From Laspinema sp. D2d (GTDB lineage: Bacteria > Cyanobacteriota > Cyanobacteriia > Cyanobacteriales > Laspinemataceae): DNA of 64,000 bases. Positions within the stretch are counted from its first letter, which is position 1, and each line of letters starts with the position of its first letter. The translations under genes were made by a program, and so were the position numbers. The stretch is from the NCBI RefSeq assembly GCF_025370755.1, contig NZ_JAMXFC010000001.1:186001-250000 (forward strand), given 5' to 3'. Below the pieces are notes generated by a model. It worked only from the letters and a program-made list of their open reading frames with translations, was not told the DNA's origin and did no database searches. This document shows, piece after piece, positions 1 through 64,000 of the stretch.

Positions 1-2
1 TT

Positions 3-332
3 TCGATCCGAGATAGCAGTTTGGAGGTGTATCACCACGTTGATGGATTCTATCAGCAGATGACACCAAACGAGCGCGGCCATTATCCTATTCCGCCGAT
101 GCAAGTAGAGTTAGGAGTTTGGGAAGGAAGCTATCAAAATCAAACCCCAAAATGGTTGCGCTGGTGGGATTTAGAGGGGAATTTGTTGCTTATCGGTCAG
201 GAAGAAGCGCAGAAAGAACGACAAGAAAAGGAATTGGAACGGCGAAAGCGGCAAGAGTTGCAAGAGAAACTGCGATCGCTCTCTACGGAACAACTGGCGG
301 CGTTGGGGATTGATTTGGATGCGATCGGTTAG
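3..332 (+). CDS. Uma2-family (DUF820) protein, C-terminal part
   Basis: The reading frame is open to the left edge, so this is the end of a longer gene whose start lies outside the window. The visible part matches the tail of cyanobacterial Uma2 proteins (restriction-endonuclease-like fold, role unknown): a strand with SLEVYHHVDG, a segment with the WLRWWD motif, then a charged, probably coiled-coil tail rich in Glu, Lys and Arg (about residues 62-90) ending with an EQLAALGID-type motif often seen in these proteins. The catalytic part is not visible. Family assignment is from the tail only, so moderate confidence. Confidence 0.6.
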   Translation, partial: SIRDSSLEVYHHVDGFYQQMTPNERGHYPIPPMQVELGVWEGSYQNQTPKWLRWWDLEGNLLLIGQEEAQKERQEKELERRKRQELQEKLRSLSTEQLAALGIDLDAIG

Positions 333-387
333 ATCGCCCTCTATTACTTCATAGTGTGTAATGGCAGTTGCTAAATTTTTCTCTAGT

Positions 388-888
388 TTAGCAGTCCTGA
401 CGCGATACAATTTCCCTAACTCGGGATATAGCCTCCTCTGGACTCTGCACAATTATCACTTGTTCCGGCTCTAAATAGCTGAAAAATTGATGACTTTCTC
501 GGCTATCATTTAATAAGATAACTGGTTTACCCGCCTTCAATGCTAGGGCAATTTCTGAAGCCGTTCCGGTTCCTATTCCGCAGGCAATGACGACATCGCT
601 CGTTAGGACATTAATATTATTTCGGGCGCTACCGATGCCGGTTAGAATAGCAATATCAATGGCATCAGATATGCCGGTTTTATCTTCTCCCGGGAGGATG
701 CCAAGGGTTAATCCCTTGGCGGATTTTGCTCCTTGACTGGCGGCATCCATGACTCCGGCTTTTCTACCGCCAGTTAATAGAATCCACCCCTGTTCGGCAA
801 TGAGTTTTCCGAGTTGATAGGCATGGTTTAGGTCGGCTTCTGTCGCATGAGAACCGGGACCCATGATGCCGATGATGGGTTTTCTCAT
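388..888 (-). CDS. TIGR00725/LOG-like nucleotide-binding protein
   Basis: A 166-residue Rossmann-type protein of the SLOG superfamily (the group that includes LOG phosphoribohydrolases and DprA). It starts with IGIMGPGSHAT, a nucleotide-binding loop, followed by the LLTGGRKAGVMDAA glycine-rich segment and the GIGTGTASEIALAL motif that in relatives lines the ligand site. The length suits the TIGR00725 family. These proteins are thought to bind a nucleotide or a derivative, but no substrate can be named. The start ATG at 888 precedes the conserved first strand directly. It stands alone between the Uma2 fragment and the DHH phosphoesterase. Confidence 0.8.
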   Translation of the reverse strand: MRKPIIGIMGPGSHATEADLNHAYQLGKLIAEQGWILLTGGRKAGVMDAASQGAKSAKGLTLGILPGEDKTGISDAIDIAILTGIGSARNNINVLTSDVVIACGIGTGTASEIALALKAGKPVILLNDSRESHQFFSYLEPEQVIIVQSPEEAISRVREIVSRQDC

Positions 889-922
889 GGAATTTAGAGT
901 TGGTTATCTAATCCCACTGATG

Positions 923-2146
923 TTAATTAGTGCTATGAATTAAATCATCTTTGGGGCTGACTAATTTTAGCAGCTTTTGTTTGATTTGAAGGTCAAAGAC
1001 TTCCCATTTCATGCGGGCAAAATCTTTGCTATCGTTGCTGCCGGACAGGAATCCCATTGGTATTTCAAATCCGCCTGCTTGCGATCGCCCTCCGCCAAAG
1101 AAGCGCCCTTGAGCATCTTTCCCAAAGGCTTCTTTGATAAATTCATCTGGATCTAACGTTAATTTATTGGTTCTTAAAGACCCGGTAACTAATTCAATAT
1201 CGTCGTCTTCATCATGAACGATGCCATAGACAACGGCGGTATGAACGTTTTCTTCGGTGACGAGAAAATCTGCCGCTTGGGGGATAGCATCCCGGTCATC
1301 GTAACGCAGGTATCCGACACCCGCAATACAGAAATTATTTTGAACGATTCTATTTTTCAGCGATCGCTCGATGACATCCATCACCCGTTTTGACCGAGAG
1401 GCTTGTAAGACTGAACTAATCAATTGACTATCATAAAATCGGCTTAAATAAGCCGCTGCCATGAAATCATCTTCCCGGGCTTGGCGCAGTTGATTCGTGT
1501 CCGATCGCAACCCATGCATCAACGCCGTGGCACATTTGACATGATCGCTGACGTTAATATCTAGGCGGAGCAATTCGGCCATCAAATATTGAGTAAAAAT
1601 GGTGGCCGTGGCTCGAATATGAGGGCGAATATCCAGAAATTTGGCGCTTAATTCATCCTGAATCGTATGATGGTCGATCGCCACAATCAAGGGAATATTT
1701 GCGGTTTTTAACAGGGAAAAGAGCTGAGAAGTCGTTCCCTGATTGTCAATCAACACGCAGCCGTTGTAGATAGACCAATCCTTGGTTTTAGCGATTTCTA
1801 AAGGCAGGCGCTGCACAGGCAATCCCGTGAGTTTCACCAAGGCAATATTTTCCTGGTGACTAAGCGCTCCGGCATAGACAATATCGCATTCTATATCATA
1901 CTGGGCAGCAATTAATTTGTAAGCCCAAGCACAAGACATAGCGTCGGGGTCCGGGAAGTCTTGGAGAACCACTAAGTGCCGATCGCCGCCATGCTGCTGC
2001 AAAACCTGCCGCAGTGCTTCGGCTTTCGTGGCGCTTAGAGGATCTAGCCATTGCTTACTATCGCCAGAAAGGATCGGTAATGTTCCATCCCGAACGGCTA
2101 TTGGACCGAGGTCGGTGTTCGATTCCTCCACTAATTTTCCCCTCAA
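923..2146 (-). CDS. DHH/DHHA1 family phosphoesterase
   Basis: A 407-residue cytoplasmic phosphoesterase of the NrnA/exopolyphosphatase-like DHH group, expected to hydrolyse short RNA, pAp or a related phosphodiester with Mn2+. Motif I is QDFPDPDAM (residues 62-70), with Gln where NrnA has the first metal-binding His; motif II is LIDNQG (D134), motif III is the DHH at 158-160, and motif IV is LRSDTN. The C-terminal DHHA1 domain carries the glycine-rich FFGGGRSQAGG loop that binds substrate. The Gln variant of motif I is, as far as I recall, usual in one cyanobacterial subfamily, so I do not read it as inactivation. The exact substrate cannot be told. Confidence 0.85.
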   Translation of the reverse strand: MRGKLVEESNTDLGPIAVRDGTLPILSGDSKQWLDPLSATKAEALRQVLQQHGGDRHLVVLQDFPDPDAMSCAWAYKLIAAQYDIECDIVYAGALSHQENIALVKLTGLPVQRLPLEIAKTKDWSIYNGCVLIDNQGTTSQLFSLLKTANIPLIVAIDHHTIQDELSAKFLDIRPHIRATATIFTQYLMAELLRLDINVSDHVKCATALMHGLRSDTNQLRQAREDDFMAAAYLSRFYDSQLISSVLQASRSKRVMDVIERSLKNRIVQNNFCIAGVGYLRYDDRDAIPQAADFLVTEENVHTAVVYGIVHDEDDDIELVTGSLRTNKLTLDPDEFIKEAFGKDAQGRFFGGGRSQAGGFEIPMGFLSGSNDSKDFARMKWEVFDLQIKQKLLKLVSPKDDLIHSTN

Positions 2147-2276
2147 TTCGGTGCATCCACTGTACGGCCAATCGCAGACGACTAACCGTTTTGAGGTTAT
2201 TGCCTGCGTTTATAGAATAACTCTACGATAGCGCTTCGAGTGCCGTAAGCGATCGCCCAGGTCAGGAACTCTTGGC

Positions 2277-2314
2277 AAAAACCCCTCATAGTTGAACCAA
2301 CTACAAGGGGTTTT
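2277..2314 (-). terminator. Rho-independent terminator after the HNH gene
   Basis: An inverted repeat with arms AAACCCCT and AGGGGTTT and an inner paired segment TAGTTG/CAACTA around a short loop. On the minus strand it starts at the stop codon of the HNH gene and ends in a run of five T. The A/T flanks on both sides would also let it work in the other direction. Confidence 0.75.
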
Positions 2315-2810
2315 AAGCACCAATTACATATTTTTGCCACTCTTGATGTAGCCCGCTTTTGAGATGCTTACTCACCTCAAAATAAAGGCTGCTGTAGGGT
2401 CGGCGAGGTATTCTGGCTAGGGGCATTTTACTTTCCTCCGGAGTTCGGTTTCCTTTTTTGACATTGCAGCGGACGCAGGCAGAGACGAGATTTTCCCAAC
2501 TCTCGGGACCCCCTCGCGATCGCGGAATGACATGATCTAAAGTCAATTCATCTCCGGAATAACCACAGTATTGACAAGTATGGCTGTCACGATGTAGGAT
2601 GTTTCTCCGGGTCAAAGGAATTTCATGATACGGGATGCGGACATAATGCCGAAGCCGAATCACCGTAGGCAGGGGAACATCGGAATAGATAAACTTCCCG
2701 TTGTGTTCGACCTGCTCGGCTTTCCCTTTCAGCAATAGCACGATGGCCCTCCTCCAGCTCGTAATGTTGAGCGGTTCGTAGGAGGCGTTAAGGACTAGAA
2801 CCTTGCCCAT
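2313..2810 (-). CDS. HNH endonuclease family protein
   Basis: A 165-residue protein with a complete HNH nuclease core: a zinc knuckle CQYCG, the DHVIPRSRGG motif with the catalytic His, a following Asn in ENLVSACVRCN, and a second CxxC. The N-terminal part (VLVLNASYEPLNITSW) is the typical opening of the cyanobacterial HNH family. I chose the ATG at 2810 rather than the open frame up to 2882, because conservation starts at MGKVLVLN. The family is widespread in cyanobacteria as a stand-alone gene of unknown role; nothing next to it suggests a restriction system. Confidence 0.85.
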   Translation of the reverse strand: MGKVLVLNASYEPLNITSWRRAIVLLLKGKAEQVEHNGKFIYSDVPLPTVIRLRHYVRIPYHEIPLTRRNILHRDSHTCQYCGYSGDELTLDHVIPRSRGGPESWENLVSACVRCNVKKGNRTPEESKMPLARIPRRPYSSLYFEVSKHLKSGLHQEWQKYVIGA

Positions 2811-2898
2811 TGCGTCTCTATATAAAAAGAAGATTTTTACAGATGTTAGCACAGCTTGACCAGACTGTGTAAAATTCCTCAATGTTTTTTTGGGAAAC

Positions 2899-4404
2899 TT
2901 AAGGGCCTTGAGAACTGGAGGCGGTATCAGCTGATCCCGTTGAGGATGAAGCGGTGACCTTGATCTCCTGTGTGGGTTCCTCCTTCAACCCGAGGAGGAG
3001 ATAGGTTTTCATCATTCCCTTGCCCTTGACGTTAATCGCCCCGCGAGACTCGAATTGGAAGCGATCGCGTAGGAGGAAATAGGTGACCTCAGAGACTTGA
3101 ATTTGGCCGGGAATGCCATGAGATTCCATACGGGAAGCGGTATTGACCGTATCCCCCCACAAATCATAAATAAATTTTTTAATGCCAATCACCCCAGCAA
3201 CCACGGGACCATTGTTGATGCCGATGCGAATCGTTAAGGGTATGCCGGTTTCTGCGGCGAGTTGGCGAACCTCTTGCTGCATATCCAGGGCCATTTGGGC
3301 GATCGCCTTGGCGCAATCAGGGTGCGGTTGTGGAAGTCCTCCCACCACCATATAAGCATCGCCAATGGTCTTGATTTTTTCCACCGCATACAGTTCCGCA
3401 AGTTGGTCAAAAATGGAAAATATTTTATTGAGTAATTCCACCACTTCTACCGCCGGAACTTCCGTGGAAAGCTGAGTAAATCCCACCAAGTCAGCAAACA
3501 AAACCGTAGCATTGGGAAAACTTTCAGCAATCGGATACGCTCCCTGTTTTAATTGTTGCGCAATGGTAGGAGGGAGAATATTTAATAGAAGTTCTTCCGA
3601 TTTGTCTCGGGCAATTTCTACCTCGGTTACTAAATTTTCTAGTTCTTTTTTGTTTTCTTGAAGTTCTTGGAAATATTGATTGATTTGGTGATTCATCCGG
3701 TTAAAATCAATCAGCACATCCCCTAATTCATCTTGACGATTTTTGGCGAGGGCCAGACAATCCAAATCTCCCCTAACTGCTCCGGGTGATTCTCCCACCG
3801 CAATCAACGCCTTCCGCAGTTTCAAAATAGGAGCAATAACCGCCGGTGCGAGGGCTGCTAAAGTCGCCAGGGTGACAAAAATACAAATCAGAATGACTAG
3901 GCCGAAAATTCGGATAATAAAGGCTTTAATTTCGGTCTTGATTTGAGAAGAATCAAGGCGAACAATGACCAGATAGGGATTTCCTTGGGCTTGGGTCCAC
4001 ATCGCCATTTCATAACGGTTGCCATCGGCTGTACGGAGGCGCACAGCAGGAGTATTCATGACATTATTAAAGTTCAACTCCGGGGATTCACCAAAGGAGG
4101 CGATCGCCTCACCTTCCTGGGTATAAACGTGACCGCCAGCCACTCGAGATTCTAACATTAACTGCTGTGCGACTTGGTGAATTTTGGGAGCGGTAATTTG
4201 GGTTCCACACAACCGCAGTAAGGGAGAAATAGTGGCGACTCCAACATCTTCTAAATGTTGAATGAGTTCCTGTTCACGGCGATAAGCGGAAGGGAGTAAA
4301 ATCAGGGCTTCCACCACAACAATGCTAATAAATACCCATAAAGCAATGCGACGCGATAAACGAGCGTTGAGCAAATTGAACATAGAGGTGAATCCATTAA
4401 GCAT
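2899..4404 (-). CDS. Membrane class III adenylate cyclase with HAMP domain
   Basis: Makes cAMP from ATP. Order of parts (501 residues): membrane helix about 20-38; extracytoplasmic sensor domain to about 160; second membrane helix about 163-188; HAMP linker about 189-245; coiled coil to 273; catalytic domain about 295-470. Metal-binding Asp305 and Asp349 are present. Adenine specificity is indicated by Lys345 (EKIKTIGD) and Asp414 (YDLWGD); guanylate cyclases have Glu and Cys there. Asn421 and Arg425 (NTASR) complete the active site. The C-terminal tail is Ser/Thr rich. A second ATG at 4383 could be the start. The ligand of the sensor domain is unknown. Its neighbour is a histidine kinase on the same strand, but 314 bases separate them. 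Confidence 0.9.
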   Translation of the reverse strand: MLNGFTSMFNLLNARLSRRIALWVFISIVVVEALILLPSAYRREQELIQHLEDVGVATISPLLRLCGTQITAPKIHQVAQQLMLESRVAGGHVYTQEGEAIASFGESPELNFNNVMNTPAVRLRTADGNRYEMAMWTQAQGNPYLVIVRLDSSQIKTEIKAFIIRIFGLVILICIFVTLATLAALAPAVIAPILKLRKALIAVGESPGAVRGDLDCLALAKNRQDELGDVLIDFNRMNHQINQYFQELQENKKELENLVTEVEIARDKSEELLLNILPPTIAQQLKQGAYPIAESFPNATVLFADLVGFTQLSTEVPAVEVVELLNKIFSIFDQLAELYAVEKIKTIGDAYMVVGGLPQPHPDCAKAIAQMALDMQQEVRQLAAETGIPLTIRIGINNGPVVAGVIGIKKFIYDLWGDTVNTASRMESHGIPGQIQVSEVTYFLLRDRFQFESRGAINVKGKGMMKTYLLLGLKEEPTQEIKVTASSSTGSADTASSSQGP

Positions 4405-4718
4405 CGATTTATCCGTTGTGTTTAAAACAATTTAGGAGAATTCAGATAGCACCCGATATAACAGCAGCAAGCAGGCGATCGCACCCTTTCCCAAAAGATA
4501 AAGCATGGAGGATGGGAGTTTTGAGGAGGGCAACCCCTGTGCTGTTCCCATTCTCCCCCAACAACTGACCCTGATGCCAAGATGCTGGTCCCAATCCCAG
4601 ATATTCAATCGACTCGGAAGGTTTCCCTATAAACTTAGAGTAACAAAACCTGGAGAGGAATGAGTCACTCTATTTTTTGTGAGTTCTACCGACTGTTTGT
4701 CGTAACGACTTCACTCCT
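4405..4718. other. Intergenic region between cyclase and histidine kinase genes
   Basis: 314 bases without a convincing gene. It should hold the cyclase promoter on the minus strand. Near its right end lies one copy (4695-4713) of a dispersed repeat whose minus-strand reading begins TGAAGTCGTTACGAC. No clear terminator or operator was seen. Confidence 0.5.
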
Positions 4719-7019
4719 TTAGGATTGAATGGACTCAGATACTAACTCCGGAGTCGAGAGGCGTACCGTTAGGGGAAGGTGGATGGTGAAAGTTGAACCC
4801 TTGCCGAGTTCACTATCAACGGTAATATCACCCCCCATCATTTGACAGAATTGTTTGGCGATCGCCAATCCCAACCCAGTTCCCCCATATTTGCGCGTGG
4901 TGGAAGTATCCGCCTGGGTGAAGGGTTGAAAGAGCTTATCAAGCTGTTCGGGAGTCATCCCAATCCCCGTATCTCTCACCTCAAAGATAATCATTTCTCC
5001 TTCTTTCTGACAAACCCGCAGAAAAATTGTACCCTGATTAGTAAACTTACAGGCATTCCCTAACAGATTGAATAAAATTTGACGCACTTTTGTTACATCG
5101 GCATACATTTCTCCAATCTCAGGTTCACAGTCTACTTGTAACTGATTCCCATTTTTTTGTAGCAAGGGTTGCACCGTAAAGACAATCTCCTGAAGGGTAT
5201 CCGGGACTTGAAAAAACTCTAAATATAACTCCATTTTTCCCGCCTCAATTTTAGACAGGTCCAGGATATCGTTAATCAGTCCTAACAAGTGCCTACCAGC
5301 AGATTCAATCTTTCCTAGATCAGCATTTAACTCCTCCGGTTCTAGTTCTTCTGCTTCTTCCTGCAAAATCTCACTATACCCAATAATCGCATTCAAAGGC
5401 GTTCGCAATTCATGACTCATATTGGCTAAAAATTGGCTTTTAGACTTATTCGCCAATTCTGCTGTCACTTTGGCTTGGTAGAGTTCTCGTTCAACTTGCT
5501 TGCGTTCGGTAATATCACGAACCACAGCAGAAATGGCAGTTCGTTGCCCATAATAAATCTTATTAGCACTCACTTCTACCTCCACAAGCGAGCCATCTTT
5601 ACGACGGTAACGGCGTTCTCCGAGATGGTAAGATTGGGCCGATAAAGTGCGTTGAATATTATAAGCAATACTTTCGGATTCATGATCAATAAAATCTCCC
5701 AAAGTCAGGGAGAGAATTTCTTCACTGTCATAACCCAACAGCTTTTGAAAGGCGGTATTAGACTCGATAATCCGTTGGGTTGTGGGTTCAATCAGAAAGA
5801 TACTTTCTGAGGTTTGTTCAATGACAGCCCGATATCGCTGTTCGCTTTCATGGCGCACTTGCTGCGAATGATCTAACGCATCCAACATTTCATTAATGCG
5901 GGTAGCCAGTTGGGAGAGTTCATCCACCCCTTGCACTGGGAGACGAACGGCCAAATCGCGATCGCTACCAATGTGATTAACATCCTGACTCAACTGGGAA
6001 AGTCGAGACAGCACCACTTTTTCCAACAGCAGCAAAGTGAGAACTAAAAACGCCACCCCAACGACGAGTACCACCCAGAGGATAAAGTTAGCCGTTCGTT
6101 GACCTTGTTGGTAAATCTCACGCGGGAGTTCCACTCGCAACAACAAAGCGGGCTTTTTATAAACATCCTTCACTAAAGTATAACCGGCAATGGTTTGGGA
6201 ATCCCATGCTTTAACAAAAATTCCAGTTTCGTCCGGTAGCAGTAACGCAGGTTCGAGGGGCGGATCTTCCTTAATCCCCTGGCGAATCGCGGCGAAATCT
6301 GGGGGAAGTTCAGCGGAATCCCACTCCTGGACGGTAATCGATAATTGGGTGAGTTCCCCAAGACGCTTGATTTCCTCAACACTGAGATAGCGCCCCATAA
6401 TCAAGGTCCCGCGAATGGGTCCTTCCGCTTCTCCCGTGAGAATGGGGCGGGAGACCACTACCATAGGGCCTTCCGGAAGCTGGAGGATGCCTTCAATCAG
6501 ACTGGTGGTTTCGGGATGATTGACAAGGAGACTATCGGGAGTTAGGTAGTGACGTAAGGAGGCGATCGCCTCGGTATTTTTCTCCACCGGGACTCGTTCT
6601 CCTGTTTCCGGGTTGAATTTTTGCCCAAAAACAATTCGCCCACTGCGATGGATGTACAGCATCATATCCAACCGCAAACGGGCGATCGTCGCATCATTGA
6701 GATTGGTTTGGATATAGTCCGGGTTCTCATCTTCAATGAAGGCATAGGTGTCATCCCAGGCAGCCCAATCGTTCGCCGTGAAGCTCAATTTGGCGATTTC
6801 ATCGGATAACACATCCACCGCCCGTTTAACATTGCGGGCGGTATCTTGCTGCTCAAATTTCGCAAATCCAGCCAGCAACAGGGTAGAGGAAGAGAGATAG
6901 ATGACCCCCAATAAACCCATTAAAGTGGCCCCAATAATCGGCAGGATTTGTCCCCTCAGTCCGAAGGAAGGGAAGGGGAGTTTCAGGGATTTAGGCGGTT
7001 GAGACATGGGTTGGGACAC
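4719..7019 (-). CDS. Sensor histidine kinase (CHASE4-HAMP-PAS-HisKA-HATPase)
   Basis: A 766-residue membrane histidine kinase. Membrane helix about 31-52; CHASE4-type extracytoplasmic sensor about 57-215 extended to 300; second membrane helix about 312-332; HAMP about 334-387; PAS domain about 392-500; HisKA with phospho-acceptor His536 in NMSHELRTP; ATPase domain about 640-750 with N box [10 protein letters not shown]1 box DTGIGM and G2 box GGTGLGL. All catalytic motifs are intact. There is no receiver domain and no response regulator gene nearby, so its partner must be encoded elsewhere. The signal is unknown. Confidence 0.93.
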
Positions 7020-7295
7020 CTTCTCTTCTGGAATTGATAGGTCAGGCTGGGAAGTGGTCAGTTGAGGACTGGGAAAAATGAAGGGCCCAGAACGTTCTGG
7101 AAGGCTTCATTTTTTGTTCTCTGGATTTTGCCAAAAATCACCCGATGTCAGATTGCCCGATCGAGATTTAGCCCTGTTTTTATTCTAAATACTCCCTGGC
7201 AAATCTAAATTCGGTTGAACTTTAGGGAAATCTCCGGAGTCAGGGTTCGATTTATAGTTCAATTGTGGTGTGAGTGACTTGAGGAGTGCGTAGAA

Positions 7296-8486
7296 ATGCT
7301 GAGTTGGGAGGAAAGTCAGAGTATTTCATCAATGCGATGCGATCGCGCCTGGGTAGAGGTGGATATTGGGGCGATCGCCCAGAATGTCCGCGAAATTCAG
7401 CGTCTGTTATCCCCAAAAACTGACCTCATGGCAGTGATTAAAGCCGATGCTTACGGACATGGGGCCGTTACCGTCGCCCAAACGGTATTACAGGCAGGGG
7501 CGAAATGGTTGGGAGTCGCCACCATTCCCGAAGGCATCGAACTCCGGGAAGCGGGAATTACGGCCCCCGTGCAAGTTTTAGGGGCAACCTACACCCCGGA
7601 CCAAATCCGGGCAATGGTTCGCTGGCGGTTGGAACCCACCCTTTGCACCCCAAAACAAGCGTTCGTGTTTTCAGAAACCCTGAGTGATCATGCGTATTCC
7701 GTGCCGGTTCATGTGAAAATTGATACCGGAATGTCACGATTGGGCGCACCGTGGCAAGAGGCGGCAGAGTTCGTAAAATTAGTCGATCGCCTGCCTCATT
7801 TGGAATTGTCTAGCATTTATTCCCATTTAGCTACAGCGGATAGTGAAGACCCCACGGTAATGCAACTGCAACATCAGCGCTTCCAGACGTCAATTCGGCA
7901 AGTTCAGGAAACGGGCATCGCTTTACCCCGCCTGCACTTTGCTAATTCTGCCGCAACTTTAAGCGATCGCCAGTTGCATTACGATATGGTGCGAGTGGGA
8001 TTAGGCATATACGGATTATATCCTGCCCCACATCTGCGATCGCGCCTGAAATTACAACCGGCACTCCAAGTCAAAGCCCGAGTCACTCACATTAAGGCGA
8101 TCGCAGCCGGAACCGGCGTCAGTTACGGTCATCGTTATATTGCCGATCGGGACATGAGAATCGCGGCGATCGGCATTGGCTATGCCGACGGCGTACCCCG
8201 CAACCTCTCCAACCAAATGCAAGTCCTGATCCGGGGAAAGCAAGTGAGACAAATTGGCTCCATTACAATGGACCAAATGATGTTAGATGTGAGTAACATT
8301 CCCGACTTGGAACTCGGAGAAGTCGTCACCTTGCTCGGACAAGATGGCAACACCTCAATCACCGCAGACGATTGGGCCGACAAATTAGGAACCATTTCCT
8401 GGGAAATCCTGTGCGGATTCAAACATCGCCTACCCCGCATCGCCGTCGGTCAATCCTTGGAATGTTGGGAACAAGCTACCACCTAA
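7296..8486 (+). CDS. alr: Alanine racemase
   Basis: PLP-dependent enzyme making D-alanine for peptidoglycan. 396 residues. The PLP lysine is K49 in VIKADAYGHG, and the second catalytic base is Y277 in VSYGHRY. The C-terminal beta domain carries the SITMDQMMLDVS motif. The ATG at 7296 has a GAGGAG ribosome site about 8 bases upstream; a second Met at residue 13 is less well placed. The gene is followed by a strong terminator at 8503-8552, so it is probably a single-gene transcript. Divergent from the histidine kinase gene. Confidence 0.95.
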   Translation: MLSWEESQSISSMRCDRAWVEVDIGAIAQNVREIQRLLSPKTDLMAVIKADAYGHGAVTVAQTVLQAGAKWLGVATIPEGIELREAGITAPVQVLGATYTPDQIRAMVRWRLEPTLCTPKQAFVFSETLSDHAYSVPVHVKIDTGMSRLGAPWQEAAEFVKLVDRLPHLELSSIYSHLATADSEDPTVMQLQHQRFQTSIRQVQETGIALPRLHFANSAATLSDRQLHYDMVRVGLGIYGLYPAPHLRSRLKLQPALQVKARVTHIKAIAAGTGVSYGHRYIADRDMRIAAIGIGYADGVPRNLSNQMQVLIRGKQVRQIGSITMDQMMLDVSNIPDLELGEVVTLLGQDGNTSITADDWADKLGTISWEILCGFKHRLPRIAVGQSLECWEQATT

Positions 8487-8502
8487 GCGCAATTCACCAA
8501 TT

Positions 8503-8552
8503 ATCAACGGTAGAGGCAATCTGTAAATGGCCTCTACCGTTGATGATTTTTT
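8503..8552 (+). terminator. Strong Rho-independent terminator after alr
   Basis: A perfect 15-base-pair stem, left arm 8503-8517 and right arm 8530-8544 (ends ATCAACGG and CCGTTGAT), a 12-base loop, followed by GATTTTTT. It lies 17 bases after the alr stop codon. Confidence 0.9.
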
Positions 8553-8635
8553 GAGTATAATTAGAACAGCGACTGCTTTTTCTGCCTTGTCGATACAATG
8601 GGGTAAAATCAGAGCATAATTGAGGAGGCAAATCC

Positions 8636-9517
8636 ATGAGATTTATTAATCCCAAGACCGACATTGCTTTTAAGAAAATCTTTGGGTCTGAACAGAGTAA
8701 AGAGATTTTAATCAGTTTTTTAAATGCGATGCTCTATGAAGGCCAGCCCATTATAGAAGATTTAGAAATCCTCAACCCCTATTTTGCTCCCCGCATCCGA
8801 GGAGTCAAAGAAACTTACCTAGATATCAAAGCCAAAATCACCGGCAACAAAACAGCGATCGTTGAAATGCAAGTGTTGAATGTAGCGGGTTTTGAAAAGC
8901 GTATCCTCTATAACGCCGCTAAATCCTATTCCATTCAACTAGATGTTGGAGAAGATTACCAATTATTAAATCCAGTGATTGCGTTGACCATTGTTGATTT
9001 TGAAATGTTTTCAGAATTTGACTCGGTGATTTCCCACTTCGTTTTGAAAGAGAAAGATTATCTGGTGGATTATTTGAGTTATGATTTAGAATTAGTCTTT
9101 GTAGAGTTACCCAAATTCACCAAAGAACTGGAAGAGTTAGAGACCCTCACAGATAAGTGGCTCTACTTTATGAAAAAGGGTCGTAGTTTAGACACCGTAC
9201 CCGAAACCATGAGCGCCGTCCCCGAAATTGAGCAAGCCTTTGCGATCGCTAGTCAAGCGAATCTGAGCCGAGAAGAATTAGAGGACTTAGAACATCGAGA
9301 AATGTTTATCCACGACCAGCGAAATGCGATTCAAAAAGCCGTGTCACAAGCCGTGTCACAAGCCAGGAATGAGGAGCAGCGAGAAATTGCGAAACGGTTG
9401 CTGAATTTATTAGATGAAGAGGCGATCGCCCAAACCACTGGCTTAAGCCTTGAGGAAGTCCAAAAATTAAAGCAGCAGCCTTCTAATTCGCCATCCTTGG
9501 GAGAGGACGAGGTATAG
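8636..9517 (+). CDS. Rpn-family putative nuclease/transposase-like protein
   Basis: 293 residues. The N-terminus MRFINPKTDIAFKKIFG is the signature of the Rpn/PD-(D/E)XK transposase family (PDDEXK_2), with Asp in TYLDIKAKI and Glu-x-Gln in VEMQVLN as likely catalytic residues. Relatives such as RpnA are recombination-promoting nucleases; many cyanobacterial copies have no known role. The C-terminal third is helical and charged, with a short duplicated AVSQAVSQA segment, and ends in a region resembling a helix-turn-helix (AIAQTTGLSLEEVQKL). A strong ribosome site, GAGGAGG, precedes the ATG. The next gene is a small unknown on the same strand 60 bases away. Confidence 0.85.
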   Translation: MRFINPKTDIAFKKIFGSEQSKEILISFLNAMLYEGQPIIEDLEILNPYFAPRIRGVKETYLDIKAKITGNKTAIVEMQVLNVAGFEKRILYNAAKSYSIQLDVGEDYQLLNPVIALTIVDFEMFSEFDSVISHFVLKEKDYLVDYLSYDLELVFVELPKFTKELEELETLTDKWLYFMKKGRSLDTVPETMSAVPEIEQAFAIASQANLSREELEDLEHREMFIHDQRNAIQKAVSQAVSQARNEEQREIAKRLLNLLDEEAIAQTTGLSLEEVQKLKQQPSNSPSLGEDEV

Positions 9518-9577
9518 AATGAGCAGAGAGGACTTTCGGCGATACTGAAACCTGACAGGTGTTTACTGGAGGAGGCA

Positions 9578-9883
9578 ATGAACGCAAAACTGCTTTCGAT
9601 AGAACCGAAGCCAAAGCCTGGAAAATTTAAACTGGTGGTGTCAATTGGAGACAATTGCCATGAGTTTGCCATGACAGGGGAAACGGACAAAATAGCCGAT
9701 CGCCAAATTAATGTGATTAACGGCGACAAAATTTTCTGGGATTTATTTCAATTTAATCAACATTTGGCGCAAGTCTTGTACAAACTGACGGCACAGGCGT
9801 ACAATGGGGAAAAGATAGAATTACCCCAGGAAATCGGAGAATTTTATCCCGATAAACCTGCGCTACTGGAGAGGCACAGATAA
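9578..9883 (+). CDS. Small conserved-looking hypothetical protein
   Basis: 101 residues, predicted soluble. The ATG has an excellent ribosome site (GGAGGAGG five bases upstream), which supports a real gene. The sequence opens with a beta-rich stretch (KFKLVVSIGDNCHEFAM) and continues with a helical part (FWDLFQFNQHLAQVLYKLTA). I recognise no family. It sits 60 bases after the Rpn gene on the same strand and may be cotranscribed. It is not a HicA-type toxin, although the next gene is HicB-like. Confidence 0.65.
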   Translation: MNAKLLSIEPKPKPGKFKLVVSIGDNCHEFAMTGETDKIADRQINVINGDKIFWDLFQFNQHLAQVLYKLTAQAYNGEKIELPQEIGEFYPDKPALLERHR

Positions 9884-9977
9884 GGGAGGCGCATTAGATT
9901 GTAGAGATGCGATCGCCTCCAAGGGGTAAGCTAAAATAGTATTGCACCTTTGCCGATGCACTCAAGAGTTCAAACCG

Positions 9978-10211
9978 ATGAAATCTCATTATACGATAGT
10001 CATTCAGTGGTCTGACGAAGATGAGTGTTTTGTGGTCAGTTTGCCGGAGTGGGGCGAGTTGTGCCACACGCATGGATCTAGCGATGAAGAGGCGTTAAAT
10101 AATGCGGAAGAAGTGTTGGAACTGTTGATAGAATCCGCGATCGCCAACGGAGAAACCTTACCGGAACCGAAACTGTTTAGGCGATCGCTTCCCATCGCCT
10201 TGAGTCAATAA
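9978..10211 (+). CDS. HicB-like antitoxin-family protein
   Basis: 77 residues matching the HicB partial-RNase-H-like fold: YTIVIQWSDEDECFVVSLPEW, then the conserved SSDEEALNNAEEVLELLIESA helix and a PEP motif. I chose the ATG at 9978; the frame is open from a TTG at 9942, but homology begins at MKSHYTIV. Typical HicB antitoxins are paired with a small HicA mRNA interferase and often carry a C-terminal DNA-binding domain. Here neither is visible: the upstream 101-residue gene is not HicA-like and the protein ends right after the HicB core. It is best called a solitary HicB-like protein. Confidence 0.8.
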   Translation: MKSHYTIVIQWSDEDECFVVSLPEWGELCHTHGSSDEEALNNAEEVLELLIESAIANGETLPEPKLFRRSLPIALSQ

Positions 10212-10335
10212 CAGGCGATCGCGTCTGGGAATGAGGGGAGGCGATCGCTTGGTTTGAAATGACAGAGGGCGATCGGTCTTTCCTCCAATCGCCCCTTCTC
10301 CTCTAAATTAGCACCTCCACATCCTCACTTCTGCA

Positions 10336-12225
10336 TCAAGCGTTTTGACTGCGAACCTGCTTGAGTTTTTCCACGAAGTCGGGAAACTCCATTTTGACCC
10401 ATTCTGGAACTCGGTCCGCATCAATTGGATCCTCTCTTAATTGACGTTCTAAACACTCAATTATTCCATCTTCTATTTCGTTAATTAAGTCAAAAACCAA
10501 GACATTAAAAGGTAAAGCATTGTTTGTGTTGAAATCTAGATTTAAAAAATTAAATTTGTCTATTTCTTGACCCAATCCTAAAACTATAAATTTCGCTTGT
10601 TTATGAGAGTTGATGTTTTGGCAAGCTTGGCTAATGCACTCAATGAATTCTCTCTCATCGTCAAACAGGCCATCGGTGTAGATGATGAAGAATGCTCCCC
10701 GACCCGCAGGCTTACCCTTTTGAACCCAAGTGTCAATACACTTTTCAAGGGTGGGTGCAATAAAAGTTTTCATTTTTGGTGGATTTTCCAAAAATAAGCT
10801 TTTCACGCGCTCAACATTCCTTACTGAATATGGCCCCACTATATTTCTTTTGCTGCTAAAAAAGTACGCTGTTACTTCATCGCAAATAGCTTGATTTCGA
10901 TTCTCTGGACTTTGCTCTGAAAGGATTGCGCCTACATGACTCATGATCACTTCTTTCAAATACTCGTAACGAGTTTGGTCTTCGGTATCCGCATCTCTGA
11001 GCCTCATAGATGCACTTTGGTCGATTAAAATGAACACATCGCGATCGTAGATAGTGGAAAATGGCTCAGGCATATTATCCTCCAGTAAAGTTTCTGTTTT
11101 GGTAATCCAATTGCGATCAAAGACTTGGGTGTAAATTTGGTTGGCAACTTGTAATCGATTTTCTTCTTTTGTCACGAGACCCGAAATTAACAAATCCCAG
11201 TGCCTTGGGTCATTCTGCCAAAAGTCTATGGGGCTTTGGGCGAGAATTTCCCGGTAAAGTCCGAGGGTCTTTAGCTTTTCGGGCTTGCGGCTGTTCTCCA
11301 CTTTAGTGAACCAGTTTTCAATCTCCTGTAAATGGGATTGTCTATCCTGTCGCCTCCAGTCGGTGATAATTTTCTCAGTTACTACACGGTCAACCTGCGC
11401 CTCAATTTGAGCGCTATCTTCGATTCTGTTCCCTGTAGCGACCAAATGGCAAATAACTTGAGTCAAGAAAGGTTGACCTCCCGTCCAATGCAGAATCCGC
11501 GTTAGGGTAGCGGCTGGAGCGGTGGTGACTTTTTCCAGACCGAGAAGCAGGGGTCTACATTGCTCTGTGGTTAGTCTTCCCAGTTCGATGCGATCGCCTA
11601 AGTTGAGAGTATAACTGGTGCTGGTCAGCAAGTCCGATGGTTTGGCGACTCCCAGCAACACAAACGCTAATTTCTTAAGTTCTGGTTTGTCCGTCTGGTC
11701 TGACAGGTTTCGGATTACGCCAAAAAATACATTCTGGAGCTTTAAATCTACTAAATCCTGGATCTCATCGATAAAAATCACTAACTTTTCTGCTGCCATT
11801 TTGCTGAGAATTTCCTCAAGCAAAAAGTTTTTAAATTGCAACCCCGGCGCTAGATCAGTCTTTCGATTCCACAATTTCTTGAGGCACTCGGGTAAGTTGA
11901 GTTCCGGTAGGGGAAGTTGTTTGCAAATTTCATCCAGAAGGCTAAACCACAACACCCGCTCAGACTCAACGCCTGCGAATTCATGGATATTGATCCGCGC
12001 ACAGATTAAATTTTCTTCCATAAGGCGTTTGGCGGTCCTCACCATCAAGCTAGACTTGCCAGTTTGACGAGGAGCCAGCACAAAACAAACCCGGCTATTT
12101 CCCTCAGTGGAACGGGCAAATTGATAGAGTTGCTGGTCTGCTTCGCGCTCCACATAAGTGAGTGCGTCCAGGGGCAAGGTGCCGCCCTCGGTTTGATAGA
12201 AACTCTTAGAGTTAACAATAGACAT
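10336..12225 (-). CDS. AAA_35-type ATPase fused to a von Willebrand factor A domain
   Basis: 629 residues from the ATG at 12225, chosen because a GAGGAGG ribosome site lies just upstream; the longer open frame (to 12318) would overlap the preceding gene. N-terminal ATPase of the cyanobacterial AAA-like (STAND-related) group: Walker A APRQTGKSS about 51-59, Walker B LVIFIDEIQD about 148-157, a GGQPFLTQ sensor-type motif near 250, then a winged-helix-like part. The C-terminal vWA domain begins near residue 396 with a complete metal site: DQSAS (402-406), Thr492 and Asp518 (YTDG). Such fusions look like signal-gated NTPases whose vWA domain binds a partner protein. The HTH-ATPase gene ends 22 bases upstream on the same strand, so the two probably form an operon. 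Confidence 0.85.
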   Translation of the reverse strand: MSIVNSKSFYQTEGGTLPLDALTYVEREADQQLYQFARSTEGNSRVCFVLAPRQTGKSSLMVRTAKRLMEENLICARINIHEFAGVESERVLWFSLLDEICKQLPLPELNLPECLKKLWNRKTDLAPGLQFKNFLLEEILSKMAAEKLVIFIDEIQDLVDLKLQNVFFGVIRNLSDQTDKPELKKLAFVLLGVAKPSDLLTSTSYTLNLGDRIELGRLTTEQCRPLLLGLEKVTTAPAATLTRILHWTGGQPFLTQVICHLVATGNRIEDSAQIEAQVDRVVTEKIITDWRRQDRQSHLQEIENWFTKVENSRKPEKLKTLGLYREILAQSPIDFWQNDPRHWDLLISGLVTKEENRLQVANQIYTQVFDRNWITKTETLLEDNMPEPFSTIYDRDVFILIDQSASMRLRDADTEDQTRYEYLKEVIMSHVGAILSEQSPENRNQAICDEVTAYFFSSKRNIVGPYSVRNVERVKSLFLENPPKMKTFIAPTLEKCIDTWVQKGKPAGRGAFFIIYTDGLFDDEREFIECISQACQNINSHKQAKFIVLGLGQEIDKFNFLNLDFNTNNALPFNVLVFDLINEIEDGIIECLERQLREDPIDADRVPEWVKMEFPDFVEKLKQVRSQNA

Positions 12226-12247
12226 AGCCTCCTCTTTAGGAATTCTC

Positions 12248-13597
12248 CTAAGATTGCAAAGTATTCGTAAAATATTTTTGATATAACTTAAATCGAACTT
12301 GAACTCCGGCATTGTCAATTTTAATTAATCCTGCCTTTTCAAGCTGAAATTTAGCGATCTCATCATTACAGGTGCCTCCTCGCAAAAGTTGGTCAAAGCA
12401 GAGCTTCAAATCTGTATTTTCGTAAACGATCGAGAATTTTTTCAGGAGGTGGTCTCCAAATGGTCCAGTTGGTAAAGTCGCTTGAGACTCCAGTTCCGAC
12501 CAACTCATCTGTTCTTGACTGATTTTGTAGAGCGCCTGATTAACTAAGGTGGGATGACCACCAATCAGTTCCATCAGCGGCTGCACTTGCTCTAGGCTCC
12601 ACTCCAAGCGGTATCTCCTCGACAGTTTGAGGATTTCTTCGGCATTAAATTCAGGTAACTCCACCTCCAATCCCACATTTTGCAGGATAGAGCCTTTGAT
12701 ATCCAATTCGGGATAGGGTTCAGTGGAGTAGGCGATCGCCATACTCGGCCAGACAATCGGCGACTGACTTACCACCTTCATCCGTTTTTCGTTCCATGAT
12801 CGCAGCAGCTTTAAAAATGGATTCTGCGGTTTATCTGGGCCTAAAATTTCATCAATCCCATCAATCAGCAGCGTTTTTGGCTGCTGGATGGGAGTAAAAA
12901 TAAAATCTTCGAGATAATTGGTGCAGTTCAATCCACTTGATCGTTCCTTCTGCCAATTCTTTTCTAAAGGCGCTGGGTTCAGTTTGTCCACTGACTCCCT
13001 AAAGGTATCAGCGATCGCCTGAGTAAACCGCTTGAGCAGCAGGTTAAGATCCTCAAAGATTTCTGGATCCATTGCTAAATCCGCTAGATCCACAAAACCC
13101 ACCACCTGATTTTCCTCTCGCTCCAAAAAATAGCGCAGTCTCACGAGCAGGGAAGATTTGCCCATGCCACTGGATCCCTTAATCCGAATGAACGGCAAAG
13201 AACCGCGATCTCTGCGATCTGCCGTCAGAACTTCACGACATATCTCATCTGCATCCCTAGGTAGGTACAGTGGCGAATCCAACGGCACAATTCCGGTCAG
13301 GGGTTGGATTTTCACTGAATCGGGGGTGATGTTCTCCACCCACTCCGGTTTGTACTTCTTAAATAAGTCGATCAGATCGTCGCGTTTGCGGGAGCGATCG
13401 CCGGGGAGGTCATTGCTACTCAGACCGAAGTCCTTATACAGTGTGGAGATTTGCTTCCGCACGGTTCCATGATGGGTTCCCATCTCATCCGCAATCTCCT
13501 CAGCCGTCAGTCCACGCAGCAGCATCCACAACACCGCTTCGCGCTTCGGTGCACGTTTCAACTTTTCGAGTGTCTGAATGAACTGCTGGTAATTCAT
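12248..13597 (-). CDS. HTH-domain P-loop ATPase (AAA/STAND-like)
   Basis: 449 residues from the ATG at 13597, which has an AGAAGG ribosome site; the frame is open to 13639. The N-terminal 60 residues form a LuxR/sigma-like helix-turn-helix (GLTAEEIADEMGTHHGTVRKQ). The ATPase has Walker A GSSGMGKSS at about 141-149 and Walker B LLIDGIDE at about 242-249, and a GGHPTLVNQAL motif like the sensor region of AAA_35 proteins. It ends with a winged-helix-like segment. No repeat or enzymatic effector domain is attached. It is adjacent to, and probably cotranscribed with, the AAA/vWA gene. Regulator or conflict-system sensor are both possible; the sequence does not decide. Confidence 0.8.
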   Translation of the reverse strand: MNYQQFIQTLEKLKRAPKREAVLWMLLRGLTAEEIADEMGTHHGTVRKQISTLYKDFGLSSNDLPGDRSRKRDDLIDLFKKYKPEWVENITPDSVKIQPLTGIVPLDSPLYLPRDADEICREVLTADRRDRGSLPFIRIKGSSGMGKSSLLVRLRYFLEREENQVVGFVDLADLAMDPEIFEDLNLLLKRFTQAIADTFRESVDKLNPAPLEKNWQKERSSGLNCTNYLEDFIFTPIQQPKTLLIDGIDEILGPDKPQNPFLKLLRSWNEKRMKVVSQSPIVWPSMAIAYSTEPYPELDIKGSILQNVGLEVELPEFNAEEILKLSRRYRLEWSLEQVQPLMELIGGHPTLVNQALYKISQEQMSWSELESQATLPTGPFGDHLLKKFSIVYENTDLKLCFDQLLRGGTCNDEIAKFQLEKAGLIKIDNAGVQVRFKLYQKYFTNTLQS

Positions 13598-13777
13598 ACC
13601 TTCTAGGATACCGCAAAACTTGTCACTGCGTATTATCAATGTGGGTTTGCGTACTCTAAGTTTGGGTGACTACCCATAGCCATGTGTCACCTGGGCACTG
13701 CATCCTAGAGACATAACCTGGCTCAAAGATGCCGCGTCTTCTGAGAAACCAAACTTAGACCCCACTTTCCTAGCCAT

Positions 13778-13801
13778 AAAAAAGGGCAGCAGCGTTGCCG
13801 C
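13778..13801 (-). terminator. Possible terminator between the 60-residue gene and the HTH-ATPase gene
   Basis: On the minus strand, a short GCGGC/GCTGC stem with an AAC loop (13789-13801) is followed after five bases by six T. The stem is short, so this is tentative. If real, it would separate the small gene upstream from the ATPase operon. Confidence 0.35.
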
Positions 13802-13850
13802 GCGGCTAACCCTAAAACTAAACGTGAATCAATTAGGATGGGACTGCTAC

Positions 13851-14033
13851 TTATTTCCGGGGTAGCCGGGGATGGCTGGATGTCCGCTGACCTCCCGAAG
13901 GGGGAGCGGGCGGAATCAGAGATAGGGTCGCGATGATCAAAATGGTGGCCTCGTCTGTGATGGCGTCAGGCCCCTCAGACACAACGCGGTAGCAAGTCAA
14001 AATGATAGCCAGAAACTGATAGAGTTTCGCCAT
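13851..14033 (-). CDS. Small hypothetical protein with hydrophobic N-terminus
   Basis: 60 residues. The ribosome site AAGGAG, nine bases before the ATG, is strong, which is the main reason to accept the gene. The N-terminal part (LYQFLAIILTCY) and a second segment (ATILIIATLSLIPP) are hydrophobic and could contact the membrane; the tail is Pro, Ser and Arg rich. I recognise no family. It lies upstream of the two ATPase genes on the same strand, separated by 253 bases and perhaps a terminator. Confidence 0.5.
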   Translation of the reverse strand: MAKLYQFLAIILTCYRVVSEGPDAITDEATILIIATLSLIPPAPPSGGQRTSSHPRLPRK

Positions 14034-14107
14034 GACTTTTATCTCCTTAATAATAAAGAGGATATGCTCATGGCGTGGGTAGTTTAAGCAACCCGCTATG
14101 AGTAGAA

Positions 14108-14131
14108 CACCTGGGGGATTTCTCCCAGGTG
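14108..14131. repeat. Perfect 8-bp inverted repeat (hairpin)
   Basis: CACCTGGG at 14108-14115 and CCCAGGTG at 14124-14131 with an 8-base spacer. It lies between the divergent small genes at 13851-14033 and 14226-14492. No T-run follows on either strand closely enough for a clear terminator, so it may be an operator or an RNA hairpin in a leader. Confidence 0.6.
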
Positions 14132-14225
14132 CTCTTGCTGTTTATTGTAATTTGATTATCAGGTTCACGTCAAGATACCTAATCCAAGGCAAAAACCAGA
14201 AAGTAGAGTTTAAGCGGCACAATTA

Positions 14226-14492
14226 ATGGAACTAACCACCCTGGAAATTTCCCCAAAAGTCTTGACCCCCCGGGAAATTAGGGACCGTGCCAAAACAGAA
14301 CTTCATAAAATTAATGCAACGAATGCAACTATCTGCTGGTACGCCCCAACAGAGGATTCTGAGCAGATTGTCAAGTTTACCGACTTACCCGAGGACCAGC
14401 AACAGGCGATCCGCAGGGGTCTCGAAGGGTTTGAGCCAAGAAACTTCATTAGCCTTGATAATTACGAAAGACCATTCCAGAGCAATTCTTAA
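14226..14492 (+). CDS. Small hypothetical protein
   Basis: 88 residues, soluble, mixed charge. Contains a TPREIRDRAKTELHKINA helix, a central ICWYAP strand and a DLPEDQQQAIRRGLEGF helix. I recognise no family. The ribosome site is weak, so the call rests on coding-like composition and on the terminator hairpin that follows 40 bases after the stop. Divergent from the 60-residue gene. Confidence 0.5.
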   Translation: MELTTLEISPKVLTPREIRDRAKTELHKINATNATICWYAPTEDSEQIVKFTDLPEDQQQAIRRGLEGFEPRNFISLDNYERPFQSNS

Positions 14493-14533
14493 CGCTCAAT
14501 TAAAGTCAACAAACAGCCCCATTCATCCTATAA

Positions 14534-14553
14534 CGCCCGGTTGAAACCGGGCG
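14534..14553. terminator. Hairpin between convergent genes
   Basis: CGCCCGGT and ACCGGGCG paired around a TGAA loop. It lies between the ends of the 88-residue gene (plus) and the GNAT gene (minus) and may terminate both. There is no long T-run. The same kind of GC-rich palindrome is a common interspersed element in cyanobacteria. Confidence 0.6.
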
Positions 14554-14561
14554 GCTCAATC

Positions 14562-15758
14562 TTACATCTTCAACTCGGGCAGGGTTTCCTTGAAGGGTAA
14601 TCCCTCATTAATGGCATCGATTTGTTGTTCTTCCATCAGGTTTACTTCTTTCAAATAAGGGCGAAGGATTTGCCCAAAACGCTGATTGTAAAAGCGATGT
14701 AAACTGTGATTGGGAGTTGCCGGGAAGCCTCGGCGTTTTTTGTGTTGTCCTCCGGCACCGGGGTCGAAGGATTGAATACCATGTTCGATTCCCCATTCGA
14801 TGGGTTTGTAATAGCAAGCCTCGAAATGGAGGGAGTCGATATCGTAATTGCACCCCCAATATCGGCCATAGAGTTGTTCGCCTTTGGTGAGGCAAAAGGA
14901 CATGGCGACGGGATGGCGAATATCATTGCCTTCGGGATAGGCGGCAATCAGTAAGACCCGATCGCGAAAATTGTGATAGAGTTGTTCAAAAAACTGTTTG
15001 GTTAAATATTTACTCCCCCACCAGCCAAAGCGATCGCAATGGTCGCTATAAAATTGATACATTTTCAGTAACAAAGTATGGGGGATATCATCCCCATGTA
15101 ATGCCTTGACTTCAATCCCGGCTGTAGCGACGGCTTTGCGTTCCCGTTTGATGTTGCGGCGCTGATTAGCATTGAAGACGTTTAGGTAATCATCAAAGGT
15201 ATTAAATCCGGTATTTTGCCAAATATAACTGTGGTGTAACCAGGGTGTATAACCGAGGCGTTCCATCAGCGATCGCCAGTCTGGATCCACATACAGGAAA
15301 TTACAGCAGGAAATATTGTGGCGATCGCAAAATTCATCGATCGCATGAACCATAATTCCTGTAATTTCTTCCTCATCTTCTCCCGGTGCAATCAAAAACC
15401 GATATCCCGTTACCGGCGTGACTGGACTCATCCCCAACAGTTTGGGATAATATTCCACACCCAGGCGATAGGCTAAATCCGCCCATTGGTGATCAAAGAC
15501 AAACTCTCCCCGAGAATGTCCTTTCAGATACATCGGTGCAACACCGATGAGTTCTCCTTGTCGCCACACAGTTAAATGATTCGGCAACCATCCCGTTTTT
15601 GCCGTTGCACTGCCGGAAGCTTCCATATTGTGCAACCAGTTCCATTCAAAAAATGGGGTTTGCAAGGGGATGGCGAGAGCATCCCACGCGGATTGGGGGA
15701 CTTCGGCGATGTTGTCGATCCAGGCAACAGAGATTTGAGGCTTAAGCTGTTCCACCAT
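14562..15758 (-). CDS. GNAT-superfamily protein (COG3146, peptidogalycan-type)
   Basis: 398 residues from the ATG at 15758 (the frame extends one TTG further). It matches the COG3146/DUF482 family of duplicated GNAT-fold proteins: AWDALAIPLQTPFFEWNWL near the start, the central NANQRRNIKRERK motif, the GRYWGC motif and the DPGAGGQHKKRRGF motif near the end. The family is annotated as an acyl- or aminoacyl-transferase; no substrate has been shown that I can name. Length and motif order are normal for the family. Neighbours give no pathway. Confidence 0.85.
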   Translation of the reverse strand: MVEQLKPQISVAWIDNIAEVPQSAWDALAIPLQTPFFEWNWLHNMEASGSATAKTGWLPNHLTVWRQGELIGVAPMYLKGHSRGEFVFDHQWADLAYRLGVEYYPKLLGMSPVTPVTGYRFLIAPGEDEEEITGIMVHAIDEFCDRHNISCCNFLYVDPDWRSLMERLGYTPWLHHSYIWQNTGFNTFDDYLNVFNANQRRNIKRERKAVATAGIEVKALHGDDIPHTLLLKMYQFYSDHCDRFGWWGSKYLTKQFFEQLYHNFRDRVLLIAAYPEGNDIRHPVAMSFCLTKGEQLYGRYWGCNYDIDSLHFEACYYKPIEWGIEHGIQSFDPGAGGQHKKRRGFPATPNHSLHRFYNQRFGQILRPYLKEVNLMEEQQIDAINEGLPFKETLPELKM

Positions 15759-15872
15759 TACCAACCGTTGAGGGTAGAGCGTTCACTTTCCTAGGGTAAT
15801 CGATTCTTGGGATGCTGTGGGAGGGACTTTGGATGGGTGGATGGGAATTTGGGGAAACCCCTGAAGGCGTTA

Positions 15873-16580
15873 CTACGAACTGGGGGAGGTAGAATTTTCT
15901 AGTCTGCGGAGGCGGTAGTGTAAGAATACCTCGGCGTCAATGGTTTTGACCTCTAAGAGTTCTAGGCGGGGTGCGGTTTGCGTGGAAAATCCGTTTCCGT
16001 CTAGGGGGGTGGGGGCGTTGGTGCCACCGATGAGGAGGGGGCAGATGGTGAGCCAGAGTTCATCGATGAGGTCCTCTGCGAGTAAGGAGGCGACTAGGTT
16101 TCCTCCGCCGAGCACGGCTAATTTTTTAATGCCTAGGGTGGCGATTTGCTGGAACGCATTTTGCCAGTCTACGCCACCAGCGGGGGTTTCGCTGACCAGA
16201 ATTTTATCAAAGCCGGAATCGTTGTACCAGGGTTCGGCACCGGCGCGAGTGGTGACTAACCAGCGCGGAACGGGTTGTTGGAATAGGGGGATATGGCGCG
16301 GCAGGTTGCCGGTGGCAGAGGCGACGATTTGCACGGGTTGCGGGGGTTTTCCGGCTTCTTCTCGTTGGTTAATTCGGTCCGGATTCACCACTCTCATAGC
16401 GGTGTCTTTGACTCGGAAGGTTCCGGCACCTGTGATTACGGCATCGGCAGCGGCGACTTGTTGTTCTAAATGGTTTTTATCGGCAGGGGAACCGAACAGG
16501 AGGGGCGATCGCAGGGAGTCGGAAATTTTGCCATCGGCACTCATGGCAAGAACTACGGTGGTTATAGGGCGATCGCTCAT
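15873..16580 (-). CDS. RibD C-terminal-domain reductase
   Basis: 235 residues from the ATG at 16580. This is the reductase half of RibD (dihydrofolate-reductase-like fold), which in riboflavin synthesis reduces the ribosylaminouracil intermediate with NADPH. Seen: TTVVLAMSADGKISD at the start, DAVITGAGTFRVKD, and the nucleotide-binding VLGGGNLVASLLAEDLIDELWLT near the end. The deaminase half is absent, as usual for the stand-alone cyanobacterial protein. The precise substrate is inferred from the family. The Nudix gene lies upstream on the same strand with a 54-base gap. Confidence 0.85.
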   Translation of the reverse strand: MSDRPITTVVLAMSADGKISDSLRSPLLFGSPADKNHLEQQVAAADAVITGAGTFRVKDTAMRVVNPDRINQREEAGKPPQPVQIVASATGNLPRHIPLFQQPVPRWLVTTRAGAEPWYNDSGFDKILVSETPAGGVDWQNAFQQIATLGIKKLAVLGGGNLVASLLAEDLIDELWLTICPLLIGGTNAPTPLDGNGFSTQTAPRLELLEVKTIDAEVFLHYRLRRLENSTSPSS

Positions 16581-16634
16581 GTTTCTCGGAATCAATAATA
16601 AGGGGTCAATCTAGTTTAACTGCCCCGGATACGC

Positions 16635-17069
16635 TTACAATAATCCCTGTGCCATAAACTTTAAAAAGATTTGTTGATGAGGCTCTCCCAGAGGGCGGAC
16701 TTCACCAGCTTTTTCCGAATAGCGACTACCCCGACGAATATCCTCCGGGGTCCAAAATCCCATATCCCATCCTTCATGAAGAACCAACTCCCCAATATCC
16801 ACAGTCAGGGGAACATTAAACACATGACGCACGACTTCTGGAGTTTCAAAACACCCGAATTCAGATACCTGTTTCGCTTCATAAGTAATTTCTTCCTGTA
16901 ATTCGCGCTGCAAGGTTTCGATCGGGAGTTCTCCGGGTTCAAGATGTCCTCCAAATAAACCCCAATATCCTGGATAAACGATACCGGGTATATTATCTCG
17001 CAGTTGCAAGAGAAACTGACCCTCTTGATGCAGGATTGCGAGAGCTACCTGAACTGGGTGATGACTCAT
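16635..17069 (-). CDS. Nudix hydrolase
   Basis: 144 residues. The Nudix box reads GHLEPGELPIETLQRELQEE, matching G-x5-E-x7-RE-U-x-EE, but the conserved Gly after the EE pair is replaced by Thr. The enzyme should hydrolyse a nucleoside diphosphate linked to another group; the substrate is not evident. It lies 54 bases before the RibD-type reductase and could share a transcript, but the two do not obviously belong to one pathway. Confidence 0.88.
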   Translation of the reverse strand: MSHHPVQVALAILHQEGQFLLQLRDNIPGIVYPGYWGLFGGHLEPGELPIETLQRELQEEITYEAKQVSEFGCFETPEVVRHVFNVPLTVDIGELVLHEGWDMGFWTPEDIRRGSRYSEKAGEVRPLGEPHQQIFLKFMAQGLL

Positions 17070-17799
17070 GGGTTTTTTCTCCGGGTAAACTTTCAGGGGT
17101 TATTTTTCCCTAATATAAAAAAGAAATGATTCTATTGTGTCCTTTTGTGGAAGAATTTTCAGTATTTTACACCGTAGGGTTGTAGGATTTTAAATTTTTT
17201 AACCCGGAAGGGCAAGAGACGATCGCACGCAAGCTGATTGAGTATCAGGGAACACCCTGCTGATCCGGGATTTCAACAGCGATCGGTCTATTTCTAACCC
17301 ATCTATTTTCTAATCCTGATCAGGGTTTTCAACAATCGTACAGTCCTAAACTATTCTATTTTGCCGGTATTTTATGGATCCAATTATCCCAAGTTGCTCT
17401 GTATTTGCACTTAAAATTTCGGGGTAAATTTTTGATTTTCCATCCTTTTCCCTAAAATTTTGGCTAATAATTGGAACCATTATGCGGGTTTTTAGACTTA
17501 TTTATTACCCTCCATACCCGCAAAATAGAAAGATTGTATAGAGGATTTGCTTTTAAATTGTTGGTAACAGCATGACGGATTTATTCTGCCCAAAATCAAT
17601 TTCCCTAGCTAAAAAAACATAAAAAGGAATCCTTTAATTTCTAGGGCATCAGCCTGGGAAACATCGGGGATATCAACTGCATTCTATACCAACTACCTAC
17701 CGGGTTAAAAATTCAACAAGTTACAACATTGATTCTTTCCCGGTAGGGGAGTGGGGGCATCAGAAACCTGCGTACTGTCGTTTGCTAGAGATTACTAAG
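17070..17799. other. Long AT-rich intergenic region
   Basis: About 730 bases without a convincing ORF on either strand, between the divergent Nudix and amidase genes. Base composition is clearly more AT-rich than the flanking genes. No tRNA, terminator or known riboswitch was recognised. It may hold a long leader or a small RNA, but nothing in the sequence proves it. Confidence 0.5.
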
Positions 17800-19653
17800 G
17801 TGACCCAACAATTAGATTTTAGTCCGAGTCCAAACCGTGCGAACAGAACCGGAAAATTGCGGTTTATGCTGGTGATTTTAGCGATCGCCGCTTCGATTTT
17901 TGCCGCATCCCCTGCCGTCGCCGCCCGATTAGACTCCTGGCGGTTTGAGCGCGATCGCAACCAACTCAACTTTAGAACCAGCGGAAACGTCCAACCCAAA
18001 GCCCAACTCCTGTCTAATCCCACCCGGTTAATTATTGACCTACCCGGGACCACATTAGGCCGAACTACTGTCCGACAACAGGTTGGGGGCAGCATTCGAG
18101 AAATTCGAGTCGGGCAGTTTGAGCGTCAAACCAGTCGAATTGTGGTCGAACTCGCCGAAGGCTATACCCTCAACCCGGATCAAGTCCAATTTCGAGGCAG
18201 TTCCCCCAGTCAGTGGACGGTGCAACTCCCTACCCCACAGCGGGAAGTCGCCATTTCACCGACTCAAACCCCCATCCCTGCACCTCCAGCGGTTACCGTC
18301 AATAGCACCCTACTTCAAGGAATTGAGGTCCTGGATGAAGGGTTTATTTTGCGCACCTCGGGACCCACTCCGGAAATTGACCTGCGATGGAGTACCGATC
18401 GCACCTGGGTAACCCTGGACCTTCCTGGCGTGAAACTCTCTCCCGACATCACAGAACGGGTAAAGAGCGTCGATCGCCTTGGGGTCAACCGCTTAGAAGC
18501 AATTCAAGTCTCCGATTCCCCCCTGTTATCCCGCGTGTTGTTGAACTTAAACGACACCCGTCGCAACTGGCAAGCTCAAGTTACTGATTTGGGTGAAATC
18601 GTGATTTGGCCCCAAGGTCAGACCCCCCCCAGTTCCTCCAGTCTCCCCTCATTAGCAACGATTAACTCCGTGGAACTGGCGAATGATGGGACCTCCGTTG
18701 TCGTCAATAGCGATCGCCCCGTTGGGTACAAAACCGAATGGGATATCGAGACCCTCGCTTATAAAATCACCCTCTTTTCATCCCAACTGGCCCAAGCCCC
18801 TCGGGAATTAAGAACCCCCTCCCCATCCTCCCTGTTATGGGTGCGGACCGTTGAAGAGGACCCAGAAACTGTCGTCGTCCTTGTGCAACCCGCCGCAGGG
18901 ATTCGAGTCGGGGAAATCAGTCAACCCTCGGGGAAACGACTCATGGTGCAGTTGCAACCGGAGAGCATTCCGGAGGCCCCAGTGCAGACTCCCCCAACCG
19001 TTGCCGTCGGGGAAAGGAGTGTGCCGATCGCCGTTCCACCCCCCGCCACCCAAACGGCTGCCCCTGCGCCCCAAACTCCCGCCCCTTCAACTCCCCGAGT
19101 ACCCACCAGCCGCCGAGTCGTCGTCATTGATGCTGGACATGGAGGCAGTGATCCTGGTGCCGTCGGCATTGGCGGATTGCGGGAGAAAGAAGTTGTCTTA
19201 GATATTGCCCGACAAGTCTCGCAAATTTTAGAGCGAAATGGGGTCACCGTTGTGATGACACGCCAAGACGATCGCACCATTGATTTAGCCCCCAGAACCC
19301 AATTGGCAAATCGCATCAATGCTAATTTATTTGTCAGCATTCATGCCAATGCAATTAGTATGTCCCGTCCCGATGTGAATGGGTTAGAGACTTATTATTT
19401 CAATAGCGGGCAGCGGTTAGCGCAGACCATTCACCGGAGTATGTTGCGGTCATTTACTAATATGCGCGATCGCGGCGTCCGACGAGCGAGATTTTATGTG
19501 TTGCGTCATACCAATATGCCCGCAGTTTTAGTAGAAACCGGGTTTGTCACAGGTCGCGATGATGCCCGAATGCTTGCTAATCCAACAGAGCGATCGCGCA
19601 TGGCCGAGGCGATCGCCCAAGGAATCTTACAGTATATTCGAGAGGGTCGCTAA
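17800..19653 (+). CDS. amiC: N-acetylmuramoyl-L-alanine amidase with AMIN domains
   Basis: About 617 residues. A signal peptide (hydrophobic core near LVILAIAASIFAA, cleavage near AVAA) is followed by an AMIN domain, a second and a third AMIN-like beta domain (regions starting near LLQGIEVL and INSVELAN), a Pro/Ala linker, and the Amidase_3 catalytic domain. Zinc ligands are visible: His in DAGHGGSDPG, Glu in REKEVVLD, His in SIHANA, with the catalytic Glu in ETGFVTG. It cleaves peptidoglycan stem peptides in the periplasm. The start is uncertain: GTG at 17800 or TTG at 17782; the paralogue next door starts MKVTQ, aligned with this position. It forms a tandem pair with the next gene. Confidence 0.9.
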   Translation: MTQQLDFSPSPNRANRTGKLRFMLVILAIAASIFAASPAVAARLDSWRFERDRNQLNFRTSGNVQPKAQLLSNPTRLIIDLPGTTLGRTTVRQQVGGSIREIRVGQFERQTSRIVVELAEGYTLNPDQVQFRGSSPSQWTVQLPTPQREVAISPTQTPIPAPPAVTVNSTLLQGIEVLDEGFILRTSGPTPEIDLRWSTDRTWVTLDLPGVKLSPDITERVKSVDRLGVNRLEAIQVSDSPLLSRVLLNLNDTRRNWQAQVTDLGEIVIWPQGQTPPSSSSLPSLATINSVELANDGTSVVVNSDRPVGYKTEWDIETLAYKITLFSSQLAQAPRELRTPSPSSLLWVRTVEEDPETVVVLVQPAAGIRVGEISQPSGKRLMVQLQPESIPEAPVQTPPTVAVGERSVPIAVPPPATQTAAPAPQTPAPSTPRVPTSRRVVVIDAGHGGSDPGAVGIGGLREKEVVLDIARQVSQILERNGVTVVMTRQDDRTIDLAPRTQLANRINANLFVSIHANAISMSRPDVNGLETYYFNSGQRLAQTIHRSMLRSFTNMRDRGVRRARFYVLRHTNMPAVLVETGFVTGRDDARMLANPTERSRMAEAIAQGILQYIREGR

Positions 19654-19738
19654 ACTGCAAAAGGCGTAAATCCAGGGGCTGAAAAAATAAATCAGGGCTT
19701 TCATATTTTGTAACAGCCTATGCTATACTTCGGACATT

Positions 19739-19754
19739 CTTAACTTTTGTTAAG
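19739..19754. promoter_or_regulatory. Small inverted repeat upstream of second amidase
   Basis: CTTAAC TTTT GTTAAG, a perfect 6-bp inverted repeat in the gap between the two amidase genes, about 130 bases before the second start. It could be a regulator site or a hairpin. No partner protein can be named. Confidence 0.35.
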
Positions 19755-19885
19755 ATAGCGACAAATGTCATGACAATTAAGGTCTGGCTCCCCGCACCAA
19801 ACCTGCTCAAGAAATAGTTATGGGTGCAATGCTTTCAAGGATAGCGAGGGAGCCTCAAATCAGGCGTAGAGTTGGCAAGCAGAGT

Positions 19886-21382
19886 ATGAAAGTGACCCAA
19901 ACCATCGATTTCCCCTATCGTCAAAACAGCCCATTGAGAAAAGCTAAACTCCACAACTGGATACTCCCGAGTCTGATCAGTGCATTTCTGTTGGCTGCTC
20001 CCCCTGTGGAAGCTGCTCAACTAGAAACCTGGCAGTTTGAGTCCGATCGCAACCAACTCTCTTTTACAACTACAGGCGGGGTGCAACCCACCGCTCAACT
20101 GTTGTCAAATCCAACGCGATTAGTGATAGATCTACCCGGGACGACCCTAGGGCGTCAGAGCGTGACTCAGCCGGTAGGGGGAACGATTCGGGAAATTCGC
20201 GTTGGGCAAGTTAATAATCAAAACAGCCGAATTGTAGTGGAATTGGCCGCTGGTTACACCCTTGACCCCGAACAAGTTGAAGTTAAGGGCAATTCCTCGA
20301 ACCAATGGACCGTCCAATTACCGGACCCCCAGGTCTCCGGATCCCCAGTCGCCCCGGGTTCATCCGGTCCTCGGGGGGAAGAGCCTCCCGAAGTTACTGC
20401 TCAAGCGACATCAGGATTAGCCACCATTCACGGCATCGAACTGGTTGATAATCAAGTCGTCGTGAAGGCCGATCGCACTCTGAAATACAACACCGAATGG
20501 GACCAAAAAACCCTCGCCTATCGGTTGACTTTGTACTCCTCCCTCCTAGGGAATGATGTCAACCGCTTACAACCGGAACGGGGTTCTTCGGTATTATGGG
20601 TGCGTCCCACTCAGGAAGACCCGGAAACCGTTGTGGTTTTGGTCCAACCCGCTGCCGGGGTAAGAGTTTCGGGGGTGCAGCAACAATCCGGCGATCGCCT
20701 CGCGATCCAGTTAGAATCCACCGAGATGGTCACCACGGATCCTAACGCGGCGTTGAGTCCCCTCAGCGATCCAGACTCTAGCCCATCCGTATCCCCCGAA
20801 AATCAGCTTCAGCCTGAAATTCCGCCTATCCCTGCTGGACGAATTGCAGTGGTCATCGATCCCGGACATGGGGGGAGTGACCCCGGTGCCGTCGGCATTG
20901 GGGGACTGCAAGAGAAAGAGGTGATCCTAGATATCTCCCGTCAAGTTTCCGAGATTCTGGAACGAGAGGGAATTACCGCCATTATGACGCGGCAGGACGA
21001 TCGCACCATTGACCTCGCCCCTCGGGTCCAATTAGCCAATCGGGTCAATGCTAATTTATTTGTCAGCATTCATGCTAATGCAGTCAATGGAGCCCGTCCA
21101 GAAGTCAATGGAGTAGAAACTTACTATTATGCCAGTGGCAGCAATTTGGCCCAGGCGATTCAAAGTAGTATTCTCCAGGATTTCTCCTCCATGCCAAACC
21201 GGGGAGTTAAACAGGCGCGGTTCTATGTGTTGCGCCATACTAATATGCCTGCGGTTTTGGTGGAAGTTGGGTTTGTGACAGGTGCAGACGATGCCCGGAT
21301 TTTGTCTGATGCGGGACAACGAACCCAGATGGCGGAGGCGATCGCCCGGGGCATCTTAAATTATGTCCGCACCAATCGTTAA
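19886..21382 (+). CDS. amiC: N-acetylmuramoyl-L-alanine amidase with AMIN domains (second copy)
   Basis: 498 residues from the ATG at 19886; the frame is open from 19820. A paralogue of the preceding gene: same start (MKVTQ), signal peptide ending near VEAA, an N-terminal AMIN domain, a second AMIN-like beta domain, a linker and Amidase_3 with the same zinc ligands (DPGHGGSDPG, QEKEVILD, SIHANA, VEVGFVTG). It is about 120 residues shorter because it lacks the middle beta domain. Tandem amiC-type genes are known in filamentous cyanobacteria, where one member drills septal nanopores; which copy does this cannot be told. A strong terminator follows. Confidence 0.92.
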   Translation: MKVTQTIDFPYRQNSPLRKAKLHNWILPSLISAFLLAAPPVEAAQLETWQFESDRNQLSFTTTGGVQPTAQLLSNPTRLVIDLPGTTLGRQSVTQPVGGTIREIRVGQVNNQNSRIVVELAAGYTLDPEQVEVKGNSSNQWTVQLPDPQVSGSPVAPGSSGPRGEEPPEVTAQATSGLATIHGIELVDNQVVVKADRTLKYNTEWDQKTLAYRLTLYSSLLGNDVNRLQPERGSSVLWVRPTQEDPETVVVLVQPAAGVRVSGVQQQSGDRLAIQLESTEMVTTDPNAALSPLSDPDSSPSVSPENQLQPEIPPIPAGRIAVVIDPGHGGSDPGAVGIGGLQEKEVILDISRQVSEILEREGITAIMTRQDDRTIDLAPRVQLANRVNANLFVSIHANAVNGARPEVNGVETYYYASGSNLAQAIQSSILQDFSSMPNRGVKQARFYVLRHTNMPAVLVEVGFVTGADDARILSDAGQRTQMAEAIARGILNYVRTNR

Positions 21383-21387
21383 ATTTT

Positions 21388-21416
21388 AACCCGCACCCTA
21401 AAGGGTGTGGGTTTTT
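21388..21416 (+). terminator. Rho-independent terminator after amidase pair
   Basis: A 12-base-pair stem (left arm 21388-21399, right arm 21402-21413, one G-T pair) with a two-base loop, followed by TTT. It starts six bases after the stop codon. Confidence 0.88.
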
Positions 21417-21489
21417 ATAGACCTATCACAACCGGATTCCGTATGAGGTAGGGGTCAGAAACCGGGTTTCTGGTAATACTTGATATTGA

Positions 21490-21552
21490 CTAGCCTTGCG
21501 GAGGCAGGCTTGGTCCGCTTTTTTCCCCACCCTTTAGGGTGCGGGTGCGGAT
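21490..21552. repeat. Dispersed palindromic repeat, copy A
   Basis: A block of about 60 bases with the order TAGCC, a GGCAGGCTT core, CCGCTTTTTTCCCCACCC and AGGGTGCGGGT. A close relative lies at 36311-36367, and part of it (AGCCCGCCT...GCAGGCT) recurs at 50598. The right half can fold (CACCCTTTAGGGTG). Lies between the amidase terminator and deoC. Confidence 0.6.
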
Positions 21553-21677
21553 TTTTGCTGGGGGTTTTTACTGAGGAGAGCCAGATTTAGCATGATTCTA
21601 CCCTCAGAATGTTTAAGTTTCATGAAAATTCTGATAAAAGTTTACAATAGTTACAGACATACCAGGGAGAAACCGTA

Positions 21678-22370
21678 ATGGCTGTCAATCAGGGAGATAT
21701 TGATATTGCTCCGCTTATCGATCATTCCCTACTGAATCCCACCGCTACCCCAAAACAGGTAGAACAGTGGTGTGAAGAAGCAGACCGATTCAAATTTGCC
21801 TCGGTTTGCGTGTATCCCGCCTACGTTCGTCAAGCCACCGACTACCTTCATGGCAAGAGTCCCAAAGTTTGCACCGTGATTGGCTTTCCCACCGGAGGCA
21901 GCACTTCAGCCACGAAGCTTTATGAAGCCCAAGAAGCCGTAGATAATGGAGCCACCGAACTGGATGTGGTGATCAATATTGGCTGGCTCAAAGCGGGTAA
22001 AAATAACGACGTTCACGATGAGATTGCGGCGATTTGTGACAAGACGGATCGACCCGTGAAAGCGATTCTGGAAACGAACCTGCTGACTGATGAAGAGAAG
22101 CGAGTAGCGGCGGAGATTTGCATGGATGCCGGGGTTGCCTATTTAAAAACCTGTACGGGATTTGCCGGTGGCGCTACCGTTGCTGATGTGGAACTGCTCA
22201 AGAAAATTGGTCGAGGACAGGTGGGAGTTAAAGCTTCGGGAGGAATCCGTACCGTAGACCAAGCGATTGATTTAATCATTGCCGGTGCGACTCGCTTAGG
22301 GACTTCTTGGGGTCCTCACTTTTTGGGTTTATCCTCCCCAGGGGATGCAGAGTCAAACGAGGACCGATGA
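21678..22370 (+). CDS. deoC: Deoxyribose-phosphate aldolase
   Basis: 230 residues, normal length. It cleaves 2-deoxyribose 5-phosphate to glyceraldehyde 3-phosphate and acetaldehyde. The Schiff-base lysine is in YLKTCTGF; the second catalytic lysine is in [24 protein letters not shown] supplies the conserved Asp and Lys. A GGGAGA ribosome site precedes the ATG. It is the first gene of a plus-strand run deoC-recO-MFS-glycosyltransferase, with gaps of 48, 81 and 116 bases; the deoC-recO pairing is common in cyanobacteria. Confidence 0.95.
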
Positions 22371-22418
22371 CCGATCGCCCCTGCCCAACTCAGGTCCCTC
22401 TAACGAGAAGCAAACAAC

Positions 22419-23342
22419 ATGAGTCGAACGTACAAAGCCACAGGTATCAATCTCAAAAGTATTCCCTTGGGTGAATCCGACCGGATTCTAACGATTTTGA
22501 CTCGGGAATGTGGTTTGATTCGGGCAGTGGCACCGGGAGTTCGGAAACCCAAATCTAAGTTAGGGGGACGGGCGGGATTATTTGTGGTGAACGAGTTGGT
22601 ACTCACTCAGGGGCGATCGCTCGATCGCATCACCCAAGCGGACACCTTGGAATCCTATCCCGGATTGAGCAAAGATTTGGGTAAATTGACCGCTGGGCAG
22701 TATTTGGCAGAATTAGCACTCTGCCAAGCCCTCAGTGACCACCCCCAAGAAGAATTATTTAGTTTACTTAGTGAACATTTAAGTCGAATTGAGGGGTTGC
22801 TCATGACTGGCGATCGGCCCAGTACCACGCAAGTTCTTCCCTTACTCACCCAGGGCATTTATCACTTATTGGCTTTAGGGGGAATTGCTCCCCAAGTTCA
22901 TGCTTGTTGCCTGACTCAACGCCCTCTGACTCCAGATTTTCAATCTTTAAACTGGCGAGTTGGGTTTAGTATCAGTGCCGGGGGAACGGTGATTTTAGCC
23001 AACGAGCATCGTCCTTCAAATTCGGGTGTTGGACCTAAATCAGAACCCAGTTCTCGCTCATCTCCCGCAGTACAGGCTCAGACTCTCCCCCGAAAAGTCG
23101 ATCGCCAATTAAATGCTGTCGAGTTAGCCATTCTCCAACAACTGACCGCTGCCGAACTCCCTCCAGAAACCTACCTAAATTTACAGATACAAGGCATGAT
23201 GGGTGAGCGGCCATCGGTTGATCAAGTGTGGGTTTCGATTGAACATTTGTTACGGCATTATGCCCAGTATCATTATGGTCAATCCATCCGCTCTGCTACC
23301 TTAATGGATACCTATATCCATTCATCAAAGGGGAGTTTTTAA
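22419..23342 (+). CDS. recO: DNA repair protein RecO
   Basis: 307 residues. RecO works with RecR to load RecA at gaps. The N-terminal OB-fold domain is clear: TYKATGINLKSIPLGESDRILTIL, then GLIRAVAPGVRKPKSKLGG. The helical C-terminal domain follows. The C-terminal cysteine cluster seen in many RecO proteins is incomplete here (HACCLTQRP only), and an insertion rich in Ser and Pro lies around residues 205-225. Position after deoC, with a 48-base gap, supports the call. Confidence 0.92.
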   Translation: MSRTYKATGINLKSIPLGESDRILTILTRECGLIRAVAPGVRKPKSKLGGRAGLFVVNELVLTQGRSLDRITQADTLESYPGLSKDLGKLTAGQYLAELALCQALSDHPQEELFSLLSEHLSRIEGLLMTGDRPSTTQVLPLLTQGIYHLLALGGIAPQVHACCLTQRPLTPDFQSLNWRVGFSISAGGTVILANEHRPSNSGVGPKSEPSSRSSPAVQAQTLPRKVDRQLNAVELAILQQLTAAELPPETYLNLQIQGMMGERPSVDQVWVSIEHLLRHYAQYHYGQSIRSATLMDTYIHSSKGSF

Positions 23343-23423
23343 CTTGCCCGTTAATCCCTGAACTCATAAACATTTGTCCCTGAGATTAAGCCTTCAAGAT
23401 AGCCGATTTTAACTTTACCCATA

Positions 23424-25040
23424 ATGCCATTATCTGATTCAAATTTAGAAACACAGGTTCCCCACTGGAATCCCTCAAGTTCTCCTCAAAAAAATAACAG
23501 CCAACGGGGAGGAAGTCATCATCAAAACCACTATCGCCGTCCGGTTCAGGCGGAAAAACTAGAGGAAATTGACCGCAACAACCGCCAACCGGGGCATAGC
23601 AATGGCCGATCGCCTAACTCCCCAGGTAAACCTCGTCCCCCTGTGACATCACAACCGCCAGAATTGGAACATCATCTCTCTCAAAATGGTTCTGGCCCAA
23701 TGGAAAAAAATGTTCAACCCCCTTCACCGCCAGAACCGGAACGTGGGTTTATGCCGGTCTTAAAAAACCGCAACTTTTTAGTGCTCTGGAGTGGTCAGGT
23801 CTTCTCCCAGTTAGCGGATAAAGTGTATTTAGTTCTGATGATTGGCTTAGTGGCGAGTCGCTTTCAAGCCGAGGGTCAAAGCATTAGCGGATGGGTCTCC
23901 GCGATTATGGTTGCCTTTACAATTCCAGCGGTTTTATTAGGCTCCCTCGCCGGTGCTTTAACTGACCGCTGGTCCAAAAAAGGAATATTGGTTTCGACCA
24001 ATATAGTGCGGGGAATTTTCGTTTTATCCCTGCCACTCCTGTTGTTTTTATCTGAAGGATTCCATTTGGGAACGGTCCCCTTGGGATTTGCTTTAATGCT
24101 GATGGTGACATTTTGTGTCTCCACCCTCACCCAATTTTTTGCCCCTGCCGAACAAGCGGTCATTCCTCTGATTTTAGAACGACAGTTGTTGCTCCCGGCG
24201 AATTCTCTCTACACCACTACTATGATGGCTTCGGTCATTGTGGGATTTGCCGTAGGAGAACCCCTGTTGGCGATCGCCGATCGCACCTTTGCTCAGATTG
24301 GGCATGGACTCGGCATTGGGAAAGAACTACTTGTAGGCGGCAGTTATTGTATTGCTGGACTGCTGTTATTAATGATGAAAACGGGAGAAAAACCCAATCC
24401 CCCGGATACCGAATATCCCCATGTTTTTGAAGATATCCGCGATGGGTGGCATTATCTAAGTAATCATCAGCGGATCAAGAGTGCTCTAATTCAGCTTGTT
24501 ATTTTATTTTCCATCTTTGCAGCCCTTGCGGTGTTAGCCGTCCGTCTCGCAGAAATTATTCCCACCCTGCGTACGGATCAGTTTGGGTTCTTACTGGCGG
24601 CAGCCGGGGCGGGAATGGGGGCCGGTGCTGCCCTTCTCGGCCATTTTGGACAGCATATTTCCCATCGGCGGTTAAGTTTGTTTGGTTCAATTGGGATGGC
24701 CCTGTCTTTGGGGGGTCTCTCCCTGTTCGGTTCCCAACTTTGGGCAGCATTAGGGTTGATTACCGTATTGGGAGTTTTTGCCTCCTTTGTCGGAGTCCCC
24801 ATGCAAACGACAATTCAGGCAGAAACCCCAGAAGAAATGCGGGGTAAGGTGTTTGGCTTACAGAATAATGCCATTAATATTGCCCTAACCCTGCCTTTGG
24901 CCCTGGCGGGAGTTGCGGAAGCCATGTTTGGGTTAAAAGTGGTGCTGTTAAGTTTGGGGGCGATCGCCATAGCCGGAGGCGTCCTAAGCTGGTATATTTC
25001 CGAAACAGAACCCCATCCTTCCAACCAACACCCGGAATAA
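23424..25040 (+). CDS. MFS transporter with long polar N-terminal extension
   Basis: 538 residues. The first 110 or so residues are polar, rich in Asn, Pro, Ser and His, and probably disordered. The rest is a Major Facilitator with about 10-12 membrane helices, beginning at FLVLWSGQVFSQLADKVYLVL; the loop motif GALTDRWSKKG between helices 2 and 3 is typical MFS motif A. Substrate unknown; related proteins are loosely annotated as efflux or lysophospholipid transporters. Part of the deoC-recO run. Confidence 0.88.
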   Translation: MPLSDSNLETQVPHWNPSSSPQKNNSQRGGSHHQNHYRRPVQAEKLEEIDRNNRQPGHSNGRSPNSPGKPRPPVTSQPPELEHHLSQNGSGPMEKNVQPPSPPEPERGFMPVLKNRNFLVLWSGQVFSQLADKVYLVLMIGLVASRFQAEGQSISGWVSAIMVAFTIPAVLLGSLAGALTDRWSKKGILVSTNIVRGIFVLSLPLLLFLSEGFHLGTVPLGFALMLMVTFCVSTLTQFFAPAEQAVIPLILERQLLLPANSLYTTTMMASVIVGFAVGEPLLAIADRTFAQIGHGLGIGKELLVGGSYCIAGLLLLMMKTGEKPNPPDTEYPHVFEDIRDGWHYLSNHQRIKSALIQLVILFSIFAALAVLAVRLAEIIPTLRTDQFGFLLAAAGAGMGAGAALLGHFGQHISHRRLSLFGSIGMALSLGGLSLFGSQLWAALGLITVLGVFASFVGVPMQTTIQAETPEEMRGKVFGLQNNAINIALTLPLALAGVAEAMFGLKVVLLSLGAIAIAGGVLSWYISETEPHPSNQHPE

Positions 25041-25156
25041 AGCGGTTAGCGACGGGCTAAAGGTTAGGGAGAGTATTGGGTTCATTCCCCGAGGGCGATC
25101 GGCTTTCTCACCATTAGCTGCTAACTTTAACACTAATCGTTAATCCCCAGACCCAA

Positions 25157-26365
25157 ATGCATATCGCTTGGCTTGGAAAAAAAACCCCTTTCTGTGGCAA
25201 TGTTACTTACTCTCGTGAAGTCACCAATGCCCTCCTAGATCGAGGACATCAGGTTAGTTTTTTCCATTTCGCTCAACAAGAAGCGGTAGAAGAGGCGGAA
25301 AACCTGCATCAATTGGAGTCAAATCTGGCCCTCAAGGCTGGGAATGGCTGGCCGGTTGCCGCCTGTGAAGTCTCGTTACCTTGTCTTTATAAGTCCACGA
25401 TCTACACGATTCCGACTCCCAAATCTCGGAAGGTGTTGACGCAGGCATTACGGGACCTTAGACCGGATTTGGTTCATGCTTCCCTTACCCTGTCCCCGCT
25501 AGATTTTGTCCTGCCGGAGATTTGTGAAGAGTTAAATTTGCCGTTGGTGGCAACGTTTCATCCACCCTTTGCGCACCACCGCTCCTTGCGATCGGGACGG
25601 CAGCATCTGCAACATCTAACCTATCAACTGTACGCACCATTTCTGCCGAACTACGACAAAACCATCGTGTTTTCCCAGCTTCAGCGGGAGTTACTCGGTA
25701 AACTCGGGGTCCCCAGTCACCAAGTGGCGGTGATTCCCAATGGGGTGGATGTCCAGAAGTATTCCCCAGGATATTCTCAGATTAAGTCTGAACTCAACGC
25801 CGAGCGTCTGTTTGTCTACCAGGGCCGGATCGCAATGGAAAAAAATGTGGAAGCGCTTCTGAAGGCGTGGAAGCAAGCTGACCTCGGTCCGAGTTGCAAG
25901 TTGGCGATCGTTGGGGATGGTCCCCTGGCTCCCTCGTTACAAGCCTATGCAGGGGCTGAACACAATGTGATTTGGTTGGGATATGTGGCGGATGAACAGC
26001 GCCGCATTGAGATTTTGCAAGGGGCAGATGTGTTTATTTTGCCCTCTTTAGTGGAAGGACTTTCCCTGTCCCTACTGGAAGCAATGGCCTGTGGTTTAGC
26101 CTGTATTGCCACCGATGTGGGTGCCGATGGAGAAGTGCTTGCTGAGGGGGCTGGGGTGGTGTTGTCTGCTCAAGGAGTGACCACTCAGCTCAAAACTCTC
26201 CTCCCTCTGTTTAAGGACCAACCAGAATTTATCACCCACCTGGGTCGAAAAGCTCGTCAGCGCGTCCTCGATCGCTATACCCTGAGTCGCAATATTTCCC
26301 AGTTGGAACTGATGTATCAAGAGATTTTACAAGAGCGCCCCTTGCCGGTGACGCAGTGGGCCTAA
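25157..26365 (+). CDS. dgdA: GT4 glycosyltransferase, probable digalactosyldiacylglycerol synthase
   Basis: 402 residues, GT-B fold. The N-terminus MHIAWLGKKTPFCGNVTYSRE is, as I recall it, that of cyanobacterial DgdA, which adds galactose to monogalactosyldiacylglycerol in the thylakoid lipid pathway. The C-terminal nucleotide-sugar domain has VYQGRIAMEKNVEALLKAW and the E-x7-E region PSLVEGLSLSLLEAMACG. GT4 membership is certain; the DgdA assignment rests on memory of the family start and should be taken as probable. A terminator follows, so it closes the plus-strand run. Confidence 0.75.
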   Translation: MHIAWLGKKTPFCGNVTYSREVTNALLDRGHQVSFFHFAQQEAVEEAENLHQLESNLALKAGNGWPVAACEVSLPCLYKSTIYTIPTPKSRKVLTQALRDLRPDLVHASLTLSPLDFVLPEICEELNLPLVATFHPPFAHHRSLRSGRQHLQHLTYQLYAPFLPNYDKTIVFSQLQRELLGKLGVPSHQVAVIPNGVDVQKYSPGYSQIKSELNAERLFVYQGRIAMEKNVEALLKAWKQADLGPSCKLAIVGDGPLAPSLQAYAGAEHNVIWLGYVADEQRRIEILQGADVFILPSLVEGLSLSLLEAMACGLACIATDVGADGEVLAEGAGVVLSAQGVTTQLKTLLPLFKDQPEFITHLGRKARQRVLDRYTLSRNISQLELMYQEILQERPLPVTQWA

Positions 26366-26405
26366 GATAACCGCCCTGTTTTGGTGTGGCACTACCCCAA
26401 CCCTC

Positions 26406-26428
26406 GCCCGCCCTTGCGGGCTATTTTT
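26406..26428 (+). terminator. Rho-independent terminator after dgdA
   Basis: GCCCGC, a CCTT loop and GCGGGC followed by TATTTTT, 40 bases after the stop codon. It closes the deoC to dgdA run. Confidence 0.8.
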
Positions 26429-26474
26429 ATGGCTGTTAAATTAAGAGAAAGTAGGGATAAACTCTCGGATATAC

Positions 26475-27140
26475 ATGAATCCTGCAATTTTAAGTTCATC
26501 CTATTTAAACTCTGATCTTCCCAAGTGGCAACCCGCCACCTGGGAGGACTATTTAGCCTATTGTGATGCTGACAATTTTGAGGACGGGCGAGCTTTTTAT
26601 CATCAAGGGTATCTGTGGATTGATATGGGGAATGAAGGCATTGATCATGCCAGAGTCAATAATCTATTTGCCATGCTATTTTTTCTCTGGTTTTCTCAGC
26701 GCGGGCAAATTTGGGATGATTTAGGCGGCTGTGTTTTGGAAAAACCGCACCAGCAAGGGGCCGCACCCGATCGCCTGGTTTATATTGGGGCTGGATCTCC
26801 CCAATGGCAAGCCGGGGAACGACGTCGGATTAATCTGGATGTCTGGCGGGTTCCCGATTTAGTGGGTGAAGTTTCCGATTCCACGTTGGCAACGGATTTG
26901 GATGAAAAAAAACAGCTTTATGCGGCTTTAAAAATTCCCGAATATTGGGCGATCGATATTCAAGGAAACCGGGTGATTGCCTTTTGCTTACAGGAAAATG
27001 GCAAGTATGAACAAGTGAATGAATCATTAGCCCTTGAGGGATTACCGATCGCCTTATTATCCCAAACCCTAGAACGCTTAACTCACGAAACCAATGGCAC
27101 AGCGGCTCAATGGTTCGCTCAACAGATTACTAATCTTTAG
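26475..27140 (+). CDS. Uma2-family endonuclease-like protein
   Basis: 221 residues, a full-length Uma2/DUF820 protein with a restriction-endonuclease-like core. Seen: the opening WQPATWEDYLAYCD, the DGRAFYHQGYLWIDMGN hairpin, PDRLVYIG with a candidate catalytic Asp, and LVGEVSDSTLATDLDEKKQLYAALKIPEYWAID with Glu and Lys residues of the active site. The family is hugely expanded in filamentous cyanobacteria and has no proven role. A lipoprotein gene follows 19 bases later on the same strand. Confidence 0.9.
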   Translation: MNPAILSSSYLNSDLPKWQPATWEDYLAYCDADNFEDGRAFYHQGYLWIDMGNEGIDHARVNNLFAMLFFLWFSQRGQIWDDLGGCVLEKPHQQGAAPDRLVYIGAGSPQWQAGERRRINLDVWRVPDLVGEVSDSTLATDLDEKKQLYAALKIPEYWAIDIQGNRVIAFCLQENGKYEQVNESLALEGLPIALLSQTLERLTHETNGTAAQWFAQQITNL

Positions 27141-27159
27141 TAAAATTCAGAGCTTTAAG

Positions 27160-27618
27160 ATGCGATCGCTCGTCGGATTTTCCCTCGTCTTACTGCTTCC
27201 TCTCGCCGGTTGTGTTGGGACTGGACTGGAGGAAACCCAAGCGGTAACCATCGGCATGAGTAAGGAACAAAGGTCAGACAGCGTAACCCTATCTGGGGTG
27301 GTGATTAAAAAGCCTTGGACAAAAAATATTGAATCTTGGAATGCTGGCGGTGGGGATTATTATGTGTTAGATGTGGGAGATACCCAAATTGGCGATCGCT
27401 CGGCAGAGGAAGGGGTCATTCTCCGTCCTTCTGATGCCGTATCATTGGCACAATTTGAGGAATTTGTGGGCCGTCCTGTGGAAGTTTCGGGGGAATATAT
27501 AGCGGCTCAACCTTATGTCCCAGAAAGTCCAATGGAATCTTATCCTACAGATATCGAGGGAAATCCCTTGCCTAGAGGTTCAGGATTTAAGGTGTATCAA
27601 ATCACGCCAGTACAGTGA
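27160..27618 (+). CDS. Predicted lipoprotein
   Basis: 152 residues from the ATG at 27160; the longer frame from 27094 overlaps the Uma2 gene and would bury the signal. The lipobox LAGC (residues 15-18) follows a hydrophobic stretch, so the mature protein is lipid-anchored at Cys18. The remaining sequence is an OB-like beta domain (SVTLSGVVIKKPWTKN, EEFVGRPVEVSGEYI). Function not recognised. The gene ends near a hairpin shared with the convergent larB. Confidence 0.75.
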   Translation: MRSLVGFSLVLLLPLAGCVGTGLEETQAVTIGMSKEQRSDSVTLSGVVIKKPWTKNIESWNAGGGDYYVLDVGDTQIGDRSAEEGVILRPSDAVSLAQFEEFVGRPVEVSGEYIAAQPYVPESPMESYPTDIEGNPLPRGSGFKVYQITPVQ

Positions 27619-27624
27619 GGGTTA

Positions 27625-27686
27625 GAAACCAGGTTTTTTCCAAGTTTCTGCTAAGTTGCATTAACTTCATGCAAAAACCCGGTTTC
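27625..27686. terminator. Palindromic repeat between convergent genes
   Basis: Arms GAAACCAGGTTTTT (27625-27638) and AAAAACCCGGTTTC (27673-27686) pair with one mismatch. It lies between the ends of the lipoprotein gene and larB and can terminate both. It belongs to the GAAACCCGGTTTC repeat family also seen at 21459, 41262-41417 and 61186-61252. Confidence 0.65.
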
Positions 27687-27696
27687 TGGTCCTGTT

Positions 27697-28479
27697 TCAA
27701 GGATTGTTATTTTCGGTTACTCGTTGTGCGGTTCGCAGGATTTGTCCCGCTAAAATAGCGGCACCATAGCCATTATCAATATTAACCACTCCGACACCGG
27801 CGGCACAAGAATTGAGCATGGTTAACAAGGGCGCTAATCCATTAAAACTGGCTCCATAGCCGATACTGGTGGGAACAGCGATGGTGGGTGCATTGGCTAA
27901 ACCTGCCACGACGCTGGGTAATGCGCCTTCCATCCCGGCGACGACGATCAGAACATCTGCCTCAGCGATCGCCCGCCAACTGGCGAGTAACCGATGAATT
28001 CCGGCAACTCCCACATCCCAATACCGTTTGACTTCAAACCCCGAAAGTTCGGCAACGATCGCCGCTTCTTCGGCGACGGGGAGGTCCGCTGTCCCAGCAC
28101 AGAGAATGCCGATTTTGCCCGGATATTTCGCCGTGGCGGAGGCGATCGCTGTGGAACAGATCCGAGCCGTGGGATAATAATACAACCCATGTACCCGGTC
28201 CTCAATCTCTGCAAATACCTCCGGAGTAATTCGGGTTGCCATCACTACGGGATGATGTTCCCGCATGGAAAGTATAATATCGGCGATTTGTTCCGGTGTT
28301 TTCCCTGGACCCCAAATGGTTTCTGGAAAGCCGGTTCGCAAAGCCCGATGGCGATCGATGCGGGCAAAATCCCCCACCGGCTCAAATCCGAGATATTTTA
28401 ACTCTTCTACCGCAGTGGATGGACTCACTTGACCGGCTGCAACGGCTTCTAATAAGGATTGGAGCGTTTCGGGATTCAT
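27697..28479 (-). CDS. larB: Nickel pincer cofactor biosynthesis protein LarB
   Basis: 260 residues. LarB carboxylates and hydrolyses nicotinic acid adenine dinucleotide, the first step towards the nickel-pincer cofactor of lactate racemase-like enzymes. The C-terminal half is an AIR-carboxylase-like domain: GILCAGTADLPVAEEA, VAGMEGALPSVVAGL and PTSIGYGASFNGLAPLL are clear. The N-terminal part contains LEAVAAGQVSPSTAVEELK. larC and larE are not nearby, so the rest of the pathway, if present, is elsewhere. Confidence 0.9.
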   Translation of the reverse strand: MNPETLQSLLEAVAAGQVSPSTAVEELKYLGFEPVGDFARIDRHRALRTGFPETIWGPGKTPEQIADIILSMREHHPVVMATRITPEVFAEIEDRVHGLYYYPTARICSTAIASATAKYPGKIGILCAGTADLPVAEEAAIVAELSGFEVKRYWDVGVAGIHRLLASWRAIAEADVLIVVAGMEGALPSVVAGLANAPTIAVPTSIGYGASFNGLAPLLTMLNSCAAGVGVVNIDNGYGAAILAGQILRTAQRVTENNNP

Positions 28480-28551
28480 GGGTGGGTGTTAAGCGTGCGG
28501 TGCGATTGAGTTAAGGGTTTTTGCCCTAAGAACTGCCATTTTACCAGACAA

Positions 28552-30309
28552 CTATTCCTCCAGTTGCAATTCATAAATATTCCAAAATGCTCCCCCTAGG
28601 CTAGAATATTTCACCCCTTTCACCCGATTCCGCACGGCTGTGATTGACAGTTGATTGACTAACTGAATCACGGGTAAATATTCTTGAGTAATCCGCTGGG
28701 TTTCGACATAGAGTTCTTTGCGTTTGGCTTCATCAATTTCCTGAGAAGCTTGAATATAAAGATTCCCCAGGCGTCGTTCCCAATCGGCAATTTCTCGTCC
28801 GACTAACGGGGTTTGCCCGACTTGGCGAGGTTGATTAAACATATGAAGTCGCCCTTCCGGTAACCATAAATTCGAGGACCAATGGGGTTCGGTTCCGCCT
28901 CCAAATCCAATGATCAGGGCTTCCCAATCCAGAGAATCAGATAATTTGGTAATTACGGCGTTCCAAGCGAGGGGTTGAAAATCCACTTGAATTCCGATTT
29001 GCCTCAAATTTTGCTTGATTTGAGCGCCCATTGCTTCCCGAATTTTATTCCCGGCATTGGTAATTAAGGTAAAGCGGACCCGGTTGCCATCAGAATCTAA
29101 GAGTTCGCCTCTGTTGTTATAAGTAAATCCATCTTCTTCCAAAAGTTGGCGAGCTTTTTCTACGTTGTAATCGTAAACTTTTAAACCTTCTTCGGGGGAA
29201 AGATAGTAAGGACTTTGGACAGAAATCTGAGAATTGATCGGTCTGCCGAGACCTTGGAAGGTATTCTCAATCATCGTTTCTCGGTCCGTTGCATAGGCGA
29301 TCGCCTGCCGGAATTTCACAGAATTGAACCAGCGGGATTTAATCGGGTCCACTACGGGACGATTGCTATCCTCCAACCGACCTTTATTCAAGTTAAAGGT
29401 CATAAAGGTGATTCCCGGAGCCGGTTCTAATTCATATAAAATTTTAAAATTATTACGTTCTTCTTGCTTTTTCAGTAATGAAAAATCTTCCGGTCTGACG
29501 GAAATACTATCTAAAATTCCTGATAAAAATTGGACAACCCCAGTATCTTGAGATTCCACTACTTCCCAAGAAATTCGCTCAATATAAGGCTGAGGATTAC
29601 GCCAATAATAGGGGTTTTTTTCAAAGAAAACTCGTTCACTAGGCCGGTAAGTAGCAAGTTTATAAGGACCATTAACAATAATTTCCTCTGGGGGAGTATT
29701 AATGCCCCAAGTGGAGAGAAAGACGGGATTTCCTTCTCGATCTAAGGTTTCCACGGATTCCCGCAGTGCATGGGCGGGCAAAATGGCTAATCCGGCGGCT
29801 CTCAGGAAGGGGGCAAAGGGTTCGACGACAGTAAATTCTACCCGGCGATCGTCGAGTTTTCGGACAGTGGGAAAGGCCCGACTTTCGCCAATCCGTAGGA
29901 CGTCAGCGGTACTGCTGGGAATTTTCTCATTAAAGTAAATATCGTTATAAGTAAAAACCACATCATCAACGGTCAAAGGTTGACCATCAGACCATCGCAA
30001 ATTTTCTCTTAAGGTAAAGATAATTTGCAATCCATTGGGGGAAATTTTCCAGGATTCCGCCAGAATGGGTTCGACTTCTCCGGTGATCGGATCTTCAGTG
30101 ACTAACCCTTCGTAAGTATATCCAAAAATATTAGGCGATTCTTCACTCAGGGCGTAGTTAAAGGTTTTGGGGTCGCTAAGAATACTCAATACTAAGGGAG
30201 TTTGAGCGGCGGAGGTTTTTAATTGGGCTGGATTGCAGGAGGATAAAGAAATTCCGAGTAAAATAGTCAGGGCGATCGCCACTCCCTGTTGCCAATATTT
30301 TTTAACCAT
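28552..30309 (-). CDS. ABC transporter solute-binding lipoprotein, family 5 (peptide type)
   Basis: 585 residues. Signal sequence with a lipobox at LSSC (Cys near residue 29), so the protein is anchored on the outer face of the plasma membrane. The SBP_bac_5 domain is clear: ILSDPKTFNYALSEES, ILAESWKISPNGLQIIFTLRENLRWSDGQPLTVDDVVFTY and VKFRQAIAYATDRETMI. These proteins deliver peptides or similar solutes to a permease. No permease or ATPase gene is adjacent, so the transporter is dispersed, as is common in cyanobacteria. Confidence 0.92.
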   Translation of the reverse strand: MVKKYWQQGVAIALTILLGISLSSCNPAQLKTSAAQTPLVLSILSDPKTFNYALSEESPNIFGYTYEGLVTEDPITGEVEPILAESWKISPNGLQIIFTLRENLRWSDGQPLTVDDVVFTYNDIYFNEKIPSSTADVLRIGESRAFPTVRKLDDRRVEFTVVEPFAPFLRAAGLAILPAHALRESVETLDREGNPVFLSTWGINTPPEEIIVNGPYKLATYRPSERVFFEKNPYYWRNPQPYIERISWEVVESQDTGVVQFLSGILDSISVRPEDFSLLKKQEERNNFKILYELEPAPGITFMTFNLNKGRLEDSNRPVVDPIKSRWFNSVKFRQAIAYATDRETMIENTFQGLGRPINSQISVQSPYYLSPEEGLKVYDYNVEKARQLLEEDGFTYNNRGELLDSDGNRVRFTLITNAGNKIREAMGAQIKQNLRQIGIQVDFQPLAWNAVITKLSDSLDWEALIIGFGGGTEPHWSSNLWLPEGRLHMFNQPRQVGQTPLVGREIADWERRLGNLYIQASQEIDEAKRKELYVETQRITQEYLPVIQLVNQLSITAVRNRVKGVKYSSLGGAFWNIYELQLEE

Positions 30310-30374
30310 AATTGAGACGTTCTCCTCGGCAGTATTTTAAGAATTTCGGGTTATGTTTTATTGTAGCGATTGGT

Positions 30375-30857
30375 TTAGGCTTGAGTGACTAATAAGGTGA
30401 CGGCATAAGCAGCAATGCCTTCTTCTCGTCCCACGGGGCCTAGTTTTTCGTTGGTGGTGGCCTTAATTCCGATGCGATCGCCTTCGATATTCAAGACTTG
30501 AGCGAGGCGATCGCGCATAGCGGAAATATGGGGTTTTAATTTGGGTCGTTCCGCTACGACAACCGAATCAATATTCCCCACTTCCCATCCCCGTTCTCGA
30601 ATCAGTTGATGAACTTGCGCTAATAATTTTAAACTATCTGCCCCCGCCCATTGGGGGTCACTGGGGGGAAAGTACAGTCCAATATCCCCTAAACTCAAGG
30701 CCCCAAGCATGGCATCCATAATCGCATGAGTCAGCACATCCGCATCGCTATGACCGAGTAATCCCAATTCATGGGGAATCCTGACGCCCCCGAGAATTAA
30801 CGGGCGATCGCTCACGAGTTGATGGATGTCATAACCATTGCCAATCCGAATGTTCAT
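30375..30857 (-). CDS. ispF: 2-C-methyl-D-erythritol 2,4-cyclodiphosphate synthase
   Basis: 160 residues from the ATG at 30857, which gives the normal IspF length; the frame runs nine codons further. It catalyses the cyclisation step of the MEP isoprenoid pathway. Metal ligands Asp and His in GYDIHQL and His in [11 protein letters not shown] are present, with the C-terminal [14 protein letters not shown] motif. It supplies precursors to the GGPP synthase encoded about 15 kb away, although the two are not linked in an operon. Confidence 0.95.
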
Positions 30858-30884
30858 CTGATAGTTGCATTCTGTTAGGGTCAC

Positions 30885-31475
30885 TTTACTTTACCAGATT
30901 TATCGCCCCGAGAGAGATAGTAATCCTAATTCTGACCACGGGACCAAGATGATCTCAAAAACCCCTGTTTCTAGTCCTAGGCCATTATCTCAAGGTGAGA
31001 AATCAGGTTGTTGCACCAACTCTTACCCTTAAGCGTGCAATTATATAATTAAAATCTACCTGGGCGGACTTAATATAAAAAAACGACTTTTTAGGGTGGA
31101 ATTTAGTATAAAAATATCCTATTGGCTTGCTCACGCACAGGGACCTAACCCCCCAGCCCCCTTCCCTGCAAGGGAAGGGGGAGAAGAAGAACTATTTTTT
31201 TAGGGTAATCTAACGGACTTGATATAATTTGGGGATAAGCGCCACCAGAGGCGTGCGATCATTTTCCTCGCACTCCCAAAATTGTAGAATAACTTTGGGA
31301 ATCGCTAGAGGTGAATTACGGTTTCGATTTAGGCCATTATTTGGGAGCTTTCATCGCGGTAAGGATAGGCCATTCCCAAAAACAGAACTACTGGAAAACA
31401 AGGGAAAAGGCAGGCATCAGCACCCAGATAGCAAGAACAACTCCAGCCAAAAACGCAGTTTTCAAATTCATGAAT
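30885..31475. other. Intergenic region with repeat hairpin
   Basis: About 590 bases without a supported gene. It contains the GC-rich hairpin at 31157-31181 and, on either side, two near copies of a CGGACTT-ATATAA motif (31067 and 31214). The patch looks like an accumulation of dispersed non-coding repeats. An 86-codon open frame at 31229-31489 has no ribosome site or recognisable sequence. Confidence 0.5.
31157..31181. repeat. Perfect 11-bp stem hairpin repeat
   Basis: CCCCCTTCCCT, loop GCA, AGGGAAGGGGG: a perfect palindrome preceded by CCTAACCCCCCAG. This is a familiar interspersed element of cyanobacterial genomes; the 35259-35300 and 35461-35510 blocks carry a related CCCCTCCCC...GGGGAGGG core. 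Confidence 0.7.
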
Positions 31476-32414
31476 TTAGTCTAAATTGACTAAGTTTAAT
31501 TTATTTTTTTGCTCCTTCATCTCCACAATGATTTGAAGTTTTTGCATAAACTCATCGGTTAATTGCGAAAAAGATTTTGCCCCAATGGAAGTGGGATGGG
31601 TGAGCAAAACGGGGAGGAAACTATCCACTGCTTTTGAGACATTGACATCCATTGGGATTCTCGTTTTAAAAATTTTGGTTTCTCCAAAATCATCATGGAC
31701 CCGGCGCATCACTTGCCGGTAATATCTCCCGGTGAGTAAATTCCCAGACATCGTAAAGACAATTCCGACCATTTCTAAATCGAGGGGATTCTCGTTTTTG
31801 TAAATTTCTCGGAGTTGGTTAATTCTTCTTTCTAATAACTGAATTCCAATCAGAGAGAGGGGTTCGGGTTTGGCGGGGAGAAGATAGTAATCACTGGCAA
31901 CTAAGGCGCTGCGCGTCAATAAGTTATAACCGGGGGCGCAGTCTAGGATAATGAAATCATAATCTTTCATGACCGGCTCCAAAATTCCTCGGACTAAGAT
32001 TTGCTCTAATTTAGTCCAGACTTCTTCAAAATTATCTTTTCCCAGACGCAAGGCTTTGCGATGGAGAACTTCGGATACCATAAAATCATCATAAATTTCC
32101 AGGTCTCCGGGCAGTAAATCTAATCCTTTAACGGTGCCAATATAGGGTTTAATAATATCTTGAATGGGCAAAGATTTTTGGTCAAGAGGTTGAATAAAAT
32201 CATTGACCAAATGCTTTAAAGTCCGTTTTTCTTTCCGCAGTTTAGAAAAGTCGTGAGGAGCAACTAAACTGAGGGTGGCGCTAATTTGAGTATCCAAGTC
32301 CACGACTAATACTCGTTTGTGATAATATTTGGCTAAACAGGCGGCTAAGTTAACGGTTAGGGTTGTTTTTCCGACGCCCCCCTTCATATTGATGGTTGAG
32401 ATGATATATGCCAT
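31476..32414 (-). CDS. ParA-family ATPase
   Basis: 312 residues. The deviant Walker A KGGVGKTT follows the initial strand, with VVDLDTQISATLSL and FIILDCAPGYNLLTRSAL as the A' and B motifs, typical of ParA/Soj partition ATPases. A ribosome site AGGAG lies about nine bases before the ATG. No ParB gene or cluster of parS-like sites is next to it, so it is an orphan ParA; such proteins position chromosomes, plasmids or protein cargo. The long middle insertion (KRTLKHLVNDFIQ onward) is seen in chromosomally encoded cyanobacterial members. Confidence 0.9.
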   Translation of the reverse strand: MAYIISTINMKGGVGKTTLTVNLAACLAKYYHKRVLVVDLDTQISATLSLVAPHDFSKLRKEKRTLKHLVNDFIQPLDQKSLPIQDIIKPYIGTVKGLDLLPGDLEIYDDFMVSEVLHRKALRLGKDNFEEVWTKLEQILVRGILEPVMKDYDFIILDCAPGYNLLTRSALVASDYYLLPAKPEPLSLIGIQLLERRINQLREIYKNENPLDLEMVGIVFTMSGNLLTGRYYRQVMRRVHDDFGETKIFKTRIPMDVNVSKAVDSFLPVLLTHPTSIGAKSFSQLTDEFMQKLQIIVEMKEQKNKLNLVNLD

Positions 32415-32806
32415 GCCGTGAGTTCTCCTGAGTTTGATGCACGCTAGGACGAATAAGCCCCTCGGTTATCCCCGGTATTATAGGGGGTGATGGGTCTAAT
32501 CCTTTGGGGGTTTTACCCCTTACTGGATTTTTTTCCACAAGACACCACCGATGGCACTGGGGTCCGGAATTTTAGAGCAATCTCCAATATCAAGCTGCTC
32601 TAGCCGGATTCCTTAAAAAATTCTAAAAATGATAGCATATCCAGTTTAAGGAAACTTCCAGGGGTGGCGATCGCCGCTTCACCCTGACCGGATCCCTTGA
32701 TGTGGCGATTCTGGCAAATCTGCAATCCTTAATTAGCAATTTTTATCAGCCGAGTTTTTGCACTCAGAAATCAACGCCGCCCCCAAATAGGGCGGAACCC
32801 TATCGG
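32415..32806. other. Intergenic region upstream of parA
   Basis: 392 bases with no supported gene on either strand. It contains the parA promoter region. No hairpin terminator or known regulatory motif was recognised. Confidence 0.4.
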
Positions 32807-33043
32807 TTATCCTGCCTGCCGAGATGCCTGGTTTATCCTATCCTCAGCGGTGGTCTTGTAGCGGATCACCCTAGACTGCTGCTTAATTCGCCCGGACATA
32901 CTGGCGTGCTGTAGGGTCATAAAGGCATTCAAGTCTTCCAAATCATATTTGGTACTCAGCAGATCTCTAAGCTGATCTTCAGCTTCTATGGTCAGATAAC
33001 CCATTGTCAAGGCTTGTTGCACGATGTCCCGGATACGAATCAT
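32807..33043 (-). CDS. Small conserved-type cyanobacterial protein
   Basis: 78 residues, soluble and helical. The pattern IVQQALTMGYLTIEAEDQLRDLLSTKYDLEDLNAF looks like a family I have seen repeatedly in cyanobacteria without a known function. A GAGGGA ribosome site lies upstream of the ATG. The C-terminal tail is basic. The neighbours (parA, the split tRNA gene) give no hint about its role. Confidence 0.7.
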   Translation of the reverse strand: MIRIRDIVQQALTMGYLTIEAEDQLRDLLSTKYDLEDLNAFMTLQHASMSGRIKQQSRVIRYKTTAEDRINQASRQAG

Positions 33044-33448
33044 AGTCAGGTTCCCTCTTCTTTCCTTTGATGACTGTAGTATCGCCTTTTGCTCAAAGCT
33101 TCTCAGTGACGAGTATTTCCTGATTTATGTGATGTTTCCTCCCCTGGGTAGTGAGGCGTTTTCCCGTTTTCAGGTGACGAAACCAAACTCGTGATGTGAT
33201 GCCGATCGCAACCCCATCCCTTGTTACCTTCCCATCGACCCAGATTTCTTCCTCCTTGGGGAGGGGATTGGCGGGGATCAAGGACACTCGCTGGGACGAG
33301 GCGATCGCCCCGCCCGCTTCTAGGTTCAGACCTGGAATCCATGAAAAATCAAGGATTTGTAGGCGATCGGCCCATCCCAGTAAAACTCTCTAAACCCGCA
33401 AAAAAGCAGACGAGTTGTCCCCAGTTCTGCTACAATTAGTTTAGTCTT
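33044..33448. other. Intergenic region before the split tRNA gene
   Basis: 405 bases. Should contain the tRNA promoter; a TACAAT box at 33431-33436 is a possible -10 element but its -35 partner is not convincing. A doubtful 64-codon frame on the minus strand (33093-33287) is listed separately. Confidence 0.4.
33093..33287 (-). CDS. Doubtful small ORF
   Basis: 64 codons starting with GTG. The product has a protein-like look in its second half (VWFRHLKTGKRLTTQG), but there is no ribosome site and the family is not recognised. It may be a pseudogene remnant or chance. Recorded only as a possibility. Confidence 0.25.
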   Translation of the reverse strand: MSLIPANPLPKEEEIWVDGKVTRDGVAIGITSRVWFRHLKTGKRLTTQGRKHHINQEILVTEKL

Positions 33449-33485
33449 GGGGCTGTGGCTCAGTTGGATAGAGCAAGCGCCTCCT

Positions 33486-34402
33486 GAAGCATCGGGCACC
33501 TTGGAGGAAACTCCAGGAGTGAATGTGGTCAAATTCAAGAAAGCCTAAGTCTGAATTCAGCTTTCCAATCAAAGCTAATGCACAGATAAGGTAATCTTGA
33601 GCCAAGCCTTTGAATGGCTAAACAACAGCAGACATCGGAAAGAATTAATGTTTGATCCGGTCCTCCTGTGATTCTAGCTGTCAAAGGAAGGTGCAGAGAC
33701 TGGTTTGAGAGAGCCATTAGAGATGGACTTTAATGTCGCATCCAAAGTAGAACAACGAGGCGTTTTAGTGGGGATGTTATTGGGTCAGGGAAAAAGAAAT
33801 CAAAACAATTTCTATATTTCCCATCGGGCCACCCAAGAGAATTACGTTTGGTTTAAAAAACAACTTCTCGAACAAATCACCCAACAGCCGGTTAGCATCC
33901 GACCTCGAACCACCAACCGGGGAGAGGAACTCCTTTGTTTAGAACCGAAGTTGATTCCCTTAACTCGGGTCTTGGTTAAGAAACTCTATTGCGGCGGGAT
34001 TAAAACCGTTACGGCTAAGTTTCTAAACCTCTTAACCCCCACTGGAATTGCTTTATGGTTTTTAGACCGAGGGTCCAAGTCCTTTAAAAAAAGGAATGGA
34101 AAAATTCACGCCCTAGAAGTGTATTTAAACAACACCTTCTCCGAAAGTGAAAATGAAATCATTATTGATTATTTTTCAGAAATTTGGGGATTTAAGTGGG
34201 GGCTGAGTAAAACCTCGGATGGTTATCGACTGAGAATGGGTACTCAAGAAGGAAAACGATTTCTCGCGTTCATCACCCCTTACGTTCCCGACAATCTACG
34301 CTATAAAGTACAAACCTCCTCAAACGTAACGGCCACCACCTACGGACCTCCAGTCTAAGGTGAAGGAATAGTCCAGAGAGTGAGGAAACTCACACAAATC
34401 TG
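33486..34402 (+). ncRNA. Group I intron in tRNA-Arg(CCU), ORF-containing
   Basis: 917 bases. Core signs: the 5' splice-site uridine (base 33485) forms a U-G pair in P1, where CCTGA and TCGGG pair around an AGCA loop; P2 follows with a GGAG-GAAA-CTCC tetraloop hairpin; the conserved AAGGTGCAGAGACT stretch (P7/P3 strand) lies at about 33687-33701; the partner AGTCC of P7 lies near 34371; P9 is GTGAG-GAAA-CTCAC just before the end; the last intron base is G (omega G, 34402). The small core and the GAAA loops in P2 and P9 resemble the IC3 subgroup of bacterial tRNA introns. The ORF sits between the P7 strands, in the P8 region. Confidence 0.88.
33723..34358 (+). CDS. Intron-encoded LAGLIDADG-family protein, probably nuclease-inactive
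   Basis: 211 residues from the ATG at 33723; a TTG six codons earlier lies inside the intron core and is less likely. The two-motif layout fits the LAGLIDADG_2 homing endonuclease family: motif 1 GVLVGMLLGQGK, then ISHRATQENY; motif 2 IALWFLDRGSK, then a FSESENEIIIDYFSEIWGFKW helix and a C-terminal strand-rich end. In active enzymes the residue before the final Gly of each motif is Asp (or Glu) and binds the metal. Here it is Gln in motif 1 and Arg in motif 2. Cleavage is therefore doubtful; a role in helping the intron splice (maturase) is an alternative. Located in P8 of the intron. Confidence 0.82.
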   Translation: MDFNVASKVEQRGVLVGMLLGQGKRNQNNFYISHRATQENYVWFKKQLLEQITQQPVSIRPRTTNRGEELLCLEPKLIPLTRVLVKKLYCGGIKTVTAKFLNLLTPTGIALWFLDRGSKSFKKRNGKIHALEVYLNNTFSESENEIIIDYFSEIWGFKWGLSKTSDGYRLRMGTQEGKRFLAFITPYVPDNLRYKVQTSSNVTATTYGPPV

Positions 34403-34542
34403 AAGCGCTAGGTCGCCGGTTCAAATCCGGCCAGTCCCGTTCTCTGTTAGTCTATAGTACGAAAACTTGCACCCGGTTCGTGGATCACGAACTCGGGTGG
34501 CTCGTTCGGTGACTACTGAATCAATAGTTGGTAACTTGAGAT

Positions 34543-35151
34543 ATGTTGTTGAAGATCTGTCTGAAAGGAAGACTTCACGGGAGTGCAAAAACGAGGCAGT
34601 CCCCAGGCAGATCTTTGGTAGGGCTGCTTTTGGGATTGTCCCTGGTAGGCGCGATCGCCTACAAACAAATCAGAAATTATATGGATACCCCCCAAGCCCT
34701 GTTAGTCTTGGGGGGGGCTTTAGAGCGAGAAGAATTTGCCGCCGAATTTGCCCGAAAAAATCCTCAATTAGAAATCTGGGTTTCTGGAGGCAGCAATCAA
34801 GAATATGCCGAATGGGTCTTTTCCCAAGCGGGAATTGACCTAGAACGGGTGCATTTAGACTATCAAGCCCGGGATACCGTTACCAACTTTACGACCCTCG
34901 TTGACCAATTAAAGTCCCAAGGGATTGATAGTGTGTATTTGATTACCTCAGATGATCATATGCGCCGCGCCCAAGTGATTGGGGAGATTGTCTTAGGGAG
35001 TCGGGGAATTACGTTCAAGCCCCTACCTGTCCCCTCGGGGCGATCGCCTGAACCCATCGAAAAAACCATTCGCGATGGTGCCCGCGCCATTTTGTGGGTC
35101 ACCACTGGCTATACCGGGGCCAGTTTTGCCCCCGCCCAGGGGGAGGATTAG
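34543..35151 (+). CDS. YdcF/DUF218-family membrane protein
   Basis: 202 residues. One membrane helix near residues 24-40 (SLVGLLLGLSLVGAIAY) anchors a DUF218 domain: ALLVLGGALEREEFAAEFA, LEIWVSGGSNQEYAEWVF, DYQARDTVTNFTTLVDQL and VYLITSDDHMRRAQVIGEIVLG are the family motifs. The family includes ElyC and SanA, linked to envelope integrity, but the biochemical role is unsettled. The start is not well supported by a ribosome site; an internal start is possible. Confidence 0.85.
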   Translation: MLLKICLKGRLHGSAKTRQSPGRSLVGLLLGLSLVGAIAYKQIRNYMDTPQALLVLGGALEREEFAAEFARKNPQLEIWVSGGSNQEYAEWVFSQAGIDLERVHLDYQARDTVTNFTTLVDQLKSQGIDSVYLITSDDHMRRAQVIGEIVLGSRGITFKPLPVPSGRSPEPIEKTIRDGARAILWVTTGYTGASFAPAQGED

Positions 35152-35156
35152 TGGGA

Positions 35157-35232
35157 ATGGGGGAGATGGGGGAGATGGGGAGGATGGGGAGGATGGGGAG
35201 GATGGGGGAGATGGGGGAGATGGGGGAGACTT
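35157..35232 (+). repeat. G-rich minisatellite (GGGGAGATG-type units)
   Basis: About eight tandem units of 9-10 bases alternating between GGGGGAGAT and GGGGAGGAT, directly after the ydcF-like stop codon. Runs of 4-5 G at regular spacing could form a G-quadruplex on the plus strand. Inverted, shorter copies lie at 35560-35586, and a long C-rich array of the same unit lies at 44753-44897. Confidence 0.9.
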
Positions 35233-35255
35233 ACAAAAATAGGTTTTTTACATTT

Positions 35256-35303
35256 AACTCCATCTCCGGTCCCCTCCCCTTGCTAAGGGGAGGGTTAGGG
35301 TGA
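35256..35303 (+). repeat. Left arm of a long inverted repeat
   Basis: About 45 bases containing CATCTCCGGTCCCCTCCCC, TTGCTAAGGGGAGGG and TTAGGGTG. Its reverse complement recurs at 35460-35513 with only a few differences. Each arm also folds on itself (CCCCTCCCC with GGGGAGGG). Confidence 0.8.
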
Positions 35304-35430
35304 GGTTCTTTTTGGGCGATCGCTACATAACGCACTGTTTAAAGATTAAGTGCCTGTATGGGTGCTGGTCCAACCTCTTTTTTCGTGACTTGGATCTTGC
35401 CACGTCACGAGCACCTCACCCACTAATTCT

Positions 35431-35458
35431 TCCTGACGGGGCCTGCGCCCCGTCAGGA
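35431..35458. repeat. Perfect 12-bp stem hairpin
   Basis: TCCTGACGGGGC, loop CTGC, GCCCCGTCAGGA. A very stable GC-rich structure located just inside the right arm of the long inverted repeat. No T-run follows directly. It could stop transcription from either convergent neighbour. Confidence 0.8.
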
Positions 35459-35459
35459 G

Positions 35460-35513
35460 GACCCCACCCTAACCCTCCCCTTGCTAAGGGGAGGGGACCG
35501 GAGATGGAATTAA
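35460..35513 (-). repeat. Right arm of the long inverted repeat
   Basis: Inverted copy of 35256-35303: CACCCTAACCCTCCCC, TTGCTAAGGGGAGGGGACC and GGAGATGGA. Together the arms flank about 155 bases. Confidence 0.8.
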
Positions 35514-35591
35514 TCTAATGAGAATCCCCTTGCACGTAAAAAACATACTGTTGTAAGCATCTCCCCCATCCTCCCCATCCCCCTTCTCCCT

Positions 35592-36230
35592 TCACCGACC
35601 TAAATCATGTAACCCATGAATCACTTCAACACAGTGCTGGGTGATCGCCTCCAACTCCTCTCGCTTCGTGGAAGAGGGGGCGGGGATCACCTCGCCAATG
35701 CGGATGGTCACTGGAACGGGTTTGGGAATGAGACTCCCTTTTTTGACGATCGCCTGAGTGCCCCAGAGACTCACGGGCAATATAGGGACTTTAGCCTTAG
35801 CTGCAATCAGGGCCGCGCCGAGTTTGGGGTTGTGAATGCGACCATCGGGACTACGGGTGCCGTCTAAGAATAGCCCCGTGGCCCAACCGTCTTCTAGGGA
35901 TGATAATGCCGATCGCATGGCTGCGCGATCGCTCTCTCCTCGACGGACTGGATAGGCCCCATACAAAGAAATCACCTGTTTTAAACCCGGAACCTGAAAT
36001 AACTCTTCCTTTGCCATAAAAGCAACGGGACGATTCATACAGCTAGCCAGAATCGGAGGGTCGTAATCACTGGCATGATTGCTCACCACCACCAGAGGGC
36101 CGGACAGGGGCACATTTTGAGCGCCATAAATCCGCCCCCAAAAGTAGGTATGCAGCATGGGGCTAATCACAGACCACTTCAACAAGTTATACAGAATTAA
36201 GCTGGAAACAGGTTCGCGGGTTTTTTCCAC
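35592..36230 (-). CDS. plsC: 1-acyl-sn-glycerol-3-phosphate acyltransferase
   Basis: 212 residues. Acylates lysophosphatidic acid to phosphatidic acid at the membrane. Motif I is NHASDYD (His52, Asp57), the H-x4-D catalytic pair; motif III is FLDGTRS; a Pro motif (VPILPVSLWG) follows. It is the last gene of the minus-strand series plsX-fabH-fabD-plsC, which together supply and use acyl chains for membrane lipids. The gap to fabD is 166 bases and includes a repeat, so separate transcription is possible. Confidence 0.93.
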   Translation of the reverse strand: MEKTREPVSSLILYNLLKWSVISPMLHTYFWGRIYGAQNVPLSGPLVVVSNHASDYDPPILASCMNRPVAFMAKEELFQVPGLKQVISLYGAYPVRRGESDRAAMRSALSSLEDGWATGLFLDGTRSPDGRIHNPKLGAALIAAKAKVPILPVSLWGTQAIVKKGSLIPKPVPVTIRIGEVIPAPSSTKREELEAITQHCVEVIHGLHDLGR

Positions 36231-36310
36231 AAGAAATGAGCAATCAACAATGAGGAATGGGAACTGAGGAATGAATACAAAATCCGGCTGTCAAAGACCT
36301 GTTTTCTCCA

Positions 36311-36367
36311 TTAGCCCGCCTGCGCAGGCTTCCTCCGCTTTCCTCCCCACCCTTCAGGGTGCGGGTT
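36311..36367. repeat. Dispersed palindromic repeat, copy B
   Basis: Relative of the block at 21490-21552: TTAGCCCGCCTGCGCAGGCT, CCTCCGCTTTCCTCCCCACCC and AGGGTGCGGGTT. Read on the minus strand it gives a hairpin just downstream of fabD (AACCCGCACCCT-GA-AGGGTGGGG) and may act as its terminator. Confidence 0.6.
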
Positions 36368-36396
36368 AAAACAAACTGCGTCTGTTTTGGAGGAAA

Positions 36397-37278
36397 TTAG
36401 GCCGGTAAGTCAGCCGCTGTGCTGACATTCTCGACGGCTAAATCGGAACAGGCGCGTTTGATTAAATTAGCCAAAACCTTGCCCGGTCCAATTTCGACCA
36501 CGCTTTCGATGCCTTCTTGGGGGAGTTGTAACATGATTTCCCGCCAGCGCACCGAACCTGTCATCTGCTTGGAGAGACGCTGTTTTAACGCCTCAGCTTT
36601 GGTTTCCGGGGTGGGGTCAGTATTGGACAGAACCGGAACTAGGGCATCAGTAAAGGGAACCGCATCGAGAGCATTTTGGAATTGAGCTTGTGCGGGTTCC
36701 ATGAAGGGGGAATGATAGGCCCCGGCGACATTTAATTTGACTGCCCGTTTGACTTTGATGGCGGCAATTACGGACTCTACCGCTTCGGGAGTCCCAGAAA
36801 TGACTACCTGTCCATCGCTGTTGTCATTGGCGAGGACGACATCGGGAGTGGCACTAATTTGAGCATCAAGCTGTTCCCGGTTGAAGCCTATGAGGGCCGT
36901 CATTTGACCCCCGGCGACGGTATTCATTAATTCAGCGCGATATTTGACCAGTTGTAAACCGGCTTCAAAGTCAAAGACACCGGCAGCATAGAGGGCGACA
37001 TATTCGCCTAAACTATGACCGGCAACGAGGTCGGGTTGTTGCTGGCGATCGCGCATTAAATCAACCAGAATGCTTTCGACAACATAGAGACTCGGTTGCG
37101 TGTAGAGACTGCTGCTGAGTTTATCTTCGGCGTTGGTGCAAATGTCCAAAACGGACCAGCCGAGAATCGTCTCAGCGGCGGCATATTTTTCTTGAGCAAT
37201 GGGTAGGTTTGCTAAATCTACACCCATGCCTAGGGCTTGGGAACCCTGTCCCGGAAACACCCATGCTGTTTTCGTCAT
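36397..37278 (-). CDS. fabD: Malonyl-CoA:ACP transacylase
   Basis: 293 residues. Transfers malonyl from CoA to acyl carrier protein for fatty-acid elongation. The nucleophile is Ser89 in GHSLGEY; the catalytic His is His189 in GAYHSPFM; the oxyanion-side motif FPGQGSQ lies at residues 8-14. All are intact. It lies between fabH (177 bases upstream) and plsC on the same strand. Confidence 0.96.
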   Translation of the reverse strand: MTKTAWVFPGQGSQALGMGVDLANLPIAQEKYAAAETILGWSVLDICTNAEDKLSSSLYTQPSLYVVESILVDLMRDRQQQPDLVAGHSLGEYVALYAAGVFDFEAGLQLVKYRAELMNTVAGGQMTALIGFNREQLDAQISATPDVVLANDNSDGQVVISGTPEAVESVIAAIKVKRAVKLNVAGAYHSPFMEPAQAQFQNALDAVPFTDALVPVLSNTDPTPETKAEALKQRLSKQMTGSVRWREIMLQLPQEGIESVVEIGPGKVLANLIKRACSDLAVENVSTAADLPA

Positions 37279-37455
37279 TCGTCAATTTTTCGTGGTTATT
37301 AGGTCAAGAAAGAGTAGGGTAAAGAACTGGGTTCATACCCCATTTGGTTTTTAAAAGTCTGTTTGCTCCTAATCCGCTCTGATCCCCTCGCAGGAAAGCC
37401 TCCAGCCTTTGCGAATGGAACGCGACCCTGGGTGTGGGGGGTAGAACTTGATCGG

Positions 37456-38454
37456 TTAACCCCATTCAAAAATGGCAGAACCCCAAGTCAGTCCCGCACC
37501 AAAACCGGCAGCGGCAATGACATCGCCGGGTTTAATTTTGCCTTCGCGCACGGCTTCATCCAAGGCGATCGGGATAGAAGCGGCGGAGGTGTTGCCATAG
37601 TTGGCGAGATTGCCCAGGACTTTATGAGTGGGAATCTTGAGTCTGACGGCGACGGCATCGAGAATGCGTTGATTGGCTTGATGGAGCAACAGCCAGTCTA
37701 CGCGATCGACGTCGATATCGGCGCGATGTAAGGCTTTTTCAATCACTTCCGGCACTCGTTTAACGGCGAAGCGGTAGACCTCTTTGCCGTTCATTTCGAT
37801 GAATTGGTAGGAGCCTTGGCCGACGGACAGGGTAGGAGTGAGGGCTTTTTCCTGGGGTTGGAAAGCCAGAGTCAGACAGTCATTTTGACTGCCATCACTG
37901 CACAACTCAAAACCGAGGAGGCGATCGCGAGTGGTATTGGCTTGCATAACCACAGCCCCCGCGCCATCGCCAAAGAGAATACAGGTGCGGCGATCGCCCC
38001 AATCCACCCAGCGCGAGAGGATATCTGCCCCAATAACGAGGACATTTTTGTAGACCCCCGTGCGGATAAATTGGGCAGCGGTGACCATCCCAAACAGAAA
38101 CCCAGAACAGGCAGCGGTGAGGTCGAAGGCGACGGCCCGAGTTGCACCTAGATTGGCCTGAATTTTGGAAGCACTCCCAAACAGGTCATCTGCCGTCGAA
38201 GTCGCCAGAACAATCAAATCCAGGTCCGTGGGTTGGAGACCCGACATGGCGACTGCCTTGAATGCCGCCTGAGTCGCCAATTCCGTGAGGGATTCTGTCA
38301 CAGAAGCCACCCGTCGGGCCTGAATTCCCGTGCGAGACTCAATCCACTCATCGGAAGTCTCCACCATCTGACACAGCGCTTGATTGTCTAGGACGTTCGC
38401 TGGAGTCGCTGAACCGCTTCCTGTAATTGCAATGCCTACCCCTATTTCTTTCAA
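37456..38454 (-). CDS. fabH: 3-oxoacyl-ACP synthase III
   Basis: 332 residues. Condenses acetyl-CoA with malonyl-ACP to start fatty-acid synthesis. Catalytic triad: Cys116 (DLTAACSGFLFG), His258 (LLHQANQRI) and Asn288 (NYGNTSA). Between plsX and fabD in the lipid gene series. The gap to plsX is 97 bases. Confidence 0.97.
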   Translation of the reverse strand: MKEIGVGIAITGSGSATPANVLDNQALCQMVETSDEWIESRTGIQARRVASVTESLTELATQAAFKAVAMSGLQPTDLDLIVLATSTADDLFGSASKIQANLGATRAVAFDLTAACSGFLFGMVTAAQFIRTGVYKNVLVIGADILSRWVDWGDRRTCILFGDGAGAVVMQANTTRDRLLGFELCSDGSQNDCLTLAFQPQEKALTPTLSVGQGSYQFIEMNGKEVYRFAVKRVPEVIEKALHRADIDVDRVDWLLLHQANQRILDAVAVRLKIPTHKVLGNLANYGNTSAASIPIALDEAVREGKIKPGDVIAAAGFGAGLTWGSAIFEWG

Positions 38455-38551
38455 ACTGATTCTCCCTCGGTCGGTTCTTGAGTCATACGCGGTTGTTTAG
38501 AGTATCCAAAGGCGCGATCGCAGCCGGATCGGTGCCCTCAACGTTCAGCCA

Positions 38552-39619
38552 TCAACTTTCAGCCGTCGGTTCGGGTACTGTCGTGAGCTGCTTTTGGGAT
38601 TCAAACTGAGACTGCATCCGATCAAGCACATTGTGATCGATCGCATCCTTTGCCAAGCGAATCGCATTATAAACCGTGGGGCCTTGGGAACTCCCATGCG
38701 TAATAATGCAAATTCCGGCTACTCCCAATAATAAGCCCCCACCCCGTTCGACGTGATCAACCCGTTGCTTAAACCGTTTCAGACTCGGTTTTAACAGGGT
38801 AACCCCCATTTTCCCCATGATGCCCTGGGTCAACTCTTCTTTGAGAATGTTTAAAACAATTTCCCCAAGCCCTTCAGCGAACTTCAAGACGACATTGCCG
38901 ACAAAGCCATCACAGACGATGACATCAAAGTTACCCGACAGAATGTCGCGACCCTCCGCATTCCCAAAAAAGGGAACCAGTGGATTGTCAACCAACATCT
39001 GATGGGTGCGAACGGCCTGATCGTTGCCCTTGGAGGGTTCTTCCCCGATATTGAGGAGTCCGACCTTGGGTTCGTCTACCCCCAAAACGTATTGGCTGTA
39101 AATCGTTCCCATTACCGCAAACTGTTCCAGGAACTTGGGACGACAGTCCACATTCGCCCCTACATCCAAAATCAGAACGGATTTATTGGGAACAATAGTC
39201 GGAAAAATGGCACCAATAGCTGGCCGGTCAATTCCGGGCAGCCGCCCCAAATGTAATAGGGCCGCTGCCATTGCCGCACCGGAGTGCCCTGCTGAAACAA
39301 TGGCCTGAGCTTGGTTTTTCTTCACCAATTCCATAGCCACTCGAATGGAAGCATTGCGCTTCCGTTTTAAAGCGCTTAAAGGCTCCTCGTGCATTTCCAC
39401 CACTTCATCAGCCGGAATAATTTCCACCTGATTCAGATTGGGGAAATTGGCGTCTTTTTGATGTTCTTTGATGCAGGAGTCGATCTTTTCAGGATCGCCG
39501 ACCAAAATAACATCTACGTCCAACTCAGAGGCGGCTTGAAGCGCACCCGTAACGATTGCTGCAGGGGCATTATCCCCGCCCATAGCATCTATAGCGATCC
39601 GTGCCCGTGAAGATCCCAT
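38552..39619 (-). CDS. plsX: Phosphate acyltransferase PlsX
   Basis: 355 residues. Converts acyl-ACP to acyl phosphate, the donor for glycerol-3-phosphate acylation. Typical PlsX features: IAIDAMGGDNAPAAIV at the start, AIVSAGHSGAAMAAALLHLGRLPGIDRPAI, and the VCDGFVGNVVLKFAEG motif. First gene of the minus-strand lipid series. The tail (about 15 residues) is polar and variable. Confidence 0.96.
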   Translation of the reverse strand: MGSSRARIAIDAMGGDNAPAAIVTGALQAASELDVDVILVGDPEKIDSCIKEHQKDANFPNLNQVEIIPADEVVEMHEEPLSALKRKRNASIRVAMELVKKNQAQAIVSAGHSGAAMAAALLHLGRLPGIDRPAIGAIFPTIVPNKSVLILDVGANVDCRPKFLEQFAVMGTIYSQYVLGVDEPKVGLLNIGEEPSKGNDQAVRTHQMLVDNPLVPFFGNAEGRDILSGNFDVIVCDGFVGNVVLKFAEGLGEIVLNILKEELTQGIMGKMGVTLLKPSLKRFKQRVDHVERGGGLLLGVAGICIITHGSSQGPTVYNAIRLAKDAIDHNVLDRMQSQFESQKQLTTVPEPTAES

Positions 39620-39885
39620 TGATCGAAGTCATAGAAACCTTACAAATTTTACCAGAAGCCTTAAACCATCGCATAACTCTTCTGAATCGTTTCTGGGGAT
39701 AATTTTTTTTCAGGGGATTCCTGGGGGCAAGGGGCTACGGGGTGCAGCTTTAGAAATCCTAGTTTAGAAGCGAAATCTGGGTTTTAATCCGGTGGCGATC
39801 GCCCCCATGATTTCAGGCGTCTTTTTAGGGTATCGCGTACAAAACCTTGTAAAAAGGATAAAGAACGCTTTACGAATTTGTGGTA

Positions 39886-41202
39886 ATGCTGGATTTACTT
39901 AGTTCCGGTTTGCTCTCGGTGTGGTTGGATATGACGGGGCTAAAACTCCCTCGGGAAAATGCCGTGGAGTTAGTCCTAGGACCCGCGATTCCCGGCCATG
40001 TTCTGGCGGAAATCGGCGATCCACCCACCGAACAACAGGTACAGCAATACTTGCAGGGATTGGTCACCAAGGGCCTCCCGGCTGAAGGTCAAGGGGTCTG
40101 GGTGCAATCGAGTCATCAACTCCTCGCCAATCACCAGGGGACTGTTCCCCTCCCTGCTGCTTCAATTACGAAAGTCGCCACCTCTTTAGCTGCTTTATTA
40201 ACTTGGGATATTGATCACCAATTTGAAATCCTGATTGGGACCAAGGGTAAAATTGTGGATGGGGTCTTGCAAGGGGATTTGATTGTCACGGGAGGAGATG
40301 ACCCCTTTTTTATTTGGGAAGAGGCGATCGTCCTGGGAAATACCCTCAATCAAATGGGAATTCGTCAAGTGACGGGTAATTTAATTATTACCGGCAACTT
40401 TTCGATGAATTTTTATGAGAATCCCGAGGTGAGTGCTGAAATGTTGCGAGAGGCAATCAATGAGAGTCTCTGGACTGAGGAGGCGGCCCATGCCTATTGG
40501 CAAATGGCACCGGGGACGCCGAAACCCCAGGTGGCGATCGCCGGACAAATTGCGATCGCCTCCCAACCCATTTCCAACCAAACCCTCTTAGTCCGCCATC
40601 GGTCCTTGCCCTTGCGTGATCTGTTGCAACAAATGAATATTTATAGCAACAATGTCATGGCCCAAATGTTAGCTGATGCCTTGGGCGGTGTCAACCAAGT
40701 TCGGAAACTTTCCTCAGAAGCTGCCGGAGTTCCCCTATCAGAAATTCAACTGATTAATGGGTCCGGTTTAGGACAAGAAAACCAAATTTCTCCCCGGGCG
40801 GCTTGTGGAATGTTTATGGCAATTCAACAACTTTTACAACCGCAAAACCTCAATTTAAGTGACCTTTTTCCCGTCGCGGGTCGAGATGGCGGAACAATGG
40901 ACTACCGAGAGATTCCAGGCGGTGCAGTTGTGAAAACTGGCACTTTATGGGATGTCAGCGCCCTTGCTGGAATCCTCCCCACCCAAGATAAAGGCTGGAT
41001 TTGTTTTGCGATTCTCAATCGAGGCAATTATTTAGAAGGATTTCGACAAGAACAAGATAAACTCTTAACCCAATTTTTGCAGACCTGGCATACCACTCTC
41101 CTTCCTCCGTCAGCAGTCCACAACCTGTTTAACGGATATTCTAGTCAAGGACATTTAGATGCCGTGCAACGCAATGAAATTCTTTTTGAATATGGGGGGT
41201 AA
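39886..41202 (+). CDS. dacB: PBP4-type D-alanyl-D-alanine carboxypeptidase
   Basis: 438 residues from the ATG at 39886 (a GTG lies two codons earlier). Periplasmic peptidase S13 family, removing or cutting D-Ala links in peptidoglycan. The three penicillin-binding motifs are present: SITK (Ser93 is the nucleophile), YSNN (S-x-N) and KTGT. The usual large insertion after the first motif is shorter than in E. coli PBP4, as in other cyanobacteria. No clear cleavable signal peptide is seen at the N-terminus, which is odd for an envelope enzyme. Confidence 0.9.
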   Translation: MLDLLSSGLLSVWLDMTGLKLPRENAVELVLGPAIPGHVLAEIGDPPTEQQVQQYLQGLVTKGLPAEGQGVWVQSSHQLLANHQGTVPLPAASITKVATSLAALLTWDIDHQFEILIGTKGKIVDGVLQGDLIVTGGDDPFFIWEEAIVLGNTLNQMGIRQVTGNLIITGNFSMNFYENPEVSAEMLREAINESLWTEEAAHAYWQMAPGTPKPQVAIAGQIAIASQPISNQTLLVRHRSLPLRDLLQQMNIYSNNVMAQMLADALGGVNQVRKLSSEAAGVPLSEIQLINGSGLGQENQISPRAACGMFMAIQQLLQPQNLNLSDLFPVAGRDGGTMDYREIPGGAVVKTGTLWDVSALAGILPTQDKGWICFAILNRGNYLEGFRQEQDKLLTQFLQTWHTTLLPPSAVHNLFNGYSSQGHLDAVQRNEILFEYGG

Positions 41203-41551
41203 CCTCTTACAAAATCACTCCCTTTCAAAGAATTTTAAGGTTCTTAGTCCCGTACCCAGTTAAGAAACCGGGTTTCTTCCTACCCTTTGTGACACTTAGC
41301 AAAAACTCCGCAAGAAACCCGGTTTTTGGTCCTCCTAACAAGTTGAAAAAACCGGGTTTTTTCCTACCCTTTGTGATAATTAGCAAAAACTCCGCAAGAA
41401 ACCCGGTTTCTGGTCCCTTGCTAGGGGACTGCAAAAAATAATCTTCAATCTTCAAAAATTATCACGAATTTATTGCATGAAATCGGGCTAAAATTCGTTA
41501 CTAACCTGAGTAGAAATGCTAGAAACATTCATCTTTCAACTGGAATTTTTC
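41203..41551. other. Intergenic region with palindromic repeat pair
   Basis: About 350 bases. The first half holds the 84-base tandem repeat at 41262-41417; the second half is AT-rich and leads into the putA promoter. No gene is supported. Confidence 0.5.
41262..41417. repeat. Two tandem copies of a palindromic repeat, 84-base period
   Basis: Each copy begins with AAACCGGGTTT, continues with TTCCTACCCTTTGTGA and TTAGCAAAAACTCCGCAAG, and ends with AAACCCGGTTT followed by TGGTCC. Each copy is therefore itself an inverted repeat that can fold into a long hairpin. The copies differ at only a few positions, pointing to a recent local duplication. Confidence 0.85.
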
Positions 41552-41580
41552 TTGAAGAAAACTTCAAAAAAAGCTATAAT
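41552..41580 (+). promoter_or_regulatory. Putative sigma-70-type promoter with operator-like repeat, upstream of putA
   Basis: TTGAAG at 41552-41557 and TATAAT at 41575-41580, spaced by exactly 17 bases: a good match to a housekeeping promoter. The -35 box is the left arm of a perfect inverted repeat TTGAAG AAAA CTTCAA (41552-41567), which could be a repressor site. It lies 80 bases before the putA start. Confidence 0.6.
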
Positions 41581-41659
41581 ATTGAGTTTGGCAGTCAAAG
41601 GCGCGATCGCGTCGGAGACCTGACCCATCATCTAGCCTCAAAAAAGGGTAAAGTCAGCC

Positions 41660-44638
41660 GTGGTAGTACAAGCGTCCAAAAACACAACCTACGAAGCCAA
41701 AACTCAAGAAATTGCCAAGCAACTCCTGGCGGCAACTCAGGAAAAGCGCTCGTTTTTTGCCCAATTGCAAGACCAAATGCGTTGGGATGATAAAATACTC
41801 GATTGGGCGATGAGCAACCCCGGTTTACGGGTCCAGCTATTTCGCTTTATTGACTGTCTCCCCGCATTACGAAGCAAACCAGAAATTGCCCGTCACTTAC
41901 AAGAATATTTAACCGTCGAAGAAGTTGAACTCCCTGACACCCTTAAAAAACTGATTGGGTTTAGTGGAGGGGACTCAGTTCCGGGTCAAATTGCAGCCAC
42001 CACCGTATCTACGGCTGTAGAAACCTTGGCGCAAAAATACATTTCTGGGGAAAATATTAAGCAAGCCCTCAAAACCATTGAACGTCTGCGAAAAGACAAA
42101 ATGGCGTTTACAATGGACTTGCTTGGGGAAGCGGTAATTACGGAAGCAGAGGCACAATCTTATCTGGAACGCTACCTAGATTTGATGACTCAGCTTACCG
42201 ATGTAGCTAAGAAATGGTCTAAAGTTCCTCAAATTGATGAAGCGGATGGGGAAACTATTCCCCAAGTGCAGGTTTCTGTCAAATTAACGGCATTTTATTC
42301 CCAATTTGACCCGATTGATGCTGAGGGCAGTGAAGCGCGGGTTATCGATCGCATTCGGACCCTCCTGCGTCACGCTAAAACAGTCGGGGCAGCGGTCCAT
42401 TTTGATATGGAACAGTATCATTATAAAGACCTCACCCTGTCCATTCTCAAGCGATTGCTAATGGAAGAAGAATTCCGCAGTCGCACAGATATCGGAGTTA
42501 CCTTGCAAGCTTATTTACGCGATAGCAAACAAGATTTGCAAGGCTTGATTGACTGGGCGAAAGAACGGGGAAATCCGGTTACGGTACGTCTGGTTAAAGG
42601 GGCGTATTGGGACCAGGAAACCATTAAAGCAATTCAAAAACATTGGCCGCAACCTGTTTATAACGACAAAGCAGCAACCGATGTTAATTTTGAACAAATG
42701 ACCGAATTGCTGCTAGAAAATCATGACTATTTGTATGCCGCAATCGGGTCTCATAATGTCCGATCGCAAGCCCATGCGATCGCCATTGCCCAAACTCTGA
42801 ATATCCCGCGCCGTCGCTTTGAAATGCAAGTGCTTTACGGGATGGGAGATAAACTCGCAAAAGCCTTAGTGCAACAAGGATATCGAGTGCGCGTTTATTG
42901 TCCTTATGGGGATTTACTTCCCGGGATGGCATATCTCATTCGCCGCTTGTTGGAAAATACCGCAAATAGTTCATTTGTACGGCAAAGTCAGGAAGATCGC
43001 CCAATTGAAACTTTAATCGGACCCCCGCAAGCGAACGGAGATGAGGCGATCGCTATTCACAATAAAGCCTTACCCAATGCTGCACCCGATCGCGATTTTG
43101 CGGATACCAAAGAACGGCAAGAAGCAGCAGCCGCTTTAGCCTCGGTTCGTCAACAATTGGGTAAAATTTATTTGCCTTTAATTAATGGCGATCGCGTTAA
43201 TGCACCGAATACCGTAAACTCTGTTAATCCCTCCAATCCCAGCGAAGTAATTGGCAAAATTGGGTTAATGTCTGTGGAACAAGCGGATCAGGCGATCGCT
43301 GCTGCAAAATCCGCCTTAACTCAATGGCGTACCACCCCCGCAGGCGATCGGGCAAACTTGCTTCGCAAAGCCGGAGAGTTAATGGAAAAACGCCGCCATG
43401 AATTATCCGCTTGGATGGTATTAGAAGTCGGCAAACCCTTACGGGAATGTGATGCAGAAATCTCCGAAGGAATTGATTTTTGTCGTTACTATGCCGATGA
43501 AATGGAACGACTCAATAGCGGGGTGAATTACGATGTCGCCGGAGAAACCAACCGCTATCATTATCAACCCCGGGGAATTACCGTTGTTATTTCTCCCTGG
43601 AATTTCCCCTTTGCCATTCCCGTTGGGATGACAGTTGCTTCGTTAGTTGCTGGAAATTGCACCTTGTTAAAACCGGCGGAAGTTTCATCGGTAATCGCGG
43701 CTAAATTTGCAGAAATTTTAGTGGAAGCGGGAATTCCATCGGGAGTTTTTCAATATATTCCCTGTAAAGGTTCAAGCGTGGGTTCTCATTTAGTGAAACA
43801 TCCGGATGTCAATACCATTGTGTTTACCGGATCCCAAGAAGTTGGCTGTCAAATTTATGCCGAAGCGGCGATTTTGCAACCGGGACAAAAACACCTGAAA
43901 AAGGTAATTGCCGAAATGGGTGGCAAAAATGCCGTGATTGTCGATGAAAGTGCGGACCTCGATCCAGCAGTGGCAGGGGTAGTGCAATCAGCATTTGGAT
44001 ACAGTGGACAGAAATGTTCCGCTTGTTCACGGGTAATTGTGTTAGAACCCGTCTATGAAACCTTTGTGAATCGGTTAGTAGAAGCCACGCGATCGCTGAA
44101 TGTTGGGGTAGCAGAGGAACCGAGTACCCAAGTTGGACCTGTGATTGATGCCAATGCGCGCGATCGCATTCAAGGTTATATTGCCAAAGGAAAAGCCGAG
44201 GCGGAATTAGTCCTAGAAATGGCGGTTCCTGAGACAGGGTATTTTATTGGACCGACGATTTTTAGTAATGTGAAACCCGATGCTGCGATCGCCCAAGAAG
44301 AGATTTTTGGTCCCGTATTATCGGTGATTCGCGCTAAAGATTTCGATGAAGCGTTAGAGATTGCCAATGGGACAAATTTTGCCCTAACGGGCGGGTTATA
44401 TTCCCGGACTCCTTCTCATATTGAACGCGCATACGCTGAGTTTGAAGTAGGCAATCTCTATATTAACCGAGGCATTACCGGGGCGATCGTGGCGCGGCAG
44501 CCTTTTGGTGGATTTAAGCTGTCTGGGGTGGGTTCTAAAGCAGGAGGACCGGATTACCTGTTACAATTTTTAGAACCCCGTCATGTAAGCGAAAACGTCC
44601 AGCGGCAAGGATTTGCACCGATTGAGGGCGTGGATTAA
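41660..44638 (+). CDS. putA: Bifunctional proline dehydrogenase / L-glutamate gamma-semialdehyde dehydrogenase
   Basis: 992 residues from a GTG start with AAGGG upstream. Oxidises proline to glutamate in two steps. N-terminal FAD proline dehydrogenase barrel about 120-460 (motifs VSVKLTAFYSQFDP, VRLVKGAYWD, RRRFEMQVLYGMGD). C-terminal aldehyde dehydrogenase about 510-985, with catalytic Cys in GQKCSACSR, Glu in EMGGKNAV and the VISPWNFPFAIP motif. The N-terminal ribbon-helix-helix DNA-binding domain of E. coli PutA is absent, so this protein should not repress its own promoter. A promoter is seen at 41552-41580, and a 28-base palindrome follows the gene. Confidence 0.96.
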   Translation: MVVQASKNTTYEAKTQEIAKQLLAATQEKRSFFAQLQDQMRWDDKILDWAMSNPGLRVQLFRFIDCLPALRSKPEIARHLQEYLTVEEVELPDTLKKLIGFSGGDSVPGQIAATTVSTAVETLAQKYISGENIKQALKTIERLRKDKMAFTMDLLGEAVITEAEAQSYLERYLDLMTQLTDVAKKWSKVPQIDEADGETIPQVQVSVKLTAFYSQFDPIDAEGSEARVIDRIRTLLRHAKTVGAAVHFDMEQYHYKDLTLSILKRLLMEEEFRSRTDIGVTLQAYLRDSKQDLQGLIDWAKERGNPVTVRLVKGAYWDQETIKAIQKHWPQPVYNDKAATDVNFEQMTELLLENHDYLYAAIGSHNVRSQAHAIAIAQTLNIPRRRFEMQVLYGMGDKLAKALVQQGYRVRVYCPYGDLLPGMAYLIRRLLENTANSSFVRQSQEDRPIETLIGPPQANGDEAIAIHNKALPNAAPDRDFADTKERQEAAAALASVRQQLGKIYLPLINGDRVNAPNTVNSVNPSNPSEVIGKIGLMSVEQADQAIAAAKSALTQWRTTPAGDRANLLRKAGELMEKRRHELSAWMVLEVGKPLRECDAEISEGIDFCRYYADEMERLNSGVNYDVAGETNRYHYQPRGITVVISPWNFPFAIPVGMTVASLVAGNCTLLKPAEVSSVIAAKFAEILVEAGIPSGVFQYIPCKGSSVGSHLVKHPDVNTIVFTGSQEVGCQIYAEAAILQPGQKHLKKVIAEMGGKNAVIVDESADLDPAVAGVVQSAFGYSGQKCSACSRVIVLEPVYETFVNRLVEATRSLNVGVAEEPSTQVGPVIDANARDRIQGYIAKGKAEAELVLEMAVPETGYFIGPTIFSNVKPDAAIAQEEIFGPVLSVIRAKDFDEALEIANGTNFALTGGLYSRTPSHIERAYAEFEVGNLYINRGITGAIVARQPFGGFKLSGVGSKAGGPDYLLQFLEPRHVSENVQRQGFAPIEGVD

Positions 44639-44660
44639 TAAAAATTAAAAAGTCTTGCAG

Positions 44661-44688
44661 ACTAGCAGGGTTTTAAAACCCTGCTAGT
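44661..44688. terminator. Perfect 28-base palindrome after putA
   Basis: ACTAGCAGGGTTTT followed directly by AAAACCCTGCTAGT: a 14-bp stem without spacer bases beyond the TTTTAAAA centre. It lies 22 bases after the putA stop and could terminate transcription. The same palindrome type is a dispersed cyanobacterial repeat. Confidence 0.7.
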
Positions 44689-44752
44689 TAGTGCGATGCA
44701 AGATTTCTTGGGCTATGAAAAGGAAAAGAACAACTTCAGTCGTTACTACGAA

Positions 44753-44897
44753 CATCTCCCCCATCTCCCCCATCCTCCCCATCCTCCCCATCCTCCCCAT
44801 CTCCCCCATCCTCCCCATCTCCCCCAACCTCCCCATCTCCCCCATCTCCCCCAACCTCCCCATCTCCCCCATCTCCCCCAACCTCCCCATCTCCCCG
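44753..44897 (-). repeat. C-rich minisatellite (CATCTCCCC-type units)
   Basis: About 145 bases of tandem 9-10-base units (CATCTCCCC, CATCCTCCC, AACCTCCCC) with higher-order repetition. It is the same unit as at 35157-35232 but in opposite orientation. The minus strand carries regular G-runs with quadruplex potential. It lies 80-220 bases upstream of folD, inside its likely leader or promoter region. Confidence 0.92.
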
Positions 44898-44974
44898 ATC
44901 CAGACTATGAGACAATCAAGAAAGCAATATTCACCGCTGTAGCCGGAGTGTTCGAGCAACTCCCAAGCCTAACC

Positions 44975-45853
44975 ATGACCAAAACAGCCGTTATCATAGA
45001 CGGGAAAGCCGTCGCTGAAAAGATTCAAGGCCAACTGCGATCGCAGGTGGAGGCGTTAGTACAGAAAGCCAGTCGCCCACCTGGGTTGGCGGTTCTGATG
45101 GTGGGGGATAATCCTGCCTCTGCTGCTTATGTTCGTAATAAGGAACGGTCCTGTGGGAAAGTTGGAATCGCCTCATACGGACGGCATTTCCCCAAGGAAA
45201 CGACTCAAGAAGAATTAATGGAGGCGATCGCCGAACTCAACGAAGATGATCGCGTAGATGGAATTTTGGTGCAACTCCCCTTACCGAACCATCTGGATAT
45301 GGTTGCTGCCATTAATCATATCCATCCCGATAAAGATGTGGATGGATTGCACCCGGTGAATTTGGGACGGTTGATGCGCGGGGAACCGGGATTATGTAGT
45401 TGCACTCCGGCTGGGGTGATGGCCCTACTCAGAGAGTATGGGATTGATCCCAAAGGCAAACAGGCGACAATTGTCGGGCGCAGTATCCTAGTGGGGAAAC
45501 CGATCGCCTTAATGTTATTGGCAGCGGATGCCACCGTCACAATGGCGCATTCGCGATCGCCGGATTTAGGTGCAATTACCCGCAATGCAGATATCCTAGT
45601 CGTCGCCGTCGGACGTCCGGAACTGATCACTGGTGATATGGTCAAACCCGGTGCCGTTGTTATCGATGTTGGCATCAACCGAGTCACCGATTATGAAGGG
45701 AAATCTAGACTAACTGGAGATGTGAACTATGATTCAGCCACCCATGTTGCCGGATTTATTACCCCAGTTCCAGGAGGGGTGGGACCGATGACGGTCACAC
45801 TCCTGCTGCAAAATACGGTAGAAAGTTATATTCGGCGGTTGGGACTCGGGTAA
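44975..45853 (+). CDS. folD: Methylenetetrahydrofolate dehydrogenase / cyclohydrolase
   Basis: 292 residues from the ATG at 44975, the normal FolD length. Interconverts methylene-, methenyl- and formyl-tetrahydrofolate with NADP. Seen: [27 protein letters not shown] with the catalytic Lys, [11 protein letters not shown], and the NADP-binding [16 protein letters not shown] and [10 protein letters not shown] motifs. The open frame runs back to 44696 through a repeat array coding for HLPHPP units; I reject this extension. GGPP synthase and DUF212 genes follow on the same strand, an arrangement seen in other cyanobacteria. Confidence 0.96.
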
Positions 45854-46152
45854 AAACGAGATTTTGAAAGCGGGGGTTTTGAGGGGTTGATTAAAAATTA
45901 GCCTATCAGAACTCCCGCTTTCCGCGTATCTTTTTTCTCAAAAATTCCAGTGGGAAAAATACCTCAAACCCTTACAATAGGTTGAGACTCAAGGCAGTGC
46001 AAGCGGCCAAAGTTACCCCGGTTACCCGGTTTAGGGTCCGTCGCCTAGATCACTTGTAACGGGGGTCAAAAGCAGCGTAAGCTCATCATCAACACCAACC
46101 GCCTCCAGCGGTGGAATCGTCAGCTCATAAGACAAGTACGAGGAAGGAAGGG

Positions 46153-47079
46153 ATGGTTTTAACCAATGATACGGATTCCGTAAGGACACAATCCGAATTT
46201 GATTTATCAACGTATTTAGGGGAACGGCAGGCTTTGGTAGAAGCCGCACTGGACCAATCTCTGCCGATCAAGCCCCCGGAAACAATTTATGAGGCGATGC
46301 GCTATTCCCTGTTGGCGGGTGGTAAGCGTCTGCGTCCAATTTTGTGTTTAGCCAGTTGTGAACTGGTGGGGGGTACGGTGGATATGGCGATGCCAACCGC
46401 TTGCGCTTTGGAGATGGTGCATACCATGTCCTTAATCCATGATGACCTTCCGGCGATGGATAATGATGATTACCGTCGGGGTAAGCTGACGAATCATAAG
46501 GTTTACGGGGATGATATCGCGATTTTGGCCGGGGATGGGTTGTTGGTGTATGCCTTTGAAGTGGTGGCAACCCAGACTCAGAATGTTCCGGCACCTCGGG
46601 TTTTAAAGGCGATCGCTCACTTAGCTCATGCGTTTGGTGCTGATGGCGTGGTTGGGGGTCAAGTTGTCGATATCCAATGCGAAGGCAAGCTAGATACCAC
46701 GGTAGAAACTCTCCATTTTATCCATACCCATAAAACTGGGGCGTTACTCGAAGCCTGTGTAGTCTGTGGGGCTATTCTGGGAGGCGCTTCGGATGAAGAT
46801 TTGCAAAAACTCTCGCGCTATGCCCAAAACATTGGGTTAGCCTTTCAGATCATTGATGATATTCTCGATATTACCAAGACTCAGGAAGAGTTGGGCAAAA
46901 CCGCCGGAAAAGACTTGCAGGCGCAAAAGGCGACTTATCCCAGTATTTGGGGATTAGAAGAATCGACTCGGCAGGCTCAAGCGTTAATTGAGCAAGCTAA
47001 GGCAGAACTGGCAAGTTTTGGCACGAAAGCGATACCTCTTCTGACCCTCGCGGATTTTATCACCAACCGCAATAATTAA
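46153..47079 (+). CDS. crtE: Geranylgeranyl diphosphate synthase
   Basis: 308 residues from the ATG at 46153, preceded by GGAAGGAAGGG. Condenses isoprenoid units to geranylgeranyl diphosphate, the precursor of carotenoids, phytol and quinone tails. The first Asp-rich motif is DDLPAMDND and the second is [21 protein letters not shown] lies between. The longer frame from a GTG at 46111 is not needed. The DUF212 gene starts 15 bases after the stop, so the two are cotranscribed. Confidence 0.93.
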
Positions 47080-47094
47080 AAGGCGTAAAACACC

Positions 47095-47550
47095 ATGCAG
47101 GAGATCGGCAATATCATCGACAACCGCGTGCTGCTGGTTGCAACTCTAGCTTGTTTGATCGCTCAATCAGCGAAGTTAGCGATCGAATTGGCGAGAAATC
47201 GCAAGTTTAATTTTCGCATTCTGGTGGAAACCGGCGGAATGCCCAGTGCTCATTCTGCCTTGGTAACTGCGTTAGCAACGGGCATCGGACAAACGGCAGG
47301 TTGGAATAGTACCGAGTTTGCGCTGGCAACAATTTTTGCGGTAATCGTGATGTATGATGCCGCCGGAGTCCGACAAGCGGCGGGAAAGCAAGCACGGATT
47401 CTCAACCAAATTGTGGATGAGTTTTTTAGTGATGACCACGAGTTAAATGAAGCCCGTTTGAAGGAACTCCTCGGTCACACTCCGTTTCAGGTGATTGTCG
47501 GGGCAATTTTAGGGGTTTGTATTGCCTATATTGCAGGTCAAACCTATTGA
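47095..47550 (+). CDS. Divergent PAP2-family (DUF212) membrane protein
   Basis: 151 residues with about three to four membrane helices. The signature GGMPSAHSALVTALATGIG and DAAGVRQAAGKQARILNQIV define the DUF212 family, which is distantly related to PAP2 phosphatases and conserved in cyanobacteria and plants. It directly follows the GGPP synthase gene with 15 bases between, suggesting a role with isoprenoid diphosphates, but this is inference from position. Confidence 0.88.
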   Translation: MQEIGNIIDNRVLLVATLACLIAQSAKLAIELARNRKFNFRILVETGGMPSAHSALVTALATGIGQTAGWNSTEFALATIFAVIVMYDAAGVRQAAGKQARILNQIVDEFFSDDHELNEARLKELLGHTPFQVIVGAILGVCIAYIAGQTY

Positions 47551-47589
47551 ATAAACCGAACCGATGGGGCGGATTAAACCCGTTTGAGG

Positions 47590-47638
47590 CACGTCCGGTT
47601 CCCTCCCCGATGTCTGGGGGAAGGGACCGGGGCGTGCA
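47590..47638. terminator. GC-rich hairpin between convergent genes
   Basis: GCACG-CCGGT-CCCT-CCCC on the left pairs imperfectly with GGGG-AAGGGACCGG-CGTGC on the right. It lies between the end of the DUF212 gene (plus) and the end of the secreted-protein gene (minus). No long T-run. Confidence 0.55.
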
Positions 47639-48310
47639 TTAGTCCAAGCGAACGGCGTTGTCTAATAAAATCACGTTACTGCCATCCACAACGGTTGCAA
47701 AAAAACCGCGATCGCTCAGGGTTTGCAAAATCTGATTGGCCTTGTCTTGTTCACGGGTCACTTCAGCTAACAGATAAGGCCGTTGTCCATAGGATACTAA
47801 GCCGATATCGCTTCTCAAGATTTGCCACAACTCCCCAGCAACTTGGGGATTGCTGAAAAAATCCACCAAGACGGCATAACCGTTTCCCAGGGGTTGCGGA
47901 TTGTAGGCCCCTGCTGAGGGCATGACCGGGAGAGGACTGGGGGTAGCCGCCACACCGACAGGACGGACGACATAAGCGGCAATTCCAACTTGAGAATTGA
48001 CATACTGCGCCCATTCTTGGGCCTGGTCCGCATTTCCAAACCCCCCAAGACGGGTGACGGTTTCATTCACATAGTTACAAACCGTGGTTTCGATCGCCCC
48101 GGGAAGCAATCGCCGAATCTCTTCCTGAGTCGTCAGGGTTGCCGTTGGGACCAGGACCAGATACTCGTCTGGGAGGGGGGGTTGACAGGCTGGATAGGTC
48201 GGTTGAGCATGACCATAAGGGGCGCACAGGGTTAACCCACTCAGGGCGAGGAAGGCTGGACTCAACCAGGAGTGCGATCGCTTCAAACAGGTTCTTAGGG
48301 ATAGCCGCAT
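47639..48310 (-). CDS. Secreted protein with two SPOR-like repeats
   Basis: 223 residues. A signal peptide (hydrophobic LSPAFLALSGLTLCA, cleavage near GHA) leads to two similar domains, each starting with a strand (EYLVLVPT; GYAVLVDFF) and ending with a gap of helix and strand (VTRLGGFGNADQAQEWAQYV; ANQILQTLSDRGFFATVV). This resembles SPOR-type peptidoglycan-binding domains, but the similarity is by pattern only. Function unknown; likely periplasmic. Confidence 0.7.
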   Translation of the reverse strand: MRLSLRTCLKRSHSWLSPAFLALSGLTLCAPYGHAQPTYPACQPPLPDEYLVLVPTATLTTQEEIRRLLPGAIETTVCNYVNETVTRLGGFGNADQAQEWAQYVNSQVGIAAYVVRPVGVAATPSPLPVMPSAGAYNPQPLGNGYAVLVDFFSNPQVAGELWQILRSDIGLVSYGQRPYLLAEVTREQDKANQILQTLSDRGFFATVVDGSNVILLDNAVRLD

Positions 48311-48365
48311 AGTTTATGATCCCGGGTCTCTCTCCAAGTATTAATCAGGCAGTTTAATGGATTCC

Positions 48366-48689
48366 TTAACTCCCTTGGGAGGCTAATGGATCGGGAATCG
48401 ACGCAGAAGGGGCCTGAAATTGGCCGGTCAGCACATATTCCAGACGCAATTTTAACCAGGTGATAAATTGCGGATTAGTCGAAATCACCGCTACGGACGG
48501 TTGAGGACATTTGGCTTTCACTTCGGCCATTTCTGGCGCTTCCAGAAAGGCGGGTTGCTTCACTTGCCAAAAATCAATCTCTTTTTCGGTTTCGTGGTAA
48601 TGTCTAGTCCGTTCTTTGAGTACCTCTTCAAACGGTTCTTCCTCTAATAAGAATTTTTGGCTTGCTAGAACGTAGTGATAAGTTTGCAT
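48366..48689 (-). CDS. ycf54: Ycf54, Mg-protoporphyrin monomethylester cyclase accessory protein
   Basis: 107 residues from the ATG at 48689 (the frame is open to 48710). The sequence YHYVLASQKFLLEEEPFEEVLKER...DFWQVKQPAFLEAPE matches Ycf54/DUF2488 across its whole length. Ycf54 stabilises the aerobic oxidative cyclase that forms the fifth ring of chlorophyll, so this gene marks a phototroph. Its location away from other chlorophyll genes is not unusual. Confidence 0.94.
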   Translation of the reverse strand: MQTYHYVLASQKFLLEEEPFEEVLKERTRHYHETEKEIDFWQVKQPAFLEAPEMAEVKAKCPQPSVAVISTNPQFITWLKLRLEYVLTGQFQAPSASIPDPLASQGS

Positions 48690-48968
48690 GGTGGTTGTTG
48701 GCTTGTACAAGTCTCGATCGAGTATCGTACAACATTAAAGTAACTCACGCGGAACAAAAATCAATGCCGAACCTTAAACTTAGAGGATTTTCTGGCTAAA
48801 GTTTCTCAAAATTATCCCCGGGGTTCGGTGAGAGGTCGGATCCGGACCCCGGGCGATCGCTGAGGGTTTTTCCCCCTTGCCTCGATTAGATTATCCCCTC
48901 AAATTTCATCCCAATCTCTACTCTTTATCTCGGAAAATCCCCTAAAATTGCTTGTTTTCTAGGGTTGA

Positions 48969-49694
48969 TTAATGGCCTTGCATGGCTTGTTTCATTTCTC
49001 GAACCGCCCGTTCTAATCCGACTAAAACAGCGCGTGCGATAATGGTATGACCGATATTCAGTTCTTCCATTCCTAATAGATGGGCGATGGGATAAACGTT
49101 CCAATAAGTCAGTCCATGTCCGGCATTAACACGCAACCCGGAAGAGATAGCCTGGTTACAACCTTCGCTTAAAATCGCTAATTCTCGATCGCGTTCGGCT
49201 TCGGTTTTGGCTTCTGCATATTGTCCGGTATGCAGTTCAATAAATTGCGCTTTGACTTGAACTGAGGCGTCAATTTGAGCGCGATCGGCATCAATAAATA
49301 AACTGACGGGAATTCCTGCTGATTGTAAGGTATCTACCACTCCTTCCATGCGATCGCGTTGTCCAGCGACATCCAGTCCGCCTTCCGTGGTCAGTTCTTC
49401 TCGTCGTTCCGGAACCAAGGTCACATAATCAGGTTTAATATCCAGAGCAATTTTTACCATTTCGTCCGTCGCCGCCATTTCTAGGTTTAAATGGGTCCGG
49501 ACGGTTTCACGCAACAGACGAACGTCACGGTCTTGAATATGTCTGCGGTCTTCACGCAAATGCACCGTAATCCCATCGGCACCGGCAAGTTCGACTAAGG
49601 TGGCTGCTGCTACGGGATCCGGTTCTACGGTCCCCCGTGCTTGTCGAATGGTGGCAATGTGGTCAATATTAACCCCAAGTGTAGCCAAGGTCAA
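48969..49694 (-). CDS. pdxJ: Pyridoxine 5'-phosphate synthase
   Basis: 241 residues. Joins 1-deoxyxylulose 5-phosphate and 3-amino-2-oxopropyl phosphate to pyridoxine phosphate, the last step of de novo vitamin B6 synthesis. [17 protein letters not shown] at the start, [12 protein letters not shown], and the phosphate-binding [12 protein letters not shown] near the end are diagnostic. Deoxyxylulose phosphate is shared with the MEP pathway that uses ispF. Confidence 0.97.
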
Positions 49695-50004
49695 TGTCTC
49701 CTGATGTTGTTATTAATGAGTGTTTGATTAATTTTAATCTATGGTGTGTCTCCCTTATTCCCCACGGTCATTAGGGATTAGTCATTGGTGATTGGTGATT
49801 GGTCATTTGTAATTTACGGGGGTGAATACTCTATCGACCCATGACCCCTGACTAATTTTTTATAGTCCGATGATCTACACTAGAAAAATCTTCCCACTGG
49901 CTTAAGAAGGACTCTTGAAGGTTGAGGCTTAGTTAAGGCATCGATTGAGGAGTCTTTTGTCTATCTTTACCCCCTCAATTTTATCTCATTAATCAAGTGA
50001 ATTT
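49695..50004. other. Intergenic region between pdxJ and the YcxB gene
   Basis: 310 bases. Around 49780-49810 a short simple repeat, ATTGGTGATTGGTGATTGGTCATT, occurs. No other feature recognised; it should hold both divergent promoters. Confidence 0.4.
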
Positions 50005-50538
50005 ATGGCAATTTCCCTGGAATTTACGTTAAAGCGTCAAGATTTTGAAGAAAGCCTGATGATTTATACCCAATCCAAGCCCTATTTGCGGTATCTGGGA
50101 ATTTTACTGACTTACATTCTCCTGATATTATTTGGGTTTTTGGCATTTTTAAAAGTTTATGCTTTAATTAATAATGATATTTATTTTTTAAAAAGGGTAG
50201 ACCAATCCTTGTTGATTTCTGCCGGTTTTGTTCTGTTCTGCAATCTTAGAGTTTGGCACAAAGCCATGACTTGGTTTATGTGGAAAGTTGCACCGTTTTT
50301 AAAAGAGCCTGTTTTTGTTCAAATAGAAGATTCAGGATTCAGTTACAAAAATGCGGTGATGAAAAGCGAAATTGAATGGAGTGCAGTACAGCAGGTGCTT
50401 GAATCCAACCAGGTGTTTTTTATTCTTCATAAACTCAAGGCTTCTTATACGCTGCCTAAAAGAAGTTTTACCCCAGAGGATATGAATGAATTCAAGCAAA
50501 TTTTAGCCGCCAATACGATTCAAATCGAGAGAAAATAG
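50005..50538 (+). CDS. YcxB-family membrane protein
   Basis: 177 residues with two membrane helices (about 32-52 and 68-85) in a short N-terminal half, followed by the YcxB-like C-terminal domain: VQIEDSGFSYKNAVMKSEIEWSAVQQVLESNQVFFIL and the TLPKRSFTPEDMNEFKQIL ending typical of the family. The function of YcxB proteins is unknown. It stands alone. Confidence 0.85.
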   Translation: MAISLEFTLKRQDFEESLMIYTQSKPYLRYLGILLTYILLILFGFLAFLKVYALINNDIYFLKRVDQSLLISAGFVLFCNLRVWHKAMTWFMWKVAPFLKEPVFVQIEDSGFSYKNAVMKSEIEWSAVQQVLESNQVFFILHKLKASYTLPKRSFTPEDMNEFKQILAANTIQIERK

Positions 50539-50666
50539 AAGAGGATTAGGAGCATCTCATACCAAATCCGGAGTTCAAAAATCTATTTTGTGTATCAGCC
50601 CGCCTACGCAGGCTAAGAAAGAAACCGACTTTGAACAACCGGATGGGTATGAGCTTTCTGTTATTT

Positions 50667-52985
50667 TTAGGGCGATCGCCAGACTTGGATAGTTTGATCC
50701 CAACTGGCAGAAACGAGGGTTTTGCCATTCAGACTAAAGACGAGGGAAAAAACATCACTGCGGTGATTGGTGAAGGTAGCGCGTTCTTCCCCGGTGGTCA
50801 AATCCCAAAGTTTAATCGTGTCATCATCGCTGCCACTGACGAGGGTGGAACCGTCGGGACTAATTGCCACAGAAACGACTGAATCGGTATGCCCGATCAG
50901 GGTATTGCGTAACTCGCCGGTTGTGAGATCCCAAATTTTCAGGGTGCGGTCCCAACTGGCCGAGGCGAGGGTTTTGCCATCGGGGGCGATCGCCAGTCCT
51001 CGGACTAAACGCGTATGATCCGTGAGGGTATTTTGCAACTCTCCGGTTTCCAGGTTCCAAATTTTAATGGTGGCATCTCCGGCACCACTAATCAGGGTTT
51101 GTCCATCAGGAGTGATGGCAAGCGATCGCACGGGTCCTTGATGATCCGTGAGGGTATGGAGGAGATCCCCGGTTTCTATAGCCCAAATTTTAATCGTATT
51201 ATCTTGAGACCCACTCGCTAGGGTGAGTCCGTCGGGACTGATGGCGATCGCGTAAACCGGCCCAAAATGAGCCGCAATGCGCTGTTCTAAAGCTACATTC
51301 AGATCCGACCCTTGGCGATCGAGTTGCCAAATCTCGATGGTTCCGTCATCCCGGGCACTGGCAATGCGTTGGCTATAGGGGTCAAGGGCCACATCTCGAA
51401 TCACACTCGGGCTTTCGGATCTCAGGGTCTCTCGGACTACCCCAGTTTCTAAATCCCAAATATTCAGGGTATTGTCCCAACTTCCACTAATCAAGAGTTG
51501 GCCTTGGGGGTCGATTGCCAGTCCCTGAACCGGGCCGACATGACCCGTGAGTACCATAGGGTCCTGAGTTGGGACCTGAAAGGGGACGGCCTGGGGACGC
51601 GGTGGTAAAGGTCTGACTCTTTTGTTCTGGGGTCGCCCCGGTTTAGTTTCTGATTGAGTTGGGGATTCCGGTTCCGGTTCGGGACTGGGGTCAGGAGTCG
51701 TCCGGGAAAAGGAAGGGATCGGGATCGCTTCCAGCCAGGTCGAGATGGCGGGGGAGGGAACTGGGTTGGTCAGGTACTTATATATAGAATAACTGCCGAA
51801 AACTAGGATGAGAGTTATACTCGCCCAGGCAACCATCAAAGTCGGAAAACTTTTCTCCAGTTCTGAGGGATACAGAGGTTCTTCAATGACCCGGACATCG
51901 AGATCGCCCAAGCCGAGGATATCCCGGCGTAAATGTTGCAAATCTTGCTCGATTTCGGGACTCAGGGGGAGGTCCTGAAGCTGCATCACGGATCTAACGA
52001 CGGTTTTATAAAGTTGTAATTTAGTTTTGTAGTGCCGATAGGGTTTGAGGGCATTTTCTTGAAGGATTAGGGCATCGGTGGCGGAAATACCGAGGCTTTC
52101 TCGGCGAATTTCTAGGCTACGGAGGCTGAGTAAGGAAAGAGTGCCGCCACTGCGTCCGAGAAAATTTTCGACGGCTAATTGGTAGGTCAGGCGAGGGTTA
52201 TCTTTGGGGGCTTTCCCGAGGGCGACTGCACCGATTTCCGGGAGTGCGTAGATCGCCGGTTGCAAGGCGGGAGCAAGGATTTGCACTTTTTGACTGGCAT
52301 AGTGGTGCAATTCTTCCAGGGAAATTGTACCATCTCGATTCAGATCCCCGGCCCCGGTTTCGATGCCTTCGATAAAATAGCCGGTGTAGATGGAGAGTCC
52401 TAAATGATGCTGTTTGGCGGAATAGTCCAGACAGTTGATGGCGGGATTAGGATGCGCGATGCGATCGCCCCAACGGTTCAGGGATTGAAAGGTGGTGGAG
52501 GCCGTGAGAATGGCTTTGCCATACCCTCCCAATTGCTGTTTGACATCGACCAAGCCAGTCCCGCCACTGAAATAGCAATCTAGGATGATAATTTGTTGCT
52601 GGGCGACGCTGGTGTACAAGAGTGCCTGCAAGAATTCTGCGGCGATCGCTGTATTCGTGAGGTGTTTACAGGTCGTGTTCTTGGTGGCAAAATACAGGGA
52701 TCCCGTGGAGTCGGCGATCGCATGACCGGAAAAATACAGCAATACCAAGTCCTCGGGTTGGCGATCGCGCAACAGGACCTCCAAGCCACAGCGGATACTT
52801 TGCAGGTCGGGATCGATGAGTTGTTGGACATCGGCAGGGGCAAAACCGCCCTGTTCGGGATGCTGCAATACTTGGGCGATCGCGGATACATCCTGTTTCG
52901 CTGTAGGCAGGGGGGGTAGACCAGGGTCTTCGTCCTCTCCCGCTTCATGTTGACTAATTCCGATTAGTAGTGCGACCCGTTTCAT
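50667..52985 (-). CDS. Caspase-like (C14/orthocaspase) WD40 protein, probably protease-inactive
   Basis: 772 residues. N-terminal caspase p20-like domain (about 1-250): the His of the dyad is present (His88 in YFSGHA), but at the nucleophile the motif is DCYFSGG, so the position of the catalytic Cys (138) is Tyr; Cys137 lies one residue before it. An EF-hand-like calcium loop (DLNRDGTISLEE, 214-225) follows. Then a helical linker, a membrane helix near 382-402, a Pro-rich stretch, and seven WD40 repeats (from about 470 to the end) forming one propeller. Probably a membrane-bound pseudo-protease with a protein-binding propeller. Similar fusions are common in filamentous cyanobacteria. Confidence 0.88.
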   Translation of the reverse strand: MKRVALLIGISQHEAGEDEDPGLPPLPTAKQDVSAIAQVLQHPEQGGFAPADVQQLIDPDLQSIRCGLEVLLRDRQPEDLVLLYFSGHAIADSTGSLYFATKNTTCKHLTNTAIAAEFLQALLYTSVAQQQIIILDCYFSGGTGLVDVKQQLGGYGKAILTASTTFQSLNRWGDRIAHPNPAINCLDYSAKQHHLGLSIYTGYFIEGIETGAGDLNRDGTISLEELHHYASQKVQILAPALQPAIYALPEIGAVALGKAPKDNPRLTYQLAVENFLGRSGGTLSLLSLRSLEIRRESLGISATDALILQENALKPYRHYKTKLQLYKTVVRSVMQLQDLPLSPEIEQDLQHLRRDILGLGDLDVRVIEEPLYPSELEKSFPTLMVAWASITLILVFGSYSIYKYLTNPVPSPAISTWLEAIPIPSFSRTTPDPSPEPEPESPTQSETKPGRPQNKRVRPLPPRPQAVPFQVPTQDPMVLTGHVGPVQGLAIDPQGQLLISGSWDNTLNIWDLETGVVRETLRSESPSVIRDVALDPYSQRIASARDDGTIEIWQLDRQGSDLNVALEQRIAAHFGPVYAIAISPDGLTLASGSQDNTIKIWAIETGDLLHTLTDHQGPVRSLAITPDGQTLISGAGDATIKIWNLETGELQNTLTDHTRLVRGLAIAPDGKTLASASWDRTLKIWDLTTGELRNTLIGHTDSVVSVAISPDGSTLVSGSDDDTIKLWDLTTGEERATFTNHRSDVFSLVFSLNGKTLVSASWDQTIQVWRSP

Positions 52986-53559
52986 TGACGTTTCAAGTTC
53001 TGAATTTTCAACTTCTTCAGTGTCACCCTGATTTGTCCGTTTTGATCCAATTTGAACCCTTTTTCAATATCTGGAACTTTTAACTATTCTATCAAGTTCT
53101 TTCAGGGTAAGGGTTGCCCGATTTTTTCCTTCCCTTGAAACGGTTCAACTTTGCTTTTTCGGGGTTCTACCCCCGTGGATCACATCCTGATTCCGAATAT
53201 CTACTCTGGCAAAAGCTAAGGGCTTCCATGCTGCTTTTAAATTGTATCCCTAAATCCGAGTCAGGGGAGTAGCCGTTTGCCCAAAACTTCCCCAGCTACT
53301 CTTATCTCTGGAGTCCGGTTTGGGGAATCCTTTTCCAGTGGGTCCCCTAGCCAGGAGAAGTCAGGAGGCGATCGCACCCCGGGTTTTACCGGCTATCCCG
53401 CGCTATTCCAGCATATCCCAGGGTTTTTGATAAACTTATAGGGTGCATTCTGAAGGAGATTAAGCCTCTTTCTCGATCAAAGGTAACTCTAAATTTTTCC
53501 GGCTACAGTTGCCCAGCTTTTTCGCTTTATTTTTCTATCGTTTATTGAATCACTCCCTT
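52986..53559. other. Intergenic region between divergent genes
   Basis: 574 bases with no supported ORF, tRNA or terminator. It must carry the promoters of the caspase-like gene and of the next plus-strand gene. Contains one HIP1 site and no recognised repeat. Confidence 0.45.
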
Positions 53560-54288
53560 ATGAGCAAGCTAGTTGCAGAAATTATCTGCCAACATCATCT
53601 CGATGCAAAACTACGCCAGACGATGTATGACTTATATGAACTTTATTATGAAAGTACCAGCCCCGAGATTTTTCATGAAGATTTGAATCATAAAAATTAT
53701 GTGATTGCCTTGTGGGATGCCGAAAAAAGATTGCAGGGGTTTTCTACAGTGGCGCTTTGGGAATTTCAGTTTGAAGAACAAGCTAAACGAGCTATTTTTT
53801 CAGGGGATACCATTGTGCATCGCGACTATTGGGGCGAACAAACGCTCCCTCTAGCGTGGTGTCGATTAGCGGGTCAAATTAAAGCTCAAGCGCCTACAGT
53901 CCCTTTATATTGGTTTCTAATTGTTAAAGGCTACCGAACTTATCGATATTTACCCTTATTTGCTCATCAATTTTATCCGACCTATCGGTATCCGACGCCT
54001 CCCGAAATACAACGGCTTATGGATTATTTAGCTGAGAAAAAATTTGGGCAAGATTATGACCCAGAAACCGGACTCATTCGATTTCCCATCTCCCGAGGAC
54101 ATCTGCGCGGAAGTTGGGCGGATATTAAAGAGGGATATGAAGATAAACCTGATGTCCGCTACTTTTTAGACCGCAATCCGGACTATGGGAAGGGAGATGA
54201 GTTAGTTTGTTTGATGGAACTCCATGAAGATAATATGCGATCGCACGCCCGACGTGGATTTATAGCCGGGATGAATTCAGAAGGGTAA
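53560..54288 (+). CDS. Hypothetical protein, GNAT-like pattern
   Basis: 242 residues from the ATG at 53560; the frame is open from 53509, but the extra part is hydrophobic and unconserved-looking. Layout (helix-rich start, YVIALWDAEKRLQGFSTVALWEF strand pair, then DTIVHRDYWGEQTLPLAW) recalls an acetyltransferase fold, but the acetyl-CoA loop is not clear. Tyr, Trp and Pro are abundant in the middle. I do not recognise a named family. Confidence 0.65.
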   Translation: MSKLVAEIICQHHLDAKLRQTMYDLYELYYESTSPEIFHEDLNHKNYVIALWDAEKRLQGFSTVALWEFQFEEQAKRAIFSGDTIVHRDYWGEQTLPLAWCRLAGQIKAQAPTVPLYWFLIVKGYRTYRYLPLFAHQFYPTYRYPTPPEIQRLMDYLAEKKFGQDYDPETGLIRFPISRGHLRGSWADIKEGYEDKPDVRYFLDRNPDYGKGDELVCLMELHEDNMRSHARRGFIAGMNSEG

Positions 54289-54383
54289 CACCTAAAACGG
54301 GATAAAAATCCCCGGACTGGCAAGGGATAATCCGACCATCCCTCCGCCAGTCACTTGGATAAAAATCGGGTCCAACTATCCCT

Positions 54384-54845
54384 TTAATTCAATACCTTCA
54401 TGCGTTTTTTGCGCTGGGGTTTGAGTTTAAATTTCAGTTTGTAACGGACCGTTTCATGCACGACTTTATAGGAAGCTTCCACCCCACATTCTTCCTTAAG
54501 CCATCGCTTAACTTCTCCATAACTGTTAAATCGTTCAGGTCCTTGGAGTTTTTGTCTTAATCGTTCAATAGTATTCGGGGGAATTGCTGGTTTTCGGCCT
54601 TGGCCTTTTTTAATAGACAGCATTCCGGGTAAGCCGTGGGTTTTGTATTTTTGAAACCATCGATAAATAGTCGCGGTATCTCGTCCTAATAAAATAGAAA
54701 GCTCTTTGAGGGTTTTAATTTGGCCGATTTTTAATAAATATAAAGCCTGCACTCTTTCCCGACCTCTCGCTGTGGTTTGTTTAGCCAGAAGGCTTTTAAG
54801 TTCTTCAATACTTTCTCGGATATCGAGCTTGAGGACTCCGGCCAT
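54384..54845 (-). CDS. IS630-type HTH protein (transposase N-terminal half, no catalytic domain)
   Basis: 153 residues from the ATG at 54845. It consists of the helix-turn-helix part of IS630/Tc1-like transposases: RGRERVQALYLLKIGQIKTLKELSILLGRDTATIYRWFQKYKTHG, then a second HTH (NTIERLRQKLQ...YGEVKRWLKEE). The DDE catalytic domain that normally follows is missing: the frame stops, and no matching downstream frame is visible. Either a transposase remnant or a domesticated DNA-binding protein. No terminal inverted repeats were seen. Confidence 0.75.
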   Translation of the reverse strand: MAGVLKLDIRESIEELKSLLAKQTTARGRERVQALYLLKIGQIKTLKELSILLGRDTATIYRWFQKYKTHGLPGMLSIKKGQGRKPAIPPNTIERLRQKLQGPERFNSYGEVKRWLKEECGVEASYKVVHETVRYKLKFKLKPQRKKRMKVLN

Positions 54846-55262
54846 ATCACTAACCTGAACGCTACGACATCTATTAGTTATAGTTGCAGAAAAAAAGTGA
54901 AGTTGTATCAATTTTAACCCGATGAAAAACTTGCCGCAGATTTTAACGGCTAACTTAGATACGGACTGGAGTCAACACCATGACTTTGACTCCATTGGGT
55001 GCGATCGCCCCTTAAACTCTGGGTTATCCGTCCCTAATTAGGACCAAAAATTGGATATCTGGTCCTAATCCGTTGCTCAAGAGTAAAGCAGGTCCTACAT
55101 TGGGAAGCCAGCGCATCAGTACCCGATGACATCGAGAGGACGGTTTACTCACGGCATCTGCTCAAATCCACTCCTCTACCCCTGATTTTGTGGTGACTAG
55201 GGTTACAACGGATACCCCCTAGGTTTTGTAGATGGGGGAGTTAAGAGGCGATCGCAATCCCA
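54846..55262. other. Intergenic region with a 10-bp inverted repeat
   Basis: 417 bases without a supported gene. ATTAGGACCA (55037-55046) and TGGTCCTAAT (55060-55069) form a perfect inverted repeat around 13 bases. It could be an operator, a hairpin or part of an insertion remnant of the neighbouring IS630-type gene. Confidence 0.5.
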
Positions 55263-56111
55263 TTACTGAATCTCGATTTTGATGCGGCTATCTCCTAACT
55301 GGGGTCTACCTTTATGGTTCCACCATTCTTGCCATTGCTGCTCATCAATAATAATTTGCCGATCGCCAGTGACGTTTTCATTGTAAAATTGAACTAACTT
55401 CACTAAAGAATCGGCATACTCGCGGAACATATCCTCACAGGCAAACAATAAATCTCCCTTAGAAGTTAATCCGTTTAAGCGTTTCGCTTCCCACAGGGAG
55501 GTGAGGAAGCGAATAAAGCTGGCATCGGTCATTTCTTCCATTAAATCAACGACCTCTGATTCTAAGTAAAAGGCATAGCGATCGACGACTCGCCCGAGGG
55601 AACTGCGGAGGTTTAGGCTTTCATAAACGAGGTAATCGAGCCAGTCCATCGGTTCTCCGGCTGGGGTTAAAACTGGAGCCATTGTTAATAGATCTAAGTT
55701 TTGAACTTCCCGAAAATATGTCTCATCAAATAAATCGTCTAATTTTTTATAGGCTTTGTCGGGTTTTTGGGGGGTTGAAGCCTTCAGGATTTCAAAAAAT
55801 AAATAAATTTGTTTTCTAATGGTAAATTTTAATTGTCTAAAAGCAATTTCTTTGAATTTATTTTTTTCTTTCTCCCGCCCCTCTCTAACCGCTTTATTGA
55901 CCGAAAATAGAACCAGTAATATTCCTGCCACTTCAGCAATTAAGTTGATAGAAAGCTCCTCCAGCCAAACGCCGCACATTTCCCGGTCTATCCACAAGCC
56001 ATTAATACAAGAGTAAGAAGAAAATATGCTCAAAAATAGGATTAAAAATAAAAGAATGTAAGATTTTTTTATTCCAGAAGGAAGAACTACTCTTTTAATC
56101 GGGTTTAACAT
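55263..56111 (-). CDS. Hypothetical membrane protein
   Basis: 282 residues. Two membrane helices near the N-terminus (about 18-36 and 50-68, separated by a Cys-containing loop), followed by a basic, charged stretch and a long soluble helical domain rich in Glu, Leu and Tyr. I recognise no family. The cytoplasmic C-terminal domain is about 210 residues. The next gene on the same strand, an XRE regulator, is 234 bases upstream. Confidence 0.65.
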   Translation of the reverse strand: MLNPIKRVVLPSGIKKSYILLFLILFLSIFSSYSCINGLWIDREMCGVWLEELSINLIAEVAGILLVLFSVNKAVREGREKEKNKFKEIAFRQLKFTIRKQIYLFFEILKASTPQKPDKAYKKLDDLFDETYFREVQNLDLLTMAPVLTPAGEPMDWLDYLVYESLNLRSSLGRVVDRYAFYLESEVVDLMEEMTDASFIRFLTSLWEAKRLNGLTSKGDLLFACEDMFREYADSLVKLVQFYNENVTGDRQIIIDEQQWQEWWNHKGRPQLGDSRIKIEIQ

Positions 56112-56345
56112 AAAATCGCCTCTGTCTTTTATAGAATGAGTGAGGATTGTGCAGAGGTTAAGTGCGATCGCCGTTCAGTCTTGTTCTATAGAATCCGGTG
56201 GAATTGGGGCTGCCTCTGTGCTTCACCCCGCCTCATTCCCGAATCGCTATGCTTAAAAAGTTCCTGATGTTCAAATCCCTGAAAACTTGACTAGAGATTG
56301 AACAAGTGACTCATTTAAGGTCCGGCGACTGCCCGATCGCGGCTT

Positions 56346-56618
56346 TCAAAATTCACTGAGGTTTGTGGAACCTTGCTCTACGGTTGGGCGATCAAGTTGT
56401 GTCAGCAACTCTGAGGGATTAACCTCTAGTGCTTTGGCAACCTCCAGAAACTCGACCACATCTAAACGGCGTTCCCCACGTTCGTACTTCGAGACGAAAG
56501 ACTGGGGTTTATGCAGTCGTTGAGCGACTTGCACCTGGGTTAACTTACTCGATTGGCGAATCTCGATTAGGAGTCGCCGAAACCGCGTATATTTTTCTGT
56601 AAAAACTGACTTATTCAC
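56346..56618 (-). CDS. XRE-family helix-turn-helix regulator
   Basis: 90 residues with a GTG start chosen because AAGGAGGT lies seven bases upstream. One Cro/C1-type helix-turn-helix: SSKLTQVQVAQRLHKPQSFVSKYERGERRLDVVEFLEVAKAL. A short acidic tail follows. It may regulate its own promoter; no toxin gene is next to it, so this is not clearly a toxin-antitoxin member. Confidence 0.88.
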   Translation of the reverse strand: MNKSVFTEKYTRFRRLLIEIRQSSKLTQVQVAQRLHKPQSFVSKYERGERRLDVVEFLEVAKALEVNPSELLTQLDRPTVEQGSTNLSEF

Positions 56619-56947
56619 CCAGAGACCTCCTTGTTATTCTACCTTAAATTGCTCAAAGCTAAAATAGGATAATCGGAAACTGGATGATTGACAAGAGTAA
56701 AGCGCAATTTTCAAGCATTCGCTGCTGTCAAGGGTACTAAAATCCCAGGGTTTAGCCCCGATATGCGAGGGATCCAAGGGGTAAAGTCGGTGGTTTATCA
56801 TCGGAATTTTTGAAGTCCCCCGGCACGAAAAAGCCGCCAATCACGATGGGGAACGAGGGTCAAAGGACCCTGAACCCTGAAGGCGATCGCAATCCTTTAT
56901 AATAAACAGGATCTGTTTTCCTTCTATAAAACTGAGCGGATTTTTAA
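56619..56947. other. Intergenic region between divergent genes
   Basis: 329 bases. Contains a small hairpin GGGTC-AAAG-GACCC (56857-56870) and a TATAAT box near 56899 that may be the -10 element of the LD-carboxypeptidase gene. No gene supported. Confidence 0.4.
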
Positions 56948-57964
56948 GTGTTTTGGAATCGCCGTCATTTTCTCACACTCTGCGGACTGAGTGCGATCGC
57001 CTCTGCGATCCCCGGTTCGACAATTGCTACTGCTAACTCTCCCTCTATCCTAAAACCCCCGCGTCTAAAAGTTGGGGATACAGTGGGTTTGATTAATCCT
57101 TCTAGTCCGATTGAACAAGAAGATATCGATTATGCTCGTAAAGAATTACGGGCTTTGGGTTTAAATGTCAAGTTAGCACCCCATTTACTCGATCAATATG
57201 GCTATCTCGCGGGTCAAGATACCGATCGCGCTGCGGATGTAAATGCCATGTTTGCCGATCGCTCGGTTCAAGCCCTTTTAACCATGCGCGGGGGTTGGGG
57301 ATGTAGTCGGATTTTGCCCTTATTAAACTATGAACTTATCCGCGCAAACCCCAAAATTATTATGGGCTACAGTGACATTACTTCGTTATTACTGGCGATT
57401 TATGCTCGCAGTGGCATTATTACCTTTCATGGTCCCGTTGCAACGTCAGCTTGGAATCCATTTTCAATCAATTACGTTCAACGCCTGTTACTAGATGCCG
57501 AACCCGTGCGGATGCAAAATCCTCCCTCGACTCGTCCCCAAACCATCACAGGAGGTAAAGCCCGAGGTCAATTAGTGGGAGGAAATTTATCGGTTTTAAG
57601 CGCACTGGTCGGGTCGGCTTATTTACCGGATTGGGAGAATAAAATTTTATTTGTCGAAGAAATAGGGGAAGATATTTATCGGGTCGACCGAATGTTAACG
57701 CAATTAAAATTAGCAGGAATTCTCGATAAAATTTCGGGATTTATTTTTGCTGAATGTACTCGCTGTGAAGCGGGGGAAGGCGATGAACCTTCGTTGACTT
57801 TAAACCAAGTGTTATCGGATTGGATCCGACCCCTGGGAATTCCGGCTTGGTATGGGTCAGCGATCGGTCATATTAAAGATAAATTTACGATTCCTGTGGG
57901 AGTTGAGGTGGAAATTGATGCGAATCAAGGAATAATTCAACTGTTAGAAAAAGCAGTGGAATAA
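56948..57964 (+). CDS. LD-carboxypeptidase (peptidase S66)
   Basis: 338 residues from a GTG start. Cleaves the terminal D-residue from muropeptide tetrapeptides. The N-terminus NRRHFLTLCG has a twin-arginine-like signal followed by a hydrophobic stretch ending near ATA, so export through the Tat pathway is likely; cytosolic LdcA proteins lack this. Catalytic Ser in GYSD, Glu in FAECTRCE and His in GHIKDK are present. Together with the amidases and PBP4 it belongs to peptidoglycan turnover. Confidence 0.92.
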   Translation: MFWNRRHFLTLCGLSAIASAIPGSTIATANSPSILKPPRLKVGDTVGLINPSSPIEQEDIDYARKELRALGLNVKLAPHLLDQYGYLAGQDTDRAADVNAMFADRSVQALLTMRGGWGCSRILPLLNYELIRANPKIIMGYSDITSLLLAIYARSGIITFHGPVATSAWNPFSINYVQRLLLDAEPVRMQNPPSTRPQTITGGKARGQLVGGNLSVLSALVGSAYLPDWENKILFVEEIGEDIYRVDRMLTQLKLAGILDKISGFIFAECTRCEAGEGDEPSLTLNQVLSDWIRPLGIPAWYGSAIGHIKDKFTIPVGVEVEIDANQGIIQLLEKAVE

Positions 57965-58056
57965 ACGGAGGGGTGATGGGTTTCAGGCTAAAACTTGATA
58001 GGGTAGATGACCCGCAACGGGAAAGGGCAAGAATGCTAGATGGCGATCGCCTACCC

Positions 58057-58284
58057 TCACCCACTACAGAGCAAAGAAGAAATTTCATCAACGATTTGGA
58101 GTCGCCCTCGCCGTAAAGCCCGCAGAAGTCGATCAATGGAGAATCTATCTTCCTCCTCCAGAGATTCTTCTAAGATAGCTGCCATCAATCCATAGCGATC
58201 GGCTAGGGTAATTTTGCGGGTGGCGCTCACTTGAGCCATCAGTTCGGAAATTGCATGGGGAAGAAGTTTAATGGAGGGATGCAT
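58057..58284 (-). CDS. Small hypothetical protein
   Basis: 75 residues, helical and charged. An AAGGAA ribosome site precedes the ATG. The sequence ITLADRYGLMAAILEESLEEEDRFSIDRLLRALRRGRLQI resembles small cyanobacterial proteins of unknown function. Convergent with the S66 peptidase gene. Confidence 0.6.
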   Translation of the reverse strand: MHPSIKLLPHAISELMAQVSATRKITLADRYGLMAAILEESLEEEDRFSIDRLLRALRRGRLQIVDEISSLLCSG

Positions 58285-58641
58285 AGCATTTTATTCCTTC
58301 AATTCATAGTTTTATTATGAAGCTTTTTTAAAGAGTGTTAGGCGATCGAGATCTAATTCAACTTGCGATCGCCGTCGGAAATGTTCTGTGATTTGCAACA
58401 CAGGCTCGGGCGATCGCCATCACGGCTAAAAGGTCAGGCGCTTTTTTGATGCTAGGATTGTGCCATTAGGGATTCCCCTCGGGTTTCCTCGTCTTGCCCT
58501 TCCGATTTTCCAGACGTGTTAAAGCTCCCTTAAGTGCCACTGAAAGCAACTTTTTATCTCTTAAAATAGTCCAGATTATAACCCCCGCTTATCGGGTCAA
58601 TTGAAATTTTTGATTAATCGTTTAAGGAAAAGTAAAGAAAA
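58285..58641. other. Intergenic region upstream of the beta-helix lipoprotein gene
   Basis: 357 bases; several HIP1-type octamer halves but no gene, hairpin or promoter that I could support. Confidence 0.4.
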
Positions 58642-59667
58642 ATGTTGAATCGAGTCAAACCTATCGCCCTCGCCTTATTTGCATTGTCTCTAAGTGGCTG
58701 TATTTTCATCGTTAAGCCCAATGAAGGACCGGAGATAGAAAATCCTTCCATTGGCAGACAATCTGCCTCGTTTCCCAAACGCACTCCGGCATTTAAGCAG
58801 ATTCTTTATGTAGACTCAACTCAGGGAACTGATACCCCTTCCGCAGGAGAGCGAGAAACCCAACCCTTCCGGACGATCGCCTATGCCTTATCCCAATCCT
58901 CTCCGGGGACGGTGATCCAATTAGCGCCGGGGGAATATAGTGAAGAGACTGGGGAAACCTTCCCGTTGAAAATCAAACCGGGAGTGACCCTCCGAGGTAA
59001 TGAAAGACAGCAGGGGGAAGGGGTGACAATTATCGGAGGCGGCGATTACCTTAGTCCGACTTGGGGGAAGCAAAAAGTCACCCTTCTCCCGGGCGATCGC
59101 ACGGAAATCGCGGGAGTTACCGTCACTAATCCTCATCAATCGGGAACGGGAATTTGGGTGGAATCCACTCATTCCAAAATTCGCAATAGTACCGCGACAA
59201 AAAGTGGCCGCGAAGGAATATTTATCACGGGAACGGGAACGCCGGTAATTGAAAATAACCGCATTTTTGAAAATGGCGGTAATGGGATTTCTCTCACCCA
59301 TGAAGCCGGGGGAGAAATTCGAGATAATGTAATAGAAAATACCGGCTTTGGCTTGGCGATCGGGGGAAATTCTACTCCCTTAGTGGTAAATAATCAGATT
59401 TTGAATAATATTGATGGGTTAGTGATTTCTCATTCTTCCCGTCCGATTTTGCGAGACAATACAATTTCCAACAACAGCCGGGATGGATTGGTGGCGATCG
59501 GGGAATCCCAGCCGGATTTAGGAACCGACACGGTTTCGGGCAAAAATACTTTTAAAAACAATCAGCGGTATGATATTCATAACACCGCCCAAGCGCCAAC
59601 TTTAAGGGTCGTAGGTAACCAATTAGATGACACTCGGGTAATTGGGGCTGAGATTCAACTCCGATAA
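58642..59667 (+). CDS. DUF1565 / right-handed beta-helix lipoprotein
   Basis: 341 residues. A lipobox LSGC (Cys20) anchors the protein to the membrane. The body is a parallel beta helix: a DUF1565-like start (ILYVDSTQGTD...PFRTIAYALSQSSPGTVIQLAPGEY) followed by coils with the PbH1 pattern, many ending in Asn (VIENNRIFENGGNGISL, VVNNQILNNIDGLVI, ILRDNTISNNSRDGLV). Such proteins may bind or cleave polysaccharide; no catalytic residues could be pinned down. Exposed on the outer membrane or in the periplasm. Confidence 0.88.
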   Translation: MLNRVKPIALALFALSLSGCIFIVKPNEGPEIENPSIGRQSASFPKRTPAFKQILYVDSTQGTDTPSAGERETQPFRTIAYALSQSSPGTVIQLAPGEYSEETGETFPLKIKPGVTLRGNERQQGEGVTIIGGGDYLSPTWGKQKVTLLPGDRTEIAGVTVTNPHQSGTGIWVESTHSKIRNSTATKSGREGIFITGTGTPVIENNRIFENGGNGISLTHEAGGEIRDNVIENTGFGLAIGGNSTPLVVNNQILNNIDGLVISHSSRPILRDNTISNNSRDGLVAIGESQPDLGTDTVSGKNTFKNNQRYDIHNTAQAPTLRVVGNQLDDTRVIGAEIQLR

Positions 59668-59744
59668 ATCCCGTTTCCCCCGCTTGAACCCCCTAATTTT
59701 AAGCAAGCTTTCCAAACCAACAGGACTGACGCCTATTTTAGAAG

Positions 59745-60509
59745 ATGAATCAGACAGATTTTGCCCTGTATGAACCGATTAGTACCCTGAAACCCGTACA
59801 TGAAAATATCTGGATTGCTGATGGACCCATTGTTAAAATGGCGATGTATGGCAATTCTATTCCCTTCCCCACTCGGATGACTCTAGTGCGTCTCCAGAAT
59901 GGCGATTTATGGTGTCATTCCCCGATCGCCATGACGGAGGGTTTACAGGCTGAAATCGATGCGATCGGTCCCCTGCGTTATCTGATTTCTCCCAATAAAA
60001 TTCATTATGCTCACATAGGAAGTTGGGCCAAACTCTATCCAGAAGCCACCGCCTGGGCTTCCCCAGGGGTGCGAGAACGAGCGGCACAGCAGCACATTCA
60101 AGTGAGATTTGATGCGGATTTGCGCGATGAAGTACCCCCTGAGTGGAAAGATGACCTGGATCAGGTGATTGTTCGGGGGAGTCGCTTTATGGATGAAGTG
60201 GTCTTTTTTCACCGCCGGAGTCGCACTTTAATCCTCACCGATTTAATTGAAAATTTTGAATTACACAAAGTACCCAAATCGTATAAAATGTTGGTACGGT
60301 TGGGGGGAATTGTTGACCCCGATGGTAAAACACCGTTTGACTTGCAACTGACATTTTTGGGGCGGAAAGATTTAGCCCATATCGGGTTTAAGCAGATGTT
60401 GGCTTGGGAACCGGATAAAATTATTCTCGCTCATGGTCGCTGGTATGACAGGAATGGTATGGCAGAATTGCGACGGGCGTTTCGGTGGTTGGGGAGGGGA
60501 GAGGACTAA
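59745..60509 (+). CDS. DUF4336 domain protein
   Basis: 254 residues spanning the whole DUF4336 family: the start ENIWIADGPIVKMAMYG, the central RYLISPNKIHYAHIGSW and HxxRSRTLILTDLIENF, and the end KIILAHGRWYDRNG. The layout is that of a metallo-beta-lactamase-like fold (HYAHIGSW, TDL and AHG correspond to ligand positions), but the full His motif is degenerate. Function unknown, widely conserved in cyanobacteria and plants. Confidence 0.85.
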   Translation: MNQTDFALYEPISTLKPVHENIWIADGPIVKMAMYGNSIPFPTRMTLVRLQNGDLWCHSPIAMTEGLQAEIDAIGPLRYLISPNKIHYAHIGSWAKLYPEATAWASPGVRERAAQQHIQVRFDADLRDEVPPEWKDDLDQVIVRGSRFMDEVVFFHRRSRTLILTDLIENFELHKVPKSYKMLVRLGGIVDPDGKTPFDLQLTFLGRKDLAHIGFKQMLAWEPDKIILAHGRWYDRNGMAELRRAFRWLGRGED

Positions 60510-60672
60510 AGTCGTTACGACGAACCGGGGGAGAGGGTTGATTTTCGTTTGTAGTAACGACTTCAGTCATTATCTTCGGTATTTTTGACATTTCACTGAG
60601 ATGGGGGGAGGGTTTTTCCTGAGAACCCACGATAAAATTGAGACAATTGAGCAAAACCTGTCGGAAACAACT

Positions 60673-61065
60673 ATGCAAGAACCACAAATAGAAAATAATA
60701 CTAACCCCACTGAGGTGCAACCCGTTGCCCCCAATGTGTTCCAAAGACTGTTAGGGGATTGGCGGCTCAAATTTGGGCTGATTGGATCCGTGGTCGGACT
60801 CGCAGTCCTAGGTTTATTCTCATTCCTGTTCTTTTGGCACCATACCTTAGCCGAGATGGGAATGAAATCCTGGGCCTCTAGTGCCAATGCGACCCCCATT
60901 GAATGCATGATTCAGGATACCAATAATGATGGATATGTCAGTTGCAGTGCGATGTTGCAAGGGCAGGTAGTGCCGTTGGAATGTGGTTCCAGTTTGTTTA
61001 ATATTGGTTGCCGGGTCAACTATGGGGCCGCAGCAGCGCCCCAGGTGCGATCGCAAAATAGATAA
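60673..61065 (+). CDS. Hypothetical single-pass membrane protein
   Basis: 130 residues from the ATG at 60673; the frame is open from 60601. A polar N-terminal tail, a membrane helix (GLIGSVVGLAVLGLFSFLFFW, about 36-56), and a small external domain with four cysteines (IECMIQD, VSCSAML, LECGSS, IGCRVN), likely two disulphides. A DxNxDG loop (DTNNDGYVS) could bind calcium. Family not recognised. Confidence 0.65.
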   Translation: MQEPQIENNTNPTEVQPVAPNVFQRLLGDWRLKFGLIGSVVGLAVLGLFSFLFFWHHTLAEMGMKSWASSANATPIECMIQDTNNDGYVSCSAMLQGQVVPLECGSSLFNIGCRVNYGAAAAPQVRSQNR

Positions 61066-61185
61066 ATTAGGTGTTTAAGGGGTTCACAGTGATCCGATGA
61101 TGTAGAAATAGCCTGCTTCTTCTCTTTACAGGGGTGGGTTTGAATCTACCTCGGGTATGGGGACCGGATGAGATAACCCGGACCC

Positions 61186-61252
61186 GAAACGAGGTTTCTG
61201 TACCCAATGGGTTGCCAAGTCAGCAACCCGTTTCTCCAGAAATCCGGTTTCT
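61186..61252. repeat. Copy of the GAAACCCGGTTTC-type palindromic repeat
   Basis: Contains GAAACGAGGTTTC, AACCCGTTTCTCC and AGAAATCCGGTTTCT. The two halves pair imperfectly. Same family as the copies at 27625-27686 and 41262-41417, but more diverged. Confidence 0.55.
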
Positions 61253-61338
61253 AACCGTTCCATCTCTAAGAAACGAGGGGGCTATAATTGGGGATTGAGT
61301 CAATTCCTATTCGAGGGATCTACTTGTCGAGGATAACT

Positions 61339-63432
61339 GTGGTTCGCAAACACCCTGAAATCATGCTGCTGTCCTTATTCCGTCCTGGGAGAGAAGGCGA
61401 TCGCTTAATTCAACTTCCGGACTCCCTATCTTCCATTCCCGGCAACCCCCGGAAAATGGGTCGGGGGTTGGCGGTTTCTTTGTTCTTGGGTCTCGCCCTG
61501 TCTCTCATGGGGTCCGCAGTTGGAAATACTACCCCTGTGCTTTCTTCCTCCGGTCCCGAGGAGATGTCAACGAGTTCTGACTTAGAAAAAGGGGTCTCTA
61601 CAGTGGCACAGGGCGATCGCCACCGCCTAATTCGCCAGGGGAGGGAACTGAGTTGGAATGGACAAGGGCGATCGCTGAGTTGGATTGCCTGGTCCCCAGA
61701 TGGGAACCCGACCCAAATTCGCTACGGGTTTACGGAGACGGACCTGATGCAACAGATGGGGGTAGAGTTTTTAAATACCGATGATGCCCGAATTCAGCCT
61801 GTGCGTTGGTTTTCCGACCCGGAATTGCAACCGTTGAACCTACCTGTAGTCTGGAGTCAAGGCAGACGATATCTGGATATTACGCCTTTGGCAGAGCAAG
61901 TGGGGTGGCAGTTGCGAGAAGCGGGACAAATCTTGGAAGTAACCTCACCGGGGGCGACGGTGGAAGGGATTGAACAAGAAGAACAACCCTGGGGCGATCG
62001 CATCGTTCTGGACCTCAAGGGTACTCCTTTGTTTACGGTTTCTTCTACGCCGATTGAACCGACTCCGCAAGACGAAGATCCAAATCCCGATGGCGTGCAA
62101 GGCGATCGTCCTCCTACCTTGCCACTACAAGAATTTGTAATTACCCTGGATGCCACTCTCACCGAGGAACTCCTCAATACCAGGGCGATCGCTAAGGAAA
62201 ATCTCACAACCCAGACGGATTCCCCAGGGGAAAGAACCATTGCTTTAACCTTGGGACAGACTGGATTTGCCGGATTAATGGAGACAAGCGGCGATCGCAC
62301 TACATTACGATTCCAGATTCCCCAGATGTGGCGACCCCGAGTCTGGACCGATCGCGATCCTAACCGCTTAATGATTGACATTCAACCGGATGTAGTTAGT
62401 GAGCGTAACATCCTCTGGGCATCCGGAGTCCGATGGCGACAACAACTCATCGAAGTTGCCGACAGCCGTTTTCCCGTCGTCTGGTTAGAACTCAACCATC
62501 GCAACGCCTCCAGCACGTTTCTCAAACCAATTACCGCTAATCCCGGTTTACCCGGAATTGCCGAACTCAGTCAAATTGCCAGTCGCCTCGGTGCCCATGC
62601 TGCCATTAACGGGGGATTTTTCAATCGCAACAATCAACTCCCCTTGGGTGCCATCCGCGAAGATGGACGCTGGTTATCCAGTCCCATTCTCAACCGAGGG
62701 GCGATCGCCTGGAATGATTCCGGAAGCGCGACTATCGGGCGTCTCAGCTTAGAGGAAACTCTCACAACAGCCCAAGGAGAAGCCTTACCTATTTTATATT
62801 TAAATAGTGGCTATGTCAAAGCCGGAATTTCTCGCTATACCCCAGAGTGGGGAGACAGCTATACAACCTTAATTGATAACGAAATCATCGTCGTCGTGGA
62901 GGGGGGCAAAGTTACCCAACACCTGCAAGCAGAAAAAGCCGGAGAAAATACCTTTGCCATCCCCGAAACTGGGTTTTTACTTACTTTACGCTCCTTCGCA
63001 TCCGCCTTACCTAAACTTCCCCTCGGCACCTCCGTCCTAATTAATCGGGTCACCGTCCCCTCCTATTTTGATGTTTACCCTCACATTTTAGGGGCGGGAC
63101 CTGTCTTACTTAATAATAATTGGATTGTGCTAGATCCGGAGGCGGAACAATTCAATCAAAACTTTATTGAAGGAAAAGCCTCCCGAAGTGCGATCGGTCA
63201 AACGGAGGATGGCCGCTTAGTGATTGCGATCGTTCACCACCGCACCAACGGACCTGGACCCACCCTCACCGAAATGGCTCAAATCATGCAACAGTTAGGG
63301 TCTGTCAACGCCCTCAACCTAGACGGAGGCGGTTCCACCACCCTATTCCTAGGCGGTCAACTCCTAGAACATCCCCCCCGCATCATCCCTCGCATCCACA
63401 ACGGATTAGGCATCTTTTTACAGCCAGAATAG
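61339..63432 (+). CDS. Phosphodiester glycosidase (NAGPA)-family protein
   Basis: 697 residues from the GTG at 61339, chosen because GAGG lies six bases upstream; the frame opens with a TTG at 61288, and an ATG at 61363 is also possible. A hydrophobic stretch (GRGLAVSLFLGLALSLMGSAVG) marks export. The middle region has AMIN-like or copper-amine-oxidase-like strands. The C-terminal 280 residues are the NAGPA domain: HAAINGGFFNRNNQLPLGAI, RSAIGQTEDGRLVIAIV and ALNLDGGGSTTLFLGG, the last being the family signature. Likely cleaves sugar phosphodiester links in the envelope or exopolysaccharide; the substrate is unknown. Confidence 0.9.
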   Translation: MVRKHPEIMLLSLFRPGREGDRLIQLPDSLSSIPGNPRKMGRGLAVSLFLGLALSLMGSAVGNTTPVLSSSGPEEMSTSSDLEKGVSTVAQGDRHRLIRQGRELSWNGQGRSLSWIAWSPDGNPTQIRYGFTETDLMQQMGVEFLNTDDARIQPVRWFSDPELQPLNLPVVWSQGRRYLDITPLAEQVGWQLREAGQILEVTSPGATVEGIEQEEQPWGDRIVLDLKGTPLFTVSSTPIEPTPQDEDPNPDGVQGDRPPTLPLQEFVITLDATLTEELLNTRAIAKENLTTQTDSPGERTIALTLGQTGFAGLMETSGDRTTLRFQIPQMWRPRVWTDRDPNRLMIDIQPDVVSERNILWASGVRWRQQLIEVADSRFPVVWLELNHRNASSTFLKPITANPGLPGIAELSQIASRLGAHAAINGGFFNRNNQLPLGAIREDGRWLSSPILNRGAIAWNDSGSATIGRLSLEETLTTAQGEALPILYLNSGYVKAGISRYTPEWGDSYTTLIDNEIIVVVEGGKVTQHLQAEKAGENTFAIPETGFLLTLRSFASALPKLPLGTSVLINRVTVPSYFDVYPHILGAGPVLLNNNWIVLDPEAEQFNQNFIEGKASRSAIGQTEDGRLVIAIVHHRTNGPGPTLTEMAQIMQQLGSVNALNLDGGGSTTLFLGGQLLEHPPRIIPRIHNGLGIFLQPE

Positions 63433-63511
63433 GACTTTATTCAACGTCAAGACTTCAGTAGTAAGGTGGACAAAAAGGAAACGACTAAAATTTTTACTAT
63501 GAATAGCGCAG

Positions 63512-64000
63512 TTATTGAGGGGGTTTGCAGAGGTTTTGGAGGATGGTTTCGTGGTCTTGGCCTTCTAGGACCCAGGGTTCTGCGGGTTTGATGCGATCGC
63601 TTAAGCCGAGGATGAAGCGGTTGCTGTCGGACCCTAATGATTCACAGGTGGTTTGGAGGCAGAGGAGGTCTCTACCTGTTAATTGGCTGAAAAATGAGGT
63701 TAATATTCCAGCTTCTAAAAAGCAGACAGGGCGATTCCACTTTGGGGCTTGGTCGGCGTAGGGGGAATTTTTAGCAAGGATGATCAAGAATCCATCTTGA
63801 TAATGGTCTTGATTTAAGTCAAAACTTCCCCAACCCATTGTTTTCCAAAATTGTTGAAAGCATTGAATGAATTGCACCATTTCCATTTGGGAGATGGGTT
63901 TTCCATAGTAATCCGAAATTTCTTCGCAAAATCTCACATAAAAGTTTTTTCCCCACCATTTACCGCAGTTGAAGAGGACGAGGCGGGCGGCGGATCCGGT
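63512..64000 (-). CDS. V4R-domain protein, 5' end beyond window
   Basis: The frame stays open to the right edge, so only the C-terminal part (about 162 residues) is seen; an internal GTG at 63937 is not needed as the start. It looks like a V4R (4-vinyl reductase) domain: CGKWWGKNFYVRFCEEIS, then WGSFDLN, and the conserved RPVCFLEAGILTSFFSQLTGRD...TTCESLGSDSNRFIL end, where Cys and Gly residues of the motif are kept. V4R is a small-molecule-binding domain found in vinyl reductase BchJ, regulators and other proteins. Role here unknown. Confidence 0.7.
   Translation of the reverse strand, partial: TGSAARLVLFNCGKWWGKNFYVRFCEEISDYYGKPISQMEMVQFIQCFQQFWKTMGWGSFDLNQDHYQDGFLIILAKNSPYADQAPKWNRPVCFLEAGILTSFFSQLTGRDLLCLQTTCESLGSDSNRFILGLSDRIKPAEPWVLEGQDHETILQNLCKPPQ

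Follow-up and report, generated by a model that had tools for sequence, protein, structure and literature searches.

A LAGLIDADG protein lacking both catalytic aspartates, under purifying selection in a group I intron of cyanobacterial tRNA-Arg(CCU)

The tRNA-Arg(CCU) gene of Laspinema sp. D2d is split by a group I intron whose ORF encodes a LAGLIDADG_2 protein. Both catalytic aspartates of this protein are gone and its sequence is under purifying selection. The gene structure, the ribozyme core, the position of the ORF, the loss of the active site, the selection and the agreement of the protein tree with host families are established from sequence, and we infer from them that the intron is spliced and that the protein may act as a maturase. 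Our preferred reading, which we hold to be fairly probable, is that a former homing endonuclease has been kept as a maturase, helping its own intron to splice. The DNA analysed, referred to here as the window, is a stretch of 64 kb (contig positions 186001-250000) from a 6.6 Mb genome in 83 contigs. An original prediction, made from the window alone, had proposed the split gene and its intron and had placed them in a cyanobacterium, which the source of the window bears out.

A split tRNA gene and its ribozyme core

ARAGORN run without introns reported zero tRNA genes in the 64-kb window. With introns permitted, it returned a single gene there, tRNA-Arg(cct), which spans 33448-34440 and contains a 917-nt intron. 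The two exons (Table 1), when joined, give a canonical 74-nt tRNA-Arg(CCU) fold with a seven-base anticodon loop, in agreement with the original prediction down to the exact coordinates. Moreover, the insertion site is identical in 33 split genes fetched from other genomes, which excludes chance as the source of the split-gene call, and ARAGORN calls the joined exons tRNA-Arg(CCU) in 34/34 split genes. A splice site after U33 was ruled out by inspection: the guide would gain pairs with anticodon-stem bases in that register, and the joined loop would hold four bases.

The original prediction was to be abandoned if the genome held a second intact tRNA-Arg(CCU) gene, or if no group I covariance match lay between the exons. 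An Rfam tRNA search of the genome, in which 150 of 396 candidates were scored, yielded 62 matches, and ARAGORN on loci covering all 62 places returned 67 entries, including end-cut copies and one zero-length artefact. No second CCU tRNA was found among these 67 entries. The joined exons, used as a query against the same genome, recovered only the two halves of the split gene and a tRNA-Met match. This genome also carries a dense tRNA array (L042; contig C21, 78500-84000) with 24 Rfam tRNA matches and unusual members, e.g. tRNA-Pro(AGG) and tRNA-Leu(AAG). It holds two more group I introns above cut-off, of about 200-250 nt (L031 on contig C2 and L032 on contig C21); their hosts are a tRNA-Leu-like gene (UAA by inspection, Ser according to ARAGORN) and a tRNA-Met(CAU) gene.

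The covariance match does exist, at a score below the gathering score. At gathering cut-offs Rfam gave no match anywhere in the 64-kb window; a permissive scan of 33400-34500 placed Intron_gpI (RF00028) over 33473-34395, covering all 253 model positions (1-253), at 45.6 bits (E 3.6e-10), where the gathering score is 50. The score is probably lowered by the long ORF insert. Inspection confirmed the features on which the original prediction had relied, namely the U36-G pair at the 5′ splice site, the G that ends the intron, a GAAA loop on both P2 and P9, and AAGGTGCAGAGACT in the core. The P3-P7 pseudoknot that marks group I introns is present, and the listed core pairs of P1, P2, P3, P4, P5, P7, P8 and P9 are all standard in the window sequence.

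A consensus structure of 47 pairs was drawn from an alignment of 16 related ORF-less introns together with the standard group I map. Across these 16 introns 98.1% of cells are standard pairs. Two-sided changes occur in 18/47 pairs, compared with a shuffled mean of 7.7, with clear compensatory changes in P4 and P3, and none of 500 shuffles matched any measure. The slide control favours this structure because it was read from the same sequences; the two-sided changes are the stronger evidence. With the ORF excised, the same helices are 92.6-100% paired in ORF-bearing introns, a count that used 36 of 41 introns, the remaining five having failed the anchor pattern. The intron may resemble the tRNA-Leu introns, with IC3 as a candidate subgroup.

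Placement of the ORF within the intron

The original prediction was right in finding an ORF inside the intron and wrong in assigning it to P8, since alignment with ORF-less introns puts the insert between the P7 5′ strand and the P3 3′ strand. In ORF-less introns the first of these strands leads directly into the second in 7/16, and a short hairpin lies between them in 9/16. In the window, GUUUGAG/CUCAAAC takes the place of this short hairpin, and the ORF is its loop. The arms of this P7.1-like helix covary: of 48 introns, 21 have U-A and 18 have G-C at the fourth pair. These 48 were scored out of 57 (6 had no anchor and 3 no insert), and a few are visibly mis-anchored. The Rfam alignment sets its P3 3′ strand within the ORF. 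This appears to be an artefact of model fitting, since that strand lies beside P8 in the ORF-less relatives.

The 3′ end of the ORF overlaps the P3 3′ strand and reaches the stop codon in P8. At the other end, the start codon lies in a hairpin (Table 1) that could be aligned in all but 2 of 38 ORFs. Its AUA variants are restricted to host families f6 and f50, with a matching change on the opposite arm, and this limited occurrence suggests that the switch took place in one or a few events. We infer that translation and ribozyme folding would compete, with the hairpins timing both.

Table 1. Features of the split tRNA-Arg(CCU) gene, its intron and the intron ORF (window positions)
Feature	Position	Strand	Evidence
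5′ exon of tRNA-Arg(CCU), last base U36	33449..33485	+	ARAGORN with introns; junction identical in 33 other genomes
Group I intron, 917 nt, terminal G	33486..34402	+	Rfam RF00028, E 3.6e-10; covariation of related ORF-less introns
Internal guide GGG, pairs with anticodon CCU (P1, U36-G)	33494..33496	+	Invariant in 16/16 ORF-less introns
P2 hairpin, GAAA loop	33497..33521	+	Inspection; ORF-less intron structure
P3 5′ strand GUGGUC	33525..33530	+	Covariation with 34331-34336
P7 5′ strand GACU	33698..33701	+	Rfam match; ORF-less intron structure
P7.1-like helix, 5′ arm GUUUGAG, ORF in its loop	33703..33709	+	Pairs with 34319-34325; covariation among relatives
Start-codon hairpin GAUGGAC..GUC.CAUC	33722..33742	+	AUG/CAUC in 27, AUA/UAUC in 9 of 38 ORFs
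LAGLIDADG_2 ORF, 211 aa (ATG start); TTG at 33705 begins the same open frame further upstream	33723..34358	+	Pfam PF03161, E 1.2e-36 (scanned from 33705)
Codon 22, Gln at first catalytic Asp position	33786..33788	+	Profile alignment; family alignment
Codon 116, Arg at second catalytic Asp position (I-SceI D145)	34068..34070	+	Profile alignment; family alignment
P7.1-like helix, 3′ arm CUCAAAC, inside ORF	34319..34325	+	Pairing and covariation among relatives
P3 3′ strand GGCCAC, within ORF	34331..34336	+	Inspection; ORF-less intron structure
P8, holds ORF stop codon 34356-34358	34337..34362	+	Inspection; ORF-less intron structure
P7 3′ strand AGUC	34370..34373	+	Inspection; ORF-less intron structure
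P9 hairpin, GAAA loop	34380..34393	+	Inspection; ORF-less intron structure
3′ exon of tRNA-Arg(CCU), first base A37	34403..34439	+	ARAGORN with introns; junction shared with 33 other genomes

Catalytic positions and selection on the intron protein

The loss of catalytic residues from this conserved intron protein had been overlooked by the original prediction. The ORF product matches LAGLIDADG_2 (PF03161) with 126.6 bits against a curated cut-off of 25, and is 91-93% identical to its closest named relatives, those of Laspinema palackyanum, L. olomoucense, two Oscillatoria sp. and Phormidium pseudopriestleyi. By profile, 6x1j (E 1.7e-8) and, less near, I-SceI (E 4.2e-6) are among the closest homing endonucleases with solved structures; the AlphaFold model is of low confidence (mean pLDDT 61.7), and on that model I-SceI came first by fold (VIA-align). 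In the profile alignments position 22 is matched to the Asp of motif 1 (GD) in 6x1j, and position 116 to the second Asp of wfmDDG in I-SceI. In an active nuclease each LAGLIDADG motif ends with an acidic residue; here the two positions are Gln22 and Arg116. The window protein descends from a homing endonuclease and has lost both catalytic aspartates. It has presumably also lost DNA cleavage; PMC3928301 reports that D145A I-SceI is fully cleavage-defective.

Of 388 genomes searched within the order, 48 had a match with an E-value of 1e-15 or better. The loci of 46 of these were examined, G278 (whose match is a 620-aa frame, L075) and G643 being left out. According to ARAGORN, 41 loci lie in tRNA-Arg(CCU) introns (38 at full length), three in tRNA-Asn(GUU) introns and two in neither. 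The residue counts below use the 38 full-length proteins from tRNA-Arg(CCU) introns, and so leave out three frame-shifted ORFs, the three from tRNA-Asn introns and the two in neither. Neither catalytic position holds Asp or Glu in 25/38; one acid is kept in 11 and both in two (L170 and L179). Column 22 ranks first by entropy of 206 columns, with 13 different residues, and column 116 ranks 26; when one row per genus was used (22 genera), the ranks were 2 and 28. Around the lost positions, LLG before 22 (including G21) and the flanking residues D115 and G117 are invariant, and the residue after position 22 is Gly, Ala or Ser.

As a control we scored LAGLIDADG_2 matches outside tRNA introns, and found Asp/Asp in 18/18 scorable proteins, many of which are dnaX-type and related and so not independent. 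This set comprised 20 matches, of which two (L079 and L083) were unscorable and three had motif 1 read by pattern; the three tRNA-Asn intron proteins were kept out. Three phage relatives are likewise Asp/Asp by inspection. The genome of the window holds a second LAGLIDADG_2 frame (L080; contig C17, about 92251-92826), also Asp/Asp, within a dnaX-like reading frame (gene name by inspection) as in several relatives, and it is probably an intein. The three tRNA-Asn(GUU) loci (L191, L192 and L193, from G455, G413 and G435) are each split by an 898-nt group I intron (RF00028, E ~1e-7) carrying a related LAGLIDADG_2 ORF, with Lys/Asp, Glu/Asp and Lys/Asp at the catalytic positions, respectively. A further locus, L194 (G512), has three group I and one group II intron matches within 1.8 kb.

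Eight members of the genus, all Gln/Arg, were compared in 28 pairs, and dN/dS ranged from 0.08 to 0.37 with a mean of 0.19. The pooled pN/pS of the same set is 0.204 (codon-bootstrap 95% interval 0.131-0.303). In 16 chosen pairs, 14 of them between proteins each without at least one acid, dN/dS was 0.07-0.34; the uncorrected pN/pS values for f14 (0.41) and the f1 genera (0.36) are saturated and were not used. Because the loss predates the sampled genus members, selection acted on a protein already without catalytic residues. Under a neutral simulation a copy stays stop-free in ~1% of runs at divergence 0.2 and in 6% at 0.1. Purifying selection on a protein without nuclease residues supports a maturase, but does not suffice alone.

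The main alternative is ordinary homing-endonuclease decay, in which a functionless protein loses its catalytic residues first and its reading frame next. A 2026 survey of LAGLIDADG proteins from group II introns (PMC13190283), in the part cited here, counts the loss of catalytic residues as degeneration. Moreover, 16 of the 34 introns identified below have no ORF, and nine of these carry a short P7.1 stub that is maybe a remnant. The frame-shifted ORFs (3/41: L127, L128 and L131) speak for decay and against a maturase, one of them showing no excess of silent changes, and thus no sign of constraint, past the shift. Between L127 and its sister L178, Sd is 2 and Nd 6 past the shift, compared with 11.5 and 4.5 before it. 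The second part of L131 is open, with dN/dS 0.06-0.07 against distant relatives where dS is finite. Every break falls in one A-run (9 or 10 A), and L127 and L128 have identical introns and count as one observation. No other copy of the intron protein was found in genomes G395 and G418. Slippage on the A-run might restore the frame. Against decay stand the mean dN/dS of 0.19 in a genus whose eight members all lack both acids, and the frames that stay open throughout the host's own family (12 full-length proteins, 5 genera) and family f14 (10 proteins), where every protein has lost both acids. In addition, column 22 is the most variable beside invariant preceding residues, unlike general decay. 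We regard decay as rather unlikely.

Distribution, descent and proposed function

The joined exons were sought in 59 genomes, mostly of the genus and family with other families of the order added, and the counts are accordingly not a prevalence estimate. The tRNA-Arg(CCU) gene is split in 34/59 (the window's own and 33 confirmed by ARAGORN), always at a single junction, by introns of 204-969 nt. BLAST found an unbroken gene in 23 (7 confirmed by ARAGORN), and two gave no clear call. A full-length ORF is present in 15 of the 34 split genes, a frame-shifted ORF in three and none in 16. The intron is thus not rare among related genomes. At G066:C1:2026925-2026975, a 51-nt partial match to the joined exons (98% identical) lies directly upstream of an intact intronless gene.

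The original prediction had raised a possible lateral origin; a recent one is not supported. All 14 genomes examined from the host's own family carry the intron with its ORF (2 of these frame-shifted), and the protein tree follows host families: over 43 rows, ten host-family labels need 9 changes, which is the minimum. Support is modest (15/40 inner branches starred; own family 65/76), and f14, f50 and f6 are not each set apart from the rest by a single branch. On the same 43 rows, the presence or absence of an acid needs at least four changes for each of motif 1 and motif 2. No relatives of the intron protein were found in plasmids, nor in viral contigs in a scan with two peptide patterns, and phage relatives are less than 60% identical. 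Taken together, the sequences suggest that the protein was inherited largely by vertical descent.

The setting of the loci bears on a further alternative, that the protein persists because it regulates by binding DNA or RNA, e.g. by repressing the tRNA gene or its own translation. With 41 of the 46 examined loci in tRNA-Arg(CCU) introns, and no pointer to a second target, we find this quite improbable. The protein might instead still cut or nick DNA through other residues, leaving the intron mobile. Some relatives may indeed do so, since one acid remains in 11/38 and both in 2/38, and D115, beside the catalytic position, is invariant. However, D145A alone is enough to kill I-SceI (PMC3928301), and both positions are changed in the window protein (Gln, Arg); in addition, the tree agrees with host families, and plasmid and viral-contig relatives were not found by the searches above; an active nuclease is very improbable. 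A dead tRNA copy without a spliced product is hardly credible, given that the joined exons are recognised in every split gene, that the core helices are paired to the extent described and that no other CCU tRNA was found in the genome.

We return to the maturase reading, which is drawn from a protein that is mostly vertically inherited, has lost its nuclease residues, is under selection and sits inside one intron. Under this model, the sole tRNA-Arg(CCU) gene found is interrupted after U36 by a group I intron which, judging from its structure, would excise itself via two guanosine-started transesterifications. The former homing endonuclease, a two-motif LAGLIDADG_2 protein, would have been retained for another function, most likely that of binding the RNA of its own intron and aiding folding and splicing, and the cell would depend on this protein for mature tRNA-Arg(CCU). 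Two observations count against such a need. The 16 ORF-less introns at the same site retain the same core, so that a protein is not always needed and the ribozyme can presumably manage alone, at least in those lineages. In the ORF-bearing introns, moreover, no clear fault of the core is seen that would call for help. We see about an even chance that an entire subfamily of proteins from bacterial tRNA introns has been converted from homing endonucleases to dedicated maturases, with nuclease residues freed from selection several times, vertical descent across several cyanobacterial families, and translation tied to ribozyme folding through the start-codon hairpin and the coding overlap with P7.1, P3 and P8.

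Group I introns in tRNA-Arg(CCU) are known from alphaproteobacteria, and one is known in tRNA-Ile(CAU) of Azoarcus. These likewise place a group I ribozyme in the anticodon loop; here the host is a cyanobacterial tRNA-Arg(CCU) and the ORF lies in a P7.1-like helix. LAGLIDADG maturases of fungal mitochondria include bI3, bI4 and I-AniI, which have organellar hosts and a tested splicing role, whereas the role of the window protein is a predicted one. In Thermotoga neapolitana, a LAGLIDADG protein from a bacterial group I intron has maturase-like activity (cited in PMC3984707), but its host is a 23S rRNA gene in a hyperthermophile rather than a tRNA gene. The plant plastid splicing factor OTP51, with two LAGLIDADG motifs, is likewise a LAGLIDADG protein employed in splicing (PMC8393795); unlike the window protein, it is encoded in the nucleus as a PPR fusion, and its target is a group II intron. 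I-SceI, in contrast, is an active nuclease with both aspartates, where the window protein has Gln/Arg. Reviews describe nucleases that escape loss by turning maturase (PMC3943268, PMC3984707), and precedents for maturases are given in PMC3943268, PMC8393795 and PMC3984707.

Within cyanobacteria, a 2014 review names, in the passage cited, only two tRNA intron families, fMet and Leu (PMC4033280). Among the titles, abstract openings and passages considered from the open-licence literature, outside which most subscription papers lie, none named a cyanobacterial tRNA-Arg(CCU) group I intron, and as far as these show the present intron represents a third cyanobacterial tRNA intron family beside fMet and Leu. 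I-Ssp6803I of the Synechocystis tRNA-fMet intron is likewise a protein in a cyanobacterial tRNA group I intron, but is a PD-(D/E)XK nuclease (PMC1995217), whereas the window protein is LAGLIDADG; among those entries of a 2007 table in the same paper that were considered here, that type of enzyme is the sole bacterial tRNA-intron protein. PMC5733544 describes, in the part cited, 'group I introns' of 22-49 nt in tRNA-Arg(ACG), tRNA-Gly and tRNA-Lys, which in our view are too short for a group I ribozyme. The split gene was missed by default tRNA (ARAGORN) and Rfam scans. tRNAscan-SE 2.0 is not designed for group I intron detection (PMC8450103), which may be why such split genes get overlooked.

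Once every allele is occupied, nucleases borne by introns should decay if they acquire no other use. This prediction can be put to the test in one gene with one insertion site, which offers introns without an ORF and introns with proteins keeping both acids, one or none. If the proteins are maturases, they would form a natural series leading from a selfish DNA cutter to a splicing factor that the cell needs for a tRNA.
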